Assembly (NCBI RefSeq): GCF_000374165.1
Contig: NZ_KB893739.1
Span: 124,001 to 188,000 of the forward strand
Reading direction: 5' to 3'
DNA: 64,000 bases
Source of the DNA: Parafrankia elaeagni
Lineage (GTDB): Bacteria; Actinomycetota; Actinomycetes; Frankiales; Frankiaceae
Positions 1 to 64,000 of this stretch are shown piece by piece. The notes below the pieces were generated by a model. That model was not told where the DNA came from and ran no database searches. It saw only the letters and a list, made by a program, of their open reading frames with translations. Made by a program: the position numbers and the translations under genes. Within the stretch, counting starts at the first letter, position 1. Every line of letters begins with the position of its first letter.

Positions 1-105
1 CGAAGCTTGGCCGCACAGGCGACCCGCTCCGCCGCGGAGAGCGGCAACCGGGTGGGCGAGGCAAGGCCCCCCGCCACAGAACAACCCTTTGAACACGAAG
101 AGTAA
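1..105 (+). CDS. possible 3' end of a gene entering from the left edge
   Basis: Frame 1 is open from the first base to a TAA at 103-105, giving 34 residues rich in Ala, Glu and Arg and ending in FEHEE. No family can be recognised from so short a piece. It could equally be a chance open frame in GC-rich DNA. The less biased, more AT-rich sequence right after the stop fits a real gene end. Confidence 0.3.
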   Translation, partial: RSLAAQATRSAAESGNRVGEARPPATEQPFEHEE

Positions 106-539
106 TCGACTTCAACACCACACCGCTACCACACGCTTACGCGGCGCCGACAACTCTCCGTGTCCGGGACCTTTGACCCCAGGCGTACCTTGTGCCAGGA
201 GGAGTATGGTCATCACTCCAGGTGATGCTCGACGCTCGCAACGCGGGCAGACCGCACCCTTGGAAACCCAGCACGCACACGGTGGCAGGCACCGAGGCGA
301 CGAGGGTGGGCGCGTGACCAGCCCAGGCGCACTCCACACCCTCGGCACAACGGTGCAACCACGCCCCCACGACAGTGAACAGGCAGCCGATGGTGCACGC
401 GACCGAAGATCCAACCCCCGCCCACCCTCCCACGGAGCGGGGTCGATCGGTCACCCTCGGGAGCCTCCGGGCAGCGGAAGGATCGGCGCGCATGCGGCAA
501 CGGAGCCGGGGCCGGCAGGGTCTGAGCACTGCTGAGGAC
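106..539. other. intergenic region, no gene supported
   Basis: This 434-base stretch precedes the XRE gene. Open frames cross it on both strands but none shows a protein-like composition or a family motif. It probably holds the promoter and leader of the regulator; no clear -10/-35 pair was identified. Confidence 0.4.
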
Positions 540-1661
540 ATGCTTCCAGCAGAGATCCGGCGGCGCCGCTGTGAGAGCGGGCTCAGCCGTGCGGACCTCG
601 CCGTACGTACCGGCTACAGCCGTCAGTACATCAGCCAGTTGGAGCAGCCGAGCCGCGGCATTCCCGCGCGACCGGTCCTGGCCGCCGTAGACGCGGCTCT
701 CGAGGCCGGTGGGGCGCTCGTCGACCTGCGGGAGACAGCCATCGCGGAACGTGCCGAGCGGCGCGGCCGGCAGCCCGACGCGGAGGCCGAGTCCCGGCGG
801 CGGATCGGTGAGCTGCTCGACCATCGCCGGTCCGACCGGGAGCTGGACTACCTCGACCGGCTCGCCGCCGACCTCATCGCCGCCGCGGACACGCTGGAGC
901 CCGCCGACGTCACGGCCCGGGTCCTCGACCAGCAGACCTTCGTCGACCAGCTCCTGCGCACGCCGATGCTGCCGCACCAGCAGTTCCGGCTCTTCATGAT
1001 CGCCGGTCATCTCGCCGGCCTGCTCGCCATCTCCATGCTCGACATGGACGAACTGGCGAAGGCGAGCACCTGCTGCCTCGAAGCAGCCGTGTTCACCGAG
1101 CTGACCGGCCACGAGGGCCTGCGGGCCTGGACTCTCGCCGTCAACAGCCTCATCGACGCCGCTGCCCGCCAGGCAGATGCCAGGCGCCCCGTGGGCACGG
1201 CCGCCAGTGGCCCGGCGCGGTCCGGGAAGCGCCTGGCACCGGTACGTTCCATCCCGAACCCCGAGATCCCGGCCGGAGAGCGCCCGGGCCGCCCCGCGCC
1301 GGGCTCCGGTGATGACGCCTTCGAGCTCGCCCTTGACGCGGCGCTCCATCACGCTGGGTATACGGAAGACCAGGTTCGCGGCCCTGAAACCACACCTACG
1401 AGTGGAGGAATCGATCCCCGTCCGGGTCTGCAGCACCGGTCGACGGACGGCTTCTCGTCACTGTCCGCATCCAGCTCGGGCGGCGGCCAGGCCGAAGCCG
1501 CCCCCGGCCTGGACGAGATTCTGATCGCCCCGGGCGGCCGGGCCACCCCGCCCCGGCTGGTGGCTCTCGTCAAACGACGGATTGCGCGCTTCGCGACGGC
1601 CTCCGCGCAGCGGGCGACGCCTCCGGTAGGTATCTCCCAGGCATTCCGCCCGCCGGTCTGA
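540..1661 (+). CDS. XRE-family HTH regulator with degenerate C-terminus
   Basis: Predicted cytoplasmic DNA-binding protein of 373 residues. An XRE-type helix-turn-helix lies at about residues 4-50 (SGLSRADLAVRTGYSRQYIS). Residues 80-200 resemble the linker and first repeats of the large actinobacterial HTH-plus-TPR regulators, including the family-like piece LTGHEGLRAWT near 188-198. In that family TPR helices normally continue, but here residues 206-373 are Pro/Gly/Ser/Arg-rich with no repeat pattern. ATG 540 is chosen because GAGGA lies just upstream and the HTH begins at once; ATG 492 is an alternative. The gene may be truncated or frameshifted but is still open. Targets are unknown. It converges with mqnA 38 bases away. 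Confidence 0.7.
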   Translation: MLPAEIRRRRCESGLSRADLAVRTGYSRQYISQLEQPSRGIPARPVLAAVDAALEAGGALVDLRETAIAERAERRGRQPDAEAESRRRIGELLDHRRSDRELDYLDRLAADLIAAADTLEPADVTARVLDQQTFVDQLLRTPMLPHQQFRLFMIAGHLAGLLAISMLDMDELAKASTCCLEAAVFTELTGHEGLRAWTLAVNSLIDAAARQADARRPVGTAASGPARSGKRLAPVRSIPNPEIPAGERPGRPAPGSGDDAFELALDAALHHAGYTEDQVRGPETTPTSGGIDPRPGLQHRSTDGFSSLSASSSGGGQAEAAPGLDEILIAPGGRATPPRLVALVKRRIARFATASAQRATPPVGISQAFRPPV

Positions 1662-1699
1662 AGTCCCTGCCGCGCAACGCTCGGCACCTCGCGGCCGGG

Positions 1700-3056
<1,357 letters not shown>

Positions 3057-3057
<1 letters not shown>

Positions 3058-3560
3058 CATGCACTCCGGTTTCTGGCGGGACGGCGCCCGCGGCGGCGTA
3101 CCCAACCGAGACGTTGCAGCAGTGACGGATAGATACCCAGCCCGACCATGATGATCAGCAGGCCCAGCAGCCCTGCCGGGCCGATCGCGAGGCCGGCCCA
3201 CCGCAGCAGACTGTAGGCGACGAGCCCCGGGACCAGGATCACCAGAAACGCGAGCACGAAGATCGAGCCCATCCCGGGTGCGCCCGGTGGGCGGACCGGC
3301 CGGCCGGCACCCACCGGGGCCGCACCCACCGGGGCCGCGCCCGCCGGGACCGCGCCCGCCGGGACCGCGCCCGCCGGGACCGCGCCCGAGGCGGAGGCGG
3401 TTGGCGTACCCGGAGCAGCATCGCCGCCCGGCGTGCCCGAGGCAGAGGGCTGCCCGGCACCGAGGGCGGGGCTGCCCGCGACTCCCGTCTCGGGGCCGGG
3501 CCGCGGAACACCGCCGACAGCCCCGGACGTCACCCGAGGAGTGGTCTCGTCAGTTGCCAT
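3057..3560 (-). CDS. membrane protein with repeat-rich N-terminus, unknown function
   Basis: A 167-residue protein. Residues 1-95 are disordered and carry tandem pentapeptides of the AVPAG and APVGA kind, encoded by 15-bp repeats around 3311-3390. The C-terminal part has two hydrophobic helices at about 98-120 and 127-149 and ends in an Arg-rich tail (RRRGRRPARN). It starts 13 bases after the mqnE stop and overlaps the next gene by ATGA, so it belongs to the mqnE-mqnA operon. No family is recognised. A cytoplasmic disordered domain anchored by a helical hairpin is the likely form. Confidence 0.65.
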
Positions 3561-3573
3561 GACAGCGCCCGGC

Positions 3574-4722
3574 CTAGGCGTCGATCGCGGCGGGGATGTC
3601 CCGCCGGGTGGTGTCCGGGCCGTCGTAGGTACGGATCGTCCGGTAGCGGGTGTCCCGCTCGACAGGGCGGAACCCGGCGTCCCGGATCACGGCCAGGAGA
3701 TCATCTCGGGTCATCGTGCCGGGAGTGCCGAACCCGTCCGCATCGTGCGTGATCTTGTACTCGACGACCGAGCCGTCGAGGTCGTCCACGCCGAAGTTCA
3801 GCGAGAGCTGGGCGGTGGTCAGGCCGTGCATCACCCAGAAGCACTTGATGTGGTCGACGTTGTCGAACAGCAGGCGCGAGACCGCGAAGGTCTTCAGCGC
3901 CTCGGCGCCGGTCGCCATCGGCTGGTTCATCAGGCGGTTACGCGGATCCCCGACCGAGTCGTGCTGGAACCGCAGCGGGATGAACACCGAGAAACCGCCG
4001 GTCTCGTCCTGCAGCTCGCGCAGGCGCAGCACATGGTCGACGCGGTGCCGGGGCTCCTCGACGTGCCCGTAGAGCATGGTGCACGGCGTCCGCAGGCCCT
4101 TGCTGTGCGCCAACCGGTGGATCCGCGACCAGTCCTCCCAGTGGGTTTCGTGGCCGACGATCTGCTGGCGGACCTCCCAGTCGAAGATCTCCGCGCCGCC
4201 GCCGGTCAGCGACTCCAGCCCGGCGTCGATCAGCTCGTCCAGGATCTCGTCGGCGGGCAGCCCGCTGATCTTCTCGAACCAGTGGATCTCGGTGGCGGTG
4301 AACGCCTTGAGCGCCACTCCCGGCAGGGCCTTGCCCAGCTCCCGCAACGACCGCGGGTAGTAGCGCCACGGCAGTGTCGGGTGCAGGCCGTTGACGATGT
4401 GCAGCTCGGTGATCCCCGCCGGCTCCATCTCCTTCGCCAGCCGGACGGCCTCCTCGATGCGCATCGTGTAGGCGTCCTGCTCGCCGGGCTTGCGCTGGAA
4501 CGAACAGTAGGCGCACGACGCCGAGCAGACGTTCGTGAGGTTCAGGTGCCGGTTCACGTTGAAGAAGGTCCGGTCGCCGTTCTTGCGGGTGCGCACCTCG
4601 TGGGCGAGCTCGCCGAGCCAGACGAGGTCATCGCTGGCGTAGAGCGCCTCGCCGTCGGCCCGGCTCAGCCGGACGCCGTCGTGGACCTTGGCTTCGATCT
4701 CGCGCTTGAGGCCGGCATCCAT
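3574..4722 (-). CDS. mqnE: aminofutalosine synthase MqnE (radical SAM)
   Basis: A 382-residue radical SAM enzyme that joins 3-[(1-carboxyvinyl)oxy]benzoate with SAM to give 6-amino-6-deoxyfutalosine. The iron-sulfur cluster motif CSASCAYC (CxxxCxYC) is near residue 68, preceded by the typical NVNRHLNLTNVC. HIVNGLHPTLPWRYYP, ALKAFTATEIHWFEKIS and ESLTGGGAEIFD follow in family order, and the length is normal. It heads an operon of mqnE, two membrane proteins and mqnA. A TAATCT hexamer ends 6 bases before the ATG with no ribosome site between, which suggests a leaderless transcript. Confidence 0.95.
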   Translation of the reverse strand: MDAGLKREIEAKVHDGVRLSRADGEALYASDDLVWLGELAHEVRTRKNGDRTFFNVNRHLNLTNVCSASCAYCSFQRKPGEQDAYTMRIEEAVRLAKEMEPAGITELHIVNGLHPTLPWRYYPRSLRELGKALPGVALKAFTATEIHWFEKISGLPADEILDELIDAGLESLTGGGAEIFDWEVRQQIVGHETHWEDWSRIHRLAHSKGLRTPCTMLYGHVEEPRHRVDHVLRLRELQDETGGFSVFIPLRFQHDSVGDPRNRLMNQPMATGAEALKTFAVSRLLFDNVDHIKCFWVMHGLTTAQLSLNFGVDDLDGSVVEYKITHDADGFGTPGTMTRDDLLAVIRDAGFRPVERDTRYRTIRTYDGPDTTRRDIPAAIDA

Positions 4723-4728
4723 GCGTCC

Positions 4729-4734
4729 AGATTA
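4729..4734 (-). promoter_or_regulatory. candidate -10 element of mqnE (leaderless start)
   Basis: Read on the minus strand this is TAATCT, a good match to the actinobacterial -10 consensus TANNNT. Its last base is 6 bases from the A of the mqnE ATG, about where transcription would start, and no Shine-Dalgarno sequence is present. A matching -35 element was not clear. Confidence 0.4.
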
Positions 4735-4792
4735 GACCCGCGGACGGCCGAGCCAGGCCGGTCACATCCGTCACACCGCACCCGGACTCCAC

Positions 4793-5209
4793 TCAGGGGC
4801 CGGGTGCTTTCGGCGGGGCGTCCGCCGCCGCGGAGCCCGCCGCCCGGGAGCGCGCCGCGGCCCGGCGCTGCATACGGCCGATCGGCCAGGTGGCCAGGCC
4901 CGCGGCCGCGAAGCCGATGAGCAGGGCGAGCAGCAGCGGAACGTCAACCACCACCAGGACCACCGTGAGGATCACCAGGACGGCGAGCCGTGCGAGGAAG
5001 TACGGCAGCTGCACCCGCAGATCAGGGGCTGTCTCCGGCGGTCGGCCCGGCCGCCGGGCCCGACCCGGCGCCCCTGGTTCTCCTGGTTCTCCTGGCCGCC
5101 CGGTCCGGCGTGGCGGCCCAGGCTGCCCGCCGTGGCCGGTCGCCGCCGTCGGGGCGTCCTGGCCTGTCGACGGCGTGCTCGACGAGCTCCGGTTCCGCTT
5201 CCGCGCCAT
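4793..5209 (-). CDS. small membrane protein, DUF4229 type
   Basis: A 138-residue protein. The first 70 residues are disordered and rich in Pro, Gly and Arg; then come two hydrophobic helices (LARLAVLVILTVVLVVVDVP and LLLALLIGFAAAGLATWPIG), a basic PIGRMQRRAAARSR turn and an Ala/Pro tail. The core matches the DUF4229 hairpin also seen at 2749-3057. ATG 5209 is chosen because longer versions run into non-protein-like sequence. It follows the UbiX gene after about 150 bases, a gap holding two copies of an 18-bp repeat (about 5288-5325). Role unknown; proximity suggests a link to menaquinone enzymes. Confidence 0.65.
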   Translation of the reverse strand: MARKRNRSSSSTPSTGQDAPTAATGHGGQPGPPRRTGRPGEPGEPGAPGRARRPGRPPETAPDLRVQLPYFLARLAVLVILTVVLVVVDVPLLLALLIGFAAAGLATWPIGRMQRRAAARSRAAGSAAADAPPKAPGP

Positions 5210-5358
5210 GCCGTCCGCCCGCCCCTCACCACGGCGGGCACCGGCCCGCCGCCGGACCGCGCCGCCCGCCTTTCGAGCAGGTCCCGCCTGCTCGTCCACC
5301 AGGTCTGCCTGCTCGTCCACCAGGTCTGTTGTACGCGCCGCACCCGCGAGCCGCCTCG

Positions 5359-6147
5359 TCACAGCTCCCATTCGGCATCCCGTTCGGCATCCCGACCGCC
5401 GCCCGGCCCGCCCACAGCGTCGGCAGCACGGGCCCCACGGGCGTCGCCGAGGGTTCCCGTCCACCGCCGGAAGAGAGCGTTGGGGACGCCCGCGGCGTCC
5501 AGGACCCGGCCGGCGACGAAGTCGGCGAGATCCTCGACGTCGTGCGCGCCGGCGTAGAACCCGGGGCTGGCCGCGGCGACCACGGCGCCGGCGGCGTCCA
5601 GGTCGAGCATGTGGCGCAGGGTCGCCCGGGTGTAGGGCATCTCGCGAGGGACCACGACGAGGCGCCGCCCCTCCTTGAGGGTGACGTCCGCGGCGCGCTG
5701 GAGCAGGTCCTTGGACAGCCCGAGAGTGATGCCCGCGACCGACGCGGTGCTGGCCGGCACGACGATCATGCCCCGGGTCGGATAGGAGCCGCTGCTGGGG
5801 CGCGCGCCCAGGTCCGCGGGGGGATACACGGTGACGAGGCGGCCGATCCGGTCGGCCAGGTCGTCCGCGTCGGCGCGGCGACGCCCGTCGGCCCGGGTCG
5901 TCAGCCAGGACGTCAGCGGTTCGCGCCACGCCCCGTCGCGCCAGCCGACACCGGTCTCGTCCAGCAGGGTGAGGCGGGCGGCGCGGGAGACCACCAGATC
6001 GACCGGCAGGTCCGCGGCGAGCAGCCCGCGCAGCACCGACGCGGCGTACGGAGTGCCGCTGGCACCGCTGACCCCGACGACCCAGGGCACCCGCGGCTCG
6101 GCCGACTCCGGCCGGGGCTGGGGCTGGGGCGCGGGATCGTCGGGCAC
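5359..6147 (-). CDS. ubiX: UbiX-family flavin prenyltransferase
   Basis: A 262-residue flavoprotein of the UbiX/Pad1 family, which makes the prenylated FMN cofactor required by UbiD-type decarboxylases. The FMN-binding start VVGVSGASGTPYAASVLRGL is at about residues 23-42. The mid-domain MIVVPASTASVAGITLGLSKDLLQRAADV and the PREMPYTRATLRHMLDL region are intact. The C-terminus carries about 40 extra Gly/Asp/Arg-rich residues. The GTG start is 31 bases after the prenyltransferase gene, and UbiD is two genes upstream, so the cofactor maker and its client enzyme lie in one operon. Confidence 0.9.
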   Translation of the reverse strand: MPDDPAPQPQPRPESAEPRVPWVVGVSGASGTPYAASVLRGLLAADLPVDLVVSRAARLTLLDETGVGWRDGAWREPLTSWLTTRADGRRRADADDLADRIGRLVTVYPPADLGARPSSGSYPTRGMIVVPASTASVAGITLGLSKDLLQRAADVTLKEGRRLVVVPREMPYTRATLRHMLDLDAAGAVVAAASPGFYAGAHDVEDLADFVAGRVLDAAGVPNALFRRWTGTLGDARGARAADAVGGPGGGRDAERDAEWEL

Positions 6148-6178
6148 GGCGTGGACTCGGACTCGGGCGCTCGGGCGC

Positions 6179-7108
6179 TCAGGCGCCGAGGCCGCGGTTG
6201 ATCAGGTCGATCAGGGCGAACGCGAACAGCGCGATGCCGACGAACCCGTTCGCGGTGAGGAACGCGCGGTTCACCCGGGAGAGGTCGGTCGGCGAGACGA
6301 TGGCGTGCTCGTAGCAGAAGGCGGCGGCGGTGAGGGCGAGGCCGGCCCACCACCAGGCGCCGAAGTCCTCGAGCAGACCGAAGAGGACGAACAACGCGAA
6401 CGTCACGACGTGGGTGACGATCGAGGCCGCGAGTGCCGCCCGGACCCCGAAGCGGGCGGGGACGGAGCGCACCCCGATCCGGCGGTCGACCTCGGCGTCC
6501 TGGCAGGAGTAGATCAGGTCGAAGCCGCCGATCCAGGTGCCCACCGCCAGGCCGAGCACGACCGCCGCCCAGGACCACTCCCCGGTGATCGCGATCCACG
6601 CGCCGACCGGTGCGACCGCCTGCGCGAACGCGAGCACCGCGTGCGGGAAGTCGGTGAACCGCTTGGCGTAGGAGTAGACGATCAGGGGCGCGACCGCGAC
6701 CGGGGCCAGTACCAGACACAGCCAGCCCAGCACCGCGGCCGAGCCGAGGAACACCGCGAGCGCGACGATCGAGCCGACGACCGCGGTGCGGACCGACACC
6801 ACCCCGGTGACGAGCTCCCGGCCGGCCGTCCGCGGGTTCCGGGCGTCGATCGCCCGGTCGATGATGCGGTTGGTCGCCATCGCGAACGTGCGGGCCGCCA
6901 CCATCGCCACCGTGATCAGCGCGAGGTCGCGCCAGTGCGTCGTCCGCGAGACGTCGAAGCAGGCGGCGAGCGCCGCGACGTAGGCGAAGGGCAGCGCGAA
7001 CACCGAGTGCTCGATGACGACGAGCCGCAGGAAGGCGCGCACCCGGCCGTGCGCGGGCTCGCCGGATGCCCGGCCGGGCATCCCGGGGGCGACGGCGGCG
7101 CCGCTCAA
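6179..7108 (-). CDS. mqnP: UbiA-family prenyltransferase, probable MqnP
   Basis: A polytopic membrane prenyltransferase of 309 residues with about eight hydrophobic segments. Both aspartate-rich sites are present: NRIIDRAID with flanking acidic residues for polyprenyl diphosphate and Mg2+, and the second motif DAEVDRRIGVRSVP. It should attach the isoprenoid chain to a 6-hydroxynaphthoate-type ring acid. TTG 7108 is preferred because GGAAGGAG sits about 9 bases upstream and the TTG overlaps the UbiD TGA. A more upstream TTG (7126) would put that ribosome site inside the gene. UbiD and UbiX flank it. Confidence 0.88.
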   Translation of the reverse strand: MSGAAVAPGMPGRASGEPAHGRVRAFLRLVVIEHSVFALPFAYVAALAACFDVSRTTHWRDLALITVAMVAARTFAMATNRIIDRAIDARNPRTAGRELVTGVVSVRTAVVGSIVALAVFLGSAAVLGWLCLVLAPVAVAPLIVYSYAKRFTDFPHAVLAFAQAVAPVGAWIAITGEWSWAAVVLGLAVGTWIGGFDLIYSCQDAEVDRRIGVRSVPARFGVRAALAASIVTHVVTFALFVLFGLLEDFGAWWWAGLALTAAAFCYEHAIVSPTDLSRVNRAFLTANGFVGIALFAFALIDLINRGLGA

Positions 7109-8565
7109 AGGCCGTACTCCTTCCAACGCCGGGTCACCCTGTCCCGGATGTCGGGGTCCATCACGATCTCCTCGGGCCAGCCGCCCTCGCGGCGGTACCC
7201 CTCGGTCGGCAGCTTGCGGGTCGCGTCGACCCCGACCTTGCCGCCGTAGAACTGCTCGTAGGAGGCGTGGTCGAGGTGGTCCACCGGGCCGATCATGGTG
7301 ACCAGGTCGTGTGCGTAGTCCACATTGCCGAACGCCCGCCAGGCGACCTCGTGGTAGTCGTGGACGTCACAGTCGGCGTCCACGACGATGATCAGTTTCG
7401 ACAGCGAGAGCAGGCCCGCGCCCCAGACGGCGTTCATGACCTTCTGCGCGTGTTTGGGGAAGCGCTTCTCGATCGAGACGATCGCGCAGTTGTGGAAGAC
7501 GCCGGCCTCGGGAAGGTCGTAGTCGACGATCTCCGGGATCATCATCCGGATCAGCGGCAGGAAGATGCGCTCGGTCGCCTTGCCCATCGGCCCGTCCTCC
7601 TGCGGGGGACGCCCGACGACGATGCCCTGGAAGACCGGGTCGCGCTGCATGGTCATCACGTCGATGTGCAGGGCGGGGAACGGCTCGACCGGGGTGTAGA
7701 AGCCGGTGTGGTCGCCGAACGGGCCCTCCGGGATCCGCTCCCCCGGCTCCAGCCAGCCCTCCAGCACGACCTGGGCGTTCGCCGGGACCTGCAGCGGCAC
7801 GGTGAGGCAGTCGACCATCTCGACCCGTTCCCGGCGCAGGAAACCGGCGAACAGGTACTCGTCGATCTCGGCGGGCAGCGGCGCCGACGACGCGTAGGTC
7901 ACGGCGGGGTCGCAGCCGAAGGCGATGGCGACCGGCAGCCGCTCACCGCGCCGCTCGGCGACCGCGTGGTGGGCGTTGGAGTCCTTGTGGATCTGCCAGT
8001 GCATGCCCACGGTGCGCGCGTCGTGCTGCTGCAGCCGGTACATCCCCAGGTTGCGGGCGCCGGTCTCCGGGTGCTTCGTGTGGGTGAGCCCCAGGTTCAG
8101 GAACTTCCCGCCGTCGTGGGGCCAGGCGTGCACGCCGGGGAGCAGGTTCAGGTCGACGTCCGAACCCTTCAGGACGACGTCCTGGCAGGGCGCGGTGCGG
8201 ACGCGCCGCGGCGGCAGCGAGGTGAGCTGCGCCGCCTTGCCGAGCGCGGAGCGGACGCCACCGAAGCCGACGGGCAGCTCGGGGCGCAGCATCTCGCCGA
8301 TCCGGGTGCCGATGTCGTCGAGGCGCTCGACGCCGAGCGCGGCCGCCATCCGCGCCTCGGTGCCGAAGACGTTGATGGCCAGCGGCATGTCGGCCCCTTC
8401 GGGCCGCTCGAACAGCAGCGCGGGCCCGCCGGCGCGGACCACCCGGGTGACGATTTCCGTCACCTCCAGGCGGGGGTCGACAGGGACCCGCACCCGGTGC
8501 AGGTCACCAGCGCGGTCGAGGTGCGTCAGAAACGCGCGGAGATCGGCCCAGGCCATGACGTCCAT
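7105..8565 (-). CDS. mqnL: UbiD-family decarboxylase, probable MqnL
   Basis: A 486-residue UbiD/MenG-like carboxy-lyase that uses prenylated FMN. Family segments are in order: MYRLQQHDARTVGMHWQIHK for cofactor and metal binding, the acidic EGPFGDHTGFYTP signature near residue 280, and the C-terminal IIVVDADCDVHDYHEVAW. Length is normal. In the futalosine pathway a UbiD-type enzyme decarboxylates the naphthoate intermediate; the UbiA and UbiX neighbours support this over an unrelated aromatic acid substrate. It is the first gene of the UbiD-UbiA-UbiX run, with a divergent gene 340 bases upstream. Confidence 0.92.
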   Translation of the reverse strand: MDVMAWADLRAFLTHLDRAGDLHRVRVPVDPRLEVTEIVTRVVRAGGPALLFERPEGADMPLAINVFGTEARMAAALGVERLDDIGTRIGEMLRPELPVGFGGVRSALGKAAQLTSLPPRRVRTAPCQDVVLKGSDVDLNLLPGVHAWPHDGGKFLNLGLTHTKHPETGARNLGMYRLQQHDARTVGMHWQIHKDSNAHHAVAERRGERLPVAIAFGCDPAVTYASSAPLPAEIDEYLFAGFLRRERVEMVDCLTVPLQVPANAQVVLEGWLEPGERIPEGPFGDHTGFYTPVEPFPALHIDVMTMQRDPVFQGIVVGRPPQEDGPMGKATERIFLPLIRMMIPEIVDYDLPEAGVFHNCAIVSIEKRFPKHAQKVMNAVWGAGLLSLSKLIIVVDADCDVHDYHEVAWRAFGNVDYAHDLVTMIGPVDHLDHASYEQFYGGKVGVDATRKLPTEGYRREGGWPEEIVMDPDIRDRVTRRWKEYGL

Positions 8566-8905
8566 CTTTGCAGCGTCCGGTGGCGGCCGCCGGACGTACC
8601 CTGGTTGGAGGCACGTGAACCACCCGCCGCCTCATCTTCGCGACCAGTGAACATCCCCTTCACGGACCGCCGGGACACGCCGTCCGTGGGAGAGGCAGAC
8701 TAGGGGCACATCAGACGTCCGACCCAGACTGCGCGGATCTGCCCCGGAACACGGGCGGATCGGAAACGACGGGGGCGGCCGGTGCCGGCACCGGCGGTCG
8801 CGCGGCAGGCTGGTGGTCTTCGACCAAGGGCACGCCAACCCGGGGTGCTCATGGCGGCCGCGCCGCGGTACGCCGCTCACGGCGAGCAGAGAGGAGCGGT
8901 CGGCC
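8566..8905. other. divergent intergenic region
   Basis: This 340-base region separates the leftward menaquinone operon from the rightward small membrane protein gene and should hold two promoters. No operator or riboswitch was recognised. Confidence 0.4.
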
Positions 8906-9325
8906 TTGCTGGGTCTCGCGCTGACATTCCTGATCATCGGTGTCTGGGTGTTCTCGGTCATCGATGTGATCGGCACACCTGCGGACGCGGTGAAGGTCGC
9001 GCCGAAGCCGATCTGGCTCATCGTCCTGATCGTCTTCTTCTTCCTCGGATCCATCTGCTGGTTCGTCTTCGGGCGCCCGCGGACGGTCTACGGCACCGCT
9101 GGCTACGAGCGCCACCACGCGTCGGACCATCCCGCCTTCGGCGGTCGCGGCCAGTGGGGCACCGAGCGACGCACCGCCGGTTACAGCCGCTCGAGTGCGC
9201 CCCGGGCAGGGATGCGCCGCCAGGCCGTGCGCCCCGTCGGGCCGGACGACGACCCCGAGTTCCTGCGCCAGCTGACCGACCGCATCCGCGGCGGGGAGAC
9301 CGAGCCCCCCGCCGCGCGCGACTGA
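8906..9325 (+). CDS. small membrane protein, PLDc_N-like
   Basis: A 139-residue protein with two hydrophobic segments at about 1-20 and 34-54, with the sequence PKPIWLIVLIVFFFLGSICW between them. This is the layout of the phospholipase D N-terminal (PLDc_N) hairpin. The rest is a hydrophilic tail rich in Arg and Gly, ending in a short acidic-basic helix (DDPEFLRQLTDRI). TTG 8906 is chosen because GAGGAG lies 9 bases upstream; an earlier GTG at 8813 would add a non-hydrophobic leader. No catalytic domain follows the hairpin, so this is not a phospholipase. Function is unknown. Confidence 0.7.
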   Translation: MLGLALTFLIIGVWVFSVIDVIGTPADAVKVAPKPIWLIVLIVFFFLGSICWFVFGRPRTVYGTAGYERHHASDHPAFGGRGQWGTERRTAGYSRSSAPRAGMRRQAVRPVGPDDDPEFLRQLTDRIRGGETEPPAARD

Positions 9326-9397
9326 CCTTCCGCGGCACCGGTTTCCGCCGCACCGCCTTCCGCGGCACCGTCCACGCGAGCGGCCCGCCGAGCCGAC

Positions 9398-10555
9398 TCA
9401 GATCCCCGCGTACGAGTGCAGGCCGTTGATCACCAGATTCACCAGGTAGTAGTCGATGAACAGGGCGCTGAACGCCAGCAGCGAGACCGCTGCCGCCCGC
9501 CGCCCCCGCCAGCCGGCCGTCGCCCGCGCGTGCAGGTAGGCCGCGTAGATGACCCAGGTGATGAACGACCAGGTCTCCTTCGGGTCCCACCCCCAGTAGC
9601 GGCCCCAGGCCGCCTCGGCCCAGATCGCTCCGGCGATGATGGCGAAGGTCCAGATCGGGAACGCGAACGCGATGATCCGGTAGGTGATCGTGTCAAGCGT
9701 CGCGGAGGAGGGCAGCCGCATCACGATGCCGCCGCGGCTGCGCATCGCCCGGGAAGCCTCCGCCCGGCCCGACGCCACCTCGGCCAGCCTGCTCTCCCAC
9801 CTGTCCTTGAGCAGGAACAGCACCGTCGTGACGGCGGAGACCAGGAAGACACCGCTCGAGATGATCGCACCGGCCACGTGGATCTTGAGCCAGTACGAGT
9901 CCAGCGCCGGGACCAGCGGCCCCGCGGCGACGTAGAGCACCGTCCCGGCGAACCCCATCGAGAGCACGACGGGGACCATCACGAAGACCCCGAGCCACCG
10001 GAGTGGCTGCCTCGTGATCAGGACGAGGAACGTCGTGACCGCGATGAGGCAGATCATGGACGAGAACTCGTACATGTTGCCCCAGGGGACGCGGTCGGCC
10101 GCGATCGCCCGCGTCACGACCGATCCCACATGGGTCGCCCAGCCGACGATGGTCAGCACGACCGCGAGGCGGCCGATCCAGACCGAGGTGCGCGGCGTCA
10201 TTCCGTCCGCGCCGGCGGAACCGGCCCCCTTCCGCGGGGAGCCGTCACCGGCCGGGCCGGTGCCGGCGTCGGTCCGCCCCGGCACGCCGCCGGAGGGGCC
10301 GGTGATCCCGGCCTCCCCGCCGATGGCCGGAGCCGCGCCGACCAGCACGGCCTGCTTCGCGGCGGTCTCGCCCGCGGCGTCCACGGCCTCTGCCTCGGCT
10401 GCTGCCTCGTCGACCGCCGAGGCGCTGCCCGCGACCCGGCCGAGCCGGCTGAACGCGAACTCGGCGCCGAAGCCGAGCATGCTCACGGCGTAGACGCCGA
10501 TCGAGGTCCTGAACAGCAGATCGGACAGTTCTGCCATGCCTTCGTTGACCGGCAT
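9398..10555 (-). CDS. ccsB: cytochrome c biogenesis protein CcsB/ResC
   Basis: A 385-residue polytopic membrane protein of System II cytochrome c maturation, which with ResB moves heme across the membrane and attaches it to apocytochromes. The tryptophan-rich heme-handling motif WGRYWGWDPKETWSFITW is intact near residue 305. Histidines in THVGSV, KIHVAG and YLHARA are candidates for the conserved heme ligands. Between the first helix and the core lies an Ala/Gly/Glu-rich insert of about 90 residues. The ATG overlaps the TGA of resB, so the two partners are translationally coupled. Confidence 0.93.
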   Translation of the reverse strand: MPVNEGMAELSDLLFRTSIGVYAVSMLGFGAEFAFSRLGRVAGSASAVDEAAAEAEAVDAAGETAAKQAVLVGAAPAIGGEAGITGPSGGVPGRTDAGTGPAGDGSPRKGAGSAGADGMTPRTSVWIGRLAVVLTIVGWATHVGSVVTRAIAADRVPWGNMYEFSSMICLIAVTTFLVLITRQPLRWLGVFVMVPVVLSMGFAGTVLYVAAGPLVPALDSYWLKIHVAGAIISSGVFLVSAVTTVLFLLKDRWESRLAEVASGRAEASRAMRSRGGIVMRLPSSATLDTITYRIIAFAFPIWTFAIIAGAIWAEAAWGRYWGWDPKETWSFITWVIYAAYLHARATAGWRGRRAAAVSLLAFSALFIDYYLVNLVINGLHSYAGI

Positions 10556-12696
10556 CAAGGCTCCCGTTCGCTGGTGGCGCTGGTGGTGCTGGAGGTGCTG
10601 CTGGACGTGGTGGTCGGGGTGGTCGGGATGGCGGCACCCGGGGTCTCGGCACCCGGGGGGACGTCCTCCGGTGCCGTGTCGTCCCTGATCCGGCGGGTGA
10701 GGGCGGTCAGCTCGGCGGCGAAGCCCTGGGCGTCGGAGCGGGAGAGGCCGCCGATCTCGACGGTGCTCCCGCCGCCGTCGAGCGGCGTCGCCCGGACCCA
10801 CACCCGCCGGCGCCGCACCCGCAGGCTCGCGATCAGTCCCGCGATGATCACCACCGAGGCGACGAGCACCAACCCCTTGAAGGGATCGGACTTCGTCTGG
10901 AAGGTCGCGAACTCGCGGACCCCGTCGACCTCGAGCGACAGGCCGCCCGGCAGGCCGGTCAGCGTCCGCTGCCGCGGGTTGTTCGGCGCGACGACCTGGG
11001 CGATCCGGTCCGCGCCAGCCGGCCCGGTCATCGTGAACTGGGTCATGTCGCGGGTGTCGACGGTGTAGACGTTCTGCGGGATGCCCTCGTTGAGGTGCAG
11101 GTTGCCGACGAACCCGGTGAGGGTGAGGCCCGGCGCGCGAGCCGCCGGGAAGACCGAGACGTAGCCGTGCCCCGGGTCGAGCACCGTCGTCGGGGTGAAC
11201 ACCCCGCTGAACGCGAGCTGCTGCGGCGCCCGGAGTTCGCCGAGCGGCGGCAGGCCGGTGTCCGGGATCTTCACGGTGCAGGTCGAGGTGAACATGCCGT
11301 CGCGGGGGGTGCAGGGGACGTACGACTCCCAGACGATCTCCCCGGCCGGGTCGCGCAGCACGAAGTGCGGGGCGTAGCCGTGCCCGATCAGATAGATCTT
11401 GGCGTTGCCGATCGCCAGCGGATGGTTGACCCGCACCGTCTCGGTCCTGGTCGGCGCGTCACGATCCTCGGCGTACCGGACGTCGGCCCGGAAGTCGGCG
11501 GGCTGGCCGTTGTCCTGGTAGGTCGCCTCGAACCGGTCCAGCATCACCGAGAACGGCGGCAGGTCCACCGGGTCGACGAGCTCGCCGCCGTTGTACTGGT
11601 CATAGGAGATCAGGGTGTTCGCGAAACCGTTGCCGGTGATCACCAGCACCGTGCCCTGGTAGCCGAACCAGGAGCCGAACCCCATGCCGGCGAGCAGCGC
11701 GACCAGCGCGAGATGGAACACCAGGTTGCCGGTCTCGCGCAGGTAGCCCTTCTCGGCGGCGGCGGAGTGGTCGGGGGTGCCGTCCGGCCGGCGGGCGTCG
11801 GCGGGCGCGACCGCGACCCGGAACCGCCGTCCGCGCAGCACGCCGCGGGCCCGGAGCACCGCCTCGTCGGCCTCGAACGGGCTGGTCCAGGTGCTGCCGC
11901 CGGGCAGTCGGCCCGGCCGCGACGGTGCCTTCGGCGGCGCGGTGAACAGGGCGCGCGCGTGCCAGCGGACCCGCGACCACAGGCAGCCGATCAGCGAGAT
12001 GAACAGCAGCAGGTAGATCGCGGCGAACCAGGGGGCGCCGAAGACGTCGAAGAAGGAGAACCGATCCAGCCAGGAGGCGAGCGAACCATGGTCGGCGAGG
12101 TACTCCTCGACCTTCATGGGGTTGACGTTGCGCTGCGGGAGGAGGGACCCCGGCACAGCCGCCACGGCCAGCATGAAGAGCAGCACGAGGGCCGTCCGCA
12201 TGCTGGTGAGCTGCCGCCACGACCGGGCGATCAGCGCCAGCGCGCCGGCGCGGCCCCCGGCACCGGCGGGCCGGGTCGGGCCGGAGGACGGGGCGTGGGG
12301 GCTGCCACCGCCGGCCGAACTCCCGTCAGCCGCCGAACTCCCGTCAGCCGCCGAACTCCCGTCAGCCGCCGAACTCCCGTCAGCCGCAGCTTCACCCGCT
12401 TCTGCGCGGCCGTCTCCCGCGCCGGCGGCGCCCGCTCCGGAGGTCTCCGCGGCGGCGGTGCTGGCGGTTCCGCCGGGGCTCCCGATTCCGCCGGGGCTGG
12501 CGCTGCCGCCGGCAGCCCCGGTCGTGGACGTCCGGCCCTTCTCGCTCTGCCGCTCCGGGCGCTCGGTCTGGTCGGTCCGGTCCGTCGCGCGCCGCGGAGC
12601 CGGCGGGTCGAACGCCTCCGGATCCTCCAGGATCGTCGGATCGTCCGGCATCAGCCCGTCGACATGGCCGGACGGGGCGGTGGGGCGTGTGGTCAC
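10555..12696 (-). CDS. resB: cytochrome c biogenesis protein ResB
   Basis: A 713-residue partner of CcsB. The first 170 residues are disordered; the ResB core then starts (SMRTALVLLFMLAVAAVPGS), with membrane helices, a large outside domain and a final helix (GLVLVASVVIIAGLIASL). The N-terminus holds four copies of an 18-bp repeat encoding SSAADG-type hexapeptides. The GTG start at 12696 overlaps the ccdA stop (GTGA), which favours it over an upstream start buried in ccdA. The gene order resA-ccdA-resB-ccsB is the classic System II set. Confidence 0.93.
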   Translation of the reverse strand: MTTRPTAPSGHVDGLMPDDPTILEDPEAFDPPAPRRATDRTDQTERPERQSEKGRTSTTGAAGGSASPGGIGSPGGTASTAAAETSGAGAAGAGDGRAEAGEAAADGSSAADGSSAADGSSAADGSSAGGGSPHAPSSGPTRPAGAGGRAGALALIARSWRQLTSMRTALVLLFMLAVAAVPGSLLPQRNVNPMKVEEYLADHGSLASWLDRFSFFDVFGAPWFAAIYLLLFISLIGCLWSRVRWHARALFTAPPKAPSRPGRLPGGSTWTSPFEADEAVLRARGVLRGRRFRVAVAPADARRPDGTPDHSAAAEKGYLRETGNLVFHLALVALLAGMGFGSWFGYQGTVLVITGNGFANTLISYDQYNGGELVDPVDLPPFSVMLDRFEATYQDNGQPADFRADVRYAEDRDAPTRTETVRVNHPLAIGNAKIYLIGHGYAPHFVLRDPAGEIVWESYVPCTPRDGMFTSTCTVKIPDTGLPPLGELRAPQQLAFSGVFTPTTVLDPGHGYVSVFPAARAPGLTLTGFVGNLHLNEGIPQNVYTVDTRDMTQFTMTGPAGADRIAQVVAPNNPRQRTLTGLPGGLSLEVDGVREFATFQTKSDPFKGLVLVASVVIIAGLIASLRVRRRRVWVRATPLDGGGSTVEIGGLSRSDAQGFAAELTALTRRIRDDTAPEDVPPGAETPGAAIPTTPTTTSSSTSSTTSATSEREP
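12317..12388 (-). repeat. 18-bp tandem repeat, 4 copies, inside resB
   Basis: Four head-to-tail copies of an 18-bp unit (plus-strand GAACTCCCGTCAGCCGCC) lie in the disordered N-terminus of ResB and encode SSAADG-type hexapeptides. The copies are identical apart from the last base of the fourth, which suggests recent expansion. The unit is a multiple of three, so copy changes keep the frame. Confidence 0.9.
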
Positions 12697-13703
12697 AGCG
12701 GGGTCTCCGAGAATCCGGGCGCGTACGGGCGGAGCTCGGCGATGAGATCCGTCCAGGCACCGGTGAGCTGCAGGACGCCGACGACCACCAGCAGGGCGCC
12801 GCCCGTGAGCGCCAGGAGCCTCGCGTGACGGCGCACCGCGAGCAGCGCGCCCGCGACGCGGCGGAACGCCAGCCCGACGACGAGGAACGGCAGTCCCAGG
12901 CCCAGGCAGTACACGGCGGACAGGAACGCGCCACGGCCGACGGTGGCGCTCTGGGTCGCGAGCCCGAGCACGGCGGTCAGGGTCGGGCCGATACAGGGCG
13001 TCCAGCCGATGCCGAAGAGCACCCCGAGGGCGGGGGCGCCGAGCAGGCCCGGGGACGGCAGCCGGTGGAACCGCCATTCGCGGTTGGCCCAGGACGTCCG
13101 GGAGAACACACCGGCGAAGCTGAGCCCCATCAGGATGGTCACCGCGCCCAGTACCTGACTCAGCCCCACCTGGTGAACCCGCAGCCACTGGCCCAGCCCG
13201 CCGAACGCCGCCCCGTAGGAGACGAACACGACGGTGAACCCGAGGATGAACAGGCCGGTGCCGGCGGTCACCCGCCCCGCCCGGCGGATGTCACCCAGCC
13301 GCTCGCCCCACCAGGCCCGCCCGGCACGCTCACCGGCTCCGGCTCCGGCTCCGGGCTCGCCGACGGCCGGCTGTGGACCGGTTGCGGGGGCGGCAGCCAC
13401 GGCGTCCGCGGTTGGCGCCAGCGCGTCGGGAACGCCCGCCACGTCCGGAACGGCCAGGGACGTGACCGGCCCGCCGACCGCGGCAGGAACCGGTACCGGC
13501 GCCTGCTCGGGCGCGGCGGCGACCGGCTCGGGCTGCTCGGCACGCCGCTGGAGGTCCTCGCCGGACAGGCCGGTGATGAAGGACAGGTAGCCGGGAACCA
13601 GCGGCAGGACGCAGGGCGACAGAAAGGACAACAGCCCGGCCGCGGCGGCCACGGGTGCGGCGAGCAGCAACGGGCCGTCCGTGACGACGTCCACGACACC
13701 CAT
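12693..13703 (-). CDS. ccdA: thiol-disulfide interchange membrane protein CcdA
   Basis: A 336-residue membrane protein that passes electrons from cytoplasmic thioredoxin outward to keep apocytochrome cysteines reduced. The two conserved cysteine sites are present: LSFLSPCVLPLVPGYL near residue 30 and GIGWTPCIGPTL near 220. Six or more helices follow the DsbD/CcdA pattern. A Pro/Ala/Gly-rich loop of about 95 residues is inserted after the first helix pair. The ATG is 7 bases after the resA stop. The electron acceptor is probably ResA, encoded just upstream. Confidence 0.92.
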   Translation of the reverse strand: MGVVDVVTDGPLLLAAPVAAAAGLLSFLSPCVLPLVPGYLSFITGLSGEDLQRRAEQPEPVAAAPEQAPVPVPAAVGGPVTSLAVPDVAGVPDALAPTADAVAAAPATGPQPAVGEPGAGAGAGERAGRAWWGERLGDIRRAGRVTAGTGLFILGFTVVFVSYGAAFGGLGQWLRVHQVGLSQVLGAVTILMGLSFAGVFSRTSWANREWRFHRLPSPGLLGAPALGVLFGIGWTPCIGPTLTAVLGLATQSATVGRGAFLSAVYCLGLGLPFLVVGLAFRRVAGALLAVRRHARLLALTGGALLVVVGVLQLTGAWTDLIAELRPYAPGFSETPL

Positions 13704-13710
13704 CGGGAGC

Positions 13711-14301
<591 letters not shown>

Positions 14302-14358
14302 CGCGCCCAGGATGAGCCCGCTCCCTTCGATGCTGCCGTGCCCCTGCCGCAGTGGCCG

Positions 14359-14396
14359 TCTACGACCAACTGTAGAACTACGACCTCCAGAGTAGG
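14359..14396. promoter_or_regulatory. interleaved CTAC/GTAG motifs upstream of resA, possible operator
   Basis: Four tetramers alternate: CTAC 14360, GTAG 14372, CTAC 14378 and GTAG 14392. They form TCTAC-N8-GTAGA and GTAG-AA-CTAC inverted pairs and include a direct repeat of CTACGACC. The array lies 58-95 bases upstream of the resA ATG in otherwise unrelated GC-rich sequence. Alternating TAC/GTA half-sites recall BlaI/CopY-type operators, but that comparison is from general knowledge only. No such regulator gene is in the window. Confidence 0.4.
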
Positions 14397-14591
14397 TGCC
14401 CCGAGAGTCGTGTGCGCCGGGGCTGGGCCGTTCGGCCCTGGGACGTCCGGCCCTGAGGCTTCGCCGCACTCCCGCGGCGCGGCGGGCACCGCCCCCGTGC
14501 CGGCCCGTCGCGGGCAGGAGCGCGACCTCGGCCGTGGCGTGCGTCCGCCGCGCGGTCGCAGCAGGTCCGGCGGGTCCGGCGGTGGCGCAGG

Positions 14592-15533
14592 TCAGTCCAC
14601 CGCCAGCTCCGCCGCCCCCTGGGCACGGTCGATGACGAAGGACGCTGTGACCTCCATCGCGGTACCCCCGGCCGGCAGCACCGCCTCCAGCCGCCGCCGG
14701 AGCTCGGCCGCGCCGGTGTGGTGGCCGGTGGGGCCCATCAGGGCCAGTTCGACCAGCTCGTCCACCCCCAGCCGGAGGGTGCGGGTCAGGGTCTCCGACG
14801 ACAGCCGGGTGAACCGGCCGGCCAGCTCCTCGGCGAGCCGTGCCCGCTTGCCCGGGTGAATACCGACCAGACCGAGCGGCCCCCGCAGCTCCGCCAGGTG
14901 GTCATCGCCCGGGGTCACCAGCAGCAGCACCCCGCCCGGCCGGAGCAGGCGGCGCATCTCCGGCAGGTTGCGCGGGGCGAAAACGTCGAGCAGGACGTCC
15001 ACCGACCTGTCGGGCAGCGGCCAGGGCCGGGCGACGTCGAAGGCCACCGCGCCGACCCGGGCATGCGACCGGGCCGCCCGGCGCAGCGCCGGCTTCGACA
15101 CGTCGACCGCGAGGCCGAGTGCCCGCGGCCGGGCGTCGACCACGGCGGACAGGTAATGGGCCGTACCGGCCCCGATCTCCAGCACCAGCTCAGGCTCCGC
15201 CGCTTCGGCCACTGCCGGGCCGGCACCCCCCGGGCGGGCCAGGGCGAGGCCGGCCAGCCGGGCGAGGCGGGCGGTGAGCGGTGCGTAGTGGCCGCGCCCG
15301 AGGAAGTCGACCCGGGCCTGGACCATCTCCGCGGTGTCACCGGTCACCCGCCGGGCCTGCCCCGTCCGCAGGTTCAGGTAGCCGGAACGCTCGACGTCGA
15401 ACGCGTGCCCACCGCCACAGCGCAGGCCGGCGGACCCTGGCCCGGGTGGCCCGGCGGGCCCGGCGGGCCTGTCCAGCGGCGCCGCGCACACCGGGCACCG
15501 CAGCAGCCGCAGCGCCGGGTGGATCACAGCCAC
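14592..15533 (-). CDS. 23S rRNA guanine methyltransferase, RlmA/TlrB-like
   Basis: A 313-residue SAM-dependent methyltransferase. The N-terminus has a zinc site CPVCAAPL followed by CGGGHAFDVERSGYLNL, the hallmark of the RlmA family that methylates hairpin 35 of 23S rRNA (G745 or G748). The SAM-binding loop LEIGAGTAHYLSAV and the PRNLPEMRRLLRPGG block follow. GTG 15533 is chosen because the zinc domain starts at once. It sits 23 bases after the histidine phosphatase, third in the hemL operon. Homologues can confer macrolide resistance or serve as housekeeping enzymes; which applies here cannot be told. Confidence 0.82.
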   Translation of the reverse strand: MAVIHPALRLLRCPVCAAPLDRPAGPAGPPGPGSAGLRCGGGHAFDVERSGYLNLRTGQARRVTGDTAEMVQARVDFLGRGHYAPLTARLARLAGLALARPGGAGPAVAEAAEPELVLEIGAGTAHYLSAVVDARPRALGLAVDVSKPALRRAARSHARVGAVAFDVARPWPLPDRSVDVLLDVFAPRNLPEMRRLLRPGGVLLLVTPGDDHLAELRGPLGLVGIHPGKRARLAEELAGRFTRLSSETLTRTLRLGVDELVELALMGPTGHHTGAAELRRRLEAVLPAGGTAMEVTASFVIDRAQGAAELAVD

Positions 15534-15556
15534 GGCCAGCTCGGGCGTGCGCCGGG

Positions 15557-16201
15557 TCAGGCGCCGACGGAGCCGGCCGCGTTCGCGGTCGGCCCGTTGG
15601 GCTCGGCGTAGTCCACCCGGACCAGCCGGTCGCCCCGGTAGACCGCGGAGGTGACGCTGGCGAGGGAGCACTGCCGCCGGTCCGGGCGGTGCCACAGATG
15701 CTGCCCCTCCAGCGCCCGCCGGGCGGTCCAGACCGGGAGCTGGTGGCTGACCAGGACGACATGCCGCCCGGGGAAGGTGTCCCGCCACTCCGCGACGCTG
15801 GTGAGCATCCGGTTCGCGATCTCGACGTACGGCTCTCCCCAGGACGGGGTCAGCGGGTTGCGCAGCAGCTTCCACATCCGCGGGTAGCGCAGGACGGCCG
15901 GCCCGGCCTCGAACGGCCGCCCCTCGAAGGCGTTGCGGCTCTCGATCAGCCGCGGGTCGACCTGGAGCTCCACGCCGTGGGCCTCGGCGATCGGGGTGGC
16001 CGTCTGCCGGGCGCGGTCCAGCGGGCTGGAGACGACCGCGGCGACGTCCAGCCCGGCGAGGTACTCGGCGGTGACCTTCGCCTGCCGCTCGCCGGTCTCG
16101 GAGAGCCGGTAGCCGGGCAGCCGGCCGTACAGCACCTTCTCGGGATTGAAGACCTCCCCGTGCCGGACGAGGTGCACCGTGGTCAGGTCCGCCCCGGTCA
16201 C
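15557..16201 (-). CDS. histidine phosphatase family protein
   Basis: A 214-residue phosphoglycerate-mutase-like phosphatase. The catalytic RHG motif is in [19 protein letters not shown] at about residues 8-26; the second catalytic His is in [10 protein letters not shown]. Acidic and arginine contacts are in [11 protein letters not shown]. The GTG start overlaps the hemL stop (GTGA). The substrate is unknown; homologues in this position are usually just called phosphoglycerate mutase family. The true glycolytic enzyme of the window is at 43293-44030. Confidence 0.85.
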
Positions 16202-17550
16202 GCCGCGCCCCCACCGACCAGCTCGGAGCCGGCCTCGACCGCCGCGGCCGCCCGAGCCGCCGCCGGCGCGACGGCGGCGATCCGCTCGACCGCCTCGTCG
16301 TCGTGCGCCGCCGAGACGAACCAGGCCTCGAACGCCGACGGCGGCAGGTAGACGCCGCCGTCGAGCATGGTGTGGAAGAACGCCGCGTACCGCTCGCTGG
16401 TCTGCTGCTTCGCTCCGGCGTAGTCGACGACCGCCGCGGCCTCGGTGAAGAACACGCTGAACAGCGACCCGGCGCTGTTCAGCAGGTGCGGCACGCCCTG
16501 CTCGGTGAGCGCGGTGGAGACGATGCCGGCGACGTCCGCCGCCCGCGCGTCGACGGTCGCGTAGACCTCGTCGGTGCAGGCGCGCAGGGTGGCCAGTCCG
16601 GCGGCGACCGCGAGCGGGTTCCCGGAGAGGGTGCCGGCCTGGTAAACCGGGCCCGCGGGGGCCAGCCGGGCCATCACGTCGGCGCGGCCGCCGAACGCCG
16701 CGGCGGGCAGGCCGCCGCCCATCACCTTGCCGAAGGTGAACAGGTCCGGCGCCCAGCCCTCCTCCGCGCCCTCCAGGCCCCACCAGCCGGTCGAGGAGAC
16801 GCGGAAGCCGGTCATCACCTCGTCGAACACCAGCAGCGCGCCGTAGGAGTCGCACAGGCGCCGCAGGCCGGCGTTGAAGCCGGGCAGCGGCGGGACGACG
16901 CCCATGTTCGCCGCGACGGCCTCGGTGATGACCGCCGCGATGCTGTCGCCGCGCTCGGCGAAGGTCGCCTCCACCAGATCAAGATCGTTGTAGGGCAGGA
17001 CGATGGTGTCGGCGGTGGCCGCACCGGTCACACCGGGGGTGTCGGGCAGCCCGAGGGTCGCCACGCCGGAACCGGCCGAGGCGAGCAGCGCGTCGACATG
17101 CCCGTGGTAGCAGCCGGCGAACTTCACCACCGTGGAGCGGCCGGTGAACCCACGGGCCAGCCGGATCGCGCTCATCGTCGCCTCGGTGCCGGAGTTGACC
17201 AGGCGCACCTGCTCCACCGGGCGGATCCGATCGACGATGAGCTCGGCCAGCTCCACCTCGCCGGGAGTCGGGGTACCGAAGCTCGTCCCCCGGGCCGCGG
17301 CGGCCGTGATCGCCGCGACGACGTCCGGATGCGCGTGCCCGAGGATCATCGGGCCCCAGGAGCAGACGAGATCGACGTAGGAACGGCCGTCGGCGTCGAC
17401 GAGCCGCGGCCCCTCACCGCCGACCATGAAACGGGGAGTGCCGCCGACGGCGCGGAACGCGCGCACCGGAGAGTTCACTCCGCCCGGAACAACCCGCTGG
17501 GCGCGCTGGAAAAGATCCTCGGACGCCGGTGCGGCAGACGGAACCACCAT
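16198..17550 (-). CDS. hemL: glutamate-1-semialdehyde 2,1-aminomutase
   Basis: A 450-residue PLP enzyme that converts glutamate-1-semialdehyde into 5-aminolevulinate in the C5 route of tetrapyrrole synthesis. The start region [18 protein letters not shown], the PLP phosphate-binding [16 protein letters not shown] and the lysine in [18 protein letters not shown] (about residue 270) are all intact. Its substrate comes from HemA, encoded at 22623-24056 in the separate rex-hem operon. ATG 17550 begins just before the conserved N-terminus. It leads a coupled operon with a phosphatase and an rRNA methyltransferase. Confidence 0.95.
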
Positions 17551-18222
17551 GCCCCGATCCTTGCAGGTCTCGCCCGGGGCCGGCGCCCGGCGCGGCCACC
17601 CGGATCCGGTACCGCCGCTCGGGGCCGCCCGGCCGGCCCGCCGGGCCCGTGACGTACCTGACACGACGAAGGCCGCCGGCGGACGGGGGTCTGCCCCGGC
17701 CGCCCACCGGCGGCGGCTCACGGCCACCAGGCGCTCGCCGCCCGCGGATGGCCGACGCCGGCCCGCGGGGCCCTGTCACGCTCCCGCGTCTCGCCGCCAC
17801 CCGGGGTCTTGCCTGGCTGCCATGTCGATGATATGCCGCCGCCGCAAGCCGGCCGCCCACCGGCACAGTCCCGCCCGTGGTCCCTTACCCGACGGACATG
17901 CTGGCAGAGCGCATCTCCTTCTGGGAGACCACCCGAAAGACCATGATCAATAGGCGCAGTTGTCCTGCGCACAACTCCCCCTCCGGTCCGCCCGGTCCCG
18001 CCGCGATCGCCTCGCGGCCAGAATCGCGATCATCCGGGACGGCCGGCTCGCCCTCGAGGGCAGTCCGGAGGCCGGCGTTTCGCGCGCTCCAGCGCTCCGG
18101 ACTCCGCGGTCCCGCGGGCCCGGAAGCTCACGGAACCGCGGGTCCGGCCGGGCCGGACCCAGCGCAGGCCGACAGCCGACCAGCCGACCAGCCGACCAGC
18201 CAGTCAACCGGTCAGCCGGTCG
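17551..18222. other. intergenic region without a supported gene
   Basis: This 672-base region lies between hemL and the copper chaperone gene, both leftward. Open frames are low-complexity and show no motif. Short direct repeats (ACCAGCCG-type, about 18172-18215) occur just beyond the copZ stop. It should contain the hemL promoter, which was not pinpointed. A relatively AT-rich patch near 17935-17985 is a candidate place. Confidence 0.4.
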
Positions 18223-18447
18223 TCAGAGGCGGCCGGCGAGGGTGTAACCGGCCTCTTTGACGGCCTCGTCGACGGCGGCGTCGTCGATCTCGCTGGCGCT
18301 CGTCACGGTGACCCGCCCGGTCGCGGCGTCGACGTCGACCGCGCTCACGGCGGGCAGCCGCGAGATCTCCTCGCTGACGGCCGCGGCGCAGTGGCCGCAG
18401 GTCATCCCGGTGACGCTGAAGGTGGTCACGATGCTGGTGACGGACAT
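18223..18447 (-). CDS. copZ: HMA-domain copper chaperone, CopZ-like
   Basis: A 74-residue heavy-metal-associated domain that fills the whole protein. The metal site is GMTCGHCAAAV near residues 14-24, with both cysteines and the preceding Met. The ferredoxin-like fold continues through VDVDAATGRVTVTS and ends with AVKEAGYTL. It would bind Cu(I) in the cytoplasm and hand it to a P-type ATPase, which is not in this window. It stands alone between hemL and hemB. Copper delivery beside heme and cytochrome c genes would fit respiratory oxidase assembly, but that link is inference. Confidence 0.88.
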   Translation of the reverse strand: MSVTSIVTTFSVTGMTCGHCAAAVSEEISRLPAVSAVDVDAATGRVTVTSASEIDDAAVDEAVKEAGYTLAGRL

Positions 18448-18674
18448 GACGACGCCTCCCGTGATGTGATCATGGGCCCCGGGGCGAACTGCGCGCGGAG
18501 CCCGAAGATTCCGACGGTCAGCACCCTACGCCCATACCCTCCCCCCGTAGGGTTCCGTCCCGGGGTCGACCCGGCCACATGGGCCACAACGAGACACGGC
18601 GCTGGCAGGGCCCCGAGGACGCGAGCGGGTCGGAGGCAGCCCGCGGCTGCCTCGACAGCCACGGTCGGCGCAGG

Positions 18675-19739
18675 TCAGCCGCGGGAGCGCAGGAGTTCGG
18701 CGACCTCGGCCGCCCAGTACGTGAGGATGATGTCCGCGCCGGCCCGCCGGACGGCCGTCAGTGTCTCCAGGATGATCCTGTCCCGGTCGAGCCACCCGTT
18801 GGCCGCCGCCGCCTCGACCATCGCGTACTCGCCGGAGACCTGGTAGGCCGCGACCGGGACGTCCACGCTGTCGGCGACCGCGCGCAGGATGTCCAGGTAG
18901 GCCAGCGCCGGCTTCACCATCACCGCGTCGGCGCCCTCGGCGAGGTCGAGCGCCACCTCGCGCAGCGCCTCCCCCACCGACCGGGCCGGGTCCTGCTGGT
19001 AGCCGGCCCGGTCACCGAACTGCGGCGCGCACAGCGCCGCCTCCCGGAACGGCCCGTAGAAGGCCGAGGCGTACTTGGCGGAGTAGGCGAGGACAGGCAG
19101 CTCGGTGTGGCCGGCGCTGTCGAGCGCGGCCCGGATGGCCGCGACCTGCCCGTCCATCATGCCACTGGGGGCGATCACCTCGACGCCGGCGGCGGCCTGG
19201 GCCAACGCGATCTGCGCGTAGCGCCCGAGCGTGGCGTCGTTGTCAACGTCGCCCGCGGGGGTCAGCAGGCCACAGTGACCGTGGTCGGTGTACTCGTCAA
19301 GGCAGAGATCGGCCATGATCACCACGTCGCCGCCGACCTCGGACGCCAGGTCCGCGAGGGCGAGCTGGACGATGCCGGCCGGGTCGTCGGCAGCCGAGCC
19401 GCGGCTGTCCTTGTGCTCGGGCACGCCGAACAGGATGATCCCGCCGACACCGGCCGCCGCGGCCTCGGCCGCGGCCTTGCGCAGCGTCGACCGTGTGTGC
19501 TGGACGACTCCCGGCATCGACGAGATCGGCACCGGGTCGGTCACACCCTCCCGGACGAACATCGGCAGGACGAGGTCAGCCGGGTGCAGCCGCACGTCGG
19601 CCACCAGCCGGCGCAGCGGCGCACCGCGACGCAGCCGCCGCGGGCGCGCCAGCGGGAACCCCGGCTGGGCCGCCGGCCGCGCCGCCGCCGGCGAGCCGGC
19701 CGTGGTGCTGCCGGCGGGGCGGCCGGGCGTCCCGGTCAC
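18675..19739 (-). CDS. hemB: delta-aminolevulinic acid dehydratase (porphobilinogen synthase)
   Basis: Condenses two 5-aminolevulinates to porphobilinogen. The protein has 354 residues. Metal-site segments are DLCLDEYTDHGHCGLL near residue 150, where Cys occurs only at some of the zinc positions, so Mg-type use is possible. The Schiff-base lysines are in PVLAYSAKYASAFYGPF and DAVMVKPALAYLDI. The first 30 residues are a Gly/Ala-rich extension. The GTG start overlaps the hemD stop (GTGA). It is the last gene of the rex-hemA-hemC-hemD-hemB operon. Confidence 0.95.
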   Translation of the reverse strand: MTGTPGRPAGSTTAGSPAAARPAAQPGFPLARPRRLRRGAPLRRLVADVRLHPADLVLPMFVREGVTDPVPISSMPGVVQHTRSTLRKAAAEAAAAGVGGIILFGVPEHKDSRGSAADDPAGIVQLALADLASEVGGDVVIMADLCLDEYTDHGHCGLLTPAGDVDNDATLGRYAQIALAQAAAGVEVIAPSGMMDGQVAAIRAALDSAGHTELPVLAYSAKYASAFYGPFREAALCAPQFGDRAGYQQDPARSVGEALREVALDLAEGADAVMVKPALAYLDILRAVADSVDVPVAAYQVSGEYAMVEAAAANGWLDRDRIILETLTAVRRAGADIILTYWAAEVAELLRSRG

Positions 19740-21550
19740 CGCCGGGAGCCCCGTCGCGGCTTGGGTAGCCGGGCGGCCAGCGGGCCGACCTTGCCGAGCT
19801 CCTCGCGGTGCTCGGCGGCGAACTCGGCCAGCGCCGTCACCAGCGACGGGATCGACGCCTCGGTGGCCTGGACGTCCACCCGCAGCCCGAGTTCGACCGC
19901 GGTGGCCGCGGTCGCCGGGCCGATCACCGCGATGACGGTCGTCTCGTGTGGCTTGCCGGCGATGCCGACCAGGTTGCGCACGGTGGAGGAGGACGTGAAG
20001 ACGACCGCGTCGACCCGCCCGCCCTTGAGTGCCTCGCGGATCGGCGCGGGCGGCGGGGCCGCCCGCACCGTGCGGTAGGCGGTGACGTCGTCGACCTGCC
20101 AGCCGCGGTCCTTCACCCCGGCGACGAGCGTGTCGGTGGCGATGTCGGCCCGCGGCAGCAGGACGCGGTCGAGCAGGTCGAGCGAGTCGTCGAACTCGGG
20201 CCACTCCTCCAGCAGGCCCTCGCTGGACTGCTGGCCGGCGGGCACCAGGTCGGGCCGGATACCGAAGGCGCGCAGCGCGTCCGCGGTGGCCTCGCCGATC
20301 GCGGCGACCTTGACCCCGGCGAAGGCGCGGGCGTCAAGGCTGCGCTCCTCGACCTTCTCCTGCACCGCCTTCACCGCGTTCACCGAGGTGAACGCGACCC
20401 ACTGGTACCGCCCGGAGACCAGGCCGGTGATGGCCCGCTCCATCGGGGCGGCGGTGCGGGGCGGCTCCACAGCGATCGTGGGCACCTCCAGCGGGCTCGC
20501 CCCGTGCGCGCGCAGGGAGTCGGAGAGGATCGCGGCCTGCTCCTTCGTCCGCGGCACCAGCACCGTCCAGCCGAACAGGGCGCGGGTCTCCCACCAGGAC
20601 AGCTTGGAGCGGGTCCCGACGACCTGGCCGACCGAGATGACGACCTCGTGCGGCGGGGTGGCGGTCGCGCCGAGCATGGGGGCGGCGTCGGCCTCGATCC
20701 GGTCCAGCGTCGAGGTGACGGTGCGCTGGTCGGTGGTGGTGCCGTCGACCGTGACCGCGATCGGGGTGTCACCGGGGCGGCCGTGCTCGACCAGCGCGGT
20801 GGCCACCTTGCCGATCTCGGTGGGACCAGCGGTGATGATCAGGGTGCCGGGCGCCTGGGCCAGGGCGCCCCAGTCGACGTCCCCGTGCGTGGTGGGCAGG
20901 CCGAGCCCGCCGAAGCCGGTCGGGTTGCCCAGGCCCAGCGGCGCGCCGAAGCCGCCGCCGACCCCCAGCGGGCCGGTGCCCAGGCCGGACATCGACCGGC
21001 TGCCGAGCCGCGGCGCGCCGAACGGCGGCGCGGTGAGCGGGCCGACCGGGTCGCCGGCGCCGAACGGCGACCCGCTGTTGACCGAACCCGAGGACGAGAA
21101 GACACCCGACGTGCTCGCGAAGGTGACCGGGGAGCCGGGGGCCACGCCGGCGTAGGTGGCCACGGCGGCCGACGTGGAGACACCGGGCACCACCCGGTAG
21201 GGGATCCGGGCCTTCGCCAGCGACTGGGCGTCCGCGGCTCCGATCCGGGTCAGCCACGGGTCCGACGCGTAGAGGCGGACGACCTTCTCCCCGGCCCGAG
21301 CCCGGCTGACGACCGCGGCGGTCGCGGCCTCGGCGTCGCGGACCGGCTTCGGGGCGTCGAGGTCACCGATCCGCAGCACCTCCGCCGACAGCGACTCGAC
21401 CACGGCGGGCGGGACGTCCGGATCGGCGACGACGACGTCCGCGGCGGCGAGGGTCTCCACGGCGAGGACGGTCAGCAGCCCCGGATCACGGGGTCCGGCG
21501 CCCACCAGCGCAACCGGGGACACGGGCTTCTTGGTACGTCGGGTGGCCAT
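19736..21550 (-). CDS. hemD: uroporphyrinogen-III synthase fused to a degenerate methyltransferase-like domain
   Basis: A 604-residue two-domain protein. Residues 1-300 follow the tetrapyrrole methylase fold (VALVGAGPRDPGLLTVLAVE at the start), but the usual VVRLKGGDPF motif reads VVRLYASDPW. A Gly/Ser/Pro-rich insert of about 70 residues near 152-225 breaks the domain. Residues 330-604 are a good uroporphyrinogen-III synthase (FTSVNAVKAV, AIGEATADALRAFGI, AVVFTSSSTVRNL), which closes the tetrapyrrole ring. SAM-dependent methylation looks unlikely. The ATG starts 2 bases after hemC. Similar divergent fusions are known in mycobacteria and Streptomyces. Confidence 0.9.
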   Translation of the reverse strand: MATRRTKKPVSPVALVGAGPRDPGLLTVLAVETLAAADVVVADPDVPPAVVESLSAEVLRIGDLDAPKPVRDAEAATAAVVSRARAGEKVVRLYASDPWLTRIGAADAQSLAKARIPYRVVPGVSTSAAVATYAGVAPGSPVTFASTSGVFSSSGSVNSGSPFGAGDPVGPLTAPPFGAPRLGSRSMSGLGTGPLGVGGGFGAPLGLGNPTGFGGLGLPTTHGDVDWGALAQAPGTLIITAGPTEIGKVATALVEHGRPGDTPIAVTVDGTTTDQRTVTSTLDRIEADAAPMLGATATPPHEVVISVGQVVGTRSKLSWWETRALFGWTVLVPRTKEQAAILSDSLRAHGASPLEVPTIAVEPPRTAAPMERAITGLVSGRYQWVAFTSVNAVKAVQEKVEERSLDARAFAGVKVAAIGEATADALRAFGIRPDLVPAGQQSSEGLLEEWPEFDDSLDLLDRVLLPRADIATDTLVAGVKDRGWQVDDVTAYRTVRAAPPPAPIREALKGGRVDAVVFTSSSTVRNLVGIAGKPHETTVIAVIGPATAATAVELGLRVDVQATEASIPSLVTALAEFAAEHREELGKVGPLAARLPKPRRGSRR

Positions 21551-21552
21551 GC

Positions 21553-22626
21553 TCAGCTTGTTCCCATCAGCGTGTGTGCTCCGGCGGACAACAGCTCGTC
21601 CGCGAGGCGCTGCCCGAGCGCCTCCGGGTCGACGGCAGAACCGGTGAGTTCGCGCCGCAGGACCCTGCCTCCATCCGGCGCCGAGACCACCGCCCGCAGG
21701 CGGATGCCACCCACGGCGGGCGCACCGTCGCCGCGCGTGTCCGGATGCGAGCCGGCTCCTGGAAGGACCTGGGCCAAGGCACCCACCGGAGCGGTGCAAC
21801 CGGCTTCGATTCCTGCCAGGAAAGCACGCTCGGCTCTGACCGCGACAGAGGACGATGCGTCGTCGAGCACAAACCGTAGCAGCTCGGCGAGTCCTCCATC
21901 GACGCCCCGGCCCCGATCTGGTCCGGCCTGATCGGATGCCGGTCCGGCGGCCGGCGTCCGGGCACACTCGATCGCCAGCGCGCCCTGACCGGGAGCGGGC
22001 AGGATCACCTCGGGCGGGATCACCTCGGTCACGGCGTCGAGCCGGTCGAGGCGCGCCAAGCCCGCGTGTGCGAGGACGACGGCGTCCACCTCGCCGTCGA
22101 TCGCCTTCTTGATCCGGGTGTCCACGTTGCCCCGGATCGGCACGACCTCGAAGCCGTGGCCGAGCGCGCGCAGCTGCGCCGCCCGCCGCGGCGACCCGGT
22201 GCCCACCCGCGCGTCGGGGCCGAGCTCCGCCAGCGTGCGCCCGCCGGGCGACACCAGGACATCCCGGGTGTCGGCCCGGGGCGGGACGGCGGCGATCACC
22301 AGCCCGTCCGGCGTGGCGGTGGGGAGGTCCTTGAGCGAGTGGACGGCGAGGTCGATCTCACCGGCCAGCAGCGCGTCGCGCAGGGCGCTCACGAAGACAC
22401 CCGTACCGCCGATCTGACTGATCGCCACCTGGGACCGGTCGCCCTCGGTGACGATCTCGACGAGCTCCACCGGCCGGCCGAGCCGGGCCCGCAGCGTCTC
22501 GGCGATCTGCCCCGACTGCGCCAGTGCCAGCGCCGAGCGACGTGTGCCCAGCCGCAGTGGCCGGCGCGCCAGCCAGGCGTGCTCCGGCGCGTCGGGCGCT
22601 GGGGTCTGCCCTCGGGTCTCAGTCAC
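21553..22626 (-). CDS. hemC: porphobilinogen deaminase (hydroxymethylbilane synthase)
   Basis: A 357-residue enzyme that polymerises four porphobilinogens into hydroxymethylbilane. Conserved parts are [20 protein letters not shown], the catalytic Asp region [18 protein letters not shown] and [10 protein letters not shown]. The dipyrromethane cofactor cysteine is in [17 protein letters not shown]. An extra loop of about 20 residues ([18 protein letters not shown]) precedes the third domain. The GTG overlaps the hemA stop. It works between HemB and HemD in the same operon. Confidence 0.95.
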
Positions 22627-24056
22627 GTTCTCTCCACCAGATCCAGGTCAGGGGCGGAGACGATGGCTGGCACGTCCCGGGGCAGGTCGAACAGTTCGCG
22701 AAGGGCCTCCGCATAGGAATCACCGCCCGGCGCCTCCGCGAGCTGCTGCACCCGCACCGTCGGTGCGTGCAGCAGCTTGTCGACCACCCTGCGGACCGTG
22801 CCGGAGACCATGTCCCACTCACGGTTGTCAAGATCGGGCATGCGGCTGCGCAGCCGGTCGAGCTCGTCGCGCACCACCGCCGCCGCGTGCGCCCGCAGAG
22901 CCACCACGGTCGGGGCGACCCGCTCCGCGCGCCGCCGGTCGAGGAAGCCGGCCACCTCAGCGGCGACCAGCGACCGGACGGCCTCCACGTCGTGGGACAC
23001 CTGTGCCCCGTCCAGGGCGACCCGGAGGGCCTCGATGTCGATCAGAGTGACCCCGGGCAACTCCCGCACGGCGGGATCGATGTCACGCGGGAGCGCGAGG
23101 TCGAGAAAGACCAGTGGGCGGCCGCCACGGCCCGCCATGGCCGACCGGACCACATCGTGACCCACCACGAGACCGGACGCACCGGTCGAGGAGAGGACCA
23201 GATCAGCCCGGCCGATCTCGTGGGCGACGTCGGCCAGGCCGACCGCCCGAGCGTCGTGGGTCTGCGCGACGCGGGCCGCGTGGGCCGGCGTCCGGTTCGC
23301 GACGACGACCTCGCCGGCACCGGCCCGGCGCACGGTCTGGGCCGCCAGCGAGCCCACCGCGCCCGCACCGATGATCAGCACACGGGCGCCGGCGAGGGGG
23401 GCTGCGTCATCACCCGGGGCGGCCGGTGCGGTGAGACCGGGGCGCAGCATCTCCTCGACCGCGTCCGCCGGGTCGGTTCCCGGACCCGCGACGGGCACGG
23501 CCAGCGCGTCCGGGCTGCGGGCCTGCAGGTCGAAGGCCGCCATCCGCACGCCGACCGCGACGATCGAGGCTCCCGCCGCGTCGATGGACGTCTCGGTGTG
23601 CGCACGCTTACCGACCCGCAGGGCGGTCTGGAACAGCCCGCCGAGGATCCCGCTGGTCACCTCGGCCGCCTGGGCCGCCCGGAACGCCACCCGCACCTGG
23701 CCGAGGATCTGCGACTCGCCGACCAGCATCGAGTCCAGACCGCACACCACCGAGAACAGGTGGCTGACCGCCCGCGCCTCGTGGTGCACGTAGAGGTGGT
23801 TCGCGAGGTCGTTCAGCGGCACCCCGCACACCCGGCTGAGCTGGTCGGAGATATCGGCCAGCCCGCCGTGGAAGGTCTCCACCTCGGCGTAGATCTCGGT
23901 GCGGTTGCAGGTCGAGAGGACCACCGCCTCGCTGATCTGGTCGGCCGCCACCAGATCGTGGAGGACCTTCGTCGTCTCGTCCGCGGAGACCGCGGCGAGC
24001 TCCAGCAGCGAGGTCGGTGCGGTCCGGTGGTTGAGCCCCACCGCCAGCAGGCTCAC
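22623..24056 (-). CDS. hemA: glutamyl-tRNA reductase
   Basis: A 477-residue enzyme that reduces glutamyl-tRNA to glutamate-1-semialdehyde with NADPH, the committed step of the C5 heme pathway. The catalytic cysteine is in [15 protein letters not shown] near residue 50. The signature [19 protein letters not shown] and the NADPH loop [15 protein letters not shown] are intact, and a C-terminal dimerisation helix is present. An insert of about 40 residues separates the catalytic and NADP domains. The GTG overlaps the rex stop. Expression should follow the Rex operator at 25123-25146. Confidence 0.95.
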
Positions 24057-24892
24057 TCGGAGTCACCCCCACGCGCCACCGCGGGTAGCGGCACATCCGG
24101 CGCCACCCGTGACGGCGGTGGCACCACCCGACGGGTCATCCGCACGACCTCACCAGCCTCGTCATCCACGGTTGCGCCCGGCCCCGGCCCGCGACCGCCC
24201 GCCACGGCTCCGGCGGGCGGGCCGGGCGACGGACGTTTGCGAGCCTCGTGAAAGGAGAGAATCTGCAGTTCCAGGGCAAGGTCGACCTTACGCACATCTA
24301 CTCCCTCCGGCACCGAAAGCACCGTGGGGGCGAAGTTCAGGATGCTGGTCACGCCCGCTGCGACGAGACGGTCGCAGACATGCTGGGCCGCCGCCGCCGG
24401 CGTGCAGATCACGCCGATGGTCACCTGACAGTCCTCGATGACCGCTTCCAGCTCGTCGACCGGGCGGACGACCACCTCGCCGACCCGCTCACCCACACGG
24501 GACGGATCCGCGTCGACCAGCGCCGCGATGCGGAACCCACGGGCGTGGAAACCGCCGTACCCGGCAAGTGCATGCCCGAGGTTACCCACCCCCACAAGCA
24601 CCACCGAACGGTCTTCGGTCAGGCCGAGCTCGGCCGAAATGCACTCCAGCAGGATGCCCACCTCGTACCCGACCCCACGCGTCCCGAACGAGCCGAGCTG
24701 CGAGAGGTCCTTGCGGACCTTCGCCGAGGTCACCCCGGCGGCGGCGGCCAGAGTGTCCGAGGACACGGTGTGCACCCCACTCTCGCCGAGCGCGGTCAGC
24801 ACACGTAGGTAGAGGGGCAGCCTGGCGACCGTGGCCTCGGGCATCGACGATCTGCCCGACAGCCGCCCGGCCCCCCGCCGTGGTTGACGCAT
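24053..24892 (-). CDS. rex: redox-sensing transcriptional repressor Rex
   Basis: A 279-residue NAD(H)-sensing repressor. The winged helix ([15 protein letters not shown] and [20 protein letters not shown]) is at about 24-66 and the GTRGVGYEV turn follows. The Rossmann loop [19 protein letters not shown] is near residue 96. The last 60 residues are a Pro/Gly/Arg-rich tail absent from compact homologues. Rex binds its operator when NADH is low relative to NAD+ and is released as NADH rises. It leads the heme operon and a near-ideal Rex site lies 231 bases upstream, so autoregulation together with hemACDB is expected. Confidence 0.95.
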
Positions 24893-25083
24893 CCGCGGCT
24901 CCCGACATCGTTCGACAGTGCGGGCCGGCTACTCGGCCCCGTGGACCGGTGGCCGTGCCATGCGAGACGGCCCCGCCGGCCTGCACGGGTCTGCTCCGCG
25001 CGGTCACGCCCGGCCCGGTGGTCACGCCCGAGCAGCGGGCGCGGCCGGCCCGGCGCTCCGTGCGGCCGACGACCGCGTCTGCG

Positions 25084-25115
25084 TCTGCGGACCCACAGAT
25101 CTGCGGACCCACAGA
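25084..25115. repeat. two tandem copies of a 16-bp repeat beside the Rex site
   Basis: TCTGCGGACCCACAGA occurs twice without a gap, 7 bases from the Rex palindrome and between it and rex. Each copy starts with TCTG and ends with CAGA, so each is itself a weak inverted repeat. The position fits a promoter-proximal or leader element. Its binding protein is unknown. Confidence 0.8.
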
Positions 25116-25122
25116 GTCTACG

Positions 25123-25146
25123 ACTTCGTGAAGGGATTCACGAAGT
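25123..25146. promoter_or_regulatory. predicted Rex operator (ROP) upstream of rex-hemACDB
   Basis: A perfect inverted repeat with 10-bp arms: ACTTCGTGAA, spacer GGGA, TTCACGAAGT. The Streptomyces Rex operator is TGTGAA-N4-TTCACA; here the core is CGTGAA-N4-TTCACG with the same 4-base spacing. It lies upstream of rex, where Streptomyces coelicolor has its Rex site controlling rex-hemACD. Reading all this together, it is the operator through which Rex controls itself and heme synthesis. Confidence 0.85.
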
Positions 25147-25194
25147 ACTGAGGCCCGTGCGACCCCCACCCCGGCCGGCAGCCCAGGTCGCCCC

Positions 25195-25593
25195 CTACCG
25201 GGCGGAACGCCCCGACCGCCAGGACCACCGGTCGCCGGCCAGCGCCCGGCGCAGCCGCTCCTCCTCGACCCGCCAGTAGCCGTGCTCCCGACCGTCCACG
25301 AGAATGACCGGCACCCGGTCCCCGTAGGCATCGACGGCGGCCGGGTCGGCATCGACATCGGTCTCCCGCCAGCTGACACCCAGCTCCGCACCGACCCGCG
25401 CGATCACCTGCCGCGCGTCGTCGCACAGGTGACAGCCGGCCCTGGTCACCAGCTCGATCCGGGTCGCGGCCGCCTCGTCGCCGGAACCGGTGCCGGAACC
25501 GGCGCCGCGGTGGCTCGGCCCGGCGCCCGGGGCGGGATCACCGGACCCGGGAGGGTGCTGCCGTTCGGAGTTCGCTGCGCGGGCGTCGATCAC
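25195..25593 (-). CDS. glutaredoxin-like protein (DUF836 type)
   Basis: A 132-residue protein. After a disordered N-terminus of about 45 residues comes a compact thioredoxin-like fold with the redox motif VTRAGCHLCDDARQV (CxxC). The family-typical DRVPVILVDGREHGYWRVEEERLRRAL follows, with its cis-Pro. DUF836 proteins are small glutaredoxin-related thiol proteins. It is upstream of the Rex site and not necessarily co-transcribed with rex. A glutaredoxin-like gene in this position is also found near rex in Streptomyces. The partner thiol is unknown, possibly mycothiol. Confidence 0.8.
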   Translation of the reverse strand: MIDARAANSERQHPPGSGDPAPGAGPSHRGAGSGTGSGDEAAATRIELVTRAGCHLCDDARQVIARVGAELGVSWRETDVDADPAAVDAYGDRVPVILVDGREHGYWRVEEERLRRALAGDRWSWRSGRSAR

Positions 25594-26048
25594 CCCAGCG
25601 ACGATAATGCTTCCGCGGCGAGCGGATACCTACCATCGGGTGACAACCCACTGTCCGTCGGCGACTGGCGGCGGGTTACGGTACCTGGTCTCCCTGGACG
25701 GGCCTCCTGGCTACACTCAGCTACCCGACGGCTATGGTGGTGGCGCCCATCACCGCCCGCGACGTCCTTGCCGGGAGCCCGTATGCGCACCACGACGCGC
25801 CCCACTCGTCGACGGTCGCGGCACGGCGCAACCGGCATCGTTCCTGCCAGGGCTGCTTCCCCGGAAACCGATCCCACCGGAACCCCTCCCACCGGAACCG
25901 ATCCCACCGGAACCGATCCCGCCGGAACCGATCCCGCCGGAGCTGTCCCTGCCGGAACCGTCACCGCGGCGCCCACGGGCGGGTGGGCCGCCCGACGGAC
26001 GGCGGCGCGACCGGCCGGGCACGTGGGCATCCGGCCGGCGGGGACACC
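25594..26048. other. bldN upstream region with a tandem array
   Basis: A 455-base gap between divergent genes. Near its start there is a less GC-rich stretch (about 25598-25740) suited to promoters. The second half contains seven 15-bp units (25861-25965, listed separately). No gene with protein-like composition was found on either strand. Confidence 0.45.
25861..25965 (+). repeat. 15-bp tandem array, 7 units, upstream of the BldN-type gene
   Basis: Seven consecutive 15-bp units follow the pattern CCGGAACCGATCCCA. Units 3-5 differ by one base; the outer units are more diverged. The array ends 83 bases before the GTG of the sigma factor. All three rightward frames stay open through it (for example PPEPI and PTGTD pentapeptides). 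It could therefore be a leader element or part of a longer, unrecognised N-terminus. Confidence 0.85.
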
Positions 26049-26918
26049 GTGCGCCTGCTGATCACACCGGCGAGCGCGCGCGGCGGGATCGCCGGTGGCG
26101 TCGGCGGCCACGTCCCACGCGCCACACCCGTCCTGGGACGCCTCCTCGCCCTGCTACCGCTGCTCGGTACCGCCGCTGTCATGTCCCGCGCAACCGCCGG
26201 GAATGCCACCCGCATCGACGCGTCGGAGCCGCAGCACCCGCCGGAGCCGACTGACCGGTCGAACCGGTCTGATCGGCCGGGCCTGCGGGGACTGCCGGAC
26301 CTGATGGACCGGCCGCAGCCGGCGGCCGTGGCGCGCCCGCCGGATCCACGGGTGGACGCCGACCTCGTCCAGCGGGCCCGCCGCGGGGAGCGGGAGGCGT
26401 TCGGTCAGATCTACGACCGCTACGCCGACTTCGTCTACCGCTTTGCCTTCTACCGTGTCGGCGGCAACCGCGCGGTCGCCGAGGACGTGGTCTCCGAGAC
26501 GTTCCTGCGCGCGCTGACCAGGATCTCGACCTTCGAATGGCAGGGCCGGGACATCGGCGCGTGGCTGGTCACCATCGCCCGCAACCACATCGTCGACCTC
26601 GCCCGCTCGGGCCGGGCCCGGCTGGAGTTCCCGGCCGCCGACCTGTTCACCACCGCCGAGAGTGGTGTGGGCCTGCGCACGTCCGTCCCGGGTCCGGAGG
26701 ACACCGTCCTGTCCGCGCTCAGCCTGCGCGACCTGCTCCAGGCCGTCAGCTCACTGGGCTCGGAGCAGCGGGAATGCGTCACGCTGCGGTTCCTCGAGGG
26801 GTTGTCGGTGCGCGAGACCGCACAGGCGATGAACAAGAAGGAGGGGGCGGTGCGGGCACTGCAGCTACGGGCCGTGCGTGCCCTTGCCCGCAGCCTGCCC
26901 ACGTCACGTGGAGACTGA
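26049..26918 (+). CDS. bldN: BldN-type ECF RNA polymerase sigma factor
   Basis: A 289-residue sigma factor. Region 2 spans about 115-185 (AFGQIYDRYADFVYR, YRVGG, SETFLRALTRIS, WQGRDIGAWLVTIARN) and region 4 spans 225-283 (ECVTLRFLEGLSVRETAQAM). These segments and the long N-terminal extension match BldN of Streptomyces, an ECF factor made as a pro-protein and needed for aerial growth. The position beside rex and the heme genes is the same as in Streptomyces. GTG 26049 has GGGGA upstream; ATG 26181 is an alternative. A role in sporangium or spore development is inferred. No anti-sigma gene is adjacent. Confidence 0.85.
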   Translation: MRLLITPASARGGIAGGVGGHVPRATPVLGRLLALLPLLGTAAVMSRATAGNATRIDASEPQHPPEPTDRSNRSDRPGLRGLPDLMDRPQPAAVARPPDPRVDADLVQRARRGEREAFGQIYDRYADFVYRFAFYRVGGNRAVAEDVVSETFLRALTRISTFEWQGRDIGAWLVTIARNHIVDLARSGRARLEFPAADLFTTAESGVGLRTSVPGPEDTVLSALSLRDLLQAVSSLGSEQRECVTLRFLEGLSVRETAQAMNKKEGAVRALQLRAVRALARSLPTSRGD

Positions 26919-27122
26919 CGGCGGGCCGGTGCCGGCTTCCCGGGGCCGCCGGGGTCGTAGGCTGACGGCGCCGCCCACGGGCCCGGGCAGCCGGATCTCC
27001 TCCGGCGCCCGCGGGCGGGCATGCCACGATTCCACCGAAAGGATCGAACATGCGTTCCAGCGTCGAACGCCGTCTCCTTCCCGGCCTGAACGCCGGGGCC
27101 TCCATGCCGCGAGCCCGATGAC

Positions 27123-28007
27123 ATGAGGGTGCGACGGCGCAAGGACCATCTGCACGGCCGCGAGGCGGCGGAGGCGGCTGCCACCGCCGCGCTGAAAGTT
27201 GCCGCCGAAGAGGTGGCGAAGCCCCCGCCGGACGAGTCCGCCGCGGCCTTCTTCGACGTCGACAACACCATGATGGCCGGCGCCTCGATCTTCTACTTCG
27301 CCCGCGGCCTGGCCGCCCGCGACTTCTTCGACTCCCGGGACCTGCTCAAGTTCGGCTGGCAGCACATCAGCTACCGGGTACGTGGCCTCGAGGACCCGAA
27401 CGGCATGCGGGACGCCCGTGAGGCCGCGCTCGCCTTCGTCGCCGGGCGCAACGTCACCGACATCGTCCGCTACGGCGAGGAGATCTACGACGAGCGGATG
27501 GCACAGCAGATCTACTCGGGCACGCACGCCCTGGCCCAGCAGCACCTCGATGCCGGGCAGCGGGTCTGGCTCGTCACCGCGACCCCCGTCGAGCTGGCGT
27601 CCATCGTCGCCCGGCGGCTGAACCTCACCGGCGCGCTGGGCACCGTCAGCGAGGTCGCGGACGGCTGTTACACCGGGCGCCTCGTCGGCGAGCCGCTGCA
27701 CGGGCCGGCCAAGGGCGCGGCCGTGCAGGCACTGGCCGAACGCGAGGGACTCGACCTGGCCCGGTGCTGGGCCTACTCGGACTCGATCAACGATCTGCCG
27801 ATGCTCTCGCTTGTCGGGCATCCGGTGGCCATCAACCCGGATCCCGACCTGCGCGCGGTCGCCAGGGAGCGGGGCTGGCTGATCAAGGACTTCCGCACCG
27901 CCCGCAAGGCGGCCAGGATCGGCATCCCGACGGCCGCCGGGCTCGGCGCCCTCGGCGGCGGCGTGGCCGCCGGTATGGCACTACGCCGCCGCTACGGCGG
28001 AACCTGA
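27123..28007 (+). CDS. HAD-IB family phosphatase
   Basis: A 294-residue hydrolase of the SerB-like HAD-IB class. Motif I is FFDVDNTMM near residue 44, motif II is in WLVTATPVE, the motif III lysine is in [13 protein letters not shown], and motif IV is [11 protein letters not shown]. The C-terminal 25 residues form a glycine/alanine-rich hydrophobic stretch ([14 protein letters not shown]) that could lie on or in the membrane. The phosphorylated substrate is unknown; homologues are often labelled phosphoserine phosphatase-like without proof. It follows the sigma factor after 204 bases, as in related genomes. Confidence 0.85.
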
Positions 28008-28103
28008 CGGGGCTGCCCGCCGGGCGGCTCGGGCGAAGCCGGGGCTCGGGCCGGGCCGGGGCTGGCGCTCGAGCTGGCCACTTACGATGGGTGTCCGGCC
28101 GAT

Positions 28104-28133
28104 GGGTAACACCAATGTGGGTGACACCAGTGT
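28104..28133 (+). repeat. 15-bp direct repeat, two copies
   Basis: GGGTAACACCAATGT is followed directly by GGGTGACACCAGTGT, 13 of 15 positions identical. It stands in the 377-base gap between the HAD gene and the inverted element. This gap shows no convincing gene. The pair could be an operator; no adjacent regulator is known. Confidence 0.6.
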
Positions 28134-28438
28134 CGGAAACCAGCCCCAGCCATCGACCGGGACGTCCCGACGACCGTCACGCCAGCCGGACCAGAACTGC
28201 TCCCGGACACGGCGAACGCATCTGGCGCGCACCGGCAGCCGTCAACGGAACGTCCGCACCCACCTGCCGGACGGACGGCGGCCCGCCGAACCGGTCCCAC
28301 CGCGTCGGCGGCGGCCCTCAGGGATGCCGCCAGACGACTGACCAGCCGTTCTCCACACTCCGGAGCAGGGTCGCGCCGAGCATCGGCGGTGGCGGGCAGT
28401 TGTATTGACGATGGAAACTAAAGGGCTCGCCGTGGCCT

Positions 28439-28603
28439 CTACTTTCCGAGGGCTTGCAGAATTCCCACCTCAGCCGCCGTCAAGGTATCCCCCAGAAAGA
28501 CCACAGGAAGGTCATTTCGCCAGGCAAACGGTCCGCCCGACCCCTCCGCTATTGTGTCCAGCGATGTCAGATCCCAGCCGTCACCGGATCGGCGCCGCCG
28601 CAT
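28439..28603 (-). CDS. small orphan protein in the left half of the inverted duplication
   Basis: A 54-residue open frame: after four arginines it reads DGWDLTSLDTIAEGS, then WRNDLPVVFLGD and the tail TLTAAEVGILQALGK. The C-terminal 24 residues align with the end of the rightward frame 28564-28824 (LTAAEVGILQAL against LTSTKVDVLQGL). Codon differences between the copies include silent and conservative changes, which suggests coding history. A TAG ends it 5 codons before the stop used by its partner, so it may be truncated. No ribosome site precedes the ATG, and the frame stays open further upstream. Function unknown. Confidence 0.4.
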   Translation of the reverse strand: MRRRRSGDGWDLTSLDTIAEGSGGPFAWRNDLPVVFLGDTLTAAEVGILQALGK

Positions 28604-28824
28604 CACCAGGCCAGACCATCGGGTTCCACCTTCGGCTGGGCGACCCGAAACCGGGGATCGGCACGCGAGAATCTGGCACCACTGACACCTTTCGCCTCGA
28701 GTTCAGGCCCTCCCCTCAAATGATCGACTTCCTTCGCGTGGCCTTTCCCGAGAATGTCTTGACGTCGACCAAGGTCGATGTTTTGCAAGGCCTCAAGAGT
28801 GAAAGGCCACGGAAAGGTCTTTAG
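28564..28824 (+). CDS. small orphan protein in the right half of the inverted duplication
   Basis: An 86-residue open frame from ATG 28564 to a TAG inside the right inverted arm. It contains TIGFHLRLGDPKPGIG, a DTFRLEFRPSPQMIDFL segment and the tail VAFPENVLTSTKVDVLQGLK. The tail is homologous to the leftward frame 28439-28603, and the two frames overlap at their 5' ends by 40 bases. Composition is more ordinary and less GC-biased than neighbouring genes, a hint of transfer. An upstream in-frame ATG lies in the left arm (28411). No family was recognised. Confidence 0.4.
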   Translation: MSDPSRHRIGAAASPGQTIGFHLRLGDPKPGIGTRESGTTDTFRLEFRPSPQMIDFLRVAFPENVLTSTKVDVLQGLKSERPRKGL

Positions 28825-28857
28825 TTTCCATCGTCGACACATCTGCCCGCCGCCGCC

Positions 28858-29181
28858 CACGCCGTGGGAATCTCGGTCGCGCATCGGAGAATGGCTGTTC
28901 AGCGGCTTGACGGCGCTACCGGAGCCCACGGTCACGAGTGGACGGCACGTCTCGACGGGTCGCCGACGCGCCGTCCACCACCGTCGCGGTCCGAACGACA
29001 TCCACCGGCTTCGGCGGCGGGGCGACCAGCGCCCGGACCGCTCCCCAGCCCAGCGATCATGACTTTCGGCGGCACGTCCGGCAGGCAGCGTGGAGCCGTT
29101 TTCCAACACGGTTGCCACCTTTGCCGACACCGCCTGGGGTCCGCCGGCACGGCCTCCGCCCGGCCCCGCCGGGCGAGTGGT
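28858..29181. other. intergenic region, nothing recognised
   Basis: 324 bases between the inverted element and the acyltransferase stop. Several frames are open but none is protein-like. No repeat or RNA structure was identified. Confidence 0.4.
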
Positions 29182-30477
29182 TCAGAAGAACACCGAGCGG
29201 CGCTGCATCAGCAGGCCGTACAACGTGTGCTGGATCGTCTCCCGGATGCGGTCGGTCAGCTCGAAGACGAGCATCGGGTCGTCGGCCGCGGCCGGCGTGT
29301 AGCCAGCCGTGTCCACCGGCTCACCGAACTCGATGATCCACTTGCTCGGCAGCGGGACAAGGCCGAGCAGGCCCAGCCACGGGAACGTCGGCGTGATCGG
29401 CAGGTACGGCAGCCCCAGCACCCGCGCCAGTGTCCGGGAGTTGCCGATCATCGGGTAGATCTCCTCCGCGCCCACCACGGTGCACGGCACGATCGGCGCC
29501 CCGGCCCGCAGCGCAGCCGAGACGAAACCGCCGCGGCCGAACCGCTGCAGTTTGTACCGTTCACTGAACGGCTTGCCGATGCCCTTGAAGCCCTCCGGCC
29601 ACACCCCGACGAGATGGCCGGCACCGAGCAGCCGCTCGGCGTCCGCCTGACAGGCCAGGGTGTTGCCGGTCTTGCGGGCCAGCGGCGCGAGGAACGGCAC
29701 CGCGAAGACCAGATCGGCGGCGAGCATCCGCAGGTGTCGGTGGGCCGGATGGTGGTCGAGGATGGCCACGGCGGTCATCAGCGCGTCCATCGGGATCGCG
29801 CCGGAGTGGTTCGAGACCACGAGTGCCCCGCCCTGGTCCGGAATGTTCTCCAGCCCCCGGGTCTCGACCCGGAAGTAGCTGCGGTAGATCGGCCGCAGCA
29901 GCGGCGCCACGACATGCTCGGTCAGATCGACGTCGAAGCCGTGCTCGTCCACGGTGTACTCGCCGGTGATGCGGCGGCGGAGGAAGGCCAGCATTTCGGC
30001 CAGCGCCCGCTCCAGATCCCCGGGACCGGCGGCCCGTTCCTCGGCGTCAGCATCGGCCTCGGCCTCGAATCCGCCAGCCGCGGCGATATCGGCGCCGGTG
30101 CCGGTGTCGGTGCCGGTGCCGGTGTCGAATCCGTCCTCGGCACCGACACCGCTCTCCGTCCCGAACTCGAACTCCGACCCGAGCTCGGGTGCAGGGCGGG
30201 GCGGTGGCTCCGCCGTCACCGCGGCAGCGGGCCGGGCCGTGGTCCTGCCCTTCCCACCGCGTGCGATGCGGGAGCCGTTGGCCCGACGCGAGCCGTTCGA
30301 CCCGGCCGACCCGGCCGACCCGGCCGACCCGTTCGATCTCGGCGATCTGGGCTGGTCCGACTGGCCCGCGCCACCGGCGGGCGGGCCGGGGCTCCCCGGC
30401 GTCGCCGGGCCGGTACGTCCCTGCGGCGGCATCGGCACATCGGCCTCTCTCCCCGGCCCTCCGGGCTGGCCGCCCAT
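29182..30477 (-). CDS. PlsC-like lysophospholipid acyltransferase family protein
   Basis: A 431-residue protein. The first 175 residues are disordered and repeat-rich (SAGSAGSAGS from 9-bp repeats, TGTGTDTGTGAD). The acyltransferase domain follows: VVSNHSGAIPMD holds the catalytic His region, GVWPEGFKGIGKPF the acyl acceptor site, and APIVPCTVVGAEE the third block. The His-to-Asp spacing (HSGAIPMD) is longer than the usual HX4D, as in an actinobacterial subgroup. It likely acylates a phospholipid precursor at the inner membrane face. Its ATG overlaps the epimerase stop (ATGA), so the two are co-expressed. Confidence 0.83.
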   Translation of the reverse strand: MGGQPGGPGREADVPMPPQGRTGPATPGSPGPPAGGAGQSDQPRSPRSNGSAGSAGSAGSNGSRRANGSRIARGGKGRTTARPAAAVTAEPPPRPAPELGSEFEFGTESGVGAEDGFDTGTGTDTGTGADIAAAGGFEAEADADAEERAAGPGDLERALAEMLAFLRRRITGEYTVDEHGFDVDLTEHVVAPLLRPIYRSYFRVETRGLENIPDQGGALVVSNHSGAIPMDALMTAVAILDHHPAHRHLRMLAADLVFAVPFLAPLARKTGNTLACQADAERLLGAGHLVGVWPEGFKGIGKPFSERYKLQRFGRGGFVSAALRAGAPIVPCTVVGAEEIYPMIGNSRTLARVLGLPYLPITPTFPWLGLLGLVPLPSKWIIEFGEPVDTAGYTPAAADDPMLVFELTDRIRETIQHTLYGLLMQRRSVFF

Positions 30478-31517
30478 CAGGACGCCCCGGCGGACCGGCG
30501 ACCGGCGAGCGCGCCGCGCAGGCCGTGCTCCACCCGTGTGACCAGGTCGTGGTCAATGGTGAACCGCAACTGCCGGTGCCGCACGAAACTGTCGAACGTC
30601 GCGACGGTCGAATACCGCGGAACGTACCCGAAAACCTCCTTGAGCCTGGTGGTGTCCACCGCGCGCCCGTGCGCGAGGAAGCCCAGCTGTTCGGAGGAGA
30701 AGTCGACAAGCCGCAGCCGGCGCGCGATGTTGCCCAGCGAGCCGACGGCCGGGAAGGGGACCGGCAGCGGCGGTCGACCGGCCCGCCGGATCGCCTGGGA
30801 CAACAGCAGGACACCGTCGCCCGCCACGTTGAATGTCCCGGCATGGTCCTCGCCGGCGGCCTTCAGCAGGACGGCCATCGCATCGTCGGCGTGCAGAAGC
30901 TGGATGCGCGGGTCGAATCCGAGAACGGTGGGCACCACCGGCAGGTCGAGATACCGGGCAAGCGGTGTGTCGACGCCGGGGCCCAGCACGTTCGCCAGCC
31001 GCAGCACTGTCACCGCGATGTCGGGACGCCGCCGCCCGAAGCCACGGACGTACCCCTCGACCTCGACGGCGTCCTTCGCGTACCCACCGCCGGGGAGTCC
31101 GCGCGGCTCCATCTCCTCGGTGAACAGCGCCGGGTCCCGCGGCGACGAGCCGTAGATGGACGTCGTCGACTTGACCACCAGCTTGCGGACCCCGGGGGCC
31201 TTCTGGCAGGCGGCGAGGAGCTGCATCGTCCCGATGACGTTGATCTCCTTCATCGCCGTCCGCCCGCCGGCGCCGAGCGGTGTCGCCAGCACGCTCAGGT
31301 GCAGCACGGTGTCGATCTCCGCGGTCGAGACCACCTTCGCGATCAGCGGGTTGCGGATGTCCACCCGGACGAACTGGGTGCGCCCGAGATCCTCCGTCGG
31401 GGCGATCGTGTCGACCCCGACGATGTCGACGATCTCCGGGTCAGCGGCGAGCGCCGCCGCGACCTGAGCTCCCAGGGGACGCGACACCCCCGTCACAAGC
31501 ACGCGACGTGGCCTCAT
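30477..31517 (-). CDS. NAD-dependent epimerase/dehydratase (extended SDR)
   Basis: A 346-residue extended short-chain dehydrogenase. The nucleotide loop VLVTGVSRPLGAQVAAAL opens the protein, DIRNPLIAKVV gives the acidic cofactor contact, and the usual catalytic YxxxK reads YAKDA. SIYGSSP and VTVLRLANVLGPGVDTPLAR follow in order. ATG 31517 is preceded by GGGAGGTG at proper spacing, which fixes the start. The substrate is unknown, probably a nucleotide sugar or lipid-linked group given the coupled acyltransferase gene. This pair also sits downstream of bldN in Streptomyces. Confidence 0.85.
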   Translation of the reverse strand: MRPRRVLVTGVSRPLGAQVAAALAADPEIVDIVGVDTIAPTEDLGRTQFVRVDIRNPLIAKVVSTAEIDTVLHLSVLATPLGAGGRTAMKEINVIGTMQLLAACQKAPGVRKLVVKSTTSIYGSSPRDPALFTEEMEPRGLPGGGYAKDAVEVEGYVRGFGRRRPDIAVTVLRLANVLGPGVDTPLARYLDLPVVPTVLGFDPRIQLLHADDAMAVLLKAAGEDHAGTFNVAGDGVLLLSQAIRRAGRPPLPVPFPAVGSLGNIARRLRLVDFSSEQLGFLAHGRAVDTTRLKEVFGYVPRYSTVATFDSFVRHRQLRFTIDHDLVTRVEHGLRGALAGRRSAGAS

Positions 31518-31692
31518 GGACACCTCCCGCGCAGAACTCTCCGAGGTCGGCCAGCGGCTGGCCCTGCGGGTCATCGTACGCCGCGCGCGACCCTCTTAGC
31601 TGCACAGCGTCACATCCAACCACCCGAAGCGCTACTTAGCGTAGCCGAAGGCCGATCGAGGTGCCCGAACCACCCCCCTGCACCCACGGATG

Positions 31693-32586
31693 TCAGAACC
31701 GCTGGACCGCCTGGGACCTCACCGCAGGCCTCGCGCCGCCGGCGACGGCGGTGGCCGTCCGCGGGCCGGTGCGGGGCACCTGCGCGACCACGACGGCGTC
31801 TCCGCGCCGCAGCCGGAGCACCTCCGCCGCCCGCCCGCAGTTCACCGCGATCATGACCTGGCGCAGGGCGTCCTCGCAGAGCGCCAGCTCGCCGGCGCCG
31901 ACCTCGCCGTAGGTGTGGGCGAAGGGCATCGTGTTGAGCCGCGCGTCGGCCCGCACCTCGACGCGGTCGCCGAGCAGGATGCCGGCCGCCTCGAGCTCGG
32001 CGCGGGTCATGTTCAGGGAAAGATTCCCGAAGTGGTCCACCGACACCACCTCGCCGTGGACGTGGTCGTCGTCCACCCGGCAGGTGCGCGGCTCGACCGA
32101 GACGAGCTCGGCGACGTCGAGCCGCGGGCCGACGTCCGCCGGGGAGAGCCCGGTGGCGAGCCGTGCGGCGACCGGCGCGTACACGTCGCGGCCGCGGAAC
32201 ACCGCGGTCGGCAGCGGCAGCCACAGGTCCGGGTTGGAGATCTCGTAGGCCTCCTCGGTCCCGCCGAGAAGCTCCCAGCCGAGCGAGGCGACGCCGTTGT
32301 CCGGCACGACGAACAGCGATCCGTCCGCGGAGCGGACGACGATGCCGCGGGTGTAGCCGCTGGCGTCGAGCTGCTCGACCACGACCAGATGAATGCCGGA
32401 CGGGAGGTAGCCGATGGCACCGACGAGGGTCACCGCGGCCTGGCCGACGTCCTGCGGCTCGATCGAGTGGCACAGGTCGAGGACCCTGGCCTCCGGCGCG
32501 TGCCTGGCGATGATGCCGTGGCAGACGCCGACGCAGGCGCCGTCCACCCCGTAGTCCGACATGAATGTGATCCACGCGCTGGCCAT
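31693..32586 (-). CDS. SAM hydroxide adenosyltransferase (DUF62)
   Basis: A 297-residue enzyme of the fluorinase-related family that splits S-adenosylmethionine with water-derived hydroxide into adenosine and methionine. Family features include ITFMSDYGVDGACVGVCHG at the start, HSIEPQDVGQAA and FVVPDNGVASLGWELLG. The C-terminal domain has VVSVDHFGNLSLNM, where the last Asn contacts adenine. ATG 32586 has AGGGGG upstream. Its physiological role is uncertain; no halogenation genes are nearby, so halide chemistry is not suggested. It is a single-gene unit by spacing. Confidence 0.88.
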   Translation of the reverse strand: MASAWITFMSDYGVDGACVGVCHGIIARHAPEARVLDLCHSIEPQDVGQAAVTLVGAIGYLPSGIHLVVVEQLDASGYTRGIVVRSADGSLFVVPDNGVASLGWELLGGTEEAYEISNPDLWLPLPTAVFRGRDVYAPVAARLATGLSPADVGPRLDVAELVSVEPRTCRVDDDHVHGEVVSVDHFGNLSLNMTRAELEAAGILLGDRVEVRADARLNTMPFAHTYGEVGAGELALCEDALRQVMIAVNCGRAAEVLRLRRGDAVVVAQVPRTGPRTATAVAGGARPAVRSQAVQRF

Positions 32587-32838
32587 CGAACCCCCTGTGC
32601 CTGGCCGGCGCCGTTGCCGGCCACCCGACCAGCGTGCCATACAGTCACGGAGCAAGCACGAAGGAGCACACAGAGTGAAACGGAGATGTTACATGGAGGG
32701 TGCGCGGGCACCCGCAGGACGAGGTCGAGCCCGACGATCAGAACATTCCGCGCAGCAGCGGCCGGCGGCGTCGGCGGTGACCGGCACCCGGCATCACCCG
32801 GCACCCGGTACTCGCCCGCCCCCGCCGCCCGCGGCCCG

Positions 32839-32937
32839 CTACTTCTTGTTGCGGCGCTGAACCCGTGTGCGCTTGAGCAGCTTGCGGTGCTTCTTCTTGG
32901 CCATACGCTTGCGACGCTTCTTGATTACTGAACCCAC
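32839..32937 (-). CDS. 32-residue ribosomal protein bS22 (AURKAIP1/COX24 domain)
   Basis: A tiny, extremely basic protein: MGSVIKKRRKRMAKKKHR, then KLLKRTRVQRRNKK. Over half of its residues are Lys or Arg. This matches the bS22 protein found on the small subunit of mycobacterial ribosomes, related to mitochondrial mS38. GTG 32937 gives the conserved VIKKRRKRM start. It lies between proC and the DUF62 gene, a position shared with other actinobacteria. It is easily missed by gene finders because of its size. Strong expression is expected. Confidence 0.9.
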   Translation of the reverse strand: MGSVIKKRRKRMAKKKHRKLLKRTRVQRRNKK

Positions 32938-33050
32938 GAACCCGACCGATCTGTTGACGAAGTTTTTCCGAGCGAGCCTACCCGCCGGAACCCTGCTGCC
33001 CGGCAACCGGTGCACCTTCGCAGCGGACGTCGATGCCGAGCTGGCACATG

Positions 33051-33947
33051 TCAGGAGGCGCCGAGCTCGCGGGAGCGGGCGCACGCCGCCTCCACCGCGT
33101 CCAGGACCGCCGCCCGGACACCGCCCCGGTCCAGCTGGCGCAGCGCCGCGATCGTGGTGCCGCCCGGCGAGGTGACCGCCTCGCGCAGCAGGGACGGATG
33201 CTCGCCCCCACCAGCACCACCGGCACCGCCCGCACCGCCCGCACCACCGGGACCACCGGGACCACCGGGACCACCCGCACCGCTGGGACCGGGCGCGTCG
33301 CGCAGCATCCGCGCGGAGCCGGCGGCGGTCTGCACCACCAGCTCGGCCGCGAGTGCCCGCGGGAGTCCCAGCAGCACCCCGCCCTCGATCATCGCCTCGA
33401 TCAGGTAGAAGAAGTAGGCCGGGCCGCTGCCGGAGAGTGCCGTGACCGCGTCGAGCTGGGCCTCGCTCACCCGCACGACCCGCCCGACCGGGCGCAGCAT
33501 CTCCTCGACGGTGGCGAGGTGCTCGTCGCCGGCCCCCGGGCCGGCGCACAGGGCCGACATCGCCTCGTCCACGAGCAGCGGGGTGTTCGTCATGACCCGC
33601 ACGACGGCGGTCCCCGGCGGCATCCGCTCGGCGACGAAGGCGGACGTCACGCCGGCGGCCACCGAGACGACCAGCGCCCCGGGCCGCACATGGTCGCGGA
33701 TCTCCGCCAGCACGGAACCCATGTCCTGCGGCTTGACGGCCAGGACGACGACCTCGGCCTCGGCCACCGCGGCCGGCGGGTCGACCACCTTCACCCCGAA
33801 CGACGCGGCGATCTGGGCGGCCCGCCGCTCGTCCCGCTCCGCCGCAAGCACGTCGGACGGCGTCCGCCCGGCCCGCAGCAGGCCGGACAGCAGCGCGCCG
33901 CCGAGCCGACCCACCCCGACGATCGCGAGAACGCTCCTGCCCTGCAC
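33051..33947 (-). CDS. proC: pyrroline-5-carboxylate reductase
   Basis: The last enzyme of proline synthesis, reducing pyrroline-5-carboxylate with NADPH. The protein has 298 residues. The Rossmann start AIVGVGRLGGALLSGLLRAG, the VLAVKPQDMGSVLAEI block and the signature ALSGSGPAYFFYLIEAM are present. The C-terminal catalytic helix contains HPSLLREAVTSPGGTTIAAL. An insert of about 25 residues, nearly all Gly, Ala and Pro (33190-33285), interrupts the C-terminal domain. GTG 33947 has GGGAG 8 bases upstream. Confidence 0.95.
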   Translation of the reverse strand: MQGRSVLAIVGVGRLGGALLSGLLRAGRTPSDVLAAERDERRAAQIAASFGVKVVDPPAAVAEAEVVVLAVKPQDMGSVLAEIRDHVRPGALVVSVAAGVTSAFVAERMPPGTAVVRVMTNTPLLVDEAMSALCAGPGAGDEHLATVEEMLRPVGRVVRVSEAQLDAVTALSGSGPAYFFYLIEAMIEGGVLLGLPRALAAELVVQTAAGSARMLRDAPGPSGAGGPGGPGGPGGAGGAGGAGGAGGGEHPSLLREAVTSPGGTTIAALRQLDRGGVRAAVLDAVEAACARSRELGAS

Positions 33948-34048
33948 AGATCACTCCCTCAGCTCCACCGCCCGCCACCTGCCAGCCGGGCAGCGGCGCC
34001 GCCGGTGCAGGTTACGACCTCCCCGACCCGCGCGTTCCTCCAGCGTCC

Positions 34049-36073
34049 CTACCAGCTCTCGCCCGCGCCGGGCATCGGCCCGAACAGCGGGTCGGACTCG
34101 GCTGCCGGGCGGCCGGGCTCGTGCCCGGGAGGCGGGCTCGGGCGGCGCCCTGCCTCGGCGCCGGGGTCGGCGATCGCGGGCAGGCGCAGGTTCATGGTCT
34201 CGCCGACCATGGTGGCTCCGGCCGCCCGCGGGTCGGCCGGAGCCGGGGTCGCGCCGACGCCGACGCGGGTGTCCGGCCCGCGGTGCAGCGCCGGGTAGGC
34301 GGCCCAGTCCGGCACGGGTGTCGGCTCACTCCAGCTGCCCGGGCGACCGGAGCCCACGGCGGGCCCGTGCTCGTACACCGGTGGACCGTCCGGGCGGTCG
34401 TAGGTGACCGAGCCGGGACGCGGCCCGCCGAAGCCGGTGGCACCGGGCGCGCCCACCCGGTCGCGGCGGTCGGCCTGCGGCGGCACCTGGCGGGGATCCC
34501 GATCGCGCAGGGGGTAGCCCTCATCCACCCAGTCGACGTCCGCCTCGGCCCAGGACTGCGTGCCCACCGGCTCCGGTTGGCGCGGCTCCCTCTGATCCGG
34601 CAGGTCTGACAGGTCCGGCAGGTCCGGCAGGTCCGGCAGGTCGTCCCGGCCCGGCCGGTCGCCGTCACCGAGGCTGACGGGCGGGCGGGCAGCCTCGTCG
34701 GCGGCGGGACGCACCGGGCCGCGCGGGGTGTCCGACCACTTCGGCCGGCGGGCCTGGATGGGCTTCTCGACGAAGCGGTTCACCACGTAGGCGGTGATGG
34801 TGGTGGCCACGGCGGCGACGAAAACCGCTGGCCACAGCCCGATCCGGGGCACGAGCTGGCCGGCCGCGGCCGAGATGAAGGGGTAGTGCCACAGGTAGAT
34901 GGTGTAGGTCATCTTCCCGAGCCAGGCCATCTTCGGATGGCCGAGCAGGCGCACCCAGGTGGCGTCCCGGTTCACGTCGGCGCCGATGATCAGGATGGCG
35001 CCGAGTACGGCGGTCGGCACGTAGGCGGTGTAGTCGATCCAGTTCGGGTCGTGCGCATCCTTGGTCGGCCCAAGGAAACAGAGGAGCAGCATCACGATCG
35101 CGGCCGGCAGGCCGAGGGCGCCGAGCCGGCGGCCCGTCGTCCAGCGCCCGACCGCGGCGCGGGTGGCCGCGGAGGAGGCACCGCGGCTCCGGTCGCCACC
35201 GGAGCGGTCGGCCGCCGCGCTCTGCCCGTCCGTACCGGGCTTCCCTGCGGCGGGGTCGTCCCGGCTGGCCGGGCCGGCAAGGGCCCGCAGGCGGTTGTCC
35301 CGCCAGACCGCGAGCAGGGCACCGATGAGCAGCGGCGCGATGTGGGTGTCGGCCGCCAGGTAGATCCGGGTGCGCGGGGCGCCGTTCACGGCGAGGACGT
35401 ACGTCCAGCCCAGGACGAGGCCGATCGACGCGATCAGGAACACGAGCAGGTAGGGCCGCAGTCGTGCCGACCGTGCGAACAGCACGAACGCGAACGGCCA
35501 GACCAGGTAGAACTGCTCCTCCATCGACAGCGACCAGACGTGGGCCAGCCAGCGGCCGCCGCCCTCCGGGTGGGCGACCTTGTACCAGTTGTTGACGTTG
35601 AAGAAGGCGCTCAGCGCGCTTTTGACGTACTCGTCGCGGTAGGCGATGTCGTCCCACTTGAAGACGACCGTCACGGCGAGGCCGACGAGCAGGTAGAACC
35701 ACATCCCCGGCATCAGCCGGAACGCCCGCCGCACCAGGAAGCGCCCGATCGAGACGGTGCCCGTCCGGGCCCGCTCGGCCACCAGCAGGGTGGTGATCAG
35801 GAAGCCGCTCAGCACGCAGAACATGTCCACGGCGACGTTGCTGGCGCGGATCGCGCCCATGTGGCCGGCGAGGATGATGAAGATGCAGACGACGCGCAGG
35901 CCGTCGAGCGCCGGGTTGTAGGCGAACTTCGCCGCGGCGGTCGCCTCCGCGGCGCTCGCGCGCCTCGCCGCCGGCACCCCGGGAACCCGCGACACTCCGG
36001 ATACTCCAGACATTTCGGGCACAGCGCGGCGCCGGCCACCAGGACGCCCAGAGCCCGGCGGGCCGTCGGTCAC
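34049..36073 (-). CDS. acyltransferase family 3 (OafA-like) membrane protein
   Basis: A polytopic membrane acyltransferase of about 674 residues that would O-acylate a surface polysaccharide or lipid. The core spans about 50-460 with ten or so helices. NPALDGLRVVCIFIILAGH carries the catalytic His; RFLVRRAFRLMPGMWFYLLV, HVWSLSMEEQFYLVWP and TYTIYLWHYPFI follow. The last 210 residues are hydrophilic, including DLPDLPDLPDLSDLPD from 9-bp repeats near 34601-34641. The start is uncertain: GTG 36073 or ATG 36013. It has no coupled neighbours. Confidence 0.85.
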   Translation of the reverse strand: MTDGPPGSGRPGGRRRAVPEMSGVSGVSRVPGVPAARRASAAEATAAAKFAYNPALDGLRVVCIFIILAGHMGAIRASNVAVDMFCVLSGFLITTLLVAERARTGTVSIGRFLVRRAFRLMPGMWFYLLVGLAVTVVFKWDDIAYRDEYVKSALSAFFNVNNWYKVAHPEGGGRWLAHVWSLSMEEQFYLVWPFAFVLFARSARLRPYLLVFLIASIGLVLGWTYVLAVNGAPRTRIYLAADTHIAPLLIGALLAVWRDNRLRALAGPASRDDPAAGKPGTDGQSAAADRSGGDRSRGASSAATRAAVGRWTTGRRLGALGLPAAIVMLLLCFLGPTKDAHDPNWIDYTAYVPTAVLGAILIIGADVNRDATWVRLLGHPKMAWLGKMTYTIYLWHYPFISAAAGQLVPRIGLWPAVFVAAVATTITAYVVNRFVEKPIQARRPKWSDTPRGPVRPAADEAARPPVSLGDGDRPGRDDLPDLPDLPDLSDLPDQREPRQPEPVGTQSWAEADVDWVDEGYPLRDRDPRQVPPQADRRDRVGAPGATGFGGPRPGSVTYDRPDGPPVYEHGPAVGSGRPGSWSEPTPVPDWAAYPALHRGPDTRVGVGATPAPADPRAAGATMVGETMNLRLPAIADPGAEAGRRPSPPPGHEPGRPAAESDPLFGPMPGAGESW

Positions 36074-36429
36074 AGACCGGGAACCGGCTCTCACGATCGC
36101 GTGTCTCCTCGTCCAGCCAGGGAGACCGCGGCGAACCGGGCATGGGCACCCGGCCATCCCTGGACCGTCGTCCGTCCACGGCCGGGGAGGAGTCGACCGC
36201 CCCGCCATCCGCGGACAAGGTCACGACCGACAAGTCGGCCAGAAACCCACGAACCCACAAAACGATAGCGGATGCCCTTTATCAGACATTCACCTACGTG
36301 CCTGCCAGACCGCCACACCGGAACGCCAGGACCTCGACATCTGGCGGCCACCAGCGGTCGGGCGCGGGCGGGCACAGGCACGGGCAGACACGGGCGGACA
36401 CGGGCGGGCGAGTGCAGGCAGCGCGGCCG
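36074..36429. other. intergenic region with short GC repeats
   Basis: 356 bases. The part near 36250-36300 is unusually AT-rich for the window and likely contains the acyltransferase promoter. Around 36360-36412 there are CGGGCGGACA-type short repeats. No gene is supported. Confidence 0.4.
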
Positions 36430-37179
36430 TCAGGGGAGCCGGGCGACCACCAGCACCGTGCGGAAGGGCTCGATGATCAGGCCGTCCGGGAAGGAGCGCA
36501 GCAGCGAACGGCGCTCGGCGGCGAGGAAGTCCTCGACCCGGTCACCGATCGCGGCGACGAACGACTTCGAGCGCAGCCACGTCTCGTACCGGTCGAGGTC
36601 GATCTCCCGGTACCACCGGCAGGTCACGGTGACAACCTCGGCGAACAGCCCGGTCCAGCGCAGCTCCTCGGCGAAGGGACGGCTGCGGTAGTCCCGGGTG
36701 TAGCCGGGGCTCATCGCCTCCAGCCTGTCCTGCTGGCGCTGGTACCAGTGGAAGTCCTCGGCGTCGACGTCGTTCCACCACACGGCGAGCGAGCCGCCCG
36801 GACGCAGCACCCGGGCCGCCTCCGCCGCGGCGGCGGGCACCCCCACCCAGTGCCAGGCCTGGGCGTAGGTGACCAGGTCGGCGCAGGCGGCACGCAGCGG
36901 CAGCGCCTCCCCGTCCCCCCGGACCACGGGCAGATCGGGGCTGTGCCGCCGCAGCCGGTCGAGCATCACCGGGCCCAGGTCGACGGGCAGGACCTGGGCG
37001 CCGCGGGCGAGCATCGCACGGGTGGCTATCCCCGTCCCGGCGCCGACGTCGACGACGCCGGCCCCGGCGACGGGACGCCCGGCCAGCATCTCCAGGTCGA
37101 CGAAGAGCTGGTCGGGATAGCTCGGCCGAGCCTGGTCATAGGCGTCGGCCAGCGGGTCGAAGAGTGATCCGGGACTCAC
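36430..37179 (-). CDS. class I SAM-dependent methyltransferase
   Basis: A 249-residue methyltransferase of the Methyltransf_11 type. The N-terminus FDPLADAYDQARPSYP is characteristic, SAM motif I is VVDVGAGTGIATRAML, and LVTYAQAWHWV with ARVLRPGGSLAVWWND gives motifs II and III. The length is normal. Its GTG is 32 bases downstream of the sugar-phosphate isomerase stop, so both may be in one operon. Small-molecule substrates are possible; nothing narrows this down. Confidence 0.85.
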   Translation of the reverse strand: MSPGSLFDPLADAYDQARPSYPDQLFVDLEMLAGRPVAGAGVVDVGAGTGIATRAMLARGAQVLPVDLGPVMLDRLRRHSPDLPVVRGDGEALPLRAACADLVTYAQAWHWVGVPAAAAEAARVLRPGGSLAVWWNDVDAEDFHWYQRQQDRLEAMSPGYTRDYRSRPFAEELRWTGLFAEVVTVTCRWYREIDLDRYETWLRSKSFVAAIGDRVEDFLAAERRSLLRSFPDGLIIEPFRTVLVVARLP

Positions 37180-37211
37180 GCACCGATAGTGGACCTATCC
37201 GGCGGCCCGCG

Positions 37212-38258
37212 TCACGTCGCCGACGGGACGCCGGCCGGGGCGGCCAGGTTGAGCCGGGTGAAGGCCAGTGCCTCCGCGAGGTCGGCCTCCCGCTGGTCAC
37301 GCGACTCCGCCCGGCGGGTGTTGATCTCGACGACGACGGTGCCGTCGAAACCGTTCACGGCGAGCCGCTCCAGCAGCGCGGCGCACGGCTGCGTGCCGCG
37401 GCCGGGGACCAGGTGCTCGTCCTTGGCCAGCCCGGTGCCGTCGGCCATGTGGATGTGGGCGAGCCGGTCGCCGAGGTGGTCCGCCATCGCGATCGCATCC
37501 GACCGGGAGACGCTGGTGTGGGAGAGGTCGAGCGTGACGTGGCGGTAGTCGTCGTCGACGGGGGACCAGTCGGGCGCGTAGGCCGAGACCTCGCGGCCCC
37601 GCGCGCGCAGCGGGAACATGTTCTCCACCGCGAAGCGGACGTCGGTCTCCCCCGCCATCCGCTCGATGCCCGCGATGAACTCGCGGGCGTAGTCCCGCTG
37701 CCAGCGGAACGGCGGGTGCACGACGACCGTGGGCGCCTCGAGGGCCTCCGCCACGGTGCGCGCACGCTGCAGCTTGGCCCACGGGTCGGTACCCCACACC
37801 CGCTGCGTCAACAGCAGACACGGGGCGTGTATCGCCAGGATCGGGATGCCATGGTAATCACGGAGCCGCCGCAGCGCCTGCGGGTCCTGGCTGACCGGGT
37901 CCGTCCAGACCATGATCTCGACGCCGTCGTAGCCGAGCCGGGCCGCCATCTCGAACGAGGTGGCCGTCGACTCCGGGTACGTGGACGCCGTGGACAGCGC
38001 GATCAGCCCACCGGGCCCCGGCCGGGCGGCCGACCCGCCGGGCACCGGACCCGATCTCACACCTGGTGGCCCACCTGGCGTCCACATGCCTGACGTCGGA
38101 ACACCTGGCGTCGGAACACCTGGCGTCGGACCTGATGTCACACCTGGCGTGGTCTCCTGCCGTGGCGTGACGAGGCCGGCTGGTGGCGCCGGCGGCGGGG
38201 TTGTCTCCGCCGTCGGTGCCACCGGCGCCGACCGCCTCCTGGCACCGCGTGGCTGCAC
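37212..38258 (-). CDS. sugar phosphate isomerase/epimerase family protein
   Basis: A 348-residue xylose-isomerase-like TIM barrel. The barrel runs from about residue 85 ([20 protein letters not shown]). Metal and substrate residues lie in [40 protein letters not shown] and [10 protein letters not shown], with their conserved Glu, Asp and His. The first 80 residues are disordered and carry [13 protein letters not shown] repeats. GTG 38258 is preceded by GGGAG at 6 bases spacing, so the long N-terminus is probably real. The substrate is unknown. Confidence 0.83.
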
Positions 38259-38388
38259 GTCGACTCCCTGTCAGAACCTGGGCGCAGGCTGCCGGACGGC
38301 TCGCCGCACGGGGCCCGCCCCGGACCGGTGAGGAACCGGTCCCTCCATCCAGGCTAGGCCATACCCCGCGGACCGCCGTCGGTGAGAG

Positions 38389-39363
38389 TCATCCCCCCGC
38401 GACCGGCGGGAGCGCTCGCGGGCCGTCCAGGCCGGACGTCAGCAGGTCGAGCCGACGCAGGATCACCCCCTCGCGCAGGGCCCAGGGGCAGATCTCCACC
38501 TCGTCCAGGTTGAGCAGGTCAAGGGCCTCGGAGGCGACGACGGCACCGGCGATCAGCTGGCCGGCCCGCGACACCGACACCCCGGGCAGGGCCGCGCGTT
38601 CCGCCACCGACATCCGGCACACCCGGGCGGTGACGTCCACCAGGTCGGCCCGGCGCAGCACCCGCCGCACGTACGGGCCCCGCCCGTACGGCTCCGCGCC
38701 GGCGATCCGGGCCAGCGAGCGGAACGTCTTCGACGTCGCCACGGCCCGGGTCGGCTCCCCGACGCTGTAGAGCGAGCCGACGACCGGGGCGATCTGCGCG
38801 CGGACGTAGCGCCGCAGCTCGCTCAGCTCGGCCCGTTTGGGTGGGTCGTTCTCCCCCAGCCAGTTCCTGGCCAGCCGGCTCGCGCCGAGCGGTAGGGAGG
38901 CGACGACGTCCGGGTCCTCGTGCATGCCGGCGCCGATCTCCAGCGAGCCGCCGCCGATGTCGAGGGCGAGCAGGCGTCCCGCGCTCCAGCCCAACCACCG
39001 GCGGACCGCCAGGAAGGTGAGGCGCGCCTCGGCCTCGCCCGGCAGCACCGTGACCGACAGCCCGGTGTCGGCCCGCAGGCGGGCGAGGACGGCGTCCCCG
39101 TCCGGCGCCTCGCGGACCGCCGACGTGGCGAACGCCACAAGGTCGACCACATTCAGGTCCTGGGCGTGCGTCCGCAGCTCGTGGATGCAGTCGGTCAGCG
39201 CGCGTTCACCGTTGTCCGACAGACGGCCTTCGCTGTCGAGCAGCTCGACGAGCCGCAACGGCACCCGCACGCTCGCGGCCGGCTGCGGCTGGCCACCACG
39301 GTGCGCGTCGACCACCAGCAGGTGGACGGTGTTCGAGCCGATGTCGATGACGCCGAGTCGCAT
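38389..39363 (-). CDS. ppx: Ppx/GppA exopolyphosphatase family protein
   Basis: A 324-residue phosphatase of the sugar-kinase fold that hydrolyses polyphosphate or the pppGpp 5'-phosphate. The phosphate loop MRLGVIDIGSNTVHLLVVD opens the protein; FATSAVREA, LALDIGGGSLEI and LPLGASRLAR complete the active site, and SRAGQLIAGAVVASEAL closes it. The single-domain length is typical of actinobacteria. ATG 39363 is favoured because homologues start with MRLGV, but the frame is open upstream to 39681 with Pro/Ala-rich residues. It stands beside regX3-senX3-phoU, so a polyphosphate role is likely. Confidence 0.9.
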   Translation of the reverse strand: MRLGVIDIGSNTVHLLVVDAHRGGQPQPAASVRVPLRLVELLDSEGRLSDNGERALTDCIHELRTHAQDLNVVDLVAFATSAVREAPDGDAVLARLRADTGLSVTVLPGEAEARLTFLAVRRWLGWSAGRLLALDIGGGSLEIGAGMHEDPDVVASLPLGASRLARNWLGENDPPKRAELSELRRYVRAQIAPVVGSLYSVGEPTRAVATSKTFRSLARIAGAEPYGRGPYVRRVLRRADLVDVTARVCRMSVAERAALPGVSVSRAGQLIAGAVVASEALDLLNLDEVEICPWALREGVILRRLDLLTSGLDGPRALPPVAGG

Positions 39364-39914
39364 CGGGCCATGGGTGTGCGCGGACGCCCCCCGCGTGCTG
39401 GTCCTGTCCAACTCCCCCACCTGCCCCGCCTCGACCGCCTCGACCGCGTCGGGCTGCTTGGGGGCCGTGGCCGGAAAGTCGACCGGAACCGCGACCGGAA
39501 CCACAGCCGGAACCGCGGCCGCGGCCGGGATCTCGGCGTCCGCCGCGGGCGCGCCCCAGCGCGGTTCCGGGGGCTCGGGCAGGTCGATGTCACCGGCGCC
39601 GGAACCCCGGCGGATCAGGGTGGGCCTCAACCGCACTGCCGACCACCTGCCCGGACAGCCATGGCCGCGGCGCCGCTGCAACCTGCGGCGCCGCTGCGAT
39701 CCGCTGCCCCTCGACCCGCTGCCCCTCGACCCGTCACCCCACGACCTGCTGCCCCACGACCCTGTGCCACCGAGCTGGTCACCCCCTGTGTATGCCCTTG
39801 CCGGCGTCCCGTGACCAGTACGCCGCGCAGCGGGTCAGCCCCGGAATCCCGACCGCTCCGGGGCATCCGTCGACGGTAGTGCCGCTGCCGCGACCGCCCG
39901 GGAGAGGGAGGGGA
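39364..39914. other. intergenic region, possible ppx leader
   Basis: 551 bases. The ppx frame stays open to 39681 and could be an N-terminal extension. From 39700 to 39765 there is a run of repeated CCCCTCGACCCG-like and CCCCACGACC-like units. No independent gene is supported. Confidence 0.4.
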
Positions 39915-40595
39915 TCAGGGCTCGAACTTGTAACCAAGCCCACGTACGGTCACCAGATGGCGCGGCACCCCCGGCTCCGCCTCGATCTTGGTCCGTAGCC
40001 GCTTCACGTGGACGTCCAGCGTCTTGGTGTCTCCCACGTAGTCCGACCCCCAGACCCGGTCGATCAGCTGTCCGCGGGTGAGGACCCGGCCGGCGTTGCG
40101 CAGGAACATCTCCAGCAGCTCGAACTCCTTGAGCGGCAGCGCCACCTGGTCGCCGTCGACCGTCACGACGTGGCGCTCGACGTCCATCCGCACCCGGCCG
40201 ACCTCCAGCGTGGTGTCGGAGACCTCCTCGGTCTCGACCCGGCGTCGCAGCACCGCGCGGATCCGCGCGACGAGCTCGCGCGCCGAGAACGGCTTGGTGA
40301 CGTAGTCGTCCGCGCCCAGCTCGAGGCCGACCACCTTGTCGATCTCGCTGTCCCGCGCGGTGAGCATGATCACCGGGACGGTCGAGCGGGCCCGCAGGGT
40401 CCGGCAGACCTCGGTACCGGAAAGGCCCGGCAGCATCAGGTCGAGCAGGATGAGGTCGGCACCACGGCGGTCGAACTCGGCCAGCGCGCTCGGCCCGTCG
40501 CCGACGACCGCGACCTCGAAGCCCTCCCGCTCCAACATGAACGACAACGCATCGGAGAAGGACTCCTCGTCCTCGACCACGAGCAGCCTGGTCAC
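39915..40595 (-). CDS. regX3: phosphate response regulator RegX3/PhoP
   Basis: A 226-residue OmpR-family response regulator. The receiver starts TRLLVVEDEESFSDALSFML; the phosphoacceptor Asp is in ADLILLDLMLPGLSGTEVC and the conserved Lys in GADDYVTKPFSARELVARI. The winged helix runs from about 130 to the end (LKEFELLEMFLRNAGRVLTR, KTLDVHVKRLRTKIE). GTG 40595 has AGGGAG 7 bases upstream, better placed than GTG 40601. It is paired with the kinase upstream and activates phosphate-starvation genes in this family. Confidence 0.93.
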   Translation of the reverse strand: MTRLLVVEDEESFSDALSFMLEREGFEVAVVGDGPSALAEFDRRGADLILLDLMLPGLSGTEVCRTLRARSTVPVIMLTARDSEIDKVVGLELGADDYVTKPFSARELVARIRAVLRRRVETEEVSDTTLEVGRVRMDVERHVVTVDGDQVALPLKEFELLEMFLRNAGRVLTRGQLIDRVWGSDYVGDTKTLDVHVKRLRTKIEAEPGVPRHLVTVRGLGYKFEP

Positions 40596-40755
40596 CGTCA
40601 CGCTCCCTGTCTTTGCTTTCCCTCGCCCACCGGGATCTCCGGGGACGACATCGACGTGCCACGCGGTGTCACGCCGCGCGGCGTCAGCCGTCGGAACGGC
40701 TCGGCGCCGGGAACAGGGGCCACCGCGAGAAGGCCGGCCGGAACCGGCAGTCAGG

Positions 40756-42120
40756 TCAGCCCGCGTTGCTGCCGCCGCCGCGACCGGCCGAGGAGACGTC
40801 CGGCGCCGCCGGCCGACCTGTCTGTGACGTCCGGTTGCTCCCGGACGGTCCGCGCACAGTGTCCAGCACCGCGGCGCCGCTGTACCCCGAATCAGCACGA
40901 TCACTGTTACCGACGCGATCAGCGTTACCGAAGCGGTCAGCGCGCACCGCACGGTCGGAGCCGCCGCCGCGGGTCACGGGCTCGTCCACGCCGGACGGCA
41001 GCCGGAGCGTGAAGGTCGAGCCGCGGCCCTCCGCGCTCCACACACTCACCGAACCACCGTGATTGGTCGCGATGTGCTTGACGATCGCCAGACCGAGACC
41101 GGTTCCGCCGGTCGCCCGGGAACGGGCCGGGTCGGCCCGATAGAAACGCTCGAAAACCCTTTCGAGATCCTTCTCGGCAATGCCGATGCCTTCGTCGGCG
41201 ACGGAGATCTCGATTGTTTCCGCCACCCGCCGGACACCGAGCACGACGCGGGTACCGCGGGGTGAGTAGCTGATCGCGTTGTCGAGCAGGTTGGCGACCG
41301 CGGTCACCAGCTGGCCCTCGTCGCCGCGCACCCGCAGCCCACCTGCGCCGATGACGGCTACGGAGATCTCCTGGGCCTGGGCGTTGAAGCGGTTCCGGTC
41401 GACAGCCTCGGCGAGGACGACGGACACCGGCACCGGCGCGAGCTCCGGCATGGGGTCGGCGCCCTGCAGCCGGGACAGGTCGATGATCTCCTGGACCAGG
41501 CGGGCCAGCCGGGCCGACTCGTGCGTCATCCGCGAGGCGAAGCGGCGGACCGCGACAGGGTCCTCGCTGGCCGCGCCCACCGCCTCCGCGAGGATGTGGA
41601 GTGCTCCGACGGGCGTCTTGAGCTCGTGGCTCACATTGGCGACGAAATCACGCCGCACGGCCTCGACCCGCCGGGAGTCGGTGATGTCGTCGAGGAGCAC
41701 CGAGACGTACCCACTGTCGCCGAGCGGCCGCGCGTAGGCCCACACCGCGAGCGTGGTCTGGTCCGGTCGCGCCCTGGTGAGTGGCGGTTCCGGCACCGGC
41801 GGCAGATCGAGCTGGCGGTTGCGCTCCGCACCGGCCAGACGGCAGGCGATGACGAGGTCCGCCACCTCCATGACGCCGAGCCGGTCCCCGTCCACGACGC
41901 CCATCCGTCGCGCGGCCGAGTTGACCAGCACGACGACGTCCTCGGTGTCCACCACGACCAGCCCGGAGGGCAGCCCCGCGATGACCTGCCGGACAAGCGC
42001 GGGTGGCAGCGAGTGCGGGCCGGTCATCCCCGCCGCCATACGGCGCCCCGATGCCGGAGCCGAGCCGCTCCCCTCCGCCTGGTCGTCATGCAGGTCCTGG
42101 TCAGGCCGCTGCGCGGTCAC
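40756..42120 (-). CDS. senX3: SenX3/PhoR-type sensor histidine kinase without membrane segments
   Basis: A histidine kinase of up to 454 residues. A PAS domain is at about 50-150, the HisKA box is RRDFVANVSHELKTPVGAL with the phospho-His, and the ATPase has ANLLDNAISYSPRG, ISVADEGIGIAEKDL and GGTGLGLAIVKHIA. The last 70 residues are disordered. SenX3 and PhoR homologues normally have N-terminal membrane helices; none is visible here even in the longest open frame, so the kinase looks soluble. The start is uncertain (GTG 42120, or ATG 42039). It is transcribed ahead of regX3. Confidence 0.9.
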   Translation of the reverse strand: MTAQRPDQDLHDDQAEGSGSAPASGRRMAAGMTGPHSLPPALVRQVIAGLPSGLVVVDTEDVVVLVNSAARRMGVVDGDRLGVMEVADLVIACRLAGAERNRQLDLPPVPEPPLTRARPDQTTLAVWAYARPLGDSGYVSVLLDDITDSRRVEAVRRDFVANVSHELKTPVGALHILAEAVGAASEDPVAVRRFASRMTHESARLARLVQEIIDLSRLQGADPMPELAPVPVSVVLAEAVDRNRFNAQAQEISVAVIGAGGLRVRGDEGQLVTAVANLLDNAISYSPRGTRVVLGVRRVAETIEISVADEGIGIAEKDLERVFERFYRADPARSRATGGTGLGLAIVKHIATNHGGSVSVWSAEGRGSTFTLRLPSGVDEPVTRGGGSDRAVRADRFGNADRVGNSDRADSGYSGAAVLDTVRGPSGSNRTSQTGRPAAPDVSSAGRGGGSNAG

Positions 42121-42408
42121 CGTGTCCGCTCCCCGCCGGCCAGATCCGTGCCGGTCCGATCCGTGCCGGTCCGTTTCGCCGTGCCGGCCTGCCTCGCCGC
42201 TGCGCCACCCCACGCCACGACCGTTTCACAGTGACGGGCAGCACTATGGGGGGTGCCCGACCGGTCACCGGCAGCACAACCACCGGGAAACGAAAGATGA
42301 CCAGGAGTCAGCACAACACCCGACCTGTCCGCCACGTGCCGAATGCTAGGCCCCACCAGGTCGTCCGCGCTTTGCCACGCAATGTTTCACCGCCGATGGT
42401 CGCCAGCT

Positions 42409-42441
42409 GTTCATCCGGCCTATCGTCGATGTTCACCGGGC
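42409..42441. promoter_or_regulatory. candidate PHO box between senX3 and phoU
   Basis: Two 11-bp units, GTTCATCCGGC at 42409 and GTTCACCGGGC at 42431, lie exactly 22 bases apart, two helical turns. Actinobacterial PhoP/RegX3 sites are built from 11-bp direct repeats containing GTTCAC. Looser copies (GTTTCACCG near 42384, CTTCATCG near 42455) flank them. The site is in the divergent promoter region of senX3-regX3 and phoU, the known place for such control. Confidence 0.55.
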
Positions 42442-42543
42442 GGCGACGGCTGCGCTTCATCGTCGGACGTCAACCCCCGAGGACCACCGAACGACTGTGA
42501 TCGAATGGTGCTCCGAACCTCCCCGAGATGTAAGGAGCTGTCT

Positions 42544-43188
42544 GTGCGGGACGTCTTTCAGGAAGAACTGGAGAGCATCAACCGGTCACTCATAGAGATG
42601 ACCAACATGGTTGCCTCCGCCATGGCCCGCGCCACGACCTCACTCCTCGACGCCGATCTGCAGCTGGCCGAGAACGTGATCAGCGCGGACGAGACCGTCG
42701 ACCTGCTCCGCAACGAGATCGAGGAGCGCGCGTTCGATGTGATGGCGCGCCAGGCGCCGGTCGCGACCGACCTGCGGATGATGGTCACCACTCTGCGCAT
42801 CGTGGCTGATCTGGAGCGGATGGGCGACCTCGCCCTCCACGTGGCCAAGGTCGCGCGCCGCCGCTACCCCGGGCGTGCGGTCCCGCCGGAGCTGCACTCC
42901 ACGATCCTGCAGATGGGCCAGGTCGCCCAGCGCATCGTCGCCAAGGCCGGATCGGTGATCGCCAGCAGCGACGCCGAGCTCGCCAAGGAGCTCGAGGCCG
43001 ACGACGACGCGATGGACAGCCTGCACCGCGCCCTGTTCCACGTGCTGATCGAGAAGCCCTGGACACACGGCATGGAGGCGGCGATCGACATCACCCTCTG
43101 CGGGCGCTACTACGAGCGGTACGCCGACCACGCCGTGTCGGTGGCCCGCCGGGTCATCTACCTGGTCACCGGAGAGAAGCCGGCCTGA
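42544..43188 (+). CDS. phoU: phosphate signalling protein PhoU
   Basis: A 214-residue all-helical protein that links the Pst transporter to the phosphate sensor kinase. Two PhoU repeats are visible, each with a metal-binding acidic helix: NEIEERAFDVMARQAP followed by DLERMGDLALHVAKVARR, and later CGRYYERYADHAVSVARRV. GTG 42544 has AAGGAG 8 bases upstream. It is divergent from senX3-regX3 across a candidate PHO box. The Pst genes themselves are not in the window. Confidence 0.94.
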   Translation: MRDVFQEELESINRSLIEMTNMVASAMARATTSLLDADLQLAENVISADETVDLLRNEIEERAFDVMARQAPVATDLRMMVTTLRIVADLERMGDLALHVAKVARRRYPGRAVPPELHSTILQMGQVAQRIVAKAGSVIASSDAELAKELEADDDAMDSLHRALFHVLIEKPWTHGMEAAIDITLCGRYYERYADHAVSVARRVIYLVTGEKPA

Positions 43189-43211
43189 CCGAAACCGGCC
43201 TACCCGAAACC

Positions 43212-43238
43212 GGCCGTCAGCGAGGCTGAGCTGACCAG
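43212..43238. terminator. weak hairpin between phoU and gpmA
   Basis: GTCAGC (43216-43221) pairs with GCTGAC (43230-43235) over an 8-base loop, with a flanking GGC/GCC pair. It stands in the 104-base gap between convergent genes, where a bidirectional terminator is expected. There is no U-run. Confidence 0.35.
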
Positions 43239-43292
43239 CCAGGGGCGGGCCAGCTCCGTAACCCTCCGATGCCTTCTGTCTTCTGCTGTTCG

Positions 43293-44030
43293 CTACTTCT
43301 TCTTTCCCTGCGCCGCGACCGCGGCGGCGGCGGCCTCGGCCGCGTCAGGGTCCAGATAGCCCGAGTCCACCACCTTCAGATCGTCGCCGAGCTCGTAGCG
43401 CAGCGGGATGCCGGTCGGGATGTTCAGGCCGGCGATGTCCGTGTCGGAGATCCCGTCCAGGTGCTTGACCAGCGCACGCAGCGAGTTGCCGTGCGCGGCG
43501 ACCAGCACCGTCCGGCCGGCCCGCAGGTCCGGGACGATGGCGTCATACCAGTAGGGCAACATCCGGATCACAACGTCCCGCAGGCACTCGGTCAGCGGGA
43601 TGACGTCGGGAGCCAGGTCGGCGTAGCGCTCGTCCACGCCGCTGGCCTGGCCCGGCTCGATGGGCGGGGGCGGGGTGTCGTAGGAGCGGCGCCAGAGCGT
43701 GAACTGCTCCTCGCCGAACTTCTCCAGCGTCTCGGCCTTGTTCAGCCCCTGCAGGCCGCCGTAGTGCCGTTCGTTCAACCGCCAGTGGCGCCGCACCGGC
43801 ACCCAGCCGCGCCCGGCGGCGTCGAGGGCGAGCCAGGCGGTGCGGATCGCCCGGGTGAGCAGTGAGGTGTGCACGACATCCGGCAGCACCCCAACCTCCC
43901 GGAGCAGCTCACCGCCCCGCGTCGCCTCCTTGAGGCCCTTCTCGGAAAGATCGACGTCCACCCAGCCGGTGAACAGGTTCTCACGGTTCCACGTGCTCTC
44001 GCCGTGGCGGAGCAGGACGAGCGTCGGCAT
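43293..44030 (-). CDS. gpmA: 2,3-bisphosphoglycerate-dependent phosphoglycerate mutase
   Basis: The glycolytic enzyme interconverting 3- and 2-phosphoglycerate, 245 residues. The phospho-histidine motif [20 protein letters not shown] is at about 4-23, and [17 protein letters not shown] carries the catalytic Glu-Arg pair. The second His is in [17 protein letters not shown]. The C-terminal KKK tail follows an Ala-rich helix. The length is standard for the dPGM class. The gene is monocistronic and converges with phoU. Confidence 0.95.
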
Positions 44031-44459
44031 AGGTGAATCCTGCCCGCTCGGGCCGGTCCTCGGCCAGTGTCACGGCGTCGTCCCGCAACGCAAAACCCCC
44101 GGGTTTCCACTCTGCCTGGTAGGCGGAGTGGGCCGTCGGGACTGATCGACGGCACCCGGGGGCCCGGTAACTGCCTGGTTCTCGCCGGCGCCGGTGCCCG
44201 AGGGCCACCCGGCAAGGGTGAGGACCACGAGACCGGCTAGCGGACAGTCACCTCACGAGTCCTATGTGCATACAAAGCGCGGACCACCTCCCTTCTCGTG
44301 TACTGGGAACGCTACGCGCGCCATGGGGGGCGCCGCAATCTGTTTTTCGGCGGGCCACCCGCGTCACTCGTCACGGCCTGTTCGCGGTCGCCCGTTGTGG
44401 CCCGGTCGAACGGCAGCCGCATGGCACGGCAACCGCGCGGCACGGCCTAGACTCACTTC
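44031..44459. other. divergent intergenic region gpmA/nur
   Basis: 429 bases with a less GC-rich portion near 44250-44320 that probably contains promoter elements (for example TCCTATGTGCATACAAAG). No Nur or Fur box with clear dyad symmetry was found. No gene is supported here. Confidence 0.4.
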
Positions 44460-44894
44460 ATGGCGGCCGACGTCGACAACTGGCACACCCGGCTGCGCGC
44501 GAGCGGGCACCGGCTCACGCCGCAACGGCAGCTCGTGCTGGAGGCCGTCGCGAAACTCGGGCACGCCACTCCGGAGGCGATCGTCCACGAGGTCCGGCAG
44601 ACGGCGAGCGCGGTGAACATCTCCACCGTGTACCGCACCCTCGACCTGCTCGAGGAGCTCGAGCTTGTCTCCCACGCACATCTCGGGCACGGCGCGCCGA
44701 CCTACCATGTCACCGGAGTTGATCCCCATGTGCACCTGGTCTGCGGCGCGTGCGGCGCAATCCAGGAGATCTCGCCGGAGCGGCTCGCCGGCATCGTCGG
44801 CGAGCTGCGCGCCGAGCTCGGCTTCGTGGTCGACATGGACCACCTGACACTGGCGGGCCGGTGTGCGGAGTGCCTGGCCCTCGGCCGGCGTTGA
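44460..44894 (+). CDS. nur: Fur-family regulator, Nur (nickel) type
   Basis: A 144-residue metal-dependent repressor. The winged helix (HRLTPQRQLVLEAV, ISTVYRTLDLLEEL) occupies residues 15-70. Histidines for metal binding lie at 35, 72, 74, 77, 83, 90 and 92; two CxxC pairs (CGAC, CAEC) fit the structural zinc site. Overall it matches Streptomyces Nur, which represses nickel uptake and iron superoxide dismutase when nickel is present. One position that is His in remembered Nur is Asp88 here. The next gene, ygfZ, also follows nur in Streptomyces. Zur-like behaviour cannot be excluded. Confidence 0.85.
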   Translation: MAADVDNWHTRLRASGHRLTPQRQLVLEAVAKLGHATPEAIVHEVRQTASAVNISTVYRTLDLLEELELVSHAHLGHGAPTYHVTGVDPHVHLVCGACGAIQEISPERLAGIVGELRAELGFVVDMDHLTLAGRCAECLALGRR

Positions 44895-44901
44895 ACCGGT
44901 C

Positions 44902-46080
44902 ATGAGCACCGACACCGAGGCCCTCCGCACCGCTCCGGCCCCCTCCCCGCTGCTCGGGTGGCCGGGCGCCGTCGCCGCCGCCGAGCCGGATGCCCCGGTC
45001 GCGGCCCATTACGGCGACCCGCTGCGCGAGCAGCGCCTGGCCACGACCGGGGCCGCGCTGGTCGACCGTTCCAACCGCGAGGTGGTGCGGATCACCGGCC
45101 CGGACCGGCTGAGCTGGCTGCACAGCATCACCTCCCAGCACCTGTCCCAGCTCGCCCCGATGCGCGGTACCGAGGCGCTGGTGCTCTCCCCGCACGGCCA
45201 CGTCGAACACCACCTCGTGCTCGCGGACGACGGCGCGGCCGTCTGGATCGACGTCGAGCCCACCACCTCCGGGCGGCTGCTGTCGTTCCTGAGGTCGATG
45301 CAGTTCATGCTCCGCGTCGAGCCGATCGAGGTGACCGACGGCGTCGCCGTGCTCTCGCTGGTCGGGCCGCGGGCGGACGAGGTCGCCGCCGCCGTGTTCG
45401 GCGCCGGTGCCGTCCCCGCTGCCGGGGGCGGAGCCGGCACGGCCACGGGTGCCGGTGCGGTGACCACCGGCCCCTACCCGGTCGGCCAGGCCGGGGCCGC
45501 GGGCGAGGGCCAGCGCCCGCTGCTGCGGCGGATGCCGTACGGCCTGGACCTGCTCGTGCCCCGTGCCGACCTCGCCGCCACCGCCGACCGGCTGCGGGCC
45601 GCCGGCACCACCCCCGCCGGCCTGGGCGCCTTCGATGCGCTGCGGATAGCCGACCGGCGGCCCCGGCTGAACCGGGAGACCGACCACCGCACGATCCCGC
45701 ACGAGGTCGGCTGGCTGACGAACGCCGTTCACCTCGACAAGGGCTGCTACCGCGGCCAGGAGACCGTGGCACGGGTGCACAACCTCGGCCGCCCGCCCCG
45801 CCGCCTGGTGCTCCTGCACCTGGACGGCATGGTCGCGGCCCCGGGCTGCGCGGTCACCGCGGGCGGGCGGGCCGTCGGCTTCGTCGGCTCGTCCGAGATG
45901 CACCACGAGCTGGGCCCGATCGCGCTGGCCATGGTGAAGCGGTCGACCGACGCGGGCGTCCCACTGGTCGTGACGGATCCGGACGGGGCGCAGGTCGCGG
46001 CGACGATCGACCCCGAGGCGGAACTGGCCGCGCCGGCCCGGCCCGCCGGTCGACTGCACCGCCCGGGCACCGAGGGCTGA
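44902..46080 (+). CDS. ygfZ: folate-binding protein YgfZ (GcvT-like)
   Basis: A 392-residue tetrahydrofolate-binding protein related to GcvT, thought to help make or repair certain iron-sulfur clusters. The key motif KGCYRGQETVARVHNLG is at about 280. The N-terminus has DRLSWLHSITSQHLSQL, and WLTNAVHLDKGCYRGQE leads into the C-terminal barrel. A Gly/Ala-rich insert of about 35 residues occurs mid-protein. The ATG is 7 bases after the nur stop, so the two are one operon. Confidence 0.88.
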   Translation: MSTDTEALRTAPAPSPLLGWPGAVAAAEPDAPVAAHYGDPLREQRLATTGAALVDRSNREVVRITGPDRLSWLHSITSQHLSQLAPMRGTEALVLSPHGHVEHHLVLADDGAAVWIDVEPTTSGRLLSFLRSMQFMLRVEPIEVTDGVAVLSLVGPRADEVAAAVFGAGAVPAAGGGAGTATGAGAVTTGPYPVGQAGAAGEGQRPLLRRMPYGLDLLVPRADLAATADRLRAAGTTPAGLGAFDALRIADRRPRLNRETDHRTIPHEVGWLTNAVHLDKGCYRGQETVARVHNLGRPPRRLVLLHLDGMVAAPGCAVTAGGRAVGFVGSSEMHHELGPIALAMVKRSTDAGVPLVVTDPDGAQVAATIDPEAELAAPARPAGRLHRPGTEG

Positions 46081-46085
46081 CCTCG

Positions 46086-46205
46086 GGCCAGCCGGGCCCG
46101 CGGACAGGCCAGCCGGGCCCGCGGACAGGCCAGCCGGGCCCGCGGACAGGCCAGCCGGGCCCGCGGACAGGCCAGCCGGGCCCGCGGACAGGCCGGCCGG
46201 GCCAG
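46086..46205. repeat. 21-bp tandem repeat downstream of ygfZ
   Basis: Five consecutive identical copies of a 21-bp unit (GGCCAGCCGGGCCCGCGGAC plus A), with a degenerate sixth. It begins 6 bases after the ygfZ stop and lies outside any supported gene. Identical copies suggest recent expansion and likely length variation between strains. Confidence 0.92.
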
Positions 46206-46228
46206 TGGGAAGGGCGGCCAGGGCCAGC

Positions 46229-46256
46229 GGACGACCCGTCCACGGTCGGGTCGTCC
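46229..46256. terminator. hairpin terminator between convergent ygfZ and XRE-TPR genes
   Basis: GGACGACCCG pairs perfectly with CGGGTCGTCC over an 8-base loop. The 10-bp GC-rich stem lies between two converging genes and 14 bases from the XRE stop. There is no U-run, as is common in high-GC actinobacteria. Confidence 0.65.
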
Positions 46257-46269
46257 GGGCCTGGACCGC

Positions 46270-47619
46270 TCAGGCGATCCGGGCGAGGGCCTGGTCCAGC
46301 TCCCGGGCGAACGAGGCCGACGAGTGTCGGCGCAGCCGGCGCCGGAGCTCGTCGGCCCGCCGGCTGTTGCGCTTCGACCGGGTCGACTCCAGCATCGGCA
46401 GGGCCTCCCGGGCGATCGAGCAGCCGGCGTCGAGGTTGCCGAGGTCCATCTGGACAGCCGCCCGCCGCAGCATGTAGGTGGCCCGGTCACGGGTCCGCTC
46501 GTTGGTGCGGATCGCCAGCGACCGCTCCAGCCACCGGTCGGCCTGCACGAGATGGCCGAGGTCGATGTAGCAGCTGCCGACCTGCGCCTGGTACTCCGCG
46601 TCGTCGAAGTAGGCCGACCAGGCCGGGTCCTCGGAGCGGGCCTCGACGAACGCCGCCTCGGCACAGGCCAGGGCCTGCGCGCACAGGCTGGACTCGCCGA
46701 GCGCCGCGTGGGCGCGGGCGCGGCGCATCTGCAGCATCGCCGCGACCCGCCCGCCCGCGCGCCGGGCGCTGGCGACGGCGGCCTCCGCCAGGTCGACGGC
46801 CTCCCGCGGGCGGGCGAAGTCGACGCACTGCAGGGACATGTTCTTCAGGACGTTGGCGCCGAGCATCCGGTCACCGGCCGCGTGCGCGGCGTGCAGGGCG
46901 GTCACCCAGTACCGCTGCGCCGCCGTCTGGTAGCCGGAGTCGAAGGAGACCCAGCCGGCGAAGCGGGCAAGCTCGGCGGCCACCAGGTGCAGGTGGCGGC
47001 CGATCGCCTCGGTGTAGGAGCCGCGCGCGAGCAGCTCGGCGACGACGCCCAGCTCGGCGTCGACGAGGCGGCGGACACTCTCGCCGCCGAGGCGCTCGTC
47101 CATCACCCGCAGGCCCGGGATGTTGTGCTCGATCCGGTTGACGATCTGCTCGTCCACCCGCCCGCCGGCGAGGGCCGCGTGCAGTCGTGCCGGCTCCAGG
47201 CTGAGCCACTCCGACGACAGCGCGGCGACGCCCGGCCCGGTGATGGTCAGGAAGCCGCGCCGGTCGGTCAGCGCGTCCTCGACGACGTCCATCAGCGCGG
47301 TGACGCTGCCGGTGGACGACCACGGGTACTCGGTGCGGACGGCGTCGCCCGTCGGGAGCCACGCCGGCCAGGGATGCGACTCGAGCCGGTCGGCCGGGAC
47401 GCCGAGCTCGGCGGCGAGGGCCAGCTGGGAGACCCGGTCCGGCACCACCCCGCGGTGTTCCCAGCGCCAGACCTTCTGCCGTTCCGCGGCCATGTTCGCG
47501 ACGCCGAGGTCTCGGGCACGCCGCGCGACGACGCGTGCCAGCCGTTGGTAGGACCACCCCCGCTGGGCGCGGACGAAGGCGAGTGGGTGGGTGCAGGCGT
47601 GGGCATTGTCCGTCAGCAT
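46270..47619 (-). CDS. XRE-type regulator with TPR-like helices
   Basis: A 449-residue cytoplasmic regulator. An HTH is at about residues 15-60 (GWSYQRLARVVARRARDLGV, KVWRWEHRGVVPD). The rest is helical with TPR-like pairs (YWVTALHAAHAAGDRMLGAN, VDLAEAAVASARRAGG, RARAHAALGESSLCAQAL). Large HTH-TPR proteins like this control development and secondary metabolism in Streptomyces. ATG 47619 has GAGGAGA about 8 bases upstream. Compare the truncated relative at 540-1661. Confidence 0.8.
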   Translation of the reverse strand: MLTDNAHACTHPLAFVRAQRGWSYQRLARVVARRARDLGVANMAAERQKVWRWEHRGVVPDRVSQLALAAELGVPADRLESHPWPAWLPTGDAVRTEYPWSSTGSVTALMDVVEDALTDRRGFLTITGPGVAALSSEWLSLEPARLHAALAGGRVDEQIVNRIEHNIPGLRVMDERLGGESVRRLVDAELGVVAELLARGSYTEAIGRHLHLVAAELARFAGWVSFDSGYQTAAQRYWVTALHAAHAAGDRMLGANVLKNMSLQCVDFARPREAVDLAEAAVASARRAGGRVAAMLQMRRARAHAALGESSLCAQALACAEAAFVEARSEDPAWSAYFDDAEYQAQVGSCYIDLGHLVQADRWLERSLAIRTNERTRDRATYMLRRAAVQMDLGNLDAGCSIAREALPMLESTRSKRNSRRADELRRRLRRHSSASFARELDQALARIA

Positions 47620-48039
47620 CGGCGTATCTCCTCTGAGTCGCTGACACAGTCGATTGCGTGACCAGCTCGCAACGCTATGTCGCGACATCTTCGTGTCCCA
47701 GGCAAGAGGAGAGTGCGATGTGTGCGGAGAGGTAACGCACGGACCACTTCACAGCGCTGATTGCACGGTTCGCGCACCTACGCGCGTGCGACCATCCCCG
47801 GCATTGCCCCGCAGAAGCCAGATGCGGCACAGGAAGGGGCAAGCCCGGCAGTGTCACGCGGTCGGCCGACGCAGACCGCCAGCGGGAACCCCGTCCGGGT
47901 TACGCCGCGAATGCCCTGGAATGAGCATTCACCATCGGAGGCACGCCCGACCAGGGACCAAGGTCCATCGCTGCGCCCATGAGCAGACGCCGAAGCCAAC
48001 AGCACACCTCCGGACCGAGACCGGACGCCGGGCCTGCGG
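47620..48039. other. intergenic region with a possible zinc-ribbon mini-ORF
   Basis: 420 bases between the XRE-TPR gene and the ABC operon end. From TTG 47654 a rightward frame encodes CDVCGEVTHGPLHSADC, a short CxxC...H...C pattern, then runs on without protein-like composition. The first 150 bases are less GC-biased, which fits the divergent promoter. A real gene is not established. Confidence 0.4.
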
Positions 48040-49155
48040 TCAGGAGGGCTGGCGGGCCCGCGGGACAGTGAGCGCCCGGCCGTCCGGGCCGAAGCAGAGC
48101 AGCGCCGTCGCGGGCGCCGTCACCGTCACCGGTTCGTCGGGCACCACCGGGACGGCCGCGTCCACCCGGACGCCGATCATTCCCGCGGCCGTTCGCACGT
48201 ACATGGTCCGCTCGGCCCCGAGGCGCTCGGCGACGACCACGTGCCCCTGCAGGCTGAACTCGCCGCCCGCGGAGGAGCCGCCCGTGCCACGGACGAGGCG
48301 CAGGTGCTCCGGCCGGACACCGACGGCGGTGGCGGTGGCCGGCGCCGGGGCGGCGAAGCCGGGGCCGCGCAGCCGGCCGTCCGACCAGACGCCCTCGAAG
48401 ACGTTCATCGGCGGGCTGCCGACGAAGGTCGCCACGAAGCGGGTCGCCGGCAGGTCGTAGATCGCGTCCGGGGTCCCGATCTGTTCGATGGCCCCGTGGT
48501 TCATGACGGCGACCCGGTCGCCGACCGCCATCGCCTCGGCCTGGTCGTGCGTCACGAACACCGCGGTGGTGCCGAGCCGGCGGAGCAGGTCGACGATCTC
48601 CACCCGCAGCTCGACCCGCAGCTTCGCGTCCAGCCCGGACATCGGCTCGTCGAGGAGCACGACCCGGGCGCGGGTCGCGATCGCCCGGCCGATGGCCACC
48701 CGCTGGCGCTGCCCGCCGGACATCTGGGCCGGCCGCCGCCGGGCCAGGTCGGCGATGCCGAGCATCCGCAGGGTCTCGGCGGCGCGGTCGCGCGCGTCCG
48801 CCCGGGACATCCCGCGCCCGTACCGCAGGGCCAGCACCAGGTTGTCCGTCGCGGACAGGTGCGGGTAGAGGGCGAAGTGCTGGAAGACCATGGAGACGTC
48901 CCGCCGGTGCGGTGGGACGCCCACCTGGCTGCGATCGTCGAACCGCAGGTCGCCGGCGGTCGGCTGGTCGAGGCCGGCGACGATGCGCAGCAGCGTCGAC
49001 TTTCCCGAACCGGACGGCCCCAGCAGCGCGACGATCTCGCCCGCGGCGATGGTGAGATCGACCCCGGCGAGGGCGTGCACCGGGCCGAAGGTCCGCCCGA
49101 TGCCCACGGCCTCGATCCGCGCCCCCGCGACCGCGGTGACCTCGCCCGCCGTCAC
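48040..49155 (-). CDS. ABC transporter ATP-binding protein (MalK/UgpC type)
   Basis: A 371-residue ATPase that drives import of a sugar or related solute. Walker A is LLGPSGSGKSTLLR, the Q-loop SMVFQHFALYPHL, the signature AQMSGGQRQRVAIGRA and Walker B VVLLDEPMSGLDAKLR, with the switch His in VFVTHDQAEAMA. The C-terminal 130 residues form the TOBE/regulatory domain of the MalK class. The GTG starts 40 bases after the binding-protein gene. This is the last gene of the permease-permease-binding protein-ATPase operon. Confidence 0.92.
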   Translation of the reverse strand: MTAGEVTAVAGARIEAVGIGRTFGPVHALAGVDLTIAAGEIVALLGPSGSGKSTLLRIVAGLDQPTAGDLRFDDRSQVGVPPHRRDVSMVFQHFALYPHLSATDNLVLALRYGRGMSRADARDRAAETLRMLGIADLARRRPAQMSGGQRQRVAIGRAIATRARVVLLDEPMSGLDAKLRVELRVEIVDLLRRLGTTAVFVTHDQAEAMAVGDRVAVMNHGAIEQIGTPDAIYDLPATRFVATFVGSPPMNVFEGVWSDGRLRGPGFAAPAPATATAVGVRPEHLRLVRGTGGSSAGGEFSLQGHVVVAERLGAERTMYVRTAAGMIGVRVDAAVPVVPDEPVTVTAPATALLCFGPDGRALTVPRARQPS

Positions 49156-49195
49156 CGGGCCACGCCCGTCATCGGGCCACGCCCGTCATCGGAGC

Positions 49196-50602
49196 TCATC
49201 GGGTCAGTGCCTCCGCCTCGGCCTGGGCCGCGGCCAGGGTCTGGTCGATGTCAGCGCCACCCATGATCCGCACCACCTGGTCGGACATGGCCTGCGGCAG
49301 CTCGCCGCCACGCGCGCCGCCCCAGGAGGGGGGCGCCACCAGCGACGGTGCGAGGTCGTTGAACGCCCGGAGCTGAGGGTACTGCCGGTACAGCGGCTCC
49401 AGTCGGGCCAACGCCTCGGTGTCGACGGGCAGGTAGCTCAGCGATTCGGTGCTCGCCACGATGACGTCCGGTGCCAGCAGGGAGACGACCAGCTCGGTCG
49501 CCATCTCCCGCTGGCACTGGTCCTCGGCGAGCACGGTCAGCGCGTTCCCGCCGGCGACCGGCGCCTGGGTGCCGCCCGCCAGGGTGGGGAACGGCACCGC
49601 ACCGGCACGGAACCCGCTCTCGCCCTGGTCCTGGATGAACCGCAGGCCGCCGGCGAGCGTCGCCACCGTCACCATCGTCATCGCGGTCTCCTTGCGGATC
49701 CCGAACCGGGGCAGCCCCTGGCTGGTCGGGTTGTCCGACTGTGGCCCGAAGCTCGCGACCCGAGCCAGGAACTGCGCGGCAGCCCGGGCCTGCGGGGTGT
49801 TCAGCCGCGGCCGGCCGGCGTCGTCCTGGAGGGGCGCGCCCCCCGACGAGGCGAGGTTGTTCAGCGCCCACTGCGCGAACCCCTGGCCGGTCGGAATGTC
49901 GATCGGCTGGATGTCCTGCCCGGAGGCGCGGATCTTCTCCGCCGCGGCGATCACACCGTCGGTCGTGGTCAGCGTCGCCGGGTCGACCCCGGCCGCCTCC
50001 AGGACGTCGAGGTTGTAGGCGAGCGCGAGCGTCGAGACCTGCTGGGGGATGCCGATCTGACGCCCGCCGACCTGGCCGAGCGGTGTCATCCGCTGGTCGT
50101 AGGACGCCCGCAGCAGGCGCGGGGACAGCTCCTGGGCGCCGAGCTGGGTGGCGAAGGTCGGCAGCACGTCGAAGCCGGCGACGGCGACGTCGGCCTGCTG
50201 GCCGGCGGACCGGTCCGCACTCAGCTGCTGGACCAGCGCCGTGTAGGTGGGCGCGGTGGCGACGATCTCCACGCTGAGGCCGGGATGCGCCTTCTCCAGG
50301 TAGGCCTTGCCGGACCGGGCCACGTCGTTCAGATTCGCCACCGCGTACATCCGCAGTGTCTTCACCTGGGCGGCGCACCGGGGCGAGGCCATCGCCCCGG
50401 CGACGTCGTCGACACCGGCGGTGGCCGGCCGGGCGGTCGGGCGCAGGCTCTCGGACGGGTCGGGCGTCGAACCGCCCCCACTGCACCCTGCCAGGGTGAC
50501 CAGGGCTGCCGCGAGGGCCGCGGGCACTGCCCGCCGGACGGACACTGCCCGCCGGGCGGACACTGCCTGCCGGACGGACACTGCCCACCGGATACGGATC
50601 AC
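49196..50602 (-). CDS. extracellular solute-binding lipoprotein (sugar type)
   Basis: A 468-residue family 1 binding protein. The signal peptide ends in the lipobox TLAGC near residue 34; 21-bp repeats (about 50525-50590) enlarge the Arg-rich N-region. The mature domain has GVDPATLTTTDGVIAAAEKI and LPTFATQLGAQELSP and resembles sugar or glycerophosphodiester binders. GTG 50602 is preceded by GGGAGGAAAAACC, an excellent ribosome site. It delivers the ligand to the two permeases encoded just upstream; the ligand is unknown. Confidence 0.88.
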   Translation of the reverse strand: MIRIRWAVSVRQAVSARRAVSVRRAVPAALAAALVTLAGCSGGGSTPDPSESLRPTARPATAGVDDVAGAMASPRCAAQVKTLRMYAVANLNDVARSGKAYLEKAHPGLSVEIVATAPTYTALVQQLSADRSAGQQADVAVAGFDVLPTFATQLGAQELSPRLLRASYDQRMTPLGQVGGRQIGIPQQVSTLALAYNLDVLEAAGVDPATLTTTDGVIAAAEKIRASGQDIQPIDIPTGQGFAQWALNNLASSGGAPLQDDAGRPRLNTPQARAAAQFLARVASFGPQSDNPTSQGLPRFGIRKETAMTMVTVATLAGGLRFIQDQGESGFRAGAVPFPTLAGGTQAPVAGGNALTVLAEDQCQREMATELVVSLLAPDVIVASTESLSYLPVDTEALARLEPLYRQYPQLRAFNDLAPSLVAPPSWGGARGGELPQAMSDQVVRIMGGADIDQTLAAAQAEAEALTR

Positions 50603-50650
50603 GGTTTTTCCTCCCGACAGACCGGACCTGCGCACTCACTCATCGTCCCG

Positions 50651-51541
50651 TCAGTCCCCCTGACCGGTGCCCGAGATGCCGGCTGCCAGCCGGCGCTGGG
50701 CCACGATGAACACGAGCAGGGTCGGCAGGCTGATGATGAGTGATCCCGCGGCGAGCTGGGCGAAGTCGGGCAGGGCGGAGCTCCTGCTGGTCAGCCCGGC
50801 CAGGGCGAGCGGCGGGGTGGCGATGTCCGGCGACCGCGCCACGAGCAGCGGCCACAGGTACTCGTTGAACGAGAGCAGGAAGCTGAACACGCTCACGGTC
50901 GCGATCGCCGGGGCGCACAGCGGGACGACGACCCGGCGCAGGGTGCGCGGCGTCCCGAGACCGTCCATCCGCGCCGCCTCCAGCACCGACGCCGGGATCG
51001 TGGTCATGTACTGACGCAGCAGAAAGATCATCGCCGCGTGGGTCATGAACGGCAGCACCAGGCCGACGCGGGTGTCGGCAAGCCCGAGCGCCGAGATCGT
51101 CACGTAGTTCGGCACCGCCGTGACCTGCGGCGGGACGAGCAGCGTGGCAAGCACCACCCCGAAGAGCACCGACCGCCCGCGGAACGGCACCCAGGCGAAC
51201 GCGTAGGCCGCCGGGATCGCCGTGAGCAGCTGGAGCGCCAGGATCGCGAGACTGACAGCCACACCGGTCAGCAGCGCCGGCCCGAGATCGGCCGCCCGCC
51301 AGGCGCTTTCGAAGGCCTGGAAGCTCACCGAGGAGGGGAGCGGGCTGGCCGACATCCCGAGCGCGTTCTGCGGCGGCCCGAGGGCCGTGCGCAGCATCCA
51401 GACGAACGGCAGAAGTGCCGTGGTGACACCCACTGCGAGAAACGCGAAACGCACCGTCCCGGACAGGGCCCGGGCCGGCCGCAGGCCTGCCCGGGCTCCA
51501 CCGGAGGCCACCGGCGGCACGCTCTCCGCCGCCCCCGTCAC
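50651..51541 (-). CDS. sugar-type ABC transporter permease (MalG-like)
   Basis: A 296-residue membrane permease with six predicted helices. The EAA loop that docks the ATPase reads EAARMDGLGTPRTLRRVVVP near residue 195. The N-terminal segment is a short hydrophilic leader, then the first helix (FAFLAVGVTTALLPFVWML). The GTG overlaps the TGA of the other permease (GTGA), so the two are made in equal amounts. Binding protein and ATPase follow. Confidence 0.9.
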   Translation of the reverse strand: MTGAAESVPPVASGGARAGLRPARALSGTVRFAFLAVGVTTALLPFVWMLRTALGPPQNALGMSASPLPSSVSFQAFESAWRAADLGPALLTGVAVSLAILALQLLTAIPAAYAFAWVPFRGRSVLFGVVLATLLVPPQVTAVPNYVTISALGLADTRVGLVLPFMTHAAMIFLLRQYMTTIPASVLEAARMDGLGTPRTLRRVVVPLCAPAIATVSVFSFLLSFNEYLWPLLVARSPDIATPPLALAGLTSRSSALPDFAQLAAGSLIISLPTLLVFIVAQRRLAAGISGTGQGD

Positions 51542-52515
51542 CGCCGGGCTCCTTCCAGCGCGGGTGCTCCCCCGGCAGGCACCTCGTTGGCAGGCGTTGC
51601 CCCGGCAGGCGCGTCCGCGTCCTCGCGGGCCACCCGCAGGCGCCGGCCGAGCAGCGCACCGGCGGCACCGATGAGCACCACGGTGACCAGCAGCAGCAAA
51701 GCGATCATGGATGCGTAGCCGATCCGGAAGGAACCGGTGAAGCCGACCTGGTAGATGTAGTAGATGATCGTCGTGCTGGAGTCGAGCGGGCCGCCGTCGG
51801 TCAGCACCGCGACCGTCTCGAAGGTCTGCAGCGTCAGAACCGTGACGAAGACGGCGAGGAAGACGGTCGTCGGGCCCAGCAGCGGCAGCGTGATGTGGCG
51901 CAGCCGCGCCAGCCCGCGGACGCCGTCGACCTCCGCCGCCTCGTAGACGGAGGGCGGGATGGCGGTGAGCCCGGCGAGGTAGACCACGAACACGAAGCTC
52001 GTCAGCCGCCAACCCCCGACCAGCGCGACGACCGGCAGCGCCGTGTCACTGTCGCCCAGCCAGTTCTGCGGGTCGACACCCACGACTCCGACCAGGGTGT
52101 TCGCCAGGCCGTCCGGGCTGGCGTCGAAGATGTACCGGAAGACGACCGCCATGGCCACGATGTTCGCGCTTGCCGGCAGGAACAACGCGAAGCGGACCGC
52201 AGGCCGGCCGCGGGTGACGCTGTTCGCGGCCAGCGCGAGCAGCAGGCCGAGCACAACGGACGGAATGACCGTCAACAGGCAGTAGACGAGCGTGTTGCGG
52301 ACGGCCCGGCCGAGATCCGGGTCGGACAGCGCCTCCCGCAGGTTCGCGGTGCCCACCCAGTGAAAGTCGACACCGGTGAGCTTCTTGTCCGTTCCCGCGA
52401 CAAAGGCCGACACCGCAGCCGGCCCGATGACGAACACGCACAACCCGACCAGAGCCGGGGTCACCAGAGCGGCTGCGCGCCAGCCGTCACGCCCGGCCCT
52501 CGTACGCTCCGCCAC
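51538..52515 (-). CDS. sugar-type ABC transporter permease (MalF-like)
   Basis: A 325-residue membrane permease and the first gene of the importer operon. Six helices are visible, for example LVTPALVGLCVFVIGPAAV at the start and SMIALLLLVTVVLIGAAGAL near the end. The EAA loop is YEAAEVDGVRGLARLRHITL. The last 30 residues are Ala/Pro-rich. The GTG start is 356 bases from the divergent DUF349 gene, so a promoter is expected there. No repressor gene is in the operon. Confidence 0.9.
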   Translation of the reverse strand: MAERTRAGRDGWRAAALVTPALVGLCVFVIGPAAVSAFVAGTDKKLTGVDFHWVGTANLREALSDPDLGRAVRNTLVYCLLTVIPSVVLGLLLALAANSVTRGRPAVRFALFLPASANIVAMAVVFRYIFDASPDGLANTLVGVVGVDPQNWLGDSDTALPVVALVGGWRLTSFVFVVYLAGLTAIPPSVYEAAEVDGVRGLARLRHITLPLLGPTTVFLAVFVTVLTLQTFETVAVLTDGGPLDSSTTIIYYIYQVGFTGSFRIGYASMIALLLLVTVVLIGAAGALLGRRLRVAREDADAPAGATPANEVPAGGAPALEGARR

Positions 52516-52871
52516 GGTTACGCATCTTGGCCCCGCAGGGACGCGTACGCACGCACCGGGTGCGGGAAAAGGTGACCAGGCGGGTCATTTCCGAACCAAT
52601 TGCTGGTGACCGTCCGGCGAGGTGCCGACGACGTGACGCTTCTCGCGACTGTGCCCCCCTCCGGCCCGCACCGCCGGGCCGGTACAGCCAGGCCGTCGGA
52701 CAGTGGGCTGCGCTGCCGGGCGCCGCGCCGACGGACGGGCCACATCGGCGCACCGGGCACCCACCGGGGGGCCGCGGACTTCCCACCAGATCCGATACCC
52801 GCGGACGGTCCCCTTCCGGGCCGATGCCTGCAACAATGGCAGGCATCTTGATGTCGATCTTCGGGAACGCG
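52516..52871. other. divergent promoter region ABC operon/DUF349
   Basis: 356 bases between divergent genes. The stretch 52560-52640 is relatively AT-rich on the side of the ABC operon. No operator with obvious dyad symmetry was found. No gene is supported. Confidence 0.4.
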
Positions 52872-54194
52872 ATGAGTGACCGCAGCGACGGCGGACGCGA
52901 CGACAGCGCACGCCTGGGCACCGGACCTGGCGGGTCTGCCCCCCGCCCCGACGGGAGCGGGCCTCCCAGCGCGCGCAGCGCCGGCCGGGAGAGCGACGAC
53001 CAGCCCCCCTGGGGCCGGGTCTCCTCCGACGGCACGGTGTATCTGCGTACCGCTGACGGCGAGCGGGCCGTCGGCTCCTGGCGCGCGGGCGGCCCGGAGG
53101 AGGGCCTCGCCCACTTCCGGCGCCGGTACGACGATCTGGCCGCCGAGGTCGAGCTGCTGGAACGGCGGCTTACCGTCAGCGGTGTGGACCCGTCCGGCAT
53201 CGCCGGCAGCGCACGCCGACTGCGTGAGGGCCTCTCCCAGGCCGCGGTCGTCGGTGATGTGGAGGCACTCGCCACCCGTCTCGACGCCGTCATGGCCGCG
53301 ACGGACACCCGCCGCACCGAGCTGGCGGCCGAGCGCGCCCGCCGGGTGGCCGTCGCGGTCGCTGCCAAGGAGGAGCTGGTCACCGAGGCGGAGCAGCTCA
53401 CCCGCAGCTCCGAGTGGAAGGCGACCAGCGAGCGCTTCCGCACGATCGGCGACGAGTTCCGCGCGATCACCGGGGTCGACAAGCGGACCGACTCGGCGCT
53501 GTGGCGGCGGATCGCCGCGGCGCGGGACGAGTTCACCCGCCGGCGTACCGCCCACTTCGCCGCCCTCGACACCCAGCGCTCCCGTTCCCGGGAGCGCAAG
53601 GAAGCGATCATCGCCGAGGCCGTCACTCTGTCGGACTCGTCCGACTGGGGCCCGACGACCGCGCGTTACCGGGCGCTCATGACCGAGTGGAAGTCGGCCG
53701 GCCGGGCCGCGAAGGACGTCGACGACGAGCTGTGGGCCCGTTTCCGTGCCGCGCAGGACGCCTTCTTCAGCCGGCGCAACGCCGTGAACGCCGAGCGCGA
53801 CGCGGAGCTGCGGGAGAACCAGGCCCGCAAGGAGGAACTGCTCGCCGAAGCCACCGCGCTCGACCCGGCGGACGTCGAGCGGTCGCTGCGCCGCTACCGC
53901 GAGATCCAGGGCCGGTGGGACGCCATCGGGCACGTGCCCCGTGAGGTCGTGAACAGCCTGGAGCGTCAGCTCAGCTCGATCGGCGACAAGCTGCGCGAGG
54001 CCTCGGACGCCCGCTGGGACCAGCGCGAGATCAACGAGTCGCCGTTCCTGCGCCGACTGCGGGAATCGATCGCGAAGCTGGAGACGAAGCTGGAGCGGGC
54101 CCGGTCGAACGGGCGGGCCCGCGAGATCGCGGAGACCGAGACGGCGCTGGCGACCCAGCGGGCGTGGCTGGCCCAGGCCGAGAAACAGGGCTGA
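52872..54194 (+). CDS. DUF349 domain protein
   Basis: A 440-residue cytoplasmic, mostly helical and coiled-coil protein. It has the DUF349 pattern of repeated three-helix units with conserved W and F: SEWKATSERFRTIGDEFRAI, SDWGPTTARYRALMTEWKSA and EIQGRWDAIGHVPREVVNSL. The N-terminus has PPWGRVSSDGTVYLRTADGE, shared with actinobacterial homologues. ATG 52872 is preferred from homologue starts; ATG 52851 and 52836 are in frame. Function is not established. It may act on ribosomes or RNA, but that is speculation. Confidence 0.82.
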   Translation: MSDRSDGGRDDSARLGTGPGGSAPRPDGSGPPSARSAGRESDDQPPWGRVSSDGTVYLRTADGERAVGSWRAGGPEEGLAHFRRRYDDLAAEVELLERRLTVSGVDPSGIAGSARRLREGLSQAAVVGDVEALATRLDAVMAATDTRRTELAAERARRVAVAVAAKEELVTEAEQLTRSSEWKATSERFRTIGDEFRAITGVDKRTDSALWRRIAAARDEFTRRRTAHFAALDTQRSRSRERKEAIIAEAVTLSDSSDWGPTTARYRALMTEWKSAGRAAKDVDDELWARFRAAQDAFFSRRNAVNAERDAELRENQARKEELLAEATALDPADVERSLRRYREIQGRWDAIGHVPREVVNSLERQLSSIGDKLREASDARWDQREINESPFLRRLRESIAKLETKLERARSNGRAREIAETETALATQRAWLAQAEKQG

Positions 54195-54301
54195 CCGGGC
54201 ACGCCCGGAACGCCCGGTGTGCTAACTGCCCGCTTGCCGAAGCTAGCATTGCGTCGTACGTTCGTCTGGTGATGCGGCGTACCTGCGGAGGTCGGTAACG
54301 G

Positions 54302-55159
54302 GTGGCAGCTATTCATGTGCGGGATGTCGGCGACTTCATCCGGGAGCAGCGTCGCGGCGCCCAGATCTCGCTGCGTCAGCTCGCCCGGCAGGCCGGGGTG
54401 AGCAACCCGTACCTGAGCCAGATCGAGCGCGGGCTGCGCCGGCCGTCGGCCGAGATCCTCCAGCAGATCGCGAAGGCGCTGCGGATCTCCGCGGAGGTCC
54501 TCTACGTGCAGGCCGGCATTCTGGAGGAACGTGAGGGCGGCGAGGACCTCCTCGCCGCCGTCCACGCCGACGACACCCTGACCGAGCGTCAGAAGCAGGT
54601 CATCGTCGACATCTACGACGCCTTCCGCCGGGAGAACGCGCTCGCCGGAGCGGGCTTGTCGGCACGCCCGGCCGCGATGCGGCCCGCGGGCACCGACGCC
54701 GGGCACGCCGACGAGCATCCCGTCATCGACGCGGAACCTCCCGCTGCCACGGAACCTCCCGCTGCTGCGGAGCCCGCCACTGCCGCGGAGCCCGCCGCCG
54801 AGGCGGATGCGGTTCCCGATGTCACCACCGCCCCGACTGCCCCAGCCGCCGCCGCGGGTTCCCCGGGCGGGGCGGGTGCGCGGCCGCGGGCCACCGGCAC
54901 CCGGCGTGCCACCAGGTCCACGCGTTCACCGTCGAGGACCACGTCCACCAGCACCGGCGGAACGCCCAACGGCACAGCCGGGGCGACCGCGGGCGGAGGC
55001 GGCACGACCGCCGCGCCCAGGCGCACCGCCCGCAAGTCGGGGGACGGGCGCCGGGCGCCGCGTAGCAGCGGTACGAAGGCCGCCACGGAGCCCGGCGACG
55101 GCACGGCAGGGCCGGCCGCGCCGGCGCAGCCACCGTCCGCCGACGACGGCACCACCTGA
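54302..55159 (+). CDS. XRE-family HTH regulator next to the HBHA-like gene
   Basis: A 285-residue protein. The HTH is at about residues 10-65 (QISLRQLARQAGVSNPYLSQ, IERGLRRPSAEILQQIAKAL). A short helical segment to about 115 follows (ERQKQVIVDIYDAFRREN), then 170 residues of Ala/Thr/Pro-rich disorder. GTG 54302 has GGAGG about 10 bases upstream. Mycobacterial Rv0474 is a similar regulator directly before hbhA. The next gene starts 41 bases downstream and is HBHA-like, so the pairing is conserved and the regulator probably controls it. Confidence 0.82.
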   Translation: MAAIHVRDVGDFIREQRRGAQISLRQLARQAGVSNPYLSQIERGLRRPSAEILQQIAKALRISAEVLYVQAGILEEREGGEDLLAAVHADDTLTERQKQVIVDIYDAFRRENALAGAGLSARPAAMRPAGTDAGHADEHPVIDAEPPAATEPPAAAEPATAAEPAAEADAVPDVTTAPTAPAAAAGSPGGAGARPRATGTRRATRSTRSPSRTTSTSTGGTPNGTAGATAGGGGTTAAPRRTARKSGDGRRAPRSSGTKAATEPGDGTAGPAAPAQPPSADDGTT

Positions 55160-55200
55160 CCCAACACCGCCACAACCACCGGAGATCACTAGGAGATCAC

Positions 55201-55668
55201 ATGGCCACCGCCCGAACCAGCGCGAAGGCGAAGAGCGAAGCCGCGTCCACGTCCGACGTCCGCAAGCCGCTGTACGCCTCCGTGGGCGCCGCCGACCTCG
55301 CGGTCGAGAAGCTCCTGACGATCCCCGCGGCCTACGGGACGGAGGTCCGCCGCATCTCGGACCGGGTCAGCCAGATCCCGGCGCAGGCCGCACGGGTCCC
55401 CGTCCAGGTCAGCTCGGCAGTTCTCGCGCTGCCGGTCACGGTGGGCTCGCAGATCTCGGATCTGCAGGGCCGCGCGACCGACCTGTACAACTCCTTCGCG
55501 AGCCGCGGGGAGAAGCGGGTGGCGGGCATCCGGCGCAGCCCGGCGACGGAGGAGGCCGTGAAGCAGACGCGCACCGCGACCAGCAAGACGCGGGCCGCGC
55601 GCACCTCGACCCGCAAGGCGGCCAGTGCCACCGCCCGCGCCGTCAGCGACGCGACAACACCCCGCTGA
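55201..55668 (+). CDS. HBHA-like basic coiled-coil protein
   Basis: A 155-residue protein. KPLYASVGAADLAVEKLL near residue 22 and YNSFASRGEKRVAGIRR near 95 match the mycobacterial heparin-binding hemagglutinin. The middle is helical and the C-terminus is an Ala/Lys/Arg/Thr-rich tail (SKTRAARTSTRKAASATARA), comparable to the lysine-rich heparin-binding tail. No signal peptide is seen, as in HBHA. In mycobacteria the protein works in adhesion and lipid inclusions. It is followed by a strong terminator at 55702-55749, so the regulator-HBHA pair is a unit. Confidence 0.72.
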   Translation: MATARTSAKAKSEAASTSDVRKPLYASVGAADLAVEKLLTIPAAYGTEVRRISDRVSQIPAQAARVPVQVSSAVLALPVTVGSQISDLQGRATDLYNSFASRGEKRVAGIRRSPATEEAVKQTRTATSKTRAARTSTRKAASATARAVSDATTPR

Positions 55669-55701
55669 CGACGGAGCGACAACGAAACAACGCGCCGACT
55701 C

Positions 55702-55749
55702 CGCGCGTCGCGGGCCGGGCCCCTGGCAGGAACCGGCCCGCGACGCGCG
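55702..55749 (+). terminator. strong hairpin terminator after the HBHA-like gene
   Basis: A perfect 17-bp stem (CGCGCGTCGCGGGCCGG with its complement) closes a 14-base loop and is followed by TGTTGTTAT. It begins 33 bases after the HBHA-like stop and ends just before the aldo/keto reductase gene. Among the hairpins seen in this window it is the most stable. Confidence 0.85.
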
Positions 55750-55764
55750 TGTTGTTATCAGGGC

Positions 55765-56718
55765 ATGCGTTATCGCCCCCTGGGATCTTCGGGTCTGATG
55801 GTCTCCGTCGTCGGGCTCGGCTGCAACAACTTCGGCTCGCGGGTGGACCTGGCCGGTACCCGCTCCGTCGTCGACGCCGCCCTGGACGCCGGCATCAACT
55901 TCTTCGACACCGCCGACACCTACGGGAACAAGGGCGGCTCGGAGACCCTGCTGGGGCATGTGCTGCGCGGCCGCCGCGACGAGGTCGTCCTCGCCACCAA
56001 GGTGGGTAACGACATGGGCGGCATGTACGGCCAGGACTTCAACGCGCGCGCCTCGCGCCGCTACATCCGCAAGGCCGTCGAGGGGTCGCTCAGCCGCCTG
56101 CAGACCGACTACCTCGATCTCTACCAGCTACACAACCTCGACGCGTTCACCCCGATCGAGGAGACGCTGGAGGCGCTCGGCGAGCTCGTCCAGGAGGGCA
56201 AGGTCCGCTACGTCGGCTCGTGCAACCTCGACGCCTGGCAGGTGTCGGACGCCGAGTGGACCGCCCGCGCGTCCGGGACGACCCGCTTCATCTCGGCCCA
56301 GAACCACTACAACCTGCTCACCCGGGACGTCGAGGCCGAGCTCGTCCCCGCCACGCTCAAGTACGGCATCGGGGTGATCCCGTACTTCCCGCTGGCCAAC
56401 GGTGTCCTGAGCGGCAAGTACCAGCGCGACGAGGTCCCCCCGCCCGGCACGCGGCTCGCCGGACGGCAGGACGAGCTCACCGACGAGCTGTTCGACCGGA
56501 TCGAGACGCTCGAGACCTTCGCCCGGGAGCGGGACCGCTCACTGCTCGACGTCGCGATCGGCGGGCTCGCCGCCCAGCCCGCGGTGGCCTCGGTGATCGC
56601 CGGCGCGACGAGCGCGGCGCAGGTGCGGGCGAACGCGGCCGCCGGTCAGTGGCAGCCGCGCCCGGACGACCTCAGCGTCCTCGACAAGATCGCCCCCACC
56701 CGCCGCCCGCTCGCCTGA
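55765..56718 (+). CDS. aldo/keto reductase
   Basis: A 317-residue NADPH-dependent oxidoreductase of the AKR fold. Catalytic residues are placed as expected: Asp and Tyr in FFDTADTYGNKGGSE, Lys in VVLATKVGNDM, and His in LDLYQLHNLDAFTPIEE. The NADPH pocket has IPYFPLANGVLSGKY and AVASVIAGATSAAQVRAN. The substrate is unknown; sequences of this type often act on sugars or ketones. It has its own transcription start after the terminator and converges with the DUF1269 gene, overlapping it by 47 bases. Confidence 0.9.
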   Translation: MRYRPLGSSGLMVSVVGLGCNNFGSRVDLAGTRSVVDAALDAGINFFDTADTYGNKGGSETLLGHVLRGRRDEVVLATKVGNDMGGMYGQDFNARASRRYIRKAVEGSLSRLQTDYLDLYQLHNLDAFTPIEETLEALGELVQEGKVRYVGSCNLDAWQVSDAEWTARASGTTRFISAQNHYNLLTRDVEAELVPATLKYGIGVIPYFPLANGVLSGKYQRDEVPPPGTRLAGRQDELTDELFDRIETLETFARERDRSLLDVAIGGLAAQPAVASVIAGATSAAQVRANAAAGQWQPRPDDLSVLDKIAPTRRPLA

Positions 56719-57316
56719 CTCCCGCGGCGGTCTGGCTCCCGGGGTCCCGGGGTCCCGGGGTCCCGGCTCGACGCTCGGCCTCGGTCCGGCGCTCGGCTTC
56801 GGGTCCGCGCTCGGTCCGGAGTTCCTGGCCGCGCAGCGCGCGGATCAGCGCCTCCTCACGGTCCCGGGGCATCGAGGTTCTGATCACCATCGGCTGGTAG
56901 TGCCGCAGGGCTTCGACGACACCCGGCTGTGACCCGCTGACCAGGACGAAGACGGCGGCACGACCGGGCTGCAGACATCCAGCGACGCGCCGCACCATGG
57001 CGGTGTCCATCGTCTCGCCCGCGACCAGGCGGCCGGTGACGGCGCCGCCCGCCGCGCCGACCAGCAGGCCCGCCACCGGCGCCAGGAAGGCGGCGCCGAC
57101 CGCGGCGCCACAGACCGCTCCGCTGACGGCCGCGGGTCTCAACCGGCTGGCCGGATGCCGCACCCGGACCCGGCCCGCCTCGTCGCGCCAGGCGACGGCC
57201 TCGTCCGCGAGCTCGATCATGCCCGCCCGCGACAGCCTGCGGCCCAGCTGCCGGACCCGCTCCGCCTGGTTCCTGCTGCCGAACCCGAGCACGACAAGTT
57301 CTGCCACGTCCCCCAT
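56672..57316 (-). CDS. DUF1269-type membrane protein
   Basis: A 214-residue protein. It starts MGDVAELVVLGFGSRNQAER, typical of DUF1269. A glycine/alanine-rich hydrophobic hairpin at about 73-100 (GAAVGAAFLAPVAGLLVGAA) is followed by a ferredoxin-like segment and HYQPMVIRTSMPRDREEALI. The last 50 residues are low-complexity and cross an 8-bp tandem repeat (56737-56765) that would shift the frame if it slipped. Function unknown. Confidence 0.75.
   Translation of the reverse strand: MGDVAELVVLGFGSRNQAERVRQLGRRLSRAGMIELADEAVAWRDEAGRVRVRHPASRLRPAAVSGAVCGAAVGAAFLAPVAGLLVGAAGGAVTGRLVAGETMDTAMVRRVAGCLQPGRAAVFVLVSGSQPGVVEALRHYQPMVIRTSMPRDREEALIRALRGQELRTERGPEAERRTEAERRAGTPGPRDPGSQTAAGVRRAGGGWGRSCRGR
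56737..56765. repeat. 8-bp tandem repeat in the DUF1269 tail
   Basis: CCCGGGGT is repeated three times and followed by CCCGG. Eight is not a multiple of three, so gain or loss of a unit would change the reading frame of the C-terminal tail encoded on the minus strand. It lies just beyond the end of the convergent aldo/keto reductase gene. Confidence 0.8.
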
Positions 57317-57445
57317 CGCATCGCAGACAGCTGACCGCTGGCAAACCGACAGGCCACACCGACCGACAGGCCACACCGACAGGCCAGGCCGGCAGGCCAG
57401 GCCGAACGGCCACGCGCCCCGCGGGCCCCTCGGTACAGTGGCCGC

Positions 57446-57967
57446 ATGATCACCGTCCGGCTCGTCCAGGGTGACATCACCGACCAGGAGGTGGACGCCG
57501 TCGTCAACGCCGCGAACTCGTCGCTGCTCAGCGGGGGCGGGGTCGACGGCGCGATCCACGCCGCCGGTGGTCCGGAGATCCTCGCGGCCTGCCGCGAACT
57601 GCGCGCCACCACGCTCCCCGGTGGCCTGCCGACCGGCGAGGCGGTCGCCACCACGGCCGGGCGCCTGCGGGCCCGCCACGTGATCCACGTCGTCGGTCCG
57701 GTGTACACCACCGGGGAGGGCCGGTCCGGGCTGCTCCGCTCGTGCTACACGCGGGCCCTCGCGGTGGCGGACGAGCTGGGTGCCCGAAGCCTCGCCCTGC
57801 CCGCGGTCAGCGCCGGCGTCTACGGCTGGCCGGCCCGCGACGCCGCCGACCTCGCGCTCGACGCCGTCCTGACCACCACCACCGCCGTCACGGAGGCCAG
57901 GTTCGTCCTGTTCGACCGGCGCATGCTGGACGTCTTCACCGAGGCCCTGGTGGCCAGGCGACGGTGA
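57446..57967 (+). CDS. macrodomain protein (O-acetyl-ADP-ribose deacetylase type)
   Basis: A 173-residue single macrodomain. ITVRLVQGDITDQEVDAVVN opens the ADP-ribose pocket, NAANSSLLSGGGVDGAIHAA gives the catalytic loop, and LALPAVSAGVYGWP closes it, all as in YmdB/MacroD-like enzymes. These remove ADP-ribose from proteins or hydrolyse O-acetyl-ADP-ribose. The ATG is closely preceded by short CCACACCGACAGG-type repeats (57350-57410). It overlaps the next convergent gene by 32 bases. Confidence 0.9.
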   Translation: MITVRLVQGDITDQEVDAVVNAANSSLLSGGGVDGAIHAAGGPEILAACRELRATTLPGGLPTGEAVATTAGRLRARHVIHVVGPVYTTGEGRSGLLRSCYTRALAVADELGARSLALPAVSAGVYGWPARDAADLALDAVLTTTTAVTEARFVLFDRRMLDVFTEALVARRR

Positions 57968-58754
57968 GCTCCCCCAGCCGCCACCGGCGCGGGCCGTCGA
58001 GGACGGGCCAACCCTCCCGCCGCAGCAGCGCGGCGGCGGCGATCCAGCGCTGGCGCGGTCCGAACGTCCCCCGCGGTGCCGCTCGCTCCCAGGCCAGGTC
58101 GAACGCGGCGAGCAGCGCGTGGACGTCCTCACCGGGCACGTTGCGGGCGATCAGCGCCTTGGGCAGCCGCGGCGCCAGGTCGGAGGGGCGGAGCAGGCTC
58201 GGCAGGTGCGCCGAGAACGTCAGGGTCGCCGGGACCCCGCCCGCCCCGAGGGCGAACCAGCAGGCCCGGCGGCCGATCTCGTCGCAGGTGCCCTCGACCA
58301 GCATCCCGCCGGTCGACAGCCGTCCCGCCATGGCCGCCCAGGCCGATCCCACAGCCCGCTCGTCGTACTGACGCAGCACGTTCATCGCCCGGATCACGAC
58401 CGGGCGGTGCCCGGCCAGCTCGAACCCGCCGAGGGCGAACAGCAGCCCGGGCGGGCGGGCGGCAGCCTGCGCGACGACGACCCGTTCGGGGGCGAGCTCG
58501 AGGCCGACGACCCGCACGTCGGGCCGCACCGGGCGCAGCCGTTCGTACATCTCGACCGTGGTGACCGGTGATGCCCCGAAGCCGACGTCCACGACCAGCG
58601 GGTCGGCGGCGCGGCGCAGCGGCGACCAGGCTGCGGCGGCCAGCCACCGGTCGACCCGCCGCAGCCGGTTGGGTGCCGTGGTGCCCCTGGTGGGCACCCC
58701 CAGCGCCCGCGCCCGGCCGGCGGCAAGGCGGGGTCGACGCCGCGCCACTGTCAC
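57936..58754 (-). CDS. class I SAM-dependent methyltransferase
   Basis: A 272-residue protein with SAM motif I VVDVGFGASPVTTVEMYERL near residue 52, an acidic loop VRVVGLELAPERVVVAQ and the motif IVRAMNVLRQYDE type region (VIRAMNVLRQYDE). The C-terminal half has RLSTGGMLVEGTCDEIGRRA. It is of the kind found next to mshA in Streptomyces. GTG 58754 or GTG 58748 can start it, both with GGAG-like sequence upstream. The substrate is unknown. It is divergent from mshA. Confidence 0.78.
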   Translation of the reverse strand: MTVARRRPRLAAGRARALGVPTRGTTAPNRLRRVDRWLAAAAWSPLRRAADPLVVDVGFGASPVTTVEMYERLRPVRPDVRVVGLELAPERVVVAQAAARPPGLLFALGGFELAGHRPVVIRAMNVLRQYDERAVGSAWAAMAGRLSTGGMLVEGTCDEIGRRACWFALGAGGVPATLTFSAHLPSLLRPSDLAPRLPKALIARNVPGEDVHALLAAFDLAWERAAPRGTFGPRQRWIAAAALLRREGWPVLDGPRRWRLGELTVAWPPGPR

Positions 58755-58968
58755 TCCGCTCACACCCTCCGCAAAACACCGGCCGCGAATCCCCTGGTCA
58801 CGCAGGGTCGGTCGGAATGGCACCCACTCGGCGCGGGCACAAACAGCTGGTGTCGAGTGTGCCGGGCGGGCATAGGACGGACACCGCCCGACGTTGTCGA
58901 CGTTGGCGACGACTGTCACGTCCGGTTCATATTGGTCTGTCGCGTCGGTCCCGTTCTGGAGGTGGTTG

Positions 58969-60348
58969 GTGCACCTGGTCGATGGCATGCCGCCGGCCCG
59001 TGGTGAGGGCGTCCGGCCGAGGAGGCCGTCGCGGGTGGCGATGCTCTCGATGCACACGTCACCGCTGGAACAGCCGGGAACCGGTGATGCGGGCGGAATG
59101 AACGTCTACATCATCGAACTCGCGCGCCAGCTCGCCGCTCTCGGTACCGAGGTCGAGGTGTTCACCCGTGCCGTGAGCAGCCGTCTCCCACCCACCGCGG
59201 AGATCGTTCCTGGTGTGACGGTACGCCACGTCCCGGCCGGCCCGTACGAGGACATCGGCCGCGCCGAGCTCCCCGCCTGGCTGTGCGCGTTCACGGCGGA
59301 CGTCCTGCGCACCGAGGCCGGGTACGAGGCCGGCTGGTTCGACGTCGTCCACTCGCACTACTGGCTTTCCGGGCAGGTCGGCCGTTCGGTGGCCCGGCGG
59401 TGGGGCGTCCCGCTGGTGCACACCTCGCACACCCTGGCGAAGGTCAAGAACGCCTCGCTCGCGGACGGCGACCGCCCGGAACCCGACCTGCGGCTTCGCG
59501 GCGAGCAGGCGGTGATCGACAGCGCCAGCCGCCTCATCGCCTCGACGCAGACCGAGCGCCGGCACCTGACCGATCTCTACGGCGCCGCGCCGAGCCAGGT
59601 GGACGTCGTCGCCCCCGGCGTCGACCTGGACGTCTTCCGCCCCGACGGGCCCCGGCCGCCCGGCGGAGACGACAGGGGCTCGTCGGACGGCGGGCCCGAC
59701 CGCGAGCCGGACGGTGGAGCGCGGGCCGCCCGCGCGCGGCTGGGTTTCGACCCCGACACCCAGATCCTGCTGTTCGTCGGGCGGATCCAGCCGCTGAAGG
59801 CACCGGACGTCCTGCTCGCCGCCGCGGCCGACCTCGTCCGCCGCGACCCGCGCCGCCGCGGGCGGCTCGCGGTCGTCGTCGTGGGCGGGCCCAGCGGCTC
59901 CGGCCTCGAACGCCCCGACTCCCTGGTCAAGCTCGCCGCGGAACTCGGCATCGCCGACATCGTCCACTTCCAGCCCCCGGTCCCGCAGGAGCAGCTCGCC
60001 GACTGGTACCGGGCGGCCACCGCGGTCGTCGTGCCCAGCCACAGCGAGAGCTTCGGCCTGGTCGCGGTGGAGGCTCAGGCTTGCGGCACCCCGGTTGTCG
60101 CCGCCGCTGTCGGCGGGCTGTGCACCGCCGTCGAGCACGGGACGTCCGGTGTCCTCGTCCACGGCTGGAACCCGGCGGACTACGCCGACGCGCTGGAACG
60201 CATCCTCACCGAGGAGCGGTGGCGGCGGCACCTGTCAGCCGGTGCCCGGGCACGGGCCGCCGGTTTCGGTTGGAGCGCCACCGCCCGGGGCGTCCTCGCG
60301 AGCTACCAGGCGGCGGCCACGGCTGTGCCGAGGGCGCTGGCCGGCTAA
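58969..60348 (+). CDS. mshA: D-inositol-3-phosphate glycosyltransferase MshA
   Basis: The first enzyme of mycothiol synthesis, joining GlcNAc from UDP-GlcNAc to inositol-3-phosphate. It is a 459-residue GT-B protein. The acceptor site is [19 protein letters not shown] near 30, [14 protein letters not shown] and [15 protein letters not shown] follow, and the nucleotide-sugar site is [20 protein letters not shown] Gly/Asp-rich insert of about 25 residues occurs near 230. GTG 58969 has GGAGG 6 bases upstream. Mycothiol is the main actinobacterial thiol, consistent with the other thiol-redox genes here. Confidence 0.95.
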
Positions 60349-60434
60349 CGTCAGCGATGGGGCCGCCGGCCCCACCGCCCGCTGCCCGCCACCCGCCGGC
60401 TTGACCCGCACCGCATCCGGGGAGATCCCTGCCC

Positions 60435-60929
60435 ATGACGGCACCCATAGACGTTTCCGAACGTACCCGGCTCGACGACGTGATCAGGGCCGCGCTGGAC
60501 GATCTCGGCGTGTCCTACGAGCACGCCGACACCGGTGCCTTCCTGGTGGCCCTGGAGGGCGAGCACAAGCTGCGCACCATGACCTGGCTGGTGGTGCAGG
60601 ACCACACCCTGCTCGTGGAGGCGTTCTTCATGCGGGCCCCGGCGGAGAACGCCGCCGGCACCTACGGCTTCCTGCTGGGCCGCAACGCGCGCACCTACGG
60701 AGTGCACTTCTCCATCGACCGGGTGGGCGACATCTTCCTGACCGGGCAGGTCCCGCTCACGGCGGTCAGCGCCGAGGAGATCGACCGGCTGCTGGGCTGC
60801 GTCGGCTCGTACGCCGACGACAACTTCGACCCGGCCATCGCGCTCGGCTTCGCCGGCGCCATCGAGCGTGAGCGGGCGTGGCGGGCCAAGCTCGCCGCCG
60901 ACGCGGGCAGCGCCGCCCGCCCCACCTGA
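60435..60929 (+). CDS. YbjN domain-containing protein
   Basis: A 164-residue protein with the YbjN (type III chaperone-like) fold. The central strands KLRTMTWLVVQDHTLLVEAF and RNARTYGVHFSIDRVGDIFL and the acidic helix AVSAEEIDRLLGCVGSYADDN are recognisable. It follows mshA after 86 bases, and the same pair is found in Streptomyces, so it may be in a mycothiol-linked operon. YbjN proteins are stress-related but their molecular role is unknown. Confidence 0.8.
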   Translation: MTAPIDVSERTRLDDVIRAALDDLGVSYEHADTGAFLVALEGEHKLRTMTWLVVQDHTLLVEAFFMRAPAENAAGTYGFLLGRNARTYGVHFSIDRVGDIFLTGQVPLTAVSAEEIDRLLGCVGSYADDNFDPAIALGFAGAIERERAWRAKLAADAGSAARPT

Positions 60930-60942
60930 GTCCGGGCCGCGC

Positions 60943-61527
60943 TCAGCCCTTGACCCGCTGCAGGCGGGCCGACAGGTGCGACTGCAGCGGCCTGCCGCCG
61001 GCCTCCATGTCGATCGCGTAGGCCAGGTCACCACCCTCGACCAGGCCGTACAGCCGTACCGACCGGGTGACCTCCCGAGCGGTGGCCGTCCTGATCAGGA
61101 CGTTCGAGTCAAGGTCGATCCGGGTGCCGGCGACCGTTCCGACATAGAGCTCGGCGATGCCGAACGGGTGCGCCAGCGTCACCTCGACGACCGGGCGGCG
61201 ATCGGCGCCGCCGTCCGGTCCGGGATCGCCGGACGGCGGCTGCACCCGCCAGAACCCGGTCTCGGTGGCGAGCGGGCTGCCCGGCTCGCGCCCGTCCCGC
61301 GGCTCGTCGGCCCACCAGGTGTGCGACACGTAGCCCAGCGCCGGACGCCCGTCGGCGGCGAAGGTGATCTCCTGCCCGTAGCGGAACGACTCCAGGCCCT
61401 CGTAGCCTCCGACGCCCTCGCCACGCCAGGTGCCGACCAGGAAAGCCAGCGGCAGCAGGCTCGCGTGCAGGTCGGGCGGGGGCGCCGCCGCAACCGTGCC
61501 CGTGTCGCCGCTCCGGTCCGTTCCCAT
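60943..61527 (-). CDS. nitrobindin-like heme protein (peroxynitrite isomerase family)
   Basis: A 194-residue beta-barrel of the FABP/DUF1794 family. The signature GTWRGEGVGGYEG is at about 33-45, and the C-terminal LQSHLSARLQRVKG supplies the candidate heme-ligating His. The barrel strands EITFAADGRPALGYVSHTWW and VEVTLAHPFGIAELYVGTV are intact. Mycobacterial relatives isomerise peroxynitrite to nitrate. ATG 61527 is chosen because the barrel begins shortly after it. A tiny membrane gene lies 26 bases upstream. Confidence 0.83.
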   Translation of the reverse strand: MGTDRSGDTGTVAAAPPPDLHASLLPLAFLVGTWRGEGVGGYEGLESFRYGQEITFAADGRPALGYVSHTWWADEPRDGREPGSPLATETGFWRVQPPSGDPGPDGGADRRPVVEVTLAHPFGIAELYVGTVAGTRIDLDSNVLIRTATAREVTRSVRLYGLVEGGDLAYAIDMEAGGRPLQSHLSARLQRVKG

Positions 61528-61553
61528 CGGTGCTCCGCTCCTCGCCCGCCGGC

Positions 61554-61655
61554 TCAGCGCCGGCCCCCGTACAACTTGTAGACCGCGTAGCCGGAGAACC
61601 AGGCGATGAGCATCGCCATTGCCACCAGCAGGCCGCTCATGAAGTAGTGCAGCAC
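61554..61655 (-). CDS. 33-residue single-pass membrane peptide
   Basis: A short frame encoding LLVAMAMLIAWFSGYAVYKL followed by YGGRR, one membrane helix with a positive end. GTG 61655 gives 33 residues and ATG 61640 gives 28. It lies 26 bases before the nitrobindin-like gene on the same strand. No Shine-Dalgarno is clear. The pattern of a hydrophobic helix with Tyr/Arg at the end is protein-like, but expression is unproven. Confidence 0.5.
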   Translation of the reverse strand: MLHYFMSGLLVAMAMLIAWFSGYAVYKLYGGRR

Positions 61656-61779
61656 GGAGCACAGCCTAGGACGACCACGGCCGCGTTCTGCCGCCACCGT
61701 CCCGGAAGTGCCCGGCCGGGCAGGTCCGTCGCGGGTGGGCCCGGCCGCACGACGCGCGTGGGACGGGCACACTGGGCGC

Positions 61780-62142
61780 GTGACACGATCGCTTGTCGTC
61801 AAGGTGACCGCCGGCTCCGACGCCCCGGAGCGCTGCTCCCAGGCCTTCACCGTGGCCTCCATCGCCGTGGCCTCGGGGGTGGACGTCTCCCTGTGGCTCA
61901 CCGGCGAATCCGCCTGGTTCGCTCTCCCCGGCCGGGCCGCCGAGTTCACGCTGCCGGAGTCGGCCCCGCTCACCGACCTGCTCGACGCCGTCCTGGCCGG
62001 CGGCCGGGTCACGCTCTGCACGCAGTGCGCCGCGCGGCGCTCGATCGGCCCGGACGACGTGATCGAGGGCGTGCGCATCGCCGGTGCGGCGGTGTTCGTC
62101 AGCGAGGCACTAGCCGACGGCGCCCAGGCACTCGTGTACTGA
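61780..62142 (+). CDS. DsrE family protein
   Basis: A 120-residue protein of the DsrE/DsrF sulfur-relay fold. It has the initial VVKVTAGSDAPERCSQAFTV strand-loop, VDVSLWLTGESAWFALPG and the C-terminal VTLCTQCAARRSIGPDDVIE. Cysteines in CTQC are candidates for carrying sulfur. GTG 61780 is the first plausible start. It is encoded near mshA in other actinobacteria. The sulfur acceptor is unknown. Confidence 0.78.
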   Translation: MTRSLVVKVTAGSDAPERCSQAFTVASIAVASGVDVSLWLTGESAWFALPGRAAEFTLPESAPLTDLLDAVLAGGRVTLCTQCAARRSIGPDDVIEGVRIAGAAVFVSEALADGAQALVY

Positions 62143-62162
62143 CATCAGCCGGACACCACACT

Positions 62163-62201
62163 TCACCCGGACATCACTCCGGTCACCCGGACATCACTCC
62201 G
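62163..62201. repeat. 19-bp direct repeat, two copies
   Basis: CACCCGGACATCACTCCGG occurs twice, at about 62164-62182 and 62183-62201, in the gap after the DsrE gene. A shorter related copy precedes it (CAGCCGGACACCAC). Its role is unknown. Confidence 0.75.
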
Positions 62202-62307
62202 GGTTGCACACACCCGACGCACATGCGCGAAGCGCGGGACGTCCTGCTGCACGTACACAGCGGACCACTGACAGCACACGACCTGGCACGTTCTCCCGGC
62301 CATCGGG

Positions 62308-62574
62308 ATGCGCTTTCATGATCGCATGATGCCGGAGTCCGAGATGCTCTTCGCCGTGGTGCAGTTCGAGGGAGCGGGCCGGCGCACGGTCCGCCGGGTG
62401 GTCGCACCGTTTCCGGACCGCAGCGCCGCGGCGACCTACGCCACCGACAACGACCTGCGGCACTTCACCGTGGGCCCGATGGCCTTCGCTGTCCCCACCA
62501 GCATTCCGTTCGACGTGGCGGCCGGCGCCGCCCCCGCCGGCGACCTGCCCGCCCCCCGGGAGGCACCGCGGTAG
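62308..62574 (+). CDS. hypothetical protein of 88 residues
   Basis: The frame encodes SEMLFAVVQFEGAGRRTVRR, then VVAPFPDRSAAATYATDND and VGPMAFAVPTSIPFDVAAG, a composition typical of real proteins, with a Pro/Ala tail. ATG 62308 is used; ATG 62326 or 62329 are alternatives. No family was recognised. It converges with the squalene-hopene cyclase gene 19 bases away. Confidence 0.6.
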   Translation: MRFHDRMMPESEMLFAVVQFEGAGRRTVRRVVAPFPDRSAAATYATDNDLRHFTVGPMAFAVPTSIPFDVAAGAAPAGDLPAPREAPR

Positions 62575-62592
62575 ATCCGGGCCCTGGGGCCC

Positions 62593-64000
62593 CTACCGGC
62601 TCGTGCGCAGGTAACGGCCGAGGGCGAGAACCGGCCAGAGCAGCCGGTAGCCGTTGTAGTTGAGGTAGAAGTCCCCCGGGAAGCCGGTGCCGGTGAACTC
62701 GTCCTCGTCCCAGCTGCCGTCCGGCCGCTGCCGGTCGGAGAGCCAGCCGGCCGCCCGGCCGAGTGCCGCGGAGATCTCGGCACCCGGTTCCGCCGCGAGG
62801 AGCCCGAGCATCGCCCACGCCGTCTGCGAGGCGGTGGACGTCCCCCGGCCGACCCACTCCGGATCACCATAGGACAGCAGGTCCTCGCCCCAGCCGCCGT
62901 CGGGGTTCTGGTGGGACAGCAGCCATCGCGCCCCCCGGCGCACGGCCGGGTGGGCCGGGGCCACACCGGCGGCGACCAGCGCGGGCAGCACCGCACCGGT
63001 GCCGTAAAGGTGGTTCACCCCCCAGCGGCCGAACCACGACCCACCCGCTTCCTGGTGATCCAGCAGCCAGGCCACCCCACGCTGGGTCCGGGGGTCGTCG
63101 GCGAGGCCCAGGTCGGCGAGGGCCTCGACGATGTGCGCGGTCACATCCGCCGACGGCGGATCGGTCAGCGCGCCGAAGTCACCGAACGGGATCTGGTAGA
63201 CGAGCGTGCCGGTGTTGTCCGAGTCGTAGGCCCCCCAGCCCCCGTCGCCGGACTGCAGACCGAACAGCCAGGCCACGGTGCGGTCGGCGGCGGCCTCGAC
63301 CCGCTCCGGCTCGGGATGGCTCACCCGGCGCAGGGCGAGGAGCACCTCGGCCGTGTCGTCGGTGTCCGGGTAGGTGTCGTTCTCGAACTCGAACGCCCAG
63401 CCGCCCGCGGGCAGATCCGGGTGGTTGACCCGCCAGTCGCCGCGCCGCTCCCGGATCTCCTGGCCGAGCAGCCAGTCGACCGAGCGGAGCAGGGCCGGGT
63501 CGTCCGCCCCGATCCCCGCCACGGCGCCCGCCTCCGCGAGCGCGTTCACGGCCAGCGCCGTGTCCCAGACCGGGGACTGCGAGGCCTCGACCATCCGCGC
63601 GCCGTCGGGCAGGGTGACCGTGTAGGCCTCCAGCGCGTCGAGCGCGGCCGCCAGCACCGGGTGTGTCAGGTCATAGCCGAGCAGCCGCAGCGCGATGATC
63701 GAGTACACGGCCGGCGGCTGGATTCCCCCGAAGCAGCCGTCCGCCTCCTGGCGCTCGATGATCCAGCGTTCGGCTGTCCGCAACGCGTGCCGGCGCAGCG
63801 GGCCGATCGGCCGGTGGTGGTAGCGGTGCAGCCCGGCGTCGACCCAGCGGAAGACGTCCTTCCAGCCGATTCTCCCGATCCGCGCCCGGGTCGGCGTGGT
63901 GGATGACGGGGTGGAGGACGCGGTGGAGGACGCGGTGGAGGACGCGGTGGACGGCGTCGGAACGGTCCCCGGCCGGTCGGGCGCGGCCTCCTCGAGGTAG
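62593..64000 (-). CDS. shc: squalene-hopene cyclase, C-terminal part (5' end beyond the window)
   Basis: The C-terminal 468 residues of a terpene cyclase that folds squalene into hopene. The catalytic acid motif DTDDTAE (DxDDTA) is near the middle, and QW repeats such as QSGDGGWGAYD, QNPDGGWGED and DGSWDEDE are present. GGWAFEFENDTYPDTDD and FYLNYNGYRLLWPVLALGRY match family ends. Near the right edge a TASSTASSTASS segment from a 12-bp repeat sits before GWKDVFRWVDAGLHRYHH. The frame is open to base 63999, so the start is off the window. Hopanoids are abundant in Frankia. Confidence 0.93.
   Translation of the reverse strand, partial: YLEEAAPDRPGTVPTPSTASSTASSTASSTPSSTTPTRARIGRIGWKDVFRWVDAGLHRYHHRPIGPLRRHALRTAERWIIERQEADGCFGGIQPPAVYSIIALRLLGYDLTHPVLAAALDALEAYTVTLPDGARMVEASQSPVWDTALAVNALAEAGAVAGIGADDPALLRSVDWLLGQEIRERRGDWRVNHPDLPAGGWAFEFENDTYPDTDDTAEVLLALRRVSHPEPERVEAAADRTVAWLFGLQSGDGGWGAYDSDNTGTLVYQIPFGDFGALTDPPSADVTAHIVEALADLGLADDPRTQRGVAWLLDHQEAGGSWFGRWGVNHLYGTGAVLPALVAAGVAPAHPAVRRGARWLLSHQNPDGGWGEDLLSYGDPEWVGRGTSTASQTAWAMLGLLAAEPGAEISAALGRAAGWLSDRQRPDGSWDEDEFTGTGFPGDFYLNYNGYRLLWPVLALGRYLRTSR
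63910..63951 (-). repeat. 12-bp tandem repeat inside shc
   Basis: Three copies of GGTGGAGGACGC (plus strand) plus part of a fourth encode the TASS repeats of the cyclase. They lie in a linker before the catalytic repeats. The unit keeps the frame. Confidence 0.88.

Follow-up and report, generated by a model that had tools for sequence, protein, structure and literature searches.

A probable decayed insertion of a MITE-like element, made of two inverted copies of a dispersed repeat, between convergent genes of Parafrankia elaeagni

Introduction

MITEs are short, non-coding and dispersed, have complementary ends and can reach many copies in one genome, and the repeat that we describe here shares all of these properties, lies mostly in intergenic DNA and includes some copies that are nearly identical to one another. 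Unlike a MITE, however, it has no target-site duplication (44 copies), its left end is interrupted by CANNNNTG, it has a long internal hairpin with a loop motif at a fixed step, and at several loci it forms inverted sister pairs. Because one defining feature, target-site duplication, was tested and is not found, we do not file the repeat as a MITE; its behaviour is instead like that of MITEs and foldback elements. The likeness to foldback elements lies in long, two-armed palindromes, which we find in the pair under study and at three further loci (C43, C52 and G001 C108:15k), and in a relative of the pair under study that is without its middle (C117). The repeat differs from them in that the arm also stands alone in most copies, and in that the 5' ends point outward in one pair and inward in three.

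IS200/IS605-derived palindrome-associated elements likewise have hairpins and no target-site duplication, but the ends of the repeat are complementary to each other and there is no fixed target tetranucleotide (in the 5' flank, G stands at -1 in 31/44 copies and at -6 in 35/44). REP/BIME sequences are also intergenic hairpins that sometimes occur as inverted pairs. Their palindromes have a unit size of 20-60, unlike the ~460-bp unit with defined ends seen here. BOX and RUP of the pneumococcus (PMC3049150) resemble the repeat in being small dispersed repeats of a bacterial chromosome, although ours comes from another phylum. The root-nodule actinobacteria of this group have genomes known for many transposases, according to PMC2770080.

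The locus lies in a 64-kb stretch of Parafrankia elaeagni DNA, here called the window. We consider it very probable that a non-autonomous, MITE-like element, consisting of two inverted copies of a ~460-bp repeat, inserted here between two convergent genes and has since decayed. Comparisons within the genus used seven genomes, G000 to G006, of which G000 is the window's own and G001 is that of a sister species.

An inverted duplication inside a larger insert

A preliminary description of the window had reported a 473-bp inverted duplication with near-identical outer arms, weaker similarity further in and an atypical base composition. The duplication is real and these properties hold: the outer arms (Table 1) are inverted copies with 35 matches in 39 positions, including a perfect 17-bp block at 28407-28423, an ungapped inverted repeat reaches 132-nt arms that are 73% complementary, and GC content is 60.5%, compared with 73% for the window. 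No other 39-bp inverted pair with at least 35 matches within ~600 bp occurs across the window, and each of three shuffled windows had none. The limits of 473 bp, however, did not stand, since this is the inner part of an insert of ~1.0 kb (28120-29119) placed between two convergent genes. When gaps are allowed, inverted similarity spans ~28120 to ~29119, with a local score of 94, whereas the highest of 200 single-base shuffles scored 29. The outer flanks by themselves give an inverted score of 35.5, which 1 of 1000 shuffles equalled, and a score of 32.0 when aligned in direct orientation; as this is weak evidence, the nature of the flanks is settled only by other copies of the repeat.

Table 1. 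Positions of the insert's parts and of the flanking genes in the window
Feature	Positions	Strand	Evidence
Left neighbour: HAD-family hydrolase, 3' end facing the insert	27123..28007	+	Pfam PF12710, E 2e-30
Copy A of the ~460-bp repeat, decayed, 5' end outward (left)	28120..28577	+	left end GGTGACACCAGTGTCGGA at 28120
Left 39-bp arm: foot of hairpin A and sequence just upstream	28385..28423	+	
Hairpin region of copy A, decayed	28418..28520	+	fold z 0.26
Spacer separating the two 3' ends; the 129-bp insertion of G001 lies near here	28578..28668	.	
Copy B, inverted relative to A, decayed, 5' end outward (right), 3' limit approximate	28669..29119	-	minus-strand left end 29102-29119
Hairpin region of copy B, partly kept	28723..28824	-	fold z -2.40
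Right 39-bp arm: foot of hairpin B and sequence just upstream	28819..28857	-	
Right neighbour: acyltransferase, 3' end facing the insert	29182..30477	-	Pfam PF01553, E 1.5e-17

Both halves match a repeat dispersed in another species

Plain blastn found the window locus and its orthologue, together with a single partial relative (275 bp, 74%, matching the left outer part, at G001 C117), and is too weak to reach the remaining copies. When the inner arms of G000 and G001 were made into a sequence-only model, it found 64 matches in G006 (E <=0.1) and a few in G003 and G005. With an Infernal model at E <=0.01, 73 rows were obtained in G006, 11 each in G000 and G001, 6 in G003 and 8 in G005, and none either in G002 and G004 or in 29 genomes of six other genera. 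Merged into places, the rows come to 9 in G000, 10 in G001, 5 in G003 and 7 in G005, and the nucleotide profile added one further G000 copy, the second member of the pair at C52. In G006, where only 77 candidates were scored, three of the 73 rows are the same hairpin on the other strand and some could be a single copy seen at two contig ends, so that the copy number is about 70. Thus dispersed copies with conserved ends occur in five of the seven same-genus genomes, and the case of a single copy in all genomes, which the preliminary description had named as counting against its reading, is contradicted, by the profile searches only.

Two models built only from G006 copies, and therefore free of window sequence, recognise both halves of the insert. 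A nucleotide profile of 11 copies matches the window at 28318-28573 (+, 4e-12) and 28916-28732 (-, 7e-8), the next best values being 0.63 in the window, 0.16 in the reversed window and 2.2 in a shuffled one. An Infernal model (R3) of 39 copies matches at 28404-28577 (+, 1.6e-9) and 28817-28731 (-, 3.7e-6), with a next best of 0.087. These models retain some dependence on the window, because the G006 copies were first located with a model of the window and G001 arms; the relationship among the G006 copies across their whole 460 bp is free of it. We conclude from these matches that the window feature consists of copies A and B of the repeat in inverted orientation, their 3' ends facing inward and their 5' ends outward. 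A palindrome formed when unrelated intergenic DNA was duplicated locally in inverted orientation, with no mobile element involved, would fit the observation below that the members of the pair are mutual closest relatives, but is very hard to reconcile with both halves matching profiles of dispersed repeats from another species, and we think it highly improbable.

Extent and setting of the repeat family

The family appears to be confined to the genus. In a class-wide sample of 394 genomes, searched at E <=0.001 with stricter filters, matches fell in the same five genomes, with one weak match elsewhere (G128, E 5.5e-4); we take the latter as chance, and the full profile has no match at its locus (L424) at E <=0.01. 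A pattern for the left end is found at 65 places in G006, compared with 0 for the reversed control, and none of its ten matches in other genera coincides with a profile match. Copies are up to 99.3% alike, a value reached in G006, with a median of 71% over 44 copies, and the high upper value indicates that amplification is partly recent.

Both neighbouring genes could be called, with a home-made codon-composition score, for 39 of 71 copies, of which 23 lie between convergent genes, 15 between genes in the same direction and 1 between divergent genes. This distribution is compatible with insertions being tolerated away from promoters. A lone left end of the repeat stands ~250 bp upstream of a glutamine-synthetase-like gene, named by eye (L341, G006 C6:371772).

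Plasmids and phages were considered as a source and set aside, since the insert has no match in either. Against plasmids, a G006 copy gave a single 37-base match (E 0.01), which we regard as chance, and against phages it gave none. No relative of the right-hand open reading frame was confirmed in IMG/VR, and the profile had no match at E <=0.01 in 30 contigs of that collection that have the left-end pattern.

We found no description of this transposase-less family of root-nodule actinobacteria among the open-access papers searched on Frankia and Parafrankia repeats and on actinobacterial MITEs and palindromic repeats. The terms 'MITE', 'palindrom' and 'non-coding' occur 0 times in PMC2770080, as do Actinobacteria, Streptomyces and Frankia in the main text of PMC10969869, and we found no description of the family in PMC4117964.

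The insert site in related genomes

The locus can be compared directly between occupied and unoccupied states. In five congeners (G002-G006) the gap between the aligned reading frames of the two flanking genes is 35-69 nt, whereas in G000 and G001 it is about 1.18 and 1.27 kb respectively. Two of the seven genomes therefore carry the insert and five keep both genes without it, although the exact boundaries are not readable. Outside the genus, we took 23 loci from the 27 genomes having the gene: gaps of up to ~500 nt were found at 17, gaps of ~1.45 kb at 2, and 4 were unmeasurable. Neither of the genomes with the ~1.45-kb gaps has a match to the repeat model. The HAD protein is 86% identical, over the best segment, to its homologue in Frankia tisae.

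The G001 insert is colinear with that of the window, at 80-87% identity per 120-bp step, and has 129 extra bases near its middle. Between the two species 189 of 1125 positions differ in the insert (17%), as against 2.5-2.8% in the neighbouring genes; the substitutions in the insert are without codon phase, while those in the neighbouring genes do show it. The terminal inverted repeats are also degraded in the window copies. These are old and degraded copies, which at present probably do nothing.

A preliminary description had listed a non-autonomous transposable element among several options, and this is the one that the dispersed copies, the conserved ends and the insert-free site in five of seven congeners bear out.

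Ends and hairpin of the repeat

The repeat is ~460 bp long and non-coding, as defined by a 459-position profile and 44 full-length copies (43 from G006 and one from G003). Its 5' end reads GGTGA(CANNNNTG)TCTGATC and its 3' end GTCAGATCACC, the two being complementary except for the bracketed 8 nt. It thus has terminal inverted repeats with an 8-nt interruption on the 5' side. They form 11 terminal pairs, including one U-G pair, and depending on the pair 34-41 of the 41 aligned copies keep it unchanged. The 5' boundary is sharper than the 3' boundary, in that close pairs of copies share 3' tails, and the flanks are non-random. Two G006 C16 copies that are 99.3% identical (L284/L285) have ~134 bp of 3' flank in common, while their similarity ends ~20 bp outside the 5' end; in this pair the 3' flank may move along with the repeat.

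An internal stem of ~20 pairs is clear from the alignment, with modest covariation. Of 819 cells, 87.8% pair, compared with 39-53% when the two sides are slid by 1-3 columns. Pairing in shuffles was 86.2%, and 2 of 500 shuffles reached 87.8%; changes on both sides of the stem were seen in 33 cells against 19.8 in shuffles (4/500). Neither pairs with double changes (304/500) nor further pair types (494/500) were in excess over shuffles. Six copies were chosen for folding, and the z values were -5.65 and -7.97 for two from G006, -8.88 for G000 C53, -2.61 for G000 C114, -2.40 for window copy B and 0.26 for window copy A, whose hairpin folds no better than shuffles. The C53 copy has a long and nearly perfect stem, in contrast with the decayed window copies.

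Another way to view such a repeat is as a structured RNA or bidirectional terminator that benefits the host from a position downstream of genes, with the window pair as a decayed double terminator. The strong hairpins just described favour this, as do the preference for convergent-gene gaps (23/39) and the presence of the C53 copy (L253) at the same place in G001 C128 (L301), where 1606 bp are colinear at 92.7%; this shared copy has possibly been kept by selection. However, copy number varies from 0 to about 70 inside one genus, near-identical copies occur, and five congeners keep both flanking genes without the window insert. There is also no T-run after the hairpin, as judged by eye, and no Rfam match: the window had none at the repeat at gathering thresholds, and eight loci searched at E <=5 gave three weak matches, all far under the gathering scores. 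A host function of this kind is therefore unlikely to explain the family.

A remnant of a known IS family, for instance an IS21-like element that has lost its transposase gene, was suggested by the outer ends of the window pair, TGTCGGC.AAGGTG.CA, which we take to be reminiscent of IS21-type ends. With up to one mismatch allowed, this pattern occurs at 34 places in 36 genomes and its reverse at 17; the 34 include three already described here, namely the insert, the orthologous insert of G001 and C117. The sole perfect match outside the genus (G009, L096) has no transposase-like neighbour by eye. An IS21-like origin of the ends is thus not supported, and descent from a known IS family seems to us quite improbable.

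The mini-protein reading

The preliminary description had also noted two related peptides, read outward from the centre, and had allowed for a duplicated orphan gene. The reading frames exist, but they do not appear to be conserved as proteins. Between G000 and G001, dN/dS is 0.71 for the right frame part (68 codons) and 0.43 for the left (38 codons), while the neighbouring genes have 0.08 and 0.06; dN of the frames is 0.165-0.18, about 20-36x that of the neighbours, and the left stop is not conserved in G001. The purifying selection expected of a protein-coding gene pair is thus not seen in dN/dS or in the left stop, and no Pfam family matched.

The motif LT....LQ.L that the two peptides share is what TTGC and GTCAA of the hairpin loop give when read in antisense, and TTGC followed by GTCAA at a 25-nt step occurs in 34 of 39 G006 copies (counted by first occurrence). 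The antisense frame is open as far as the hairpin foot in 35 of the 39, but the frame past the motif differs among subfamilies, and we therefore ascribe the open frames to GC content. A gene pair coding for two small related proteins could claim the common motif, the open antisense frames and the lower dN/dS of the left frame, albeit over 38 codons; given the high dN, the absence of codon phasing, the lost stop, the differing frames beyond the motif, the missing Pfam match and the open frames expected at such GC content, we find it scarcely credible. The more general caution is that mirror-image 'mini-proteins' in GC-rich gaps may be hairpin shadows.

Inverted sister pairs

We placed the copies in a 45-tip tree, with ultrafast bootstrap and a midpoint root. 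Window copies A and B form one clade with their G001 orthologues (support 100), from which it follows that the pair was duplicated, or homogenised, before the two species split. Three further loci have inverted copies that are sisters: G000 C43 (support 100; a 903-bp palindrome, 73%), G000 C52 (support 85; 990 bp, 70%) and G001 C108:15.6-17.0 kb (support 100), where 458-bp arms lie 479 bp apart and are 99.8% identical, from one base before the 5' GGTGACG to 44 bases past the 3' ATCACC. The 5' ends point inward in the C43, C52 and C108:15k pairs and outward in the window pair, and hence no one simple unit covers all pairs. Sister copies also occur apart from such pairs, at G003 C5 and G005 C356, where the flanks are unlike. 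Inspection of the 73 G006 rows by eye showed no distinct copies inverted to each other within 2 kb, although breaks at contig ends could hide some.

A relative of the window pair is found at G001 C117, where the left half is A-type (support 97), the right half is B-type (support 63) and the middle is missing. The right half aligns to window B with a score of 31.5, the best of 200 shuffles being 18.5. This one locus suggests that a window-type pair was moved or copied as a whole and subsequently lost its centre.

Two observations concern the C108 contig of G001. The centre of its 99.8% identical inverted copies (L383, 1241-1719) holds a broken methyltransferase-like remnant (PF13649, E 0.12, below cut-off), an arrangement that resembles a composite element. 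Equal-scoring copies in facing orientation also stand at the end of C108 (479146-479311) and at the start of C139 (265-430), and could be a single inverted pair split by a break in the assembly.

Mobility of the repeat

For the repeat as a family we observed dispersal, conserved ends, a hairpin, near-identical copies, an occupied and an unoccupied site, and sister pairs. Among the 44 full-length copies, no target-site duplication was found for lengths of 2-9 at 16 offsets; the best of these 128 tests scored 15/44 at length 2, compared with 9.1 expected. We also inspected 13 of the G006 left ends lying away from the matches of the first model, and found no transposase-bearing copy among them: seven are full copies, one is nearly full, two are cut by contig ends, one is truncated and two are bare remnants.

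We propose that the repeat would be mobilised in trans by a recombinase encoded elsewhere, which would recognise the ends, the hairpin or both. The pair may have formed by inverted duplication of one copy, or its members may have been kept alike by gene conversion, after which the pair could have moved as one element, its outward 5' ends serving as termini. Tentatively, the family could be a mobile non-coding element of a new kind, confined to this genus, that moves without target duplication by way of its conserved hairpin and near-complementary ends, has a mobiliser that belongs to none of the known MITE/IS pairs, and time and again gives rise to inverted sister pairs that become larger mobile units; taken as a whole, this broader proposal strikes us as rather doubtful.

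The significance of the family is that, with from none found to ~70 copies per genome in one genus, with its rarity between divergent genes and with its inverted sister pairs, it offers a system for studying both the mobilisation of such elements and the origin of inverted duplications.

Elsewhere in the window, positions 44087-44301 (-) match Rfam RF02471 (Ms_IGR-5, an actinobacterial sRNA) with 78 bits and E 1.6e-15.
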